Origin: Candidatus Methanogaster sp. | GTDB taxonomy: Archaea > Halobacteriota > Methanosarcinia > Methanosarcinales > Methanogasteraceae | Reading direction: 5' to 3' | NCBI GenBank assembly: GCA_013572355.1 | Contig: QBUV01000094.1 | Coordinates: 1-34,601, forward strand | DNA length: 34,601 nucleotides | Part shown: one piece after another, positions 1 to 34,601 of the stretch | Position numbering within the stretch: the first letter of the stretch is position 1 | How the letters are laid out: each line of letters opens with the position of its first letter | Notes under the pieces: model-generated | Database searches by the model: none | Told to the model about the DNA's origin: nothing | What the model saw: only the letters and a program-made list of their open reading frames with translations | Translations under genes and position numbers: made by a program

Positions 1-301
1 AACAGTTAGCCAACGACTGATGGTTAATAAGTGAGTAACCATACATAAACATTTCTCTATGTGAACGCAAACATCACGACTATTATTTTTCAAAAATATG
101 TTGTCTGCGGCTTGTATTGATGTCCGCTTCACCCCACAAATCGCATCATCCACGCGGGCCATCCCGACCTCCATTCACTATGCCAGCTTCACGAAGTCAC
201 CAAACCCCTGACTTAAGTGCGGAGACTGTACACCCGCGTTATCACATCCAGTTTGCCTTCATCGCTGCTCCACACTTCGCAGTTACTCCGGATGCGCCAT
301 C

Positions 302-844
302 TCAAACCCCCGCCACCTCCCGCATAAATCTCCTCTTGATCTCCACCGGCTCCATATCGATGATCGGCACGTCAGCATTCCCTGGATCGACCGTTACCAC
401 GAGCATGCCCGAGCCATGCACACCAGATCGCACCTCTTCAATTGTCGATGCTCTCCGCACATCGCGCACCCCCGCCCCAGTTGCGATCGCTGCCAGATCA
501 GCCGCACGCGATGTGGCGGTCAACTGGCATCCTGTCGAGCCGTAGCACTGGTTATCGAGAACCACGAGCAGATAGTTATCCGGAGCATGGTTTGCGATGG
601 TCGCAAGCGAGCCCAAGTTCATCAGAAGCGAGCCGTCGCCATCGAGGACCACGACCTTGCGCGGCTGCGCCAGCGCCAGCCCAAGCCCGATCGATGATGC
701 AAGCCCCATCGAACCGAGCATGTAAAAATGCGTCACCTTATCCTTTAGCGCATACAGTTCCCTGCTCGGGTAACCGAGATTGCAGATCACAAGCTCATCT
801 GCCAGTTCCAGAGCGATCGCCTCGATTGCAGATACGCGCTTCAT
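302..844 (-). CDS. comE: Sulfopyruvate decarboxylase beta subunit (TPP-binding, coenzyme M biosynthesis)
   Basis: 180 aa; 'ELVICNLGYPSRELYALKD..FYMLGSMGLASSIGLGLALAQPRKVVVLDGDGSLLMNLGSLATIA' is the classic ComE/TPP-binding (GDGS) signature. No comD adjacent. Confidence 0.88.
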   Translation of the reverse strand: MKRVSAIEAIALELADELVICNLGYPSRELYALKDKVTHFYMLGSMGLASSIGLGLALAQPRKVVVLDGDGSLLMNLGSLATIANHAPDNYLLVVLDNQCYGSTGCQLTATSRAADLAAIATGAGVRDVRRASTIEEVRSGVHGSGMLVVTVDPGNADVPIIDMEPVEIKRRFMREVAGV

Positions 845-905
845 CTGATGATATCAACGGTTTCAGGGTATAAAGTTTATACGTCCGGGCAGCCATCCCA
901 ACATT

Positions 906-1940
906 ATGACACGCGTCATCGGAATCGATCCGGGCACAAAGAGTTTCGACTTCTTTGGACTGGACGGCGAGAAGGTCACCCTCGATCTATCGATACCAAC
1001 GAAGGAGATCGCGTCCGACCCGGAATCGGTCATCGATCTGCTAAAAACGACCGAGCCCGAACTTATCATCGGACCCTCAGGGTACGGGATTCCTATCAAA
1101 AAAATCTCTGATATAACGCGGCGCGACATTTTCCTGATGTCGCTTCGCCGGAGTGACGATAACAGGTCGATACTCGGAATGCGCAGGTTCATCGAGACGT
1201 TAAAAGAGCATAATCTGCCGGTATATGCAATCCCAGGGGTCATACACCTGCCAACGGTCCCCTCCTATCGAAAGGTCAACAGGATCGACATGGGCACTCC
1301 TGACAAGTTGTGCTCGTGCGCGCTTGCAGTGCGGGATCAGGCGGCAAGCTCTGGCATCGACTATGACCGGACATCGTTTATACTGCTGGAGGTCGGATTC
1401 GCACACACCGCCGCCATCGCTGTCGATTCCGGAAGGGTTGTGGACGGCATCGGCGGAAGCAGCGGTGGCATCGGATTTCTTTCGATGGGTGCGATCGACG
1501 GCGAACTTGCATACCTCCTCGGCAGGTTCGGAAAGGAGTTTATGATCAGCCGGGGCGCGCGTTTCCTAACCGGAAGCGAGATTGCGCCAGAGGACCTTGC
1601 CATGCATGATGATGCACGTAGCGCGCTTATCGAGGGTGCGGTCAAGAACGTTCTCGCACTCACAGCCGCTCTGGCGCCGGACGAGGTGCTGCTATCAGGC
1701 AGACTATCAAGGATTCCGGAAATTTGGACTGAGTTGATGGAGCGGTTGGATACGGTTGCCCCTGTTCGATCGTTAAAAGGATTTTCCGGTGCTAAAATTG
1801 CAAAAGAATCCGCACAAGGCGGCGCGGTGATAGCGGATGGGCTTTTGCAGGGGCGGTACGCTGGCATCGTTGCGACGATGAGGATTAAAGAGGCGTGTGG
1901 TACGGTTCTCGACTACGTGCCGCCGATTTCGGATGGGTGA
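906..1940 (+). CDS. DUF1464 family protein (ASKHA-like predicted kinase)
   Basis: 344 aa; N-terminal 'VIGIDPGTKSFDFFGLDG' nucleotide-binding motif and 'GIGGSSGGIGFLSMGAIDGELAYLLG' typical of archaeal DUF1464 proteins. Confidence 0.8.
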   Translation: MTRVIGIDPGTKSFDFFGLDGEKVTLDLSIPTKEIASDPESVIDLLKTTEPELIIGPSGYGIPIKKISDITRRDIFLMSLRRSDDNRSILGMRRFIETLKEHNLPVYAIPGVIHLPTVPSYRKVNRIDMGTPDKLCSCALAVRDQAASSGIDYDRTSFILLEVGFAHTAAIAVDSGRVVDGIGGSSGGIGFLSMGAIDGELAYLLGRFGKEFMISRGARFLTGSEIAPEDLAMHDDARSALIEGAVKNVLALTAALAPDEVLLSGRLSRIPEIWTELMERLDTVAPVRSLKGFSGAKIAKESAQGGAVIADGLLQGRYAGIVATMRIKEACGTVLDYVPPISDG

Positions 1941-1983
1941 TCCGGAATTCTCACAATTTCGTTAGCAGTCAAGCAGTAGTACG

Positions 1984-1996
1984 ATCATAGTATGAT
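1984..1996. repeat. 13-bp palindrome ATCATA-G-TATGAT
   Basis: Direct reading of the sequence downstream of the DUF1464 gene. Confidence 0.6.
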
Positions 1997-2005
1997 AGTG
2001 ACACT

Positions 2006-2027
2006 GTTGTGGTACTCATCCCACAAC
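2006..2027. repeat. Hairpin GTTGTGG-(8 nt)-CCACAAC
   Basis: Perfect 7-bp inverted repeat in intergenic DNA. Confidence 0.6.
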
Positions 2028-2125
2028 GATGTATATACCAATGTCACCCCAATGCAGCTTTTACAGTAAGTCTTTCTAAGAAATCCGTTCGTGTGGGTTT
2101 TGCACTGGGGTCATATAAACGTGTA

Positions 2126-2157
2126 CGCAGCCCAAACCTCTGGGCTGCGACATTTTT
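2126..2157 (+). terminator. Candidate hairpin terminator: CGCAGCCCA-aacctc-TGGGCTGCG followed by T-run
   Basis: Perfect 9-bp GC-rich stem with 6-nt loop, followed shortly by 'catttttcg'. Confidence 0.45.
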
Positions 2158-2228
2158 CGTTGAACGAAAGGTATCTTTGGGTAATGTTTGTGCAGCCAGA
2201 GTTTCGGGCGTTCTGGTTCTGGGACTGC

Positions 2229-3539
2229 TCATCTTGCAAACTCCCCCCGCCGCACGCACCCGATACCGGAAAGAACCGCCTCGATCCCGCCCTCGACACC
2301 GTCCGGGTCACAGTCGCCAAGAATCTCGATCCGGAAAGTTGCGCTCTGTCTCGGCTCGTACCGGTCGATGACATCTGCACGTACCGCGCCATCGCATCTC
2401 GATATCACATCACAGATCACGAAAGGGTCTGCGCGGTCAGGCAGTATGACCGAGATATCCCGCGTAAACCTGCGCAGATTTTCAAGTTTCCAGTCCTGCA
2501 ACTCTGCCTGGCTGAGCAGTCTTATGTTTTCGATCTTTAATTCAACAGATTTCCGACCCTCTTCCATCACAATGGTTCTCGGGGCGACCTTTGTGATGAC
2601 GCCTGTATGCATAACCCCGGAACGGAGGTGCAACACGCCGCTCTCTCGCCCTATCGACCTGACCAGTTCCTCAAACTCTGTGATCTTCGTATTGATCAGT
2701 TTATCGGACCGTCTCAGAGCGGATTCCGTATCCCCGAAGTGGGATGCCGCATTCTTCATCAGATCTGTGAAATCGTCCACGGAACCGTCCCTGACAATCT
2801 CCGAAAGCCCCGTACACTCGGCGATGAACGCCTCATGCACCTCCGCGATCCTTGGATTGTTCATCTGGATCATCGCGTACAGGTGCGGGTTCTGACCGAG
2901 TATCCGCCCGACGAAATCGAGCATGATCTCGTACACAGGGCTCATGAACCTTCTCGACAGGGAGACCTCGAAGTCGAGGCTCCGAAGCGTGGATCCGATG
3001 CTTAAGTATGCGAAATGCGTGAGCCCCTGCACCACTGCCATGACTCGGTCGTGCGTGTCGGCATCAACGATCTCGACGTTCGCACCCTCGCGCTCGAAGA
3101 GATCGGTCAATATCGGAAGCCACCGTTCGCATCTGCTTGACGGCGTGATCATCACAGCCTGCCCGCTGATGTCAGGGATGCTCGGACCGAACATCGGATG
3201 CGTCCCAATCACCTCGACGCCAGCAGGTGCACACTTCTCCATCGCAGCAAGCGGTATCTTCTTTATCGAGGTCATATCCATGAGAAGGCTTCCACGACTC
3301 ATCTTCGGCGCAATCTCTTCGATCGTATCCTCTGTCACATCGATGGGAACCGAGATCACAACGATATCGCTCTCGTGGATTGCGGCATCCAGATCGTGCG
3401 CATACGTTGCGCCCAACGCTTCGGCGATCTCGACCTTGCCGCTTTTGCCCCAGACCACAACCGTATGGTGGAGGCGCTGGAAGAATCTCGTAAACCACTG
3501 TCCGAGTTCGCCGGTTCCGCCAATGATCAGGATCTTCAT
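2229..3539 (-). CDS. tyrA: Prephenate dehydrogenase with long archaeal C-terminal extension
   Basis: 436 aa; Rossmann 'MKILIIGGTGELGQWFTRFF', 'VVISVPIDVT', 'IGTHPMFGPS' motifs of TyrA; about 150 aa C-terminal regulatory-like region. Confidence 0.88.
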   Translation of the reverse strand: MKILIIGGTGELGQWFTRFFQRLHHTVVVWGKSGKVEIAEALGATYAHDLDAAIHESDIVVISVPIDVTEDTIEEIAPKMSRGSLLMDMTSIKKIPLAAMEKCAPAGVEVIGTHPMFGPSIPDISGQAVMITPSSRCERWLPILTDLFEREGANVEIVDADTHDRVMAVVQGLTHFAYLSIGSTLRSLDFEVSLSRRFMSPVYEIMLDFVGRILGQNPHLYAMIQMNNPRIAEVHEAFIAECTGLSEIVRDGSVDDFTDLMKNAASHFGDTESALRRSDKLINTKITEFEELVRSIGRESGVLHLRSGVMHTGVITKVAPRTIVMEEGRKSVELKIENIRLLSQAELQDWKLENLRRFTRDISVILPDRADPFVICDVISRCDGAVRADVIDRYEPRQSATFRIEILGDCDPDGVEGGIEAVLSGIGCVRRGEFAR

Positions 3540-3658
3540 GGGTACTCCTTTTTATATTGTAATTTCATGTATTTCATATATATCAAAAAGTTTTTGCGAG
3601 TGGGCTATCGCACAAATCCTTATAAGCCGCAAAAGCCATTTTTCAACCGGGTGATATT

Positions 3659-4411
3659 ATGGAACAATATTTGATACCAATAGTGATTGTAGTGCTGTTT
3701 GTGCTTGCAAGCGCTGTAAAGATCGTTCAGGAGTACGAGCGTGGCGTGATATTCCGGCTCGGGCGACTGGTCGGTGCAAGAGGACCAGGACTATTCTTCA
3801 TAATCCCGATACTCGAGACGATGAAGAAGATCGATCTCAGGACGATCGTGCTCGATATCCCGCCGCAGGAGGTTATCACAAGGGATAACGTGACTGCCCG
3901 GGTGAATGCTGTGGTGTACTACCGGGTGATGGATCCGAGCAAGGCAGTCGTGCAGGTTGAGCACTATCCGACAGCAACCGCGCAGATGGCGCTCACTACG
4001 CTTCGGGGCGTTGTTGGGCAGGTGGAACTTGATGAGGTTCTTTCCGAGCGGGATAAGATCAACAAGCGGCTGCAGGAGATCATCGATGAGTCGACTGACC
4101 CATGGGGGATCAAGGTTTCGGCTGTCGAGATCAAGGATGTCGAACTGCCAGAGTCGATGCAGCGTGCGATGGCTTCGCAGGCAGAGGCAGAGAGGAACCG
4201 GAGGGCACGGATCATCAACGCAGAAGGAGAGATGCAGGCATCAATCAAACTTGCGGATGCTGCGAAGGTGCTGAACGAACAACCGGGAGCACTCTACATC
4301 CGGACGCTCCAGACGATCAAGGATGCGACCGAGGAGAAGGCGACGACGGTTGTGATTCCGCTGCCGATAGAACTCATGGGCGCACTCGGACTCAATAAAG
4401 AGAATAAGTAA
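3659..4411 (+). CDS. SPFH/stomatin-prohibitin family protein (slipin)
   Basis: 250 aa; N-terminal TM helix then '[63 protein letters not shown]'. Confidence 0.95.
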
Positions 4412-4439
4412 AGAGAGATGAGTGGAAAATGGGATTGAG

Positions 4440-5732
4440 ATGAAACGTATCCCAATCCTTCTAACGCTCCTGCTGCTGGCGCTTCCCCTTATCGTGGCGC
4501 CGGCATGTAGCGCGTCAGAACCAGTGATCTATGTGATCGAGGTGGACGACATGATCACAGCAGGCACTGAGATGGAGATCGCCCGCGGCATCGATCACGC
4601 AACCGATATCGGTGCTGCCGCGGTGTTGATCGAAATAAACACGCCTGGCGGGCTTGTTGACTCGATGGAGGGGATCGTATCTGATATCGAGCGTTCGGAG
4701 GTGCCTGTGATCACGTTTGTGCCGCAGGGTGAGCGAGCGTTCTCTGCCGGTGCATTCATTCTTTTATCAGGGCATATCGCTGCAATGGCTCCCGGTACAG
4801 CCACAGGAGCGGCAACACCGATTGCGATAACGCCAACAGGCACGACGCCGGTTGAGAACAAGACTGTTAATGCGTACGCAGCCAGGATGCGCGGGATCGC
4901 GGAGAACCGGAACCGATCTACAGAGGTCGCGGAGAAGTTCGTGACAGAGGGGTTATCACTGACTGCGGAGGAAGCGCTGGAGCAGGATGTGATCGATGTA
5001 GTCGCGTCCGGCAGGCACGATCTTGCCGCTGCCATCGATAACAGAACCGTAAACGTGAGCAGGGAATCGGTGACACTCCGCACGAAGGGTGCAATCTTCA
5101 TCACACAGGAACCGCAGTTTGCTGCATCGATCGTCGCCCTACTGAGCAACCCCCAGATCGCGTTCGTACTCTTCTTAATCGGGATCTATGGGATCATCTA
5201 CGGTCTCAAAGCTCCTGGGACGTACGTTCCTGAGATGGTCGGCGCGATAGCGATAATACTTGCGCTGTACGGCATGGGAATGTTCTCGGTAAGCACATTC
5301 GGCGTGCTATTGATCGTAGCCGGGATAATATTGCTCATAGCAGAGGTTCTCACGCCGACATTCGGGGTACTGACGATCGGCGGCGCGATCTGCCTGGTTC
5401 TCGGTGCCATCATGTTTCCACAGGAGCCGTTCATGCCGGCTGAATGGATTAGCGACTTCAGACAGACCGTCTTCGCACTCGTGATCCTCTCTGTCGTGAT
5501 CATCGTGGCAGGTCTCGGTTTTGTTATGAAGACGAGGCTTACGAAACCGACGACTGGGCGGGATGAACTGATCGGAGAGGTTGTCAGGGCAGAGACCGAC
5601 ATCGCACCGGTTGGCACTGTGCACATTCACGGTGAGATATGGCGGGCATCCGCAACAGAGCCGGTGCGGAGAGGAGAGGACGTGGTGATCCAGGATGTGG
5701 ACGGGCTCACGCTGGTTGTTGAGAAGAAGTAG
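4440..5732 (+). CDS. NfeD family membrane protein / ClpP-class serine protease
   Basis: ORF 4422-5732, start likely at MKRIPILLT (4440); signal peptide, 'INTPGGLVDSM', 'SAGAFILLSGHIAAMAPGTATGAATPI', four TM helices and OB-fold C-terminus; follows slipin gene. Confidence 0.93.
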   Translation: MKRIPILLTLLLLALPLIVAPACSASEPVIYVIEVDDMITAGTEMEIARGIDHATDIGAAAVLIEINTPGGLVDSMEGIVSDIERSEVPVITFVPQGERAFSAGAFILLSGHIAAMAPGTATGAATPIAITPTGTTPVENKTVNAYAARMRGIAENRNRSTEVAEKFVTEGLSLTAEEALEQDVIDVVASGRHDLAAAIDNRTVNVSRESVTLRTKGAIFITQEPQFAASIVALLSNPQIAFVLFLIGIYGIIYGLKAPGTYVPEMVGAIAIILALYGMGMFSVSTFGVLLIVAGIILLIAEVLTPTFGVLTIGGAICLVLGAIMFPQEPFMPAEWISDFRQTVFALVILSVVIIVAGLGFVMKTRLTKPTTGRDELIGEVVRAETDIAPVGTVHIHGEIWRASATEPVRRGEDVVIQDVDGLTLVVEKK

Positions 5733-5790
5733 AGAGTCCATGAACCCGCCCGGAGGCAACCCCTGAATCGAATCATCGAAATCGTAGATC

Positions 5791-6477
5791 TTATCCCTTC
5801 GCATCGATTAGACGCTTTGGGTTCGTCCTGACCGCGGCTACGCAATCGCGCTCAGTCAGTCCTGCCCCCATCGCCACCGTAAGCGCCATCTCTTCAGTGA
5901 TCAGATCGTCTGGTGCGTGCGCATCTGTGTTCACGATGAGATCGCATCCGATCTCGCACGCAATCCGAGCAACATACCCGTTCGTCCGGTTGTGTCCGCA
6001 TCTTGCCGTGATCTCGAGCAGTACGCCATTTTCGCGTGCGCATTCGACCTCATCGGTGGTGATCAGTCCGGGATGCGCCAGAATGTCGATGTCCGACCGA
6101 AGTGCAGCAGCATTCGTGCCCGGAGCCACAGGTTCTGACGTGGTCTCGCCGTGCACCACGATGATATCAGCGCCAAGCGACCTTGCTTTATCTGCAAGCC
6201 GCGCAATCTTTCCGGGCGGAACATGCGTCAGTTCCACACCAGTTAGGACTCTGATACCCCATTCCTCCTCCAGAAACGAAGTCTTTTTCATTGCGTCCAG
6301 CACAAATTCGATGTTCGTAAAATCGACGTGATCCGTGATCGCAATCGCAGAATAGCCATGCACCACTGCACGGCGGACGAGTTCGCTCGGTATCAGTTCG
6401 CCGTCGCTGAATATAGAGTGGGTGTGCAGGTCGATCATCACAGATATCTGGGGTGCGAGACCTATAAGCATTCCCAT
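5791..6477 (-). CDS. PHP domain metal-dependent phosphoesterase (histidinol-phosphatase family)
   Basis: 228 aa; 'MIDLHTHSIFSDGELIPSELVRRAVVHGYSAIAITDHVD' and 'NTDAH' PHP motifs. Confidence 0.9.
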   Translation of the reverse strand: MGMLIGLAPQISVMIDLHTHSIFSDGELIPSELVRRAVVHGYSAIAITDHVDFTNIEFVLDAMKKTSFLEEEWGIRVLTGVELTHVPPGKIARLADKARSLGADIIVVHGETTSEPVAPGTNAAALRSDIDILAHPGLITTDEVECARENGVLLEITARCGHNRTNGYVARIACEIGCDLIVNTDAHAPDDLITEEMALTVAMGAGLTERDCVAAVRTNPKRLIDAKG

Positions 6478-6516
6478 AAGCGCAGGTTGGTCAGCAGACC
6501 GGAAACGTCAAAATCG

Positions 6517-6533
6517 CCACCCGTTGGGGGTGG
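6517..6533. repeat. Hairpin CCACCC-gttgg-GGGTGG between srp19 and the PHP gene
   Basis: Perfect 6-bp inverted repeat located between the srp19 stop and PHP start on the minus strand. Confidence 0.45.
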
Positions 6534-6548
6534 ATAACTTAAAGATCC

Positions 6549-6842
6549 TTAATTAGCGGATCGTAGCTCCTTCATCTTCGAGCAAACCTCATAGAGAATC
6601 GAGGATTTTGGAGCGTCTGTCTTCTTTACGAGCACCCGTCCCTGTTTCTCCCACCATGCCGCAGGATGCGCCTTCGTATCTTCGACAGCGCAATCGAGAT
6701 TGAGCATTCTGGCTGCTTCTGCGATCTCATCGAGCCGCGGCGACTTCACAGCACTCCGCCTCGAGACCCTGCGCCCACCGTTTCTCGATATCCTGCTGTC
6801 GAAATAGATGGGCCAGATAACGATCCTGTCTGTTTCTGGCAT
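6549..6842 (-). CDS. srp19: Signal recognition particle 19 kDa protein
   Basis: 97 aa; 'IVIWPIYFDSRISRNGGRRVSRRSAVKSPRLDEIAEAA' is diagnostic for archaeal SRP19. Confidence 0.92.
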   Translation of the reverse strand: MPETDRIVIWPIYFDSRISRNGGRRVSRRSAVKSPRLDEIAEAARMLNLDCAVEDTKAHPAAWWEKQGRVLVKKTDAPKSSILYEVCSKMKELRSAN

Positions 6843-6846
6843 AAAA

Positions 6847-6957
6847 TCCCGCCTCCCGGAATCGAACCGGGGACATCGCGGTCTCTGCGCGGTAATGTGT
6901 GCTTTCGCACATGATCATACTACAGCCGCGCACTCTACCAGGCTGAGTTAAAGCGGG
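6847..6957 (-). tRNA. tRNA-Tyr(GUA) with an intron of about 37 nt (approx. 6883-6919) after position 37
   Basis: Reverse complement gives CCCGCTT acceptor pairing with AGGCGGG, D-arm ACTC/GAGT with GG in the loop, anticodon stem CGCGG/CCGCG, loop CUGUA, T-arm CCCGG-TTCGATT-CCGGG, discriminator A. C1:G72 is the archaeal tRNA-Tyr identity pair. Intron inferred because canonical CCGCG-ATGTC-CCCGG geometry requires removing 37 nt. Confidence 0.88.
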
Positions 6958-7101
6958 TTATATAGAGTGGTGCCGCGGCCTTTATCAATCTTTTGTTTCT
7001 GGCAGTATCTCCGAATCAGCATGAATCCGCAAAAATATTGGAACACATGAGTTGTGTCAGCGAGGAGTTTTCCATGCACCGCAGCACTGGAGTTCGCAAA
7101 A

Positions 7102-7731
7102 TCAGACGCTTTGCCCAAGCATGATACGCTCGCACCGCTTGAGGTCCTGAACCGTGTTCACATTCAGCGCAACTTCAGTTTCAGGGAGAATCAGGTTATA
7201 ATCGGGCTGCTCCTCCTCGATCAGACCACCATCGAGGATGTTAACGCCGCACGGGACGATCAACTCATCGTTGCGATTGAAGACCGCGGTCGGGTGCTGC
7301 CCAAGTTCCGTACAGACGGAAAGCGGCGTGTGAACAGAGAGCGCAGGTTCGCAGCGCTTGTTGTAGATCGAAACAACCCTATCGATCATCTCAGGGGTTA
7401 CAAGCGGGAGATCAGACATTACAACGAGTACCGGCTCCTTGATTCCCGCTGCCTTGATCCCGTGAACCATGTCGCCGACGTAACCGAGACCGGGCGCGGG
7501 AATGATATCGACATCCCCCTGCGTCCCAAGATATTCCTGTGTCTGCGGAACGCTTGGTGAGGTCACGACAAAGATGCTGCCTATCGACCTGCTGCGCCTG
7601 AGCGTATCGATCACGTACATGATAAGCGGTCTTCCGCAAAGTTCGACCATCGGCTTTTCGCCAGTCCAGTCCCCTGTGAAGAACCTGCTCCCGACCCCGC
7701 CAGCCATCACTACCGCATCCATGCGAATCAC
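7102..7731 (-). CDS. cobY: Adenosylcobinamide-phosphate guanylyltransferase (CobY-type NTP transferase)
   Basis: 209 aa; 'MDAVVMAGGVGSRF..EKPMVELCGRPLIMYVIDTL', 'VTSPSVPQTQEYL', 'GLGYVGDM', 'PCGVNIL' pattern of archaeal CobY. Confidence 0.82.
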   Translation of the reverse strand: MIRMDAVVMAGGVGSRFFTGDWTGEKPMVELCGRPLIMYVIDTLRRSRSIGSIFVVTSPSVPQTQEYLGTQGDVDIIPAPGLGYVGDMVHGIKAAGIKEPVLVVMSDLPLVTPEMIDRVVSIYNKRCEPALSVHTPLSVCTELGQHPTAVFNRNDELIVPCGVNILDGGLIEEEQPDYNLILPETEVALNVNTVQDLKRCERIMLGQSV

Positions 7732-8309
7732 CTTCCGCTCCCGCGCCCTTCCCGCCCGCTAACGAGATCAAGATGGTACTTCACCATGCAACTGTGTTCG
7801 ATCTGGGTTGTCACCACGTACGCCTCCTCAAGAAGCATCCCGGTGGCGATCGTGCCGTGCCCGCGTATGATCACGCCTTTGTGCTCGCGCAAAAATGAGG
7901 CGGCATTCTCTGCAAGTTCCGAGGTTCCGATGCCGCCTGTAACGATCGGGATCTCGTGCAGGAAGTATATTCCCTCGCTATCGACCGGCACGACCCGGGA
8001 ATCCTCGATCAAGGACTCGATCACCGAAAAAGGGCAGTGTGCATGGATGATTGCGAGCGCTGAAGTGTTCTTGTAGATGGCGCGATGCACGATCGCCTCT
8101 GATGATGCGATCATGTCCATGCTTGAGGTTCCCTCGACACTGATCTCTACAACGGAATCCCGGTCGATCTCGTCCAGTGCGGATCCGCTTCTCGTGATCA
8201 GCATTCCTCCGCCGGTGCGGACGCTGATATTGCCGAAATGCGACTCAACAAGACCGTACTCAACAAGTTTCTTTCCGAATCGTGAAATCTCTCGCCACAT
8301 GGTTCTCAT
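7728..8309 (-). CDS. Class II aldolase/adducin family protein (fuculose-1-phosphate aldolase-like)
   Basis: 193 aa; 'ESHFGNISVRTGGGMLITRSGSALDEI', 'IHAHCPFSV', 'RGHGTIATG' metal-binding histidine pattern. Confidence 0.88.
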   Translation of the reverse strand: MRTMWREISRFGKKLVEYGLVESHFGNISVRTGGGMLITRSGSALDEIDRDSVVEISVEGTSSMDMIASSEAIVHRAIYKNTSALAIIHAHCPFSVIESLIEDSRVVPVDSEGIYFLHEIPIVTGGIGTSELAENAASFLREHKGVIIRGHGTIATGMLLEEAYVVTTQIEHSCMVKYHLDLVSGREGRGSGR

Positions 8310-8418
8310 ATCAATTGTCGTTGGTCTATCTCTACCAATCTTTAGTATTTGCTCCGGATGGAACTGATGACGCTGGCATACAACTTAAGTAGAATCTACA
8401 CAATACAAAGCGTGAACC

Positions 8419-9813
8419 ATGATGAGTATCACTGATGTACTGCGGCGTGTCGAGGAGGCATCTGCCGAGGACGTGGTCGCCGAACATCTCGAGCAGATCC
8501 GCAAGAGCAAGTTTAACACATTCATAACAGTAGCAGAAGATCAATCACTCGAGCGTGCCCGCTTGATCGATTCAGGAGAATTAAAATCAGGCGGCAGACT
8601 CGCAGGCGTCCCGATAGCGATCAAGGACAACATGTCGACGACGGGCATCCTGACGACCTGCGCATCGCATATTCTCGATGGCTACATCCCGCCCTACGAC
8701 GCAACCGTCGTTGAGCGTCTCTATAACGAAGGCGCAATCGTAATCGGGAAGACAAACATGGATGAGTTTGCGATGGGCACATCCACAGAGTCCAGCTACT
8801 ACGGACCGACAAGGAATCCGCACAACCCGGATTGCGTTCCGGGCGGCTCATCTGGAGGGAGTGCTGCCACTGTTGCAGCAGGAGAGGTGGCAATCTCGCT
8901 TGGCTCTGACACAGGCGGCTCTGTCCGGTGTCCTGCGTCCTTCTGCGGCGTTGTCGGGTTAAAGCCGACTTATGGCGCGGTATCCAGATACGGACTTATC
9001 TCGTATGCAAACTCGCTCGAACAGATCGGACCGATCGCATCGAACGTGGAGGACGTCGCGTTCCTCTACTCGATCATCGCTGGCTACGATCCAAAGGATT
9101 CGACGTCTGTGGAGGTCGATACAGAGATCGGCATCGATTGCGACGTCAAGGGGCTTACGATCGGCGTTCCCGCTCAGTACTTTGGTGAGGGGATCGATCC
9201 CGCGGTCGAAAGCGCAGTCTGGGACGGGATACACCGTCTTGAGGGCGAGGGCGCAACATACAGCGAGGTCGATATGCCGCATACCGATTATGCGCTTGCC
9301 GCCTACTACATCATCGCAATGAGCGAGGCGTCCTCGAATCTGGCGAGGTTCGATGGCATGAGGTACGGTCTCCGGACCGAGGATAAGGACTGGAGCACCA
9401 CGTACTCAGAGATCCGTGCACTCGGGTTCGGAGAGGAGGTCAAGCGGAGGATAATTCTCGGCACGTTCTCGCTGTCGACTGGATATCACGACAAATACTA
9501 CTTAAAAGCGCTTCAGGTGCGGACGCTCGTCAAACAGGACTTTGATCGGGCATTCAAGGATGTTGACGTCCTGATTGCGCCGACGATGCCGATGCCTGCG
9601 TTTCGGATTGGGGAACTCGTGGATCCGCTCTCGCAGTACCTTGCCGATGTGAACACCGTTCCGATCAACCTCGCAGGCGTGCCATCGGTATCGGTGCCGT
9701 GCGGGAGCACGGATGGGCTTCCGATCGGGATGCAGATCATTGGGCGGTACTTCGATGAACCAAGGATTCTCGGTGTGGCAGCGGCTGTGGAGCGGTCATT
9801 GCAATACTCGTAA
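8419..9813 (+). CDS. gatA: Asp-tRNA(Asn)/Glu-tRNA(Gln) amidotransferase subunit A
   Basis: 464 aa amidase signature: 'IAIKDNMSTTGILTTCAS', 'GKTNMDEFAMGTSTESSYYGPTRNPHNPDCVPGGSSGGSAATVAAG', 'GSDTGGSVRCPASFCGVVGLKPTYG'. Confidence 0.95.
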   Translation: MMSITDVLRRVEEASAEDVVAEHLEQIRKSKFNTFITVAEDQSLERARLIDSGELKSGGRLAGVPIAIKDNMSTTGILTTCASHILDGYIPPYDATVVERLYNEGAIVIGKTNMDEFAMGTSTESSYYGPTRNPHNPDCVPGGSSGGSAATVAAGEVAISLGSDTGGSVRCPASFCGVVGLKPTYGAVSRYGLISYANSLEQIGPIASNVEDVAFLYSIIAGYDPKDSTSVEVDTEIGIDCDVKGLTIGVPAQYFGEGIDPAVESAVWDGIHRLEGEGATYSEVDMPHTDYALAAYYIIAMSEASSNLARFDGMRYGLRTEDKDWSTTYSEIRALGFGEEVKRRIILGTFSLSTGYHDKYYLKALQVRTLVKQDFDRAFKDVDVLIAPTMPMPAFRIGELVDPLSQYLADVNTVPINLAGVPSVSVPCGSTDGLPIGMQIIGRYFDEPRILGVAAAVERSLQYS

Positions 9814-9851
9814 CGTAGCTGTTCTGCTTCACTTAGCACTTTTAGGGCGAA

Positions 9852-10766
9852 TCAGAAAGTTTCTCGCACAACAACCCCGTCCTCACTTGCCTTCGTCATG
9901 ATCGCACGCCCCCCGGCGTCGTTGATCGCCGAAGCAACCGCGTCGGCAACCGCGTCGCTGGTAAGCGCAACGATGCACCCACCACCGCCAGCGCCGGTGA
10001 TCTTCGCACCATACGCGCCCGCGTCCCTGGCAGCGTACACGAGTCGCGAGAGTTTCGCACTTCCCGCGCCGATCGCATCCAGAAGCCCGTGATCGATGTT
10101 CATCAGTTCCCCGACCGACCTGTAATCGCGTCCCTCGATTAAGGGCACGCCGATCTCTGACAGGTTGTCTATTGTATCGAATATCGAGTCCATGATTCCG
10201 GGATAGTCCTCATGCAGGATTCTGACGTTTCCCACAAGTTCTTTTGTGGAAGAGAACTCTTCTGTGTCCCCGATCACGATATCGCACTCGAGCAGCCGCA
10301 GTCTCGATGATGATACTCCGGGTTTTATCATCATGGTTCCGCCCATCGTCGAGACTGCGGTGTCGGTCGGCGATGCCGTGCCCTGGACATCCCGCTCGAT
10401 CCGGTGCCCCACCTCTGCAAGCGTGGCGCTGTCCATCATGAGCCGGAACTCGGCATTGAGCGCGCCAAGCGTTGCGATCACCGCAGCAGCCGACGATCCG
10501 AGTCCTGATCCGACCGGAATCTCCGAATTGATCCGAACCGAGACCGCAGGGACGGCGAGCGATTCGATGCACCGCGAGATGTAGGGGTGCACCATGTAAT
10601 CGATGCCTGTCGTGCCGAGAAGGGACGAGATCGTCGTCTGGTCAGATTCCGAGACCGTTGCGGTGGTGCGGAGGTTGATTGCGGATGCGATCGCACGCTT
10701 GCCGTAGACTACCGCGTGTTCGCCGAAGAGATATATTTTTCCGGGTGCAGAGCAAGTTGTGGTCAT
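9852..10766 (-). CDS. mvk: Mevalonate kinase (GHMP family)
   Basis: 304 aa; 'CSAPGKIYLFGEHAVVYGKRAIASAI', 'PVGSGLGSSAAAVIATLGAL', 'KITGAGGGGCIVAL'. Confidence 0.93.
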   Translation of the reverse strand: MTTTCSAPGKIYLFGEHAVVYGKRAIASAINLRTTATVSESDQTTISSLLGTTGIDYMVHPYISRCIESLAVPAVSVRINSEIPVGSGLGSSAAAVIATLGALNAEFRLMMDSATLAEVGHRIERDVQGTASPTDTAVSTMGGTMMIKPGVSSSRLRLLECDIVIGDTEEFSSTKELVGNVRILHEDYPGIMDSIFDTIDNLSEIGVPLIEGRDYRSVGELMNIDHGLLDAIGAGSAKLSRLVYAARDAGAYGAKITGAGGGGCIVALTSDAVADAVASAINDAGGRAIMTKASEDGVVVRETF

Positions 10767-10835
10767 GTTATCGCGTGTCTCTCATTTTCTATGGGGTGGT
10801 ATGTTCATTTCTTTCGTTTCAGATAATCTACGAGC

Positions 10836-11198
10836 TCAAAGTCCCAATGCGATCCGCAATCGCTCTTCTATTTCATTCATCAGATCCCTGTCCAGTTCCC
10901 CCAAAACACGCAATACAAGCGACCTATCGAGTAACGCCAACTTGTGCGTCCTGAATACCGAGCGATATTTCAAACCCGCCCCCGGAAAGGAAGAATGTCC
11001 TGGTTCAAGGATGAAATCAGTCGGGAGTAATTCTGCGGGCATCGATGATGAGACGAAAAGACAGAGAACGTCATCAAATCTTCGCATCAGGTGGTCAGGC
11101 GTAAGCACCACCGCTGGACGGACTTTTGTGTTGGTAAGGTCAGTAAACGGGTAGCGAACGAGAACTATACTACCTCGCCTTACGATTCGCTGAGCCAT
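10836..11198 (-). CDS. MazF/PemK-family toxin (growth inhibitor)
   Basis: 120 aa; 'RRGSIVLVRYPFTDLTNTKVRPAVVLTPD' N-terminal SH3-like barrel motif of PemK/MazF. Confidence 0.82.
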   Translation of the reverse strand: MAQRIVRRGSIVLVRYPFTDLTNTKVRPAVVLTPDHLMRRFDDVLCLFVSSSMPAELLPTDFILEPGHSSFPGAGLKYRSVFRTHKLALLDRSLVLRVLGELDRDLMNEIEERLRIALGL

Positions 11199-11437
11199 TT
11201 GACTGCCTCACCATCCTCACTGGAGTAAACATCCTCGCAACTGGCATCCAGCCAGTCGAAACTCCCGGATTCCATGACGAGCTGCATAAGTTCTTGAGTT
11301 GAGATCTCGTCAGTCAGAACCGAGAAATTCTGCAAACTCCGCCGTGCTATCACGAAAGCCGCAAAGATCTCGACTTCTGCACGTTCCTGAGGTGCCATAT
11401 TATCAAGTAATTGTGAGAGTTTTTTTGATACAGGCAT
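11180..11437 (-). CDS. Putative antitoxin partner of the MazF-like toxin
   Basis: 85 aa acidic protein immediately upstream and overlapping the toxin ORF by 19 nt; typical TA gene order and size. Confidence 0.65.
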   Translation of the reverse strand: MPVSKKLSQLLDNMAPQERAEVEIFAAFVIARRSLQNFSVLTDEISTQELMQLVMESGSFDWLDASCEDVYSSEDGEAVKWLSES

Positions 11438-11453
11438 AATTCACCTCTCTATC

Positions 11454-11470
11454 ATTATTTCCTAAATAAT
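11454..11470. promoter_or_regulatory. Palindrome ATTATTT-CCT-AAATAAT upstream of the TA pair (candidate autoregulatory operator)
   Basis: Perfect 7-bp inverted repeat 16 nt upstream of the antitoxin start on the minus strand, near TATA-like AT-rich DNA. Confidence 0.45.
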
Positions 11471-11533
11471 TTACCTTTACGCCACAATGGTTTAAATAAT
11501 AAATTTGCCTGCCCGACTATACCGCACACAAAA

Positions 11534-13255
11534 TCAACCCCCGCCTTTCGCGACCCCGATCAGCTGTTTCGTGTACGGGTGCTCAGGATTTGCGATGACA
11601 CGGTGTGCTGGCGCGTTCTCCACGATCTTGCCACCATGCAGCACCGCGATCCGGTCGCTCACCTTGCGTGCAACCCCGATGTCGTGCGTCACAAAGAGCA
11701 TGGAGATGCCACGCTCGTTCTGCAGGTCGAGGAGGAGCCTCAGAACCTTTGCCTGGACGCTCGAGTCAAGGAAGGACGTCGATTCATCCGCGATGAGTAG
11801 ATGTGGCTTCATTATCAGCGCACGTGCTATAGCCACCCGCTGCAACTCACCTCCGCTTAATTCATGCGGATATTTCTGCAGAAAATACTCATCAACCGGC
11901 AGTTGCACCTCTCGAAGCGCGCTTTCAATCCTATCCCCGGATTCGTCATCGAATTCTCCGTGTATGTGCAGGGGCTCTGCAATCGCCTCAGACACCGTGA
12001 ACCTGTGACTGATCGAGTCCCTTGGTGACTGGTAGACGATCCCAACCGTTTTTGCAAACTCTTTCCGGTCGATATCTGAAACCCCCCTCCCTCGAAAGAG
12101 AATCTCCCCGCTATCCGGCTTGATCGTGCCTGCGATCAGGTATGCAAGCGTGGTCTTCCCGGAGCCGGTCTCGCCCACGAGTGCGAGTATCTCACCCTCG
12201 TCAAGCGTAAGAGAGATGTCGCTTAAGACCCGGAGGTCTTTGTATGACTTCGAGACGTCTTTCACAGATACCATGGTCGCTATGCCGCCGCGGTGGCAGA
12301 CGACATAACCATAGTCCTCCTTTACACTACTATCCCCCCTCGGCACCGCCTGCGGTTCTTTCTGCGAGCAGACACCGATCGACTGCGTACATCTCGGCTG
12401 GAAGATGCAACAGCTACGCTCGCTGGATCGGGAAAACATGGATGGCGGAACTCCCCTCACACCTGCAAGGTCTTTAGCACGCTCCATCATAGGAAACGAC
12501 CGGACAAGCGCACGGGTGTACGGATGGCGTGGCGCATCCAGGAGTTCATGGGATGGCAGGGATTCGAGAATGCTCCCGAAATAGAGCACCTCGCAGCGAT
12601 CAGAGCAGATGGGCACAAAGGAGAGGTCATGGGTTATCAGAAGCACCGCCTTACCTGCATCCACCTGTTCGTTTATCACCTCGGCAAGGTACGATTTCGT
12701 GATCGCATCGACAGATGCAACAGGTTCGTCGAGCACGAGGATTCCCGGGTCTGTGATCAGCGCCATCGCCATCAGGACCCGCTGGCGTTCGCCGGCACTG
12801 ATCTGGTGCGGGTACAGGATATCGCGCCCCGCTTTTATCTTTAAGTAATCAAGCATCCTTTCGGACCGCTCCCGTGCAATACTCCGGGATTCCCCGTTCT
12901 TGATCAGCGGTTCGGCGACCTGATCGATGATCCGGTGAACCGGGTTTAGCACGTCCCCGTAATTCTGGAACACGATAGCGATCTCATTCCACCTGATCGT
13001 TTCCATCTCCGAATCGGAAAGACCGGATACATCGGTGCCGCCCACCAGAACCTGCCCCGTCATCACAGCGTTTGGTGCCAGGAGTTTCATGGAAGCGAGT
13101 GCGAGCGTCGACTTTCCGGAACCGGACTCCCCGACCACGGAAACGCACTCTCCCTCATTTATTTTAATAGATATGTTGTCCAGGGCAGTAATGTGGTCAT
13201 CAGGCGAACCTGATACACCGTACCGCACATTCAGATTCTTAAATTGGAGTGACAT
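11534..13255 (-). CDS. Fused dual ATPase of an oligopeptide/nickel-type ABC transporter (DppD-DppF-like)
   Basis: 573 aa; two Walker A motifs (GESGSGKST, GETGSGKTT), signature motifs ISAGERQR and LSGGELQR, Walker B 'ILVLDEP' and 'LLIADES', plus oligo_HPY-type C-terminus of the first half. Confidence 0.92.
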   Translation of the reverse strand: MSLQFKNLNVRYGVSGSPDDHITALDNISIKINEGECVSVVGESGSGKSTLALASMKLLAPNAVMTGQVLVGGTDVSGLSDSEMETIRWNEIAIVFQNYGDVLNPVHRIIDQVAEPLIKNGESRSIARERSERMLDYLKIKAGRDILYPHQISAGERQRVLMAMALITDPGILVLDEPVASVDAITKSYLAEVINEQVDAGKAVLLITHDLSFVPICSDRCEVLYFGSILESLPSHELLDAPRHPYTRALVRSFPMMERAKDLAGVRGVPPSMFSRSSERSCCIFQPRCTQSIGVCSQKEPQAVPRGDSSVKEDYGYVVCHRGGIATMVSVKDVSKSYKDLRVLSDISLTLDEGEILALVGETGSGKTTLAYLIAGTIKPDSGEILFRGRGVSDIDRKEFAKTVGIVYQSPRDSISHRFTVSEAIAEPLHIHGEFDDESGDRIESALREVQLPVDEYFLQKYPHELSGGELQRVAIARALIMKPHLLIADESTSFLDSSVQAKVLRLLLDLQNERGISMLFVTHDIGVARKVSDRIAVLHGGKIVENAPAHRVIANPEHPYTKQLIGVAKGGG

Positions 13256-14102
13256 TGTTCCTCCGCAGTCTCGGATCGAATATCTCCTCTATCGCGTAAG
13301 ATATGAGTCCGAGCGAGATGATAAGCAGTGAAAGTGCGACAACTGGCGGAAGCAGCCAGTTGAACCAGACGCCGAAACACGGATCTAGGTAGCGCATCGC
13401 ATAACTCATCATGATCCCGAGACTCTTTGTGGTCGGATCGAATATTCCGAGGAATGATAAGCCTGCTTCCATGAAGACCGCGATCCGGGCTTTTGTGACA
13501 AAACCCATAGCATACAGCGGAAAGAGTTCTGGCATGATGTGCTTGTACATGATATAGCTCGTCGGTGCGCCCGTGTTCTTTGCAGCTTTTACATACAGCT
13601 TCGTCTTAAGCGAGAGCGTTTGTGCCCGCATCCCTCTTGCTATGGTCTGCCACAGCACAAGCGAGAGTGCAATTATCAGAACGGTGGTGGACGGCTTGAA
13701 GTACGCTGCAATCAGTATCAGTACCATGATCGTTGGTATCGCAAGCAGGGCATCAGCGAGCCTCATGACGATCATGTCATACATCCCGCCGATCAACGCG
13801 GCAGAGACGCCGAGTACGATCCCGATCGTGCAGGTGATGGTTGCAACCGCTATTCCGAAGAGAATCGAGGTTCGAAGTGCCCACAGAAGCTCGCTGAATA
13901 TGTCATAGCCGATATCATTGGTTCCGAGAAGGTGTTCCCTCGATGGCGGCTGGAACGCTGAGGCTGAGTAATCCCATGGATCGTGTGGTGCGATTACCGG
14001 GGCAAGGATCGCTGTTGTGAATAAGAATAAGATTAGCACGAGTCCGGCGACACCGATTTTATCCTTTGCAAACTCTTGGAATGGTTTAATATGCATATCC
14101 AA
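13239..14102 (-). CDS. ABC transporter permease (DppC-like)
   Basis: 287 aa; 'LAPVIAPHDPWDYSASAFQPPSREHLLGTNDIGYDIFSELLWALRTSILFGIAVA' DppC signature. Confidence 0.92.
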   Translation of the reverse strand: MDMHIKPFQEFAKDKIGVAGLVLILFLFTTAILAPVIAPHDPWDYSASAFQPPSREHLLGTNDIGYDIFSELLWALRTSILFGIAVATITCTIGIVLGVSAALIGGMYDMIVMRLADALLAIPTIMVLILIAAYFKPSTTVLIIALSLVLWQTIARGMRAQTLSLKTKLYVKAAKNTGAPTSYIMYKHIMPELFPLYAMGFVTKARIAVFMEAGLSFLGIFDPTTKSLGIMMSYAMRYLDPCFGVWFNWLLPPVVALSLLIISLGLISYAIEEIFDPRLRRNNVTPI

Positions 14103-15060
14103 CCCTCGGATCGATCTTTTTATACATCAGGTCAACAACAATGTTAATCAGGAGTACCAGAATCACTGATACCGTGAGAATCCCCTGCATCAGTGGCAGA
14201 TCACGGTTCGATATCGCATGATACGTCAGAAGCCCGAGTCCAGGGTATGCAAAGATAGTTTCGATGAAAAGCGCGCCCGTTATGAGGTATGCGATCCTGA
14301 TACCGATCCTTGTTGCGAACGGGAGTATCGCATTCCTTGCAGCGTGAAGATACTTTATCCTGCGATTTTTGATGCCCTTCGCACGGGCTGTGAGCACGTA
14401 GGGCTCGCGAATCGTGAGCAGCATGCTGTTCCTGATCAGGAGATAGTCGCCAGGGATCATGGAGAGCGTGAGCGTTGCAAGCGGCAGCACCAGGTGCCAG
14501 AGGACGTCTTTGATATACTCGATGCCCTCTGCACCCGAGTACGGTGTCATTGCGCCTGTACTCGGAAACCATCCGAAGTACAGGCAGAATACCGTAAGCG
14601 ATGTGATGCCGATTGCGAGAGACGGGATGCCGTCGAGTAGCAGCATGAACGTGAGGAGCGTTTTGTCGAACCGTCCGCCGCGCCGCCACGAACTCTCAAC
14701 GCCCAGCACGATTCCCGCAACGGCTGACAGAATAAACGAGGTTCCCACAAGAAGCAGCGTCCACGGCAGCGCACCCATTATGAGATCCGCAGTGGATGCG
14801 TGGCAGATGTATGAATATCCAAGATCTCCGTGTGCGAGCTCTGTGAGGTATATAAAGAACTGTTCGTGAAGCGGCAGGTCGAGCCCGTGCATCCTGACGA
14901 GTTCCGCATACATCTCTTCAGTCATCAACGTCTCGTGACCGCTGTACATCGCAAGTATTGCGTCACCTGGCAGAAGCCGCGGTAACAGGAAATTGAGGAA
15001 AAGGAGGATAAAGATGGTTAGTAGATAGGCTACTACCATCTTCATCGTCCTGTTTCGCAT
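14086..15060 (-). CDS. ABC transporter permease (DppB-like)
   Basis: 324 aa; 'LPRLLPGDAILAM', 'LDLPLHEQFFIYLTELAHGDLGYSY', C-terminal 'IETIFAYPGLGLLTYHAISNRDLPLMQGILTV'. Confidence 0.92.
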   Translation of the reverse strand: MRNRTMKMVVAYLLTIFILLFLNFLLPRLLPGDAILAMYSGHETLMTEEMYAELVRMHGLDLPLHEQFFIYLTELAHGDLGYSYICHASTADLIMGALPWTLLLVGTSFILSAVAGIVLGVESSWRRGGRFDKTLLTFMLLLDGIPSLAIGITSLTVFCLYFGWFPSTGAMTPYSGAEGIEYIKDVLWHLVLPLATLTLSMIPGDYLLIRNSMLLTIREPYVLTARAKGIKNRRIKYLHAARNAILPFATRIGIRIAYLITGALFIETIFAYPGLGLLTYHAISNRDLPLMQGILTVSVILVLLINIVVDLMYKKIDPRVGYAY

Positions 15061-15061
15061 G

Positions 15062-16816
15062 TTATGGCTTCCTGTTAGAGCGTTTCATCTGCACGATCGC
15101 GAATGCTGTCAGAATTGCGATCACCGCTAAACCCGGCGCGATCGGGGTCGCCTCTGCAGCAGTCCCGGTTTCTGTGGCTGTTGTTTCTGTTGCTTCTGCT
15201 ATTTCACCTGACATAGCGCCATCCCCTATCAGAGCGATCTTGTTCTGCGGGATCGGGATTCCTTTGGCGATTCCTCCGGTCGTGTAGAACCATTCGACTC
15301 CGGCGTCCGGACTGTATGCGTAATACCATGTCGGGTAATACAGCGAGATCGCGGGAAGTTCCCGTGCATATACGTTCTGGGATTCATGGACCGCAGCAAG
15401 CCTCTTTTCGGGATCCATCTCGTGCATCAGATCGTCCAGAAGTTCGTTTAACTCCTCGCTCTTGTTATATCTGGCAGTATTCGGACTTGTCTTGGCTCCC
15501 GGAACCTGCACGACCTTCTCGTAGAGAATCTTTGGATCGCCGCCGATGCCACCGTGTCCTGAGATTGCGAGATCAAAGTCCCAGTTGATCACTTTTGTAT
15601 CGACCACCTTTGTGTCAAGGGAGGTAAGATCGATCCGTATTCCAACTTTTTCGAGCTGGTTTTTGAGGATCTCCCCGTCCCGGTCAGGCGTGGGCTGTCC
15701 ACCGACACCGATCATCGAGACGAGCACCTGAAGTTGCAGGGGCTTACCGTCCTTTGTGAAAACGCCATCCTCCCAGACGTAGCCGAGCGTTGAGATCATT
15801 TCCTTCGCCTTATCGGGATTGTACGGGTAGTCAGGAACGTTCGGGCTTGCCCACACGCTCTCAGATGAGATCAGTCCATAACTTGCAGGCTTTCCGTGCC
15901 CTCTCAAAGATTTATCCACAAACTCACTCTGGTTGATCGCATAACAAAGAGCCTGCCTGAATACGATATTATCAAGCGGCTCCCTGTTGTGGTTGATCAT
16001 CAGGTTCTTGTTCCAGTAATGCGGACCCTCTATCACGACAAATCCAAGCCCTCCAATAGTATCTGCCATATCAGGTTTCACATCAGCAAAATCGACCTCG
16101 CCGTGCTGAAGCGCCATCTGTGGGTCGCCTGCCTTCACATAGATCAGCCGGTCAATGATCGGTCTTCCGAGATAATATTCGTCGAATGCCTCGTACCGGT
16201 ATGTTCCGTGCTCCTTACTGAAATCGGCGTACTTGAAAGGACCGCATCCGATGAAGGCACCCGCCTCCACAAAGTCCATCGGGTTTGCAACGTCTTTCCA
16301 GATATGTTCTGGCAGAATCGGCATCGTGCCGCCGATATCCTCCATAAACGGCGCATACGGGCCGCTCATGTATATCTTAACCGTGTGCGGACCTATCACT
16401 TCTGCCCTGTCAACGCTATCGAGAACTGTCCAGCCATAAGGATGCTCCTTCATGTACGCTATGGTGAAGGCGACATCATCGGCAGTCACTGGCTCACCGT
16501 CGTGCCACTTTGCATTCTCTGCCAGATTAAAGACGTAAACATCTTCTTCGGGAGAGTATTCCCAGTCTTCTGCCAGCAAGGGAATCGGACCCGTGGTCTC
16601 ATTCTTCCACACAAGCGTATCAAAGATGAAATGCATCCTCACGTATCCAGGTCCCCGTGAATAAGCCAGATACGGGGACGGATTTCCCCAATCGCCTGCT
16701 TTATCTGCGATCCTGACCTCTCGCTCCGCAGCAGCACTGATTGCGGGCGTGAGCAGACAGAGGCAGATTATTGCGGATGCGATCAGTATCAATGATGCGA
16801 TCAGTATCCGCCTCAT
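15062..16816 (-). CDS. ABC transporter substrate-binding protein, family 5, with C-terminal TM anchor
   Basis: Start likely MRRILIAS at 16816 (ATGA overlap with FmdE gene); signal peptide, 'WKNETTGPIPLLAEDWEYSPEEDVYVFNLAENAKWHDGEPVTADDVAFT'; C-terminus T/E-rich linker plus 'APGLAVIAILTAFAIVQMKRSNRK'. Confidence 0.92.
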   Translation of the reverse strand: MRRILIASLILIASAIICLCLLTPAISAAAEREVRIADKAGDWGNPSPYLAYSRGPGYVRMHFIFDTLVWKNETTGPIPLLAEDWEYSPEEDVYVFNLAENAKWHDGEPVTADDVAFTIAYMKEHPYGWTVLDSVDRAEVIGPHTVKIYMSGPYAPFMEDIGGTMPILPEHIWKDVANPMDFVEAGAFIGCGPFKYADFSKEHGTYRYEAFDEYYLGRPIIDRLIYVKAGDPQMALQHGEVDFADVKPDMADTIGGLGFVVIEGPHYWNKNLMINHNREPLDNIVFRQALCYAINQSEFVDKSLRGHGKPASYGLISSESVWASPNVPDYPYNPDKAKEMISTLGYVWEDGVFTKDGKPLQLQVLVSMIGVGGQPTPDRDGEILKNQLEKVGIRIDLTSLDTKVVDTKVINWDFDLAISGHGGIGGDPKILYEKVVQVPGAKTSPNTARYNKSEELNELLDDLMHEMDPEKRLAAVHESQNVYARELPAISLYYPTWYYAYSPDAGVEWFYTTGGIAKGIPIPQNKIALIGDGAMSGEIAEATETTATETGTAAEATPIAPGLAVIAILTAFAIVQMKRSNRKP

Positions 16817-17418
16817 TTCATCAACTCCTCGAAACACGGGATGCAGTGTGGTGCACCGTCCAGAAGCCGGATCCGCGTCTCCATCACAGGTTCGCCGCAG
16901 CTATCGCAGCATATCGATTCGTGGATATGCGCCATCGGTAGCGGTTCCGGAGTGATCACCTCTATGCTCAGAAGATCCGCTTCCGGGAGATCCAGTAGCG
17001 CATTACTTTTTTCGATGTGTAACCGCTTGAACTCCTCCATTTCAGCAGGAGTTGCTGTTTTCTCTTTGACTTTGGCGAAGAGGTCCAGATGATGTTTGTC
17101 CGTTATGACTGCCCCTTCCTTGACGGAAATCCTAATTGCCTTCTGGTTTTCACGGTTCATGAACGTATAGACGTATTTACCATAATCCTTGAAGATCAGG
17201 TTTCCTTTGCCAAACGTACAGCCAGTCAGCACCTGGATGGCATCCACGCCGCAGGAGCTGTTCTCGACGATTGCGACCATCTCCTCGTCCTTAGCAGGCT
17301 TCCCCAGTTCTCTCAACGCAACCAGAGAGACCCGTAGCCCCATCGCAAGTCCGGGGCACTGGTGTCCGTGAAACCGGATAGCAGTCTCGAGTATGGATTT
17401 AGTATCAGTAGAGTCCAT
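16813..17418 (-). CDS. FmdE family protein with C-terminal zinc-finger
   Basis: 201 aa; 'RFHGHQCPGLAMGLRVSLVALRELG', 'NSSCGVDAIQVLTGCTFGKGNLIFKDYGKYVYTFMNR', C-terminal 'CCDSCGEPVMETRIRLLDGAPHCIPCFEEL'. Confidence 0.9.
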   Translation of the reverse strand: MDSTDTKSILETAIRFHGHQCPGLAMGLRVSLVALRELGKPAKDEEMVAIVENSSCGVDAIQVLTGCTFGKGNLIFKDYGKYVYTFMNRENQKAIRISVKEGAVITDKHHLDLFAKVKEKTATPAEMEEFKRLHIEKSNALLDLPEADLLSIEVITPEPLPMAHIHESICCDSCGEPVMETRIRLLDGAPHCIPCFEELMK

Positions 17419-17570
17419 GTCCTACGCTACTTATTGATACTATTAAAAGTTTTTGTTGAATGATTTATCAGGAGTCGGCGAAAGTTTTATATGACATGAA
17501 ATTATTGTGTTTTGGAAGTAGCAGCAATAACTACTATATATGTAACAAAAGCGTATGAGGTATAAATAAA

Positions 17571-18761
17571 ATGGACAGAAATAACACTTTAAAATCGATA
17601 ACTATCAGCATAATGCTGGTGCTATCGATCGTAGCGCTATGTACCGGCACCGTATCTGCAAAACCGATAGAGATACGGGCTATGCCGGGATCGATCACAA
17701 CCGGTTCTGATATGATTCTCGATGGGTTTAATTTCTCGGCGTTGCAGTATTCTATTAAGAAGCCGCTCCCCAACGCCACTGTAGAATTCCTCGACCTCCA
17801 CTTCGCCAGTAACGGGACGATCAAAGAAGACGATGCGGTTTACACGACAAATACGTGCAAGGGCCCTACTATGCGGTTTATCTGGTTCATGGGCTGCGAA
17901 TACCGCTCGCTCGATCCGGATAAGGCGAATCTCTTGAGTAAGATACTGATCTGTTTCGACAAATATGATGCGCCGGAGGAGGGCAATACAAAGAAGACCC
18001 TGGCAACCGGCGAGATCTGGGAGCTTAAGGAAGGGTACAGTCTTGTGGCATCGCAGGTTGATCTCAAAGGTAATAAAGTGTATCTAAATATTTATAAAAA
18101 TGGTGAAGCTGTGTACGATGAGGTTCTCCAACCAGGGGACTATTTCGTGTACAACGAGACCATCGACGATGTGGAGGACATTACCCTCTTCACGTGCCAC
18201 GTTGATTCGGCGTTCCGCGGAACCGATTCCAATGTCGTGATACTGAGTGTGGTGAGACAGTACTCGGATAATCCGAAGAAGATTGAGATCGGCGATGAGT
18301 ACGGGGACTTTGAGGTGAAAGAGATCACAGGTACGATGATCCAACTCAGGAACGCCAACACGATATCCTTTTCGCGCTTTGAACGAGCGGAACTGCTTGG
18401 CGATTGGATTAAGTTTAGGGTTTCTGAGAATGGATGGTGGGGCTATGCATATACCGAAAAAGAGTGCGCAGCTCCGGAAGTTAAGGGATCTACCGGAAAC
18501 CCGGAGTCATCACCAGTCGAGACTGTGGTAGCAGACAGCACCCCAGCCACCACGCCAACCAGTGTGGCAGATACAGATACCGGCGGCGACACTTCCGAAG
18601 ACGCGCCCGCCGCACCCCCTGATGATACCAGTGCAACGGAAAACAATCCTGCGACGGAGACTGGAACTGATGCCGCGCATCCGGAATCTGTTCCGGGTTT
18701 CGGGGTTCTCTCTGTTATCGCTGGACTTTTTGCAGTTGCCTGCATTAGACGGCTGAAGTGA
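17571..18761 (+). CDS. S-layer-related secreted protein (Methanosarcina S-layer domain-like) with PGF-CTERM anchor
   Basis: 396 aa; signal peptide, single S-layer-type domain ('SLVASQVDLKGNKVYLNIYKNGEAVYDEVLQPGDYF'), Thr/Pro/Asp-rich linker, C-terminal 'PGFGVLSVIAGLFAVACIRRLK'. Confidence 0.82.
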   Translation: MDRNNTLKSITISIMLVLSIVALCTGTVSAKPIEIRAMPGSITTGSDMILDGFNFSALQYSIKKPLPNATVEFLDLHFASNGTIKEDDAVYTTNTCKGPTMRFIWFMGCEYRSLDPDKANLLSKILICFDKYDAPEEGNTKKTLATGEIWELKEGYSLVASQVDLKGNKVYLNIYKNGEAVYDEVLQPGDYFVYNETIDDVEDITLFTCHVDSAFRGTDSNVVILSVVRQYSDNPKKIEIGDEYGDFEVKEITGTMIQLRNANTISFSRFERAELLGDWIKFRVSENGWWGYAYTEKECAAPEVKGSTGNPESSPVETVVADSTPATTPTSVADTDTGGDTSEDAPAAPPDDTSATENNPATETGTDAAHPESVPGFGVLSVIAGLFAVACIRRLK

Positions 18762-18787
18762 AAGAGGTGGATACCACAGACTCTTGC

Positions 18788-18822
18788 AAGACCTGTGACA
18801 GATGTTCTACAGGTCTTTTTTA
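18788..18822 (+). terminator. Hairpin terminator: AAGACCTGT-(12 nt)-ACAGGTCTT followed by T-run
   Basis: Perfect 9-bp inverted repeat directly followed by TTTT, 27 nt after the S-layer-like gene stop. Confidence 0.7.
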
Positions 18823-18935
18823 CTTTATCGAAGGCAGAGGGCAGATGTGCCAGATGCATCCCGAGCAGAATCAGCCGACGGGGTGGGAACTGTGATCGGT
18901 TATGGGCGGCGGCAGCAGCTCTGTAAACCGAATAG

Positions 18936-18966
18936 GTTAATATAGAAGGATGTTATAGATTAACAT
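18936..18966. promoter_or_regulatory. Overlapping inverted repeats (GTTAAT..ATTAAC and ATGTTA-tagat-TAACAT) upstream of sepF
   Basis: Direct reading; 19-49 bp upstream of the sepF start, overlapping a TATA-like stretch. Confidence 0.4.
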
Positions 18967-18984
18967 AATTACACAGGTGATTTC

Positions 18985-19380
18985 ATGGCCAATAGAAATA
19001 TTATAGAAAGGATACTTGGTCCGCCGATGCCGAAAAAATCTGTAGACCCTGATAAGTATCACAATATCAGTCTCGATGACTACGATGAGGTCATAGAAGA
19101 TGCGCCGGCGGAGACGTACATACGTGTTGCGGAACTGAGCAATCTCGATGGAATTCCCGATCTAAGAAAGGAGATATACGACGGAAATATCGTGATTGTC
19201 GATATCTCGCTGATAAAGCGGGACAAGATGATACTCGAACGCGCGCTTCGTGACCTGCGTGATGTGGTAAGTGATGTTCATGGGGATATTGCAGGACTCG
19301 GCGAGGATATGGTGATCACGACTCCGACAGGCATCAAGATCGATCGTACACGGCTTGGTGGGCAGACAACGGCATATTGA
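18985..19380 (+). CDS. sepF: Archaeal cell division protein SepF
   Basis: 131 aa; 'TYIRVAELSNLDGIPDLRKEIYDGNIVIVDISLIKRDKMILERALRDLRDVVSDVHGDIAGLGEDMVITTPTGIKI'. Confidence 0.88.
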   Translation: MANRNIIERILGPPMPKKSVDPDKYHNISLDDYDEVIEDAPAETYIRVAELSNLDGIPDLRKEIYDGNIVIVDISLIKRDKMILERALRDLRDVVSDVHGDIAGLGEDMVITTPTGIKIDRTRLGGQTTAY

Positions 19381-19381
19381 T

Positions 19382-20776
19382 ATGAAGATCAACAGCCCTC
19401 TGCAGGCTTACGAATACCTGCCGAAGACGAACTGCGGGGACTGTGGGGAACCGACATGCATGGCGTTTGCCTCGCATCTGATCGATCGGTCGATGAAGGC
19501 AGAGGAGTGCCCGCCCCTGCTCGGTGAAGAATATAACGATAATTATAACACGCTCGTCGATCTGCTTGCGCCTGAGATACGCGAGGTCGTAATCGGAACC
19601 GGCGACCATGCGATCACCATCGGCGGGGATGATGTGCTGTATCGGCACAAGCTGACCTTCTTTAATAAAACCGCCTTCGCTTATGACGTGTGGGACACGA
19701 TGAGCGAAGAAGAACTGGTGGGGCGTGTCAACGATATCCAGAACTACAAAAAATTTTATATCGGCGAATTCCTGACGCTTGACGCGGTTGCGATCAGATG
19801 CACGTCCGGTGATGCGGATCAGTTCGCGCAAACGACCGCGAAGGTGATGGAAACGACCGAACTGCCGCTCCTACTCTGCTCGCTTGATCCGGAGATTCTC
19901 GGTGCAGGACTTGCCGTTGCCGCCGATCGAAAGCCGCTGATCTATGCTGCGACCACAGAGAACTGGCGCGATGTTGCAGAGCTTGCACTCACACATAACG
20001 TCCCTGTGGTGCTCTCTGCGCCAAACGATCCGGATGCCTTGAAATCGCTTGCACTGACGTTTGCGTCGGCGGGCATCACCGATCTCGTGCTCGATCCGGG
20101 GACGTTTCCGACAGACGGGCTGCGGGACTCCTTTGAGAACTTCCTGAAGATCAGGCGTGCAGGGATCGATGGGCAGACCGATATCGCATATCCGCTGATG
20201 GCGGTTCCCATGACGGTGTGGGAACGTTCCGATGGCATAAGTGCGGCATACTGGGAGAGCGTGCTTGCATCGATCTTCACGGTCAGGTACGGGGACATCA
20301 TGATCATGCACAGCATCGAGCCGTACTCGCTTCTTCCCGAACTGCATATCAGGGACACGGTCTACACCGACCCGAGAAAGCCGGTGATGGTCGATGCAGG
20401 TGTCTTTGAGGTCGGATCGCCTGACCGGAAGTCGCCTGTCTTCGTAACAGCGAACTTTGCGCTGACATATTACACGGTGGAGAGCGATCTGGCGTCCAAT
20501 GACATCGACTGCTATCTCTGCGTGGTGGACACCGACGGCATCGGCGTCGAGGCTGCGGTAGCGGGCGGACAGCTCACTGCGGCAAAGATCAAGGCTATGT
20601 TCGATTCGGCCGGTTTTGATGTGAAGGAGAAGACCGACCACGGCACAATGATCCTTCCGGGACTTGCTGCACGGCTGCAAGGGGATGTTGAGGATGAAAC
20701 CGGGCTTACCGTGATGATCGGACCTCCTGATTCAGGGCAGATCCCGCGGTGGATGGAATCGAAGTGGGAGTCGTAA
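19382..20776 (+). CDS. cdhE: Acetyl-CoA decarbonylase/synthase gamma subunit (corrinoid/Fe-S protein large subunit)
   Basis: 464 aa from MKINSPLQAYEYLPKTNCGDCGEPTCMAFASHLIDRSMKAEECPPL; N-terminal CX2CX4C..C 4Fe-4S motif, TIM barrel and corrinoid-binding C-terminus. Confidence 0.93.
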   Translation: MKINSPLQAYEYLPKTNCGDCGEPTCMAFASHLIDRSMKAEECPPLLGEEYNDNYNTLVDLLAPEIREVVIGTGDHAITIGGDDVLYRHKLTFFNKTAFAYDVWDTMSEEELVGRVNDIQNYKKFYIGEFLTLDAVAIRCTSGDADQFAQTTAKVMETTELPLLLCSLDPEILGAGLAVAADRKPLIYAATTENWRDVAELALTHNVPVVLSAPNDPDALKSLALTFASAGITDLVLDPGTFPTDGLRDSFENFLKIRRAGIDGQTDIAYPLMAVPMTVWERSDGISAAYWESVLASIFTVRYGDIMIMHSIEPYSLLPELHIRDTVYTDPRKPVMVDAGVFEVGSPDRKSPVFVTANFALTYYTVESDLASNDIDCYLCVVDTDGIGVEAAVAGGQLTAAKIKAMFDSAGFDVKEKTDHGTMILPGLAARLQGDVEDETGLTVMIGPPDSGQIPRWMESKWES

Positions 20777-20781
20777 GAAGA

Positions 20782-20800
20782 TTTCACTTTCACCCCGCTC
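20782..20800 (+). repeat. Copy 1 of 19-bp dispersed repeat TTTCACTTTCACCCCGCTC
   Basis: Identical 19-mer also at 23231-23249. Confidence 0.7.
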
Positions 20801-20841
20801 TTGGATTACTGATTTATATATGTGGGCTGATGTACATATCA

Positions 20842-20915
20842 AGGACTTGCACAGCCCTACACGATTCTGGGCGGACCTGCAGATTCGTCCCCTCTTTTTC
20901 TTTTTTTATTTTTTT
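20842..20915 (+). ncRNA. Candidate small RNA or attenuated leader between cdhE and uvrC
   Basis: TATA-like TTTATATA at 20813-20820, alternative pairings GGGCTG/CAGCCC/GGGC, then a long T-rich tract (20894-20915). Confidence 0.25.
20894..20915 (+). terminator. T-rich terminator downstream of cdhE
   Basis: ctttttctttttttatttttttaa tract, typical archaeal poly-T termination signal. Confidence 0.55.
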
Positions 20916-21010
20916 AACAACCTCAGCCAGACCCCTGATCCGTAAGATTCATTGCTAATCCCGCTCGCAGTATATCTACCAGACCGCGTGTAAGCGACTC
21001 TGAAAGAAAC

Positions 21011-22561
21011 ATGATCGATCCATCAGGACTCCCGGAAGACCCGGGATGCTATCTCTTCAAAGATGCCGCTGATAACATAATCTACGTGGGGAAAGCAAAG
21101 AATCTCAAAAAACGCGTCCATAGTTACTTCCAGAGACGCGAGCGCGACCCAAAGACCGAGGTCCTCGTAGAAAAAGCAGATTCTGTCGATTTCATCGTAA
21201 CGGACAGTGAACTTGAGGCGCTGATCCTTGAAAACACCCTCATTAAGCGACACCAGCCGAGATACAACATCGACCTTAAGGATGCTAAGAGTTACGCATA
21301 TATCCATATCACGGACGAGGAATTTCCGCGTATCGGGATTGCACGGAGGTTGGGCGGAAGCGGCAGTTTCTTTGGTCCGTTTGTCACTGCAAAGGAGCGC
21401 GACTATATCCTTTCGGTCGTTAAGAAGACGTTTAAGCTGCGGTCATGTCGCAGACTCACGAAACGGGCGTGTCTCAGGTACCATATCGGGTCGTGCAGCG
21501 CGCCGTGCATCGGAAAGATCAGCACCGAAGAGTACCACAAGCAGGCCTCCCGGGCGCAGTCGCATCTCCGCGGGAATACGAGCGACCTGATCCGGTCTTT
21601 ATCGCAGGAGATGGCAGAAAAATCGACGGAACAGGAATTTGAGCGGGCGTTAGAACTTAGAAACCAGATCGCTGCCATCGAACACCTTTCCGAGCGCCAG
21701 TATGTGGATCGGCAGAAGAAGTACGATGAGGATGTCGTCAACTACGTGAAAAGCGATTGTAAGGTCTATCTCATGCTCTTCAACGTGTACAAGGGCATGC
21801 TCGCAGACAAGCAGGAGTTCGTCTTCGATGAGCGCGAGGAGGTGATCGACGAGTTCCTTGTGCAGTACTACTCAGAGCACGACCCGCCGCCCGAACTGAT
21901 CCTGCCCTCGCAGGTAAGTGATGTGATCCCGGATTTCCTATCCGAAAGAAGCGGGCGGCGGGTCAGGATCACGGTCCCGAAGCGGGGGGAGAAGAAGAAG
22001 CTGCTTGATCTTGTCGGGAAGAATATCGAGATTTCATTCTTTGGCGGGCAGATCAAACTTGAGGCGCTGAAGAACCTTCTCGGGCTTTCCCGCGTCCCCT
22101 CTGTCATCGAGTGCTTTGACATCTCCCACCTCTCAGGCACGTCGATGGTCGCATCGATGGTGCAGTACAGGTCAGGAAAGCCGGATAAACGGAATTACAG
22201 GCGGTTCAAGATCAGGACGGTCGAGAAGATCGACGATTTCGCTGCCATCGCGGAGGTCGTGCGGAGGCGGTACTCACGCCTGAAAAGGGAAGCTGGCGAA
22301 TTCCCGGATCTGGTAATCATCGATGGCGGGAAGGGGCAGCTATCGGCAGCCCGCGGGGAGGTTGGAAGACTCGGACTCAGGATTCCAATCATCTCCATCG
22401 CCAAACGTGAGGAAGAGATCTATGTGCCGGGTCTCACCCATCCCCTGCCTGCTGACCGGAAAGACAAAGCATCGCTCTTTGTTCAGGAGATCCGGGATGA
22501 GGCGCACCGGTTCGCAGTCGCGTACCACCGGCTGCTCAGGCGAAAAGCGGTGGTGTCATGA
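21011..22561 (+). CDS. uvrC: Excinuclease ABC subunit C
   Basis: 516 aa; GIY-YIG domain 'PGCYLFKDAADNIIYVGKAKNLKKRVHSYFQ', UvrC RNase H-like 'ECFDISHLSGTSMVASMVQY', 'LVIIDGGKGQLSAA', 'IRDEAHRFAVAYHR'. Confidence 0.96.
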   Translation: MIDPSGLPEDPGCYLFKDAADNIIYVGKAKNLKKRVHSYFQRRERDPKTEVLVEKADSVDFIVTDSELEALILENTLIKRHQPRYNIDLKDAKSYAYIHITDEEFPRIGIARRLGGSGSFFGPFVTAKERDYILSVVKKTFKLRSCRRLTKRACLRYHIGSCSAPCIGKISTEEYHKQASRAQSHLRGNTSDLIRSLSQEMAEKSTEQEFERALELRNQIAAIEHLSERQYVDRQKKYDEDVVNYVKSDCKVYLMLFNVYKGMLADKQEFVFDEREEVIDEFLVQYYSEHDPPPELILPSQVSDVIPDFLSERSGRRVRITVPKRGEKKKLLDLVGKNIEISFFGGQIKLEALKNLLGLSRVPSVIECFDISHLSGTSMVASMVQYRSGKPDKRNYRRFKIRTVEKIDDFAAIAEVVRRRYSRLKREAGEFPDLVIIDGGKGQLSAARGEVGRLGLRIPIISIAKREEEIYVPGLTHPLPADRKDKASLFVQEIRDEAHRFAVAYHRLLRRKAVVS

Positions 22562-22632
22562 TCTTTCGCGGTTTATAGTGTGACGTTTATAGCCGTTGAA
22601 ACCGAACAACCCTTCTGAAGTTCAGACTGACC

Positions 22633-23286
22633 ATGTTAGAACACTCAACCCACCCCGGCTACCAGATCCACCTCGCAGATACCGTCTACGAACCGGCAGA
22701 GGACTCGTACCTCTTGATCGATGCCGCACTAAACGAGATCGCGGGATCGAATCGGCGCCTGCGCATCATCGAGATCGGCACCGGATCAGGGATCGTGACA
22801 GCGGCTATGATGCGAGATGCGCCGGAACACCGATACGCAGCAACCGACATCAGCCCCCACGCGGTAACCTGCGCCAGGGCAAACCGTGTGCCGGTTGTTC
22901 GTGCGGATCTCTTCAGAGGGATCGGGGGCAGATTTGATCTGATCATCTTCAATCCGCCGTATCTCCCAACCACACCAGCCGAGCGGGTCGATGGCTGGCT
23001 CGATCGTGCATGGAACGGCGGGGCTGATGGGCGGGCGGTCATCAACCGGTTCCTCAAACATGCGCCAGCATTTCTCGCAGACCGCGGAAGCATCCTGCTC
23101 TTGCTCTCGTCACTGACCGGCATCGAGGCGGTGCGTGAGCGCATGGCGTCGGTGGGTCTTCTGGTGTACGAGGTGGCGAGCATCCGATGCCCGGGCGAGC
23201 GGCTTGTGGTGCTGCGTGGTTCACATCCACTTTCACTTTCACCCCGCTCATGCCAAACGGTTAATACTCCCCCAAAAACAGTTTGA
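22633..23286 (+). CDS. HemK/PrmC-like (archaeal Mtq2-type) protein methyltransferase
   Basis: 217 aa; 'VYEPAEDSYLLIDA', 'IIEIGTGSGIVTAAM', 'IIFNPPYLPTTP' NPPY motif. Confidence 0.9.
   Translation: MLEHSTHPGYQIHLADTVYEPAEDSYLLIDAALNEIAGSNRRLRIIEIGTGSGIVTAAMMRDAPEHRYAATDISPHAVTCARANRVPVVRADLFRGIGGRFDLIIFNPPYLPTTPAERVDGWLDRAWNGGADGRAVINRFLKHAPAFLADRGSILLLLSSLTGIEAVRERMASVGLLVYEVASIRCPGERLVVLRGSHPLSLSPRSCQTVNTPPKTV
23231..23249 (+). repeat. Copy 2 of 19-bp dispersed repeat TTTCACTTTCACCCCGCTC
   Basis: Identical to 20782-20800; lies in the last codons of the HemK-like ORF. Confidence 0.7.
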
Positions 23287-23297
23287 TCTAGATTATC

Positions 23298-24275
23298 ATG
23301 AACGAAATATCCATAGAGGAACTTCCGGGCGTTGGTCCTGCGACCGCTGAGAAACTGAAGGATGCGGGATTCAATTCAATCGAGGCGATTGCTGTTGCGT
23401 CGCCTTCAGAACTTGCAGCAACCGCGGAAATCGGGGAATCGACCGCGGTCAAGATCATCGCAGCAGCACGAACCTCTGCCGATGTCGGCGGATTCGAGAC
23501 CGGAGATGCCATCCTCGAGCGCAGGAAGGAGATCGGCAAACTCAAGCTCGGATGCACCGAGGTTGACAACATGATGGGCGGGGGATTTGAAACACAGGCG
23601 ATTACAGAGGTGTATGGCGAGTTTGGTTCCGGAAAGACGCAGATAGCACATCAAATTGCAGTAAATGTGCAGCTGCCGGTTGGCTTGGGTGGACTGAACG
23701 GATCTGTAATCCTCATCGACACAGAGAACACATTTCGACCGGATCGGATCGCAAGCATGGTGGAAGGGGCGGCAAAGAGATACGAAACCGAGTATGATCC
23801 CGAGGAATTCCTGAAAAACATCCATGTTGCCCGTGCATACAACTCCAACCATCAGGTCCTTCTCGTGGACACCGCATCCGAACTTGCAGATTCGCTCCGG
23901 GATACCGATAAGCCAGTACGCCTCTTGATTGTGGATTCGCTGACAGCGCACTTCCGGGCAGAGTATGTCGGCAGGGGCACGCTTGCTGATAGGCAGCAGA
24001 AATTAAACAAGCATCTGCACGCCCTCATGCGATTTGGCGACCTGAACAATGCGATGGTCTTTATAACCAATCAGGTGATGTCAAAGCCGGATGCGTTCTT
24101 CGGCGATCCGACAAAGCCGATCGGCGGGCACATTCTCGGGCACACCTCGACATTCCGGCTATATCTGCGGAAATCGAAAGGTGACAAGCGGGTTGCAAAA
24201 CTGGTCGACTCACCCAACCTTCCGGACGGCGAGGCACTATACACAGTGACACCAGAGGGGCTATTCGATATATGA
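23298..24275 (+). CDS. radA: DNA repair and recombination protein RadA
   Basis: 325 aa; N-terminal HhH '[32 protein letters not shown]', Walker A 'GEFGSGKTQ', '[41 protein letters not shown]'. Confidence 0.97.
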
Positions 24276-24943
24276 TCAAGGCTATTGCGATCGATATCGA
24301 TGGCACGCTGACGCACAATGACCGGAGCATCGACTGCCGCGCAGTGGAGTGCCTTCGCTCGCTCGATATCCCGATCGTGCTTGCTACTGGTAACGTGCTC
24401 TGCTTTGCAAGGGCGGCAGCAAAACTGATCGGAACCGGCGGGCAGATTATAGCAGAGAACGGCGGCGTAATCTCGCTTGAATATGATGGCAAGGAGTACT
24501 ACGGTGGCGATATCGATGCGTGTGAGCGTGCGTTTGATGCATTGACAAAACATCTCGGTGCACATATCCAAAAACTCGATTCAGAGTACAGGAAGACCGA
24601 GATAGCTCTTCGGAGGAACTTTGATGCCGCGGATGCGCGGCAGATCATTGGTGAGGACATCGAGGTTGTGGATTCCGGTTACGCCATCCATCTAAAGAGC
24701 AAGAATGTGGACAAGGGAACCGGACTCTTCCGGATAGCTGGTCTCATGGGTATCGATGCAAGCGACTTTGCTGCCATCGGGGACTCTGAAAACGATCTGC
24801 AACTGCTTGCCGCGGCTGGATTTGGGGTTGCTGTCGGAAATGCGCATCCTGCGCTTGCGGCTGCTGCCGATCTCGTGACCGCTGGCAAGTATGGCGCAGG
24901 CGTTGTCGAGGCGATCCGGTATCTGGCATCTTGCAAGATCTGA
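24272..24943 (+). CDS. Archaeal-type phosphoglycolate phosphatase (HAD superfamily)
   Basis: 223 aa; '[17 protein letters not shown]', '[28 protein letters not shown]'; ATGA overlap with radA. Confidence 0.88.
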
Positions 24944-24971
24944 CCCACACCGCAGTCAGCCGACGTAAATC

Positions 24972-27686
24972 TCAAACCCTGTTCTCATCGTAATACCGGT
25001 CCAGAATCTCGACAATATTCCGCACCTCACAGTCCACCCCGTTCCTCTCGAGACCGTGCCTGAACTGGAGTTCGCAACTCGGGCAGGTGGTGACAACCAC
25101 ATCAGGATCGATCTTTCGGATGTCGTCAAGTTTCCGCTCGAATATCCTCATAGAGATGTCCGAATGCAAAAAACCGTATGTGCCAGCTCCGCCGCAGCAC
25201 CCATCCCCGAGTTCGACAAACTCTGATACAACCTTCGCAAGTATCCCACCCCCGTTCCCAATGCCAGCAGCGGCGAGATGACAGGGGTTGTGATAGGCTG
25301 CACGGATATCAAGTTTCTTTCCCGACAACATGCCGTCGTCAAGATGCTTTGCAAGAAACTCGCCGATATCATAAGTGATCGATGATACTCTCGCCGCGGC
25401 GTCGCCCAGTTCGTCCCCTTTTAGCAGTTCCCCGAATCGCTTGAGCATCATGGTGCAGGAGGCGCAGGAGGTCACGATGGCATCATACCTCTCGTCGGCG
25501 AATGCGGCGACGTTCTTCCTTGCAGTCTCCTTTACCAGATCGTACATCCCTTCCTCGATCATCGGAAGCCCGCAGCACTGCTGCTCCGGGATGAAAACAT
25601 TGAATCCGCTCTTTGCAAGCACCCGGATCATCGAGCAGGCGACCTGATCGTCGAAGAGCGCTGATGCACACCCCACAAACACCGCGACGTTCATCGCATC
25701 CGGATTCTGTTCCTGCACACACTCATCGAGTACCAGCGGTGCTCTCCTGATCTTCGGAAGATCCCTCCCAAGGAGCGTTTCTGCCGCAGGAGTTCCGATC
25801 CTCCCAAAGAACCGCGCATACCGCTCGAATCGGTTGTAATTAGATGCCCATGTACGCATCGCCTGTCTGGTATAAAGGGGCGGGCTTTTCTGGGAAAAGA
25901 GCAGTTCTCCAATACTCGCATGGCTCGGGCATCTGGTCGCGCACCTTAAGCAGCCGAGACAGGTATCAAGCATCTTTCCTGCACTGTGTGACTCGCCATG
26001 CCCGGGATTTTCGAGTTTTCGGAACCTTGCAAGCTGTAGAAACGACCTCGAACCTGATTCCCCTTTCAATGTGATCGATATCGGGCAGACCGATTTGCAG
26101 TATCCGCAGTTGATGCACTTTTTTTCAAATTTGTTTATATATTCTGTTGGGTATTTTATATCATCCGTGATCTGCCTGTCGCTGAAGATTACATCAGGAT
26201 TCAGGAGGTCATCAGGGTCGAAAATCTCCTTTATCTGCTGCATATAACCGTATATCCTCGCCCCCCACTCTTTTTTGAGGAACATCGTCCTGAGCCGCCC
26301 CATCCCGTGCTCGCCGGTCATGGTGCCGTTGTACTTGAATACGACATCGTATACCCGGTTCACCAGTTCAGGCAGCAGATCGATGTTTTTTGTGTCGTTT
26401 AAGTTTAGCATCGGTCTGATATGCAGATTCCCTGATCCTGCGTGTCCGTAGACTGCCGAAGTTATGCCATACCCCTCGAATATCTTATGTAGATCGCATA
26501 TCAGCGGTGCAAGATCGGATACATTGACAGCAACGTCATCGATGAACGCATCCGGCTTCATATCCTCATCATAGTTTGTCAGGATCGGGACGAGCGCTTT
26601 CCTGACAGCCCATATCCTTTCCTGAACTTCTTCGTCCTCTGATTCGGAAAAAATTAAACAGACATCATACCGTTCATGAATCATCCGCTCAAGCTCAGCT
26701 ATCTTCGATTTCCGGTCGTCGCCCTCGAATTCAACGAAGAGCGCGCGTGCATTCGCAGGTATACCCATATCGGGATGCTCTGCCCGGACGATTGCAAGAG
26801 AAGTCGAGTCCATCATCTCGATCTTTACGGGACCGAGTTTCTTGATGTGCTGGACTGCATCGCCGGCATCGTATAACTTTTTGAAGTATATCGCACTGAT
26901 AGCCGTCCCCGATACGACCGGGAGAACCTTCAGCCGTATTCGTGTGAAGATTCCAAGTGTTCCGACACTTCCGGACATCAGATGTGCGATCATCCCGCCG
27001 ATATGGCTATTATCAAGCATCGCCCTGATATTGTACCCGCTTGCAGTCTTTACGTCCCTCTTCGATTCGAGACGTGTGATTGTGTCGGTGTCAGCAAGTA
27101 TCTGCTTTTTTAGATCGAGTAATCCGCCTGATATCCTGTCCGGGATGGTCTCTGCTCTGGCGGTGTCGATGATCTCGCCGTCTGCTGATACGAACTCCAC
27201 ATCGGTCACGTAATCATCGGTGGTTCCGTACTTCACAGACGTAGCTCCGCTCGCCTTCGTCCCGATATTACCGCCTACCATGCAGATCTCAGAACTCGAC
27301 GGGTCTGACGGGAGAAATAACCCTGTCTCGCCGAGATATTCCTGAAGATCATTTATTACGACTCCTGGCTCCACATCCACAAAGAACTCCCCATCCTTCT
27401 CCACAGTGCCGAGAATCCGGTTCATCTTCTTTGAGACATCCAGAACGATCCCCCTGCCAAGGCAGCTTCCTGCGAGATTGGTCCCGGCAGCCCTTGCTGT
27501 GACAGGAATTCCAAGTTCCTTTGCAGCCTTCACACAAACGCTAACGTCTTCTGCATCTACCGGACAGACCACGGCAGACGGAATGACCTGATAGATGCTC
27601 GCATCGGTTGAATAGCAGTACAGCGTCGCAAGATCGGTGTACACATCACCTCTGACGTTTTGGAGTGCTTTTTTGGTGTGGTTCAT
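24972..27686 (-). CDS. Fused FAD-linked oxidase / Fe-S oxidoreductase (D-lactate or glycolate dehydrogenase-like, GlcD-GlcF type)
   Basis: 904 aa; FAD-binding type 4 'PVTARAAGTNLAGSCLGRGIVLDVSKKMNRIL', 'GEHGMGRLRTMFLKKEWG', ferredoxin motifs 'CINCGYCKSVCP' and 'CLGCLRCATRCP', two CCG domains. Confidence 0.9.
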   Translation of the reverse strand: MNHTKKALQNVRGDVYTDLATLYCYSTDASIYQVIPSAVVCPVDAEDVSVCVKAAKELGIPVTARAAGTNLAGSCLGRGIVLDVSKKMNRILGTVEKDGEFFVDVEPGVVINDLQEYLGETGLFLPSDPSSSEICMVGGNIGTKASGATSVKYGTTDDYVTDVEFVSADGEIIDTARAETIPDRISGGLLDLKKQILADTDTITRLESKRDVKTASGYNIRAMLDNSHIGGMIAHLMSGSVGTLGIFTRIRLKVLPVVSGTAISAIYFKKLYDAGDAVQHIKKLGPVKIEMMDSTSLAIVRAEHPDMGIPANARALFVEFEGDDRKSKIAELERMIHERYDVCLIFSESEDEEVQERIWAVRKALVPILTNYDEDMKPDAFIDDVAVNVSDLAPLICDLHKIFEGYGITSAVYGHAGSGNLHIRPMLNLNDTKNIDLLPELVNRVYDVVFKYNGTMTGEHGMGRLRTMFLKKEWGARIYGYMQQIKEIFDPDDLLNPDVIFSDRQITDDIKYPTEYINKFEKKCINCGYCKSVCPISITLKGESGSRSFLQLARFRKLENPGHGESHSAGKMLDTCLGCLRCATRCPSHASIGELLFSQKSPPLYTRQAMRTWASNYNRFERYARFFGRIGTPAAETLLGRDLPKIRRAPLVLDECVQEQNPDAMNVAVFVGCASALFDDQVACSMIRVLAKSGFNVFIPEQQCCGLPMIEEGMYDLVKETARKNVAAFADERYDAIVTSCASCTMMLKRFGELLKGDELGDAAARVSSITYDIGEFLAKHLDDGMLSGKKLDIRAAYHNPCHLAAAGIGNGGGILAKVVSEFVELGDGCCGGAGTYGFLHSDISMRIFERKLDDIRKIDPDVVVTTCPSCELQFRHGLERNGVDCEVRNIVEILDRYYDENRV

Positions 27687-27878
27687 CCTATCCTCCGGAT
27701 CGAAGACAACGTATCCATGATCTCTGAAATCTCTGAACTCCTCACTAACATCAATCTTTCTGGCGACTGTTCCATAATACTCTTCTCTATTTTTGTTCCC
27801 TATCCCACCAACCCATGCCTTCAGAGCCCTTAAAATGCAAAGATTATAAGTTCATAAAGCGCATACATCGAGGCATAC

Positions 27879-28955
27879 ATGTTCGATCCACAAACACTCG
27901 TCGTCCCTGACGGCACCAGGATGGAGGAGCGTACCATTGTGGTTGACGGCGGTGCGATCATCGGTGGCGGTACCAGCATCGAATACGGCATCATCGCAGA
28001 TGAGATCACGATCGGTGAGAACGTGAAGATCTATGGCGAGGTCTCTGCACGTTCGGATGTTTACATCGACCGCAGGTCTGAGATCGGAGGCACGGTGCGT
28101 GCGAATGGCGACGCCCATCTTGGTGAGTTTACGAAGATCGATGGCAAACTCGCTGTTGCAGGCAATCTTGACATCGGGGATCATGTATCGATCAAGGACG
28201 GGTTCGAGGCGAGGGGCTGGATCACGATCAGAAACCCGATACCGCTCATCATCTTCCTGTATCTGTACCTGAGTGAGCTGATACGCAGCGGCAAGGACGA
28301 AGAGGTGGAAAGAGCATTGGATGATCTATTTTCCGATGATTCGGATAGTGCCGATACTCCGATGATGGTACTGCCTGCAAAATCCAGAATAACGCTCAGC
28401 GCGATCGAAACAGGCAAGCCCGCATATATCGGAGACGACTGCCGGCTGCAAGGCAATATCCGTGCAGAATCGGTAGCTATGGGCAGCAACACAACCTTAT
28501 TCGGGAGCATAAGGGCTAAAAACGTCACGATCCGTGAAAATTGTACTGTTCATGGGAATATCGATGCGAGTGGTAACATCAGCATCGGCAGTGGCAACCA
28601 CGTACTTGGCGATCTCCATGCACGGGCTATCAATATCCATCGCAGCGCGGTAGTGGACGGCACGATGGACGCACCCCGCGGCATCGTTGTTGAGGAGACT
28701 GCGAGCGAGGTGGAAGAAGCAAGAAAGCCGAGAGAGGTTGAAAAGCCAAAAGAGATAGGAAGTCTGGAAACAGAAGCAAAAGCAAAAGTAGGGGCAAAGA
28801 GATCGAAGGATAAGAAACATGCAATATCCGGCAGAAATAGAGGGCGAAAGCAGTTTGCAAGACCGCGAAGCAGGAGAGACAAACACAGTAGGGGGGAGCG
28901 GTATGGGCATGGGCAGAGATATTACGTACGAAGACGTGGCGCAGAGCGTCGTTGA
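27879..28955 (+). CDS. Polymer-forming (bactofilin-like) beta-helical protein with basic C-terminal tail
   Basis: 358 aa; repetitive 'GGAIIGGGTSIEYGIIADEITIGENVKIYGEVSARSDVYIDRRSEIGGTVRANGDAHLG' and second repeat block; Arg/Lys-rich tail from about residue 270. Confidence 0.78.
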   Translation: MFDPQTLVVPDGTRMEERTIVVDGGAIIGGGTSIEYGIIADEITIGENVKIYGEVSARSDVYIDRRSEIGGTVRANGDAHLGEFTKIDGKLAVAGNLDIGDHVSIKDGFEARGWITIRNPIPLIIFLYLYLSELIRSGKDEEVERALDDLFSDDSDSADTPMMVLPAKSRITLSAIETGKPAYIGDDCRLQGNIRAESVAMGSNTTLFGSIRAKNVTIRENCTVHGNIDASGNISIGSGNHVLGDLHARAINIHRSAVVDGTMDAPRGIVVEETASEVEEARKPREVEKPKEIGSLETEAKAKVGAKRSKDKKHAISGRNRGRKQFARPRSRRDKHSRGERYGHGQRYYVRRRGAERR

Positions 28956-29793
28956 CCTGCTGTTGAGGGCTGAGACCCGGCTTCCCGACGACGTGACGGC
29001 AGCACTAACGGATGCGCATGGGCGCGAGACCGATCCCACTGCAAGAGCGCAGATCGAGGCGATTCTTGAGAACATCGAACTCGCAGCGATGCGGAAGGTT
29101 CCGATCTGTCAGGATACCGGGATATTGATATTCTTTGTCGAAATCGGAAGGGATTGCACGATTAATTTTGACATCAAAGATGCGATACGGGACGGCGTCG
29201 CAAAAGCTACCGAGATCGTACCGCTCCGACCAAACGCGGTGCATCCGGTCACGAGAGAAGCATCCGGAAACGTTGGAATCGGACTTCCCGACATCATTCT
29301 CGATATCAACGAGGGAGACCGCATAAGAATTACTGTGCTGCCGAAAGGTGCCGGAAGTGAGAATGTGAGCCGGCTTGCGATGCTTAACCCCTCGCAGGTA
29401 GCGGATATCAAGCGGTTCGTCCTCGAGACAGTCGCAGATGCCGGAGGAAAGCCGTGCCCCCCTGTTATTGTTGGCGTCGGGATCGGCGGATCCTTTGACA
29501 AGGCAGCCCGTCTTGCAAAGAAGGCGTTACTGCGTGAAATCTGCAATAACGCCTCCGGCATCGACGCTTGCGTTAACGGCTCTGCCGTCGATGCTTGCGT
29601 TATGGGTGAATTCGAGCGGGAGATGCTCGATGCGATCAATTCACTCGGCATCGGCACGATGGGGCTTGGCGGAGATATCACCGCGCTTGCCGTGCATATC
29701 GAGTATGCGCACTGCCACACCGCATCGCTTCCTGTTGCTGTGAACATCCAGTGCTGGGCGAACCGGAGAGCGAGCGTGGAACTCGGCGGGTGA
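28903..29793 (+). CDS. Fumarate hydratase class I, alpha subunit
   Basis: ORF 28819-29793, likely start MGMGRDITYEDV at 28903 after GGGGGGAG; 'RKVPICQDTGILIFFVEIG', 'NVGIGLPDIILDINEGD', 'GLGGDITALAVHIEYAHCHTASLPVAVNIQCWANRRA'. Confidence 0.9.
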   Translation: MGMGRDITYEDVAQSVVDLLLRAETRLPDDVTAALTDAHGRETDPTARAQIEAILENIELAAMRKVPICQDTGILIFFVEIGRDCTINFDIKDAIRDGVAKATEIVPLRPNAVHPVTREASGNVGIGLPDIILDINEGDRIRITVLPKGAGSENVSRLAMLNPSQVADIKRFVLETVADAGGKPCPPVIVGVGIGGSFDKAARLAKKALLREICNNASGIDACVNGSAVDACVMGEFEREMLDAINSLGIGTMGLGGDITALAVHIEYAHCHTASLPVAVNIQCWANRRASVELGG

Positions 29794-29902
29794 TCTGGCG
29801 TCTCGTGGTTTCATTATGCCGCTTCGCAATCCCTGACCGGCAAACAACTCCCATAACCCCACGCGACCGTTAAGATGCAACCACGATGATACAGATGCAC
29901 AA

Positions 29903-31519
29903 ATGTTCGAACCAGCCTGCCGCGAGATTCTTGATCAGATCCTGAATCACGAGATAGTGAGCGAGCGTGAGCTTGATGCCGCCAAGAAGCGGGTCAGCGC
30001 AAAGTACAAACTCCCGAGCCTCCCAAAGAATTCGGAGATCCTTATGCTCTGCTCTGCGGATGAGCGTGCCCGCGCGATCCTTCTGCTGCAACGAAAGTCG
30101 GTCCGCACGATATCAGGCGTTGCCGTGGTTGCTGTGATGACCTCGCCGTACCCGTGCCCGCATGGCGCATGCATCCCGTGCCCGGGCGGTCCCGCATCCG
30201 TATTCCGGACACCGCAGAGTTACATGGGACGGGAGCCGGCCACGATGCGTGCGATCCAGTGCGGATACGACCCGTACAAGCAGGTGGCAGTCCGGCTGCG
30301 GCAGTTGTATAGCATCGGGCATCCGGTCGACAAGGTTGAACTGATCGTGATGGGCGGGACGTTCACAGCCCGCCCGCCGGATTACCAGCAGTGGTTCGTC
30401 GGGAGGTCGCTTTCGGCTATGAATGATTTCGGCGGCGCGGGCGCGGCGGATCAGGATATCGATCTCGATACTGATCTCAATACCGAATCCGTAATCGCCA
30501 CAAACGAGACTGCCGCGGTCAGGAATATCGGGATCACCTTTGAAACCCGCCCTGACTATCTGTCCACAGTGGAGATCGACCGCCTGCTCGAGATGGGCGC
30601 AACGAAGGTGGAAGTAGGGGTTCAGAGCATTTATGACCGCGTGCTCGAGAAGATCAACCGCGGGCATACCGTGCAGGACGCAATCGCTGCCAACAAGCGT
30701 TTGCGTGACAGCGGGCTTAAGGTCGGATTCCATATAATGGTCGGGCTTCCCGGATCTGATGCCGACGACGATCTCAACATGTTTAAGACGCTCTTCAGCG
30801 ATCCTTTATTCTGCCCTGACCACCTGAAGATCTATCCCACGCTCGTCACCGAGGGAACCGTGCTCCACCGGTGGTGGAAGGATGGGAGCTACCACTCGCT
30901 TGATAACGTTTCAGCAACCGAGCTGCTCGCAGATATCAAGAGTGTGCTTCCGAAATGGGTGCGGCTGCAGCGGATCCAGCGGGACATTCCCGCGCAGCAG
31001 ATCGCGGCAGGCGTCACAAAGAGCAACATCCGCCAGCTTGCAGAAGAGCAGCTTCGGTCGATGGGGGGGTCATGCAGGTGCATCAGGTGCCGCGAGGTCG
31101 GACATGCATCGCTGCGCGGAAGAGTGCCTGAGAAGATCGAACTGTTGATCGAGACGTACAGTGCATGTGGCGGAACCGAGCACTTCATATCGTTTGAAGA
31201 CGTGGGAAACGACATCCTGATCGGTTTTCTGCGGCTGCGGTTTCCGGATTCTCCGCACCGGATAGAACTTGCGAACGCTGCTCTCGTGCGTGAACTGGTG
31301 GTGTATGGGCGGATGGTGCCCTTGGATGCAGAATCCCGTCCTCACAGGGACCAGTGGCAGCATAGGGGGTACGGGCGCGAACTGCTAGCTTTCGCAGAGG
31401 ATCTTGCGTCCAAGCACGGATTTTCAAAAATCGCTGTTACAAGTGGTATCGGCGTGCGTGAGTATTACAGGAAGCGCGGTTATGTGCGCGAGGGCGCATA
31501 CATGGTGAAGTACCTTTAA
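29903..31519 (+). CDS. elp3: Elp3 family tRNA uridine-34 modification radical SAM/GNAT enzyme
   Basis: 538 aa; 'SPYPCPHGACIPCPGGP', 'MGREPATMRAIQCGYDPYKQV', 'VELIVMGGTFTARPPDYQQWFV', C-terminal GNAT 'HRGYGRELLAFAEDLASKHGFSKIAVTSGIGVREYYRKRGY'. Confidence 0.96.
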   Translation: MFEPACREILDQILNHEIVSERELDAAKKRVSAKYKLPSLPKNSEILMLCSADERARAILLLQRKSVRTISGVAVVAVMTSPYPCPHGACIPCPGGPASVFRTPQSYMGREPATMRAIQCGYDPYKQVAVRLRQLYSIGHPVDKVELIVMGGTFTARPPDYQQWFVGRSLSAMNDFGGAGAADQDIDLDTDLNTESVIATNETAAVRNIGITFETRPDYLSTVEIDRLLEMGATKVEVGVQSIYDRVLEKINRGHTVQDAIAANKRLRDSGLKVGFHIMVGLPGSDADDDLNMFKTLFSDPLFCPDHLKIYPTLVTEGTVLHRWWKDGSYHSLDNVSATELLADIKSVLPKWVRLQRIQRDIPAQQIAAGVTKSNIRQLAEEQLRSMGGSCRCIRCREVGHASLRGRVPEKIELLIETYSACGGTEHFISFEDVGNDILIGFLRLRFPDSPHRIELANAALVRELVVYGRMVPLDAESRPHRDQWQHRGYGRELLAFAEDLASKHGFSKIAVTSGIGVREYYRKRGYVREGAYMVKYL

Positions 31520-31692
31520 CCGGGCCAGGTTCCGTACTGAAACCCAAGAGCGATCGCGAATATGCCAGCGACAGCAGCGATTATAACCACAGTCTTTGGA
31601 TTGATGCGTATCGCGGTCTCGTCTGCATCGTAATATCTCATCAGACCCGCAGAAGACATGAGTCCGCTGCCACTTGCTTTCTTTTTAGCCAT
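31516..31692 (-). CDS. Preprotein translocase subunit Sec61-beta (SecG)
   Basis: Start MAKKKASGSGLMSSAGLMRYYDADETAIRINPKTVVIIAAVAGIFAIAL: canonical archaeal Sec61-beta, single TM. Confidence 0.93.
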   Translation of the reverse strand: MAKKKASGSGLMSSAGLMRYYDADETAIRINPKTVVIIAAVAGIFAIALGFQYGTWPG

Positions 31693-31786
31693 TGACGTCA
31701 TTATCTCTGGCGATGTCACATAAACGTTTCTATCATTGGATGAAGGGTTACTTTATTATGTATCTGCTACAGAATGTATCTATTAC

Positions 31787-32164
31787 ATGAGTGTAAGGAT
31801 TATGGCTGTGGACGATGAACCGGATACGGTAGACCTGATCACACTGGTGCTTGAAAATGAGGGTTATGAGGTACTGCCAGCTTACAGCGGCAGAGATGCG
31901 CTGGACATGCTCAAAGATACAAAACCCGATCTGATCCTGCTGGATATTATGATGGAAGATATCGATGGCTGGGGGGTGTACGAATCAATCCGTAAAAATG
32001 AGGAAACGAAGGATATTCCAGTGGTGATGCTCACAGCAAAGGCGCAGTCCATCGATAAGATGATCGGTCTGCATGTTGTCGGTGTCGATGAATACATCAC
32101 CAAGCCATTCGGTCACAGAGAGTTGATCGATGGCATAAAGAAGCACCTGCCAGTGACCGGATGA
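31787..32164 (+). CDS. Receiver-only (CheY-like) response regulator
   Basis: About 125 aa from MSVRIMAVDDEPDTVDLI; phosphoacceptor region 'PDLILLDIMMEDIDGWGVYESIR', 'VVMLTAKAQ', 'EYITKPFGHRELIDGIKKHL'. No output domain. Confidence 0.93.
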   Translation: MSVRIMAVDDEPDTVDLITLVLENEGYEVLPAYSGRDALDMLKDTKPDLILLDIMMEDIDGWGVYESIRKNEETKDIPVVMLTAKAQSIDKMIGLHVVGVDEYITKPFGHRELIDGIKKHLPVTG

Positions 32165-32171
32165 GGATGAG

Positions 32172-32606
32172 ATGGACTACACAGCGGGCGCGATTGGCAG
32201 AGTGTTCATCGCACGCATCGATCATGATGAAGATCTGCTCGACGAACTCGTCAAACTCGCAAGATCAGAAGAGATCAAGCAGGCATTCTTCATGCTGATA
32301 GGGGCTGTTAAGAATATGCAGGTCGTGACCGGACCGAAGGAGGACACTGTCCCGCCGGATCCGATGTGGCACTCGATCGCGGGCGCTTGCGAGATACTCG
32401 GTATCGGAAACATCCTCTGGAAGGACGGGGACCCGAGCATCCATCTCCATGCAGCGCTTGGCAAGGGCGATGACGTGACTGTCGGCTGTCTGCGCGATAG
32501 CGTCGATACGTACCTCACCACCGAAGCTATCATATTCGAGATATCAGGCATCGCTGCAGAACGGGTGTACGATGATATGTACGGGATCGCACGGATGGTG
32601 TTATGA
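32172..32606 (+). CDS. PPC/DUF296 domain protein (predicted DNA-binding)
   Basis: 144 aa; 'GRVFIARIDHDEDLLDELVKLARSEEIKQAFFMLIGAVKNMQV', 'SIHLHAALGKGDDVTVGCL..TEAIIFEISG'. Confidence 0.88.
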   Translation: MDYTAGAIGRVFIARIDHDEDLLDELVKLARSEEIKQAFFMLIGAVKNMQVVTGPKEDTVPPDPMWHSIAGACEILGIGNILWKDGDPSIHLHAALGKGDDVTVGCLRDSVDTYLTTEAIIFEISGIAAERVYDDMYGIARMVL

Positions 32607-33769
32607 TGAAATATCTATATCAGGACTCTGTAAAACTCCCCTCGAAGCGTGATTTCATTCACGATCTGGAGGCTCTACTGGACGTGACCGCGGCGGTCGT
32701 TCCGCTTGAAGACGAGATCATCTCGGCTAATAACGAAGTGGAAGAGAGCCACCATGCGAAGGATAGGAAAATTTCCGGGCTGAGAACGTTCGAAAGCGAG
32801 GTGACGAGGCAGATGAACGAGATCGTCAGGGATGGCGGCACCGATGAGATGCAGGTCTGCAAGAATGCGGTCATAGATGTGTGTGCATCCTGCGTGGATC
32901 AACAGAAGGCAAAGATCGATTCCGAGTCTGGTGCATCACTAACTGATCTGGCTGAGAAGATCGACCTCAACGCGGAGCGTATCTGCAAGATAGTCAGTCC
33001 GTTTCTCGAATTCGGAGTATATGGCGCCAGATTTGCATATTCGCTCGAATCGGAGGGGAAAAAGGGACTCCACGGCGAGTTCAAAGCAGATCTGGGCGAG
33101 CTATCATTCGCTTATGAACTGCGGTTTAAGGATGCGGTCACTGTGAAGCAGCTGGTAGGTTCGTTCGCAATTCCGGTACCGAGAAAGGCAGGGATATTCC
33201 ACAGTGAAGAAACTGTGAAGATGCTGGACATGTCGCATCACCGTTTGGCTGATGTCACCTACTCGAATAACCAGGTAACCGCAGAATTTAAAGACAGAAG
33301 GGGAGCAAAAATGGTCCGCATCGAGATGAAAACTGCCACCGATGATTATTCGATAGTGTATGAAGGTGCAGAGCCGGTCAATCTGACAAGAGACGAATTG
33401 GTCTCAAAAGAGATCGATAGCGATGGTGCCACCGGTCTCATGCACGCGGTGATCGGTTATGTGTTGGATACAGAAAAACGCGAGGTTGCGACGCTTGTGA
33501 GACTGACGTTTAATGGCATGAATGTGATCAGAGAGCCGCTCGCCTCTGATGCGCTGAAGGTCATGCTCGCGGAATACGGCAGATTCGCAAACGAATGTAT
33601 CGCACACGGGGCGGCAAAGGACGAATTCGTGATAAAGATCGAATCGGACGACGGCACAAGGACTGAGAAATACATGTCGATCTCGACGGTCAAGGAGCGT
33701 CTGCTCGGGATCGGGGAAGCGGGCGCGGAACTGGCGGATGCATTTGGACTGGGGACGAGCGCGTCATGA
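32603..33769 (+). CDS. Conserved-looking protein of unknown function (388 aa) coupled to the PPC gene
   Basis: Long ORF with ATGA overlap to upstream gene, good archaeal codon/composition match; N-terminal helical region, 'VCKNAVIDVCASCVDQQK' cysteines; no family recognised by eye. Confidence 0.8.
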   Translation: MMKYLYQDSVKLPSKRDFIHDLEALLDVTAAVVPLEDEIISANNEVEESHHAKDRKISGLRTFESEVTRQMNEIVRDGGTDEMQVCKNAVIDVCASCVDQQKAKIDSESGASLTDLAEKIDLNAERICKIVSPFLEFGVYGARFAYSLESEGKKGLHGEFKADLGELSFAYELRFKDAVTVKQLVGSFAIPVPRKAGIFHSEETVKMLDMSHHRLADVTYSNNQVTAEFKDRRGAKMVRIEMKTATDDYSIVYEGAEPVNLTRDELVSKEIDSDGATGLMHAVIGYVLDTEKREVATLVRLTFNGMNVIREPLASDALKVMLAEYGRFANECIAHGAAKDEFVIKIESDDGTRTEKYMSISTVKERLLGIGEAGAELADAFGLGTSAS

Positions 33770-33797
33770 CAATGTGTAGGAACTGCCGTGCCTTATG

Positions 33798-33812
33798 GGC
33801 TCGCCACGAGCC
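33798..33812. repeat. Palindrome GGCTCG-CCA-CGAGCC
   Basis: Perfect 6-bp arms, with flanking TAT/ATA extending the stem after one mismatch; 28 nt downstream of the 388-aa gene. Confidence 0.6.
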
Positions 33813-33817
33813 GTATA

Positions 33818-33850
33818 GTACACTCCCAAGTATAATACTTATGAGTGTAT
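33818..33850. repeat. Nested palindrome TACACTC-(AAGTAT-A-ATACTT)-GAGTGTA
   Basis: Outer 7-bp arms 33819-33825/33843-33849 enclosing inner 6-bp arms 33828-33833/33835-33840. Confidence 0.65.
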
Positions 33851-33941
33851 TCATAGACCGGGGGCGGGAATTGTCACTCCTCAAAGTTATTGGAAGAATG
33901 TTTTTAAATTTATTGAGCGGTAATAGGAGAGTGATCCAAAT

Positions 33942-34601
33942 ATGATTGACCAATTTAATGATACCAATAAGATAAAAATTGCTTTGCTGATAGATGGAGA
34001 TAATGCACAAGCGACTCTAATTGAAAAAATCTTAGCTGAAACGGGTAAACACGGACCAATTACGATAAGACGTATTTATGGCGACTGGACTACACCAAAT
34101 ATGAATAGGTGGAAAGAGACTTTGAATAATCTTGCAATTCAACCAATCCAACAATTCCGTTATACTGTTGGCAAGAACGCCACAGATAGTGCTATGATTA
34201 TTGATGCAATGGATATCCTTCATGACGGTTCAGTAGAAGGTTTTTGTATCGTTTCCAGTGACAGTGATTATACAAGACTTGCAACTAGAATCCGTGAAAG
34301 TGGCATTCTTGTGATGGGGATTGGTAAAAGCACAACACCAAAGGCATTCGTAAAGGCATGCAACATATTCATTTATACTGAAAATCTAACACCTAAAGAT
34401 TCCATCCGGGGAAATGAAACGGAATTAAAGAGTTCATTAACAACCGATGAAAAAGCGAAAATATCGGATCCGATCCCATTACTCAAAGAAGCTTTTGAAA
34501 TGGCTTTAGGAGAGGATAGTTGGGCACATTTGAGTACGATGGGAAATTGTTTACTCCAGTTAGATCCGGGGTTTGATCCAAGGTCTTATGGATACAAACA
34601 A
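33942..34601 (+). CDS. NYN domain (LabA/DUF88-like) predicted nuclease with OST-HTH/LOTUS domain, truncated by the window end
   Basis: Open from ATG 33942 to window end (220 codons, absent from the ORF track): 'KIALLIDGDNAQATLIEKILAE', 'GDWTTPNMNRWKETL', 'KNATDSAMIIDAMDIL', 'FCIVSSDSDYTRLATRIRESGILVMGIG', then 'LLKEAFEMALGEDSWAHLSTMGNCLLQLDPGFDPRSYGYK' (LOTUS). Confidence 0.92.
   Translation, partial: MIDQFNDTNKIKIALLIDGDNAQATLIEKILAETGKHGPITIRRIYGDWTTPNMNRWKETLNNLAIQPIQQFRYTVGKNATDSAMIIDAMDILHDGSVEGFCIVSSDSDYTRLATRIRESGILVMGIGKSTTPKAFVKACNIFIYTENLTPKDSIRGNETELKSSLTTDEKAKISDPIPLLKEAFEMALGEDSWAHLSTMGNCLLQLDPGFDPRSYGYKQ

Follow-up and report, generated by a model that had tools for sequence, protein, structure and literature searches.

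A family-wide receiver-PPC gene pair in Methanogasteraceae, a candidate split two-component output, and an associated gene of an undescribed Methanosarcinales family

A gene for a stand-alone receiver (REC) lies immediately upstream of a gene for a PPC/DUF296 protein in 13/13 loci of Methanogasteraceae (7 in g1, 1 in g2 and 5 in g4, i.e. in three genera), compared to 0/17 loci in other families of Methanosarcinales and 0/22 in the rest of the phylum; given that only one family has the pair, its synteny is sampled over a short timescale only. Here, g1 is the genus of the window, f1 is Methanogasteraceae, g2, g3 and g4 are other genera, and f2-f5 are other families; the window is the whole stretch of 34,601 nucleotides that was analysed. 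Judged by its gene order, the REC-PPC pair is a real unit of the whole family. The reading that we favour, with a probability of about 0.38, is a split output, whereby REC would act on PPC in trans and a third protein, encoded next to the pair in the window, would be recruited as an optional partner.

By sequence, the genome of the window groups with 'Ca. Methanogaster' (ANME-2c), family Methanogasteraceae, a family of methane-consuming archaea. The closest records to the window are Methanosarcinales archaeon MAGs and E20ANME2 (PQXF01), and E20 belongs to ANME-2c, 'Ca. Methanogaster', family Methanogasteraceae (PMC9012536). The three co-directional genes lie where the sequence-only reading had placed them, with REC and PPC separated by 7 nt. 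Related g1 genomes preserve the junctions and all three reading frames, with 84-99% identity at the protein level, which shows that these are genes rather than chance ORFs. The contig ends with these three genes and a separate gene for an NYN-domain protein that also contains an OST-HTH/LOTUS domain (window positions 33942-34601) and runs off the contig end; because an AT-rich stretch lies upstream of it, the NYN gene is probably a transcription unit of its own. Between the third gene and the NYN gene, a 59-aa ORF (33766-33945) is similar to the N-terminal end of an AAA ATPase of 479 aa (ATPase_2 plus DUF234) that is intact at L046:7492-8931; the window and some relatives retain just a short ORF, followed by an NYN gene.

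Table 1 Features of the three-gene block and its upstream flank in the window.
Feature	Position	Strand	Basis or remark
Sec61-beta, flanking, divergent from REC, outside the unit	31516..31719	-	Pfam Sec61_beta 2.6e-13
Promoter-like element, 43 bases, upstream of REC	31736..31778	+	conservation in g1 and g2
REC-only response regulator, 125 aa	31787..32164	+	Pfam, PDB match, orthologues
PPC/DUF296 (PCC) protein, 144 aa	32172..32606	+	Pfam, solved structures, order-wide alignment
Third protein, 387 aa from the conserved start	32606..33769	+	ORF from 32603 = 388 aa

The pair has different flanks in different genera. In g2 and g4, the pair is located downstream of an aldehyde dehydrogenase gene, and in g3 genome G011, REC alone is found downstream of this gene; no PPC was found in g3 although REC is present. 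In g1, by contrast, Elp3 and the divergent Sec61-beta gene precede the pair; three g1 genomes yielded the aldehyde dehydrogenase gene, each time at another place and with neither REC nor PPC adjoining it. Thus, two chromosomal sites harbor the pair, accompanied in g1 and g4 by the third gene, and the simplest reading is that the block moved as one piece. The spacing between the two genes is 1-24 nt across the Methanogasteraceae loci. PPC itself is a single-copy gene found in 42/60 relatives, and since REC of g3 occurs without PPC and most PPC genes of Methanosarcinales do not adjoin REC, neither protein requires the other.

The sequence-only reading had described the three genes as an operon and suggested a three-part module. 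The REC-PPC part of this claim gains from the linkage counts (13/13 vs. 0/39 outside the family), the two sites and a common upstream element, whereas the three-part module is weakened, the third gene being missing from the block in one genus and in one species of another and its family occurring mostly without REC or PPC. The survey of gene neighborhoods across genomes accordingly shows a conserved REC-PPC pair and a more loosely attached third gene.

The upstream element includes a TATA-like sequence, CTTTATTAT, at positions 31751-31759, followed by conserved sequence downstream, and is kept in 7/7 REC loci of g1. The element aligns with its counterpart upstream of REC in g2 (local score of 41, with a shuffled mean of 13.5 and the score reached in 0/2000 shuffles); the gene upstream of the g2 pair is different (aldehyde dehydrogenase), yet the element is common to the two genera. 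In g4, the similarity is weaker. We take this element to be a putative promoter of the block's own, and the block would be co-transcribed. Between the TATA-like sequence and the REC start, two adjacent 16-base stretches, ATGTATCTGCTACAGA and ATGTATCTATTACATG (31758-31789), agree by eye at 12/16 positions, a possible operator.

In REC, Response_reg spans residues 5-117 of 125 aa (Pfam, E 1.7e-26), and the top PDB match (E 4.8e-29) is a CovR/VicR-like receiver. The phosphorylation site is intact and conserved in the alignment, with the acidic pair D9 and D10, the phospho-acceptor D53, T83 and K106. The description of this protein as a receiver without an output domain is thus borne out, and REC is a complete REC-only (CheY-like) protein, predicted to be phosphorylatable. 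Orthologues at 50-99% identity were identified in f1, f2, f5 and one f4 genome. In two sister families, the orthologue adjoins a membrane histidine kinase. In f2 (L191), it is located downstream of a Cache-HAMP-PAS-HisKA-HATPase membrane kinase and before tyrS; in f5 (L194), it is located upstream of, and overlaps, a dCache-HAMP-GAF-HisKA-HATPase membrane kinase. Upstream of this REC-kinase pair, L194 encodes a KaiC/RecA-like ATPase with two domains as well as two small membrane proteins (L194:2240-4348), the latter being present in L195, too. No kinase adjoins REC in the Methanogasteraceae loci. Likewise, in agreement with the sequence-only reading, a search with a histidine kinase gave no match at E<=1e-20 on the contig of the window; kinases were found by the same search on other contigs of this genome. 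The best candidates for a cognate kinase in g1 match mainly the HAMP-PAS-HisKA half, at 37% identity.

The PPC/DUF296 assignment of the second protein is equally secure (PCC/PPC domain PF03479, E 8.1e-24, 84.6 bits, well above the curated cut-off of 25), and the nearest solved structures are 2h6l (E 9e-11) and 2dt4, PH0802 (E 7.9e-9). Trimer formation and the binding of DNA or of a partner would be expected from the family label only. The protein contains no AT-hook. H91-x-H93 is present, and a Cys, C106, stands where AF0104 has its third His (GGH), so that the HxH...H triad of archaeal members like AF0104, which is not defining for the whole PPC/DUF296 family, is incomplete; the His to Cys swap is found in all aligned PPC proteins of Methanosarcinales. 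The positions of H91, H93 and C106 may be metal-binding.

The junction between PPC and the third gene differs in detail from the 4-nt ATGA overlap that had been described. An overlap exists; it is, however, a 1-nt stop/start overlap of the form T(G/A)ATG, as in g1 generally. The most likely start of the third gene is position 32606 rather than 32603, because the family opens with M-K-Y-L-Y-Q-D-S, the L048 orthologue lacks a start codon at the first of these two positions, and the T(G/A)ATG junction is conserved.

The third protein has no Pfam match at E<=1 and no match in NCBIfam or among PDB sequences, and its PHROGs matches are at chance level only. The 388-aa ORF had been considered unassignable from its letters, and these searches, too, place it in no well-characterised family; it appears to represent a family undescribed in the libraries searched. 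All other parts of the block can be assigned to known families. Similarities to apolipoprotein, EsxA, RF2, the DnaK substrate domain and KaiB (E 0.006-10) were rejected as coiled-coil or chance matches, and a viral or plasmid origin was rejected given the lack of relatives in IMG/VR or PLSDB. Bacterial relatives of the third protein may exist; no paper was found on a bacterial 'YGDST' motif.

The confident AlphaFold model of the third protein (53 sequences; pLDDT 90.9, pTM 0.81) consists of a strand (3-6), a long hairpin (residues 18-135) formed by helices 18-75 and 81-135, and a body (143-383) that is beta-rich and then continues into a C-terminal alpha/beta part. When modelled alone, the body adopts the same secondary structure (pLDDT 88.7). 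At E<=0.001, Foldseek returned no match in PDB, for either the whole model or the body alone, and none in BFVD for the whole model. Nine residues are invariant down to 16% identity (E36, P191, E202, L298, E341, K345, R353, E355 and G374); the five charged ones in the body, four of them within 341-355, may form a binding site for a ligand or a partner. The previously noted C(x7)C(x2)C cluster is real and is conserved only inside Methanogasteraceae. Because of this restriction and because the cluster lies within the second helix of the hairpin in the model, a zinc finger was rejected.

The third-protein family was detected in 67/394 genomes of the phylum, all of them Methanosarcinales. In Methanosarcina, most of the large genomes sampled encode two copies. 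In g1, the gene follows PPC in 7/8 genomes (six genomes with the whole gene, plus a seventh in which the contig breaks off after 17 codons); in the eighth, draft genome G004, no REC, PPC or operon copy of the third gene was found. In g4, the gene follows PPC in 4/5 genomes, after a gap of 46-80 nt and with its own ribosome-binding-site-like GGAGGTG. The third gene is missing from the block in G014, and in g2 its place is taken by a DUF1246/DUF1297 gene (PurP-type, purP). Outside Methanogasteraceae, family members adjoin tyrS (f4), a RimI-type acetyltransferase gene (f2) or, in some f5 genomes, CorA, and no REC or PPC was found adjoining them. The tyrS gene is directly preceded by REC in f2 and directly followed by a member of the 388 family in f4 (L191, L192, L193, L210, L057-L088), which is, possibly, the trace of an ancestral cluster, an older REC-tyrS-388 neighborhood. 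The genomes of g1 encode two copies of the family that are each other's closest relatives in the tree (support 1.0), which indicates a duplication within the g1 lineage. The second copy (L038:6378-7538; G000:C183:27377-28528) is 57% identical to the operon copy and is located, in several genomes, downstream of pyruvate phosphate dikinase and DsrE-like genes. In the simplest reading, the operon copy kept its place after the duplication.

Several known systems share parts of this arrangement. The FilI/FilR1/FilR2 system of Methanosaeta harundinacea includes a REC-only regulator, FilR2, in a methanogen (PMC5847659); however, it has a kinase and a wHTH-REC regulator, whereas the block in the window has no linked kinase and its neighbor is PPC. 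REC-only proteins of Methanosarcina acetivorans, e.g. MA4376, are complete stand-alone receivers that have been proposed as hubs (PMC11784639); MA4376 is encoded beside its own kinase, unlike the REC of the window, which is encoded beside PPC. In thaumarchaea, REC-only genes adjoin genes for predicted DNA-binding proteins of the ArsR family (PMC5847659), but those pairs are divergent and HTH-type, whereas the pair described here is co-directional and PPC-type. AF0104 (2h6l) and PH0802 (2dt4) belong to the same Pfam family as the PPC of the window, with the HxH kept; the window protein differs in the Cys at the place of the third conserved His and in the operon with REC. Plant AHL proteins combine an AT-hook with a PPC domain, and the E-I-L of their GRFEIL interaction motif is kept (GACEIL in the window); the PPC of the window lacks the AT-hook, and plant function is not transferable from sequence alone. 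Of the response regulators of archaea, about 40% are stand-alone receivers, which mostly have no conserved neighbor, and neither PPC nor DUF296 appears in the main text of the 2018 census of two-component systems in archaea (PMC5847659). On these two grounds, and as far as these tools show, the conserved REC-PPC unit is taken to be new, absence from one paper being weak proof of novelty. No published description was found of a two-component pathway whose output is a PPC protein.

The adjacency of REC and PPC suggests, without proving it, a switch that acts through a separate partner protein. Under the split-output reading, an unlinked membrane histidine kinase would phosphorylate the REC-only protein, phospho-REC would bind or release the PPC trimer as a separately encoded output, and the trimer would then alter transcription or protein partners; the third protein would be an accessory or client of the pair, not an obligate third component. 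The reading builds on the gene order, its conservation, the intact receiver, the common upstream element, the presence of the block at two sites and the duplication, from which we infer phosphorylation, REC-PPC contact, the binding of DNA or a partner as the output, and the role of the third protein. An output via protein partners is plausible given that the plant PPC domain mediates trimerization and contacts with transcription factors (PMC4209074). The complete picture of a REC-only switch driving a separate PPC trimer, partnered by a new-fold, Methanosarcinales-specific protein, is rather unlikely to hold in all its parts.

The pair might, instead, be co-transcribed without direct contact, in which case REC would serve as a phosphorelay element or general phosphate hub and its promoter would simply also drive PPC and the third gene. 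This is a tentative but serious alternative: the hubs proposed in M. acetivorans (PMC11784639) are a precedent, REC in g3 and PPC in most of the order each occur without the other, and the position of REC beside tyrS in f2 suggests that its company can be incidental. However, linkage at every PPC locus of the family, in three genera and at two sites, is more than expected for incidental company. It is improbable, in our estimate, that PPC is a binder of metal or small molecules rather than a DNA-binding output, with REC and the third protein regulating or sharing a ligand function; the retained H91-x-H93, the conserved Cys in place of the third His and the lack of an AT-hook are compatible with such a role, whereas plant PPC domains act via protein contacts (PMC4209074). 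Less probable still is a true three-part module, as originally proposed, with the third protein as a dedicated effector of REC-PPC. The presence of the third gene in most g1 and g4 genomes and of the trio at both sites argues for this module, but purP replaces the third gene in g2, G014 lacks it, the g4 gene is set apart by its longer gap and own putative ribosome-binding site, and the family is mostly solitary elsewhere, beside tyrS, rimI or corA.

The REC-PPC unit at two chromosomal sites provides a concrete, testable candidate for the output partner of a REC-only protein. Members of the third-protein family also occur in Methanosarcinaceae that are in culture and accessible to genetics. If true, a split REC/PPC output would answer, for one lineage, how archaeal REC-only proteins act.
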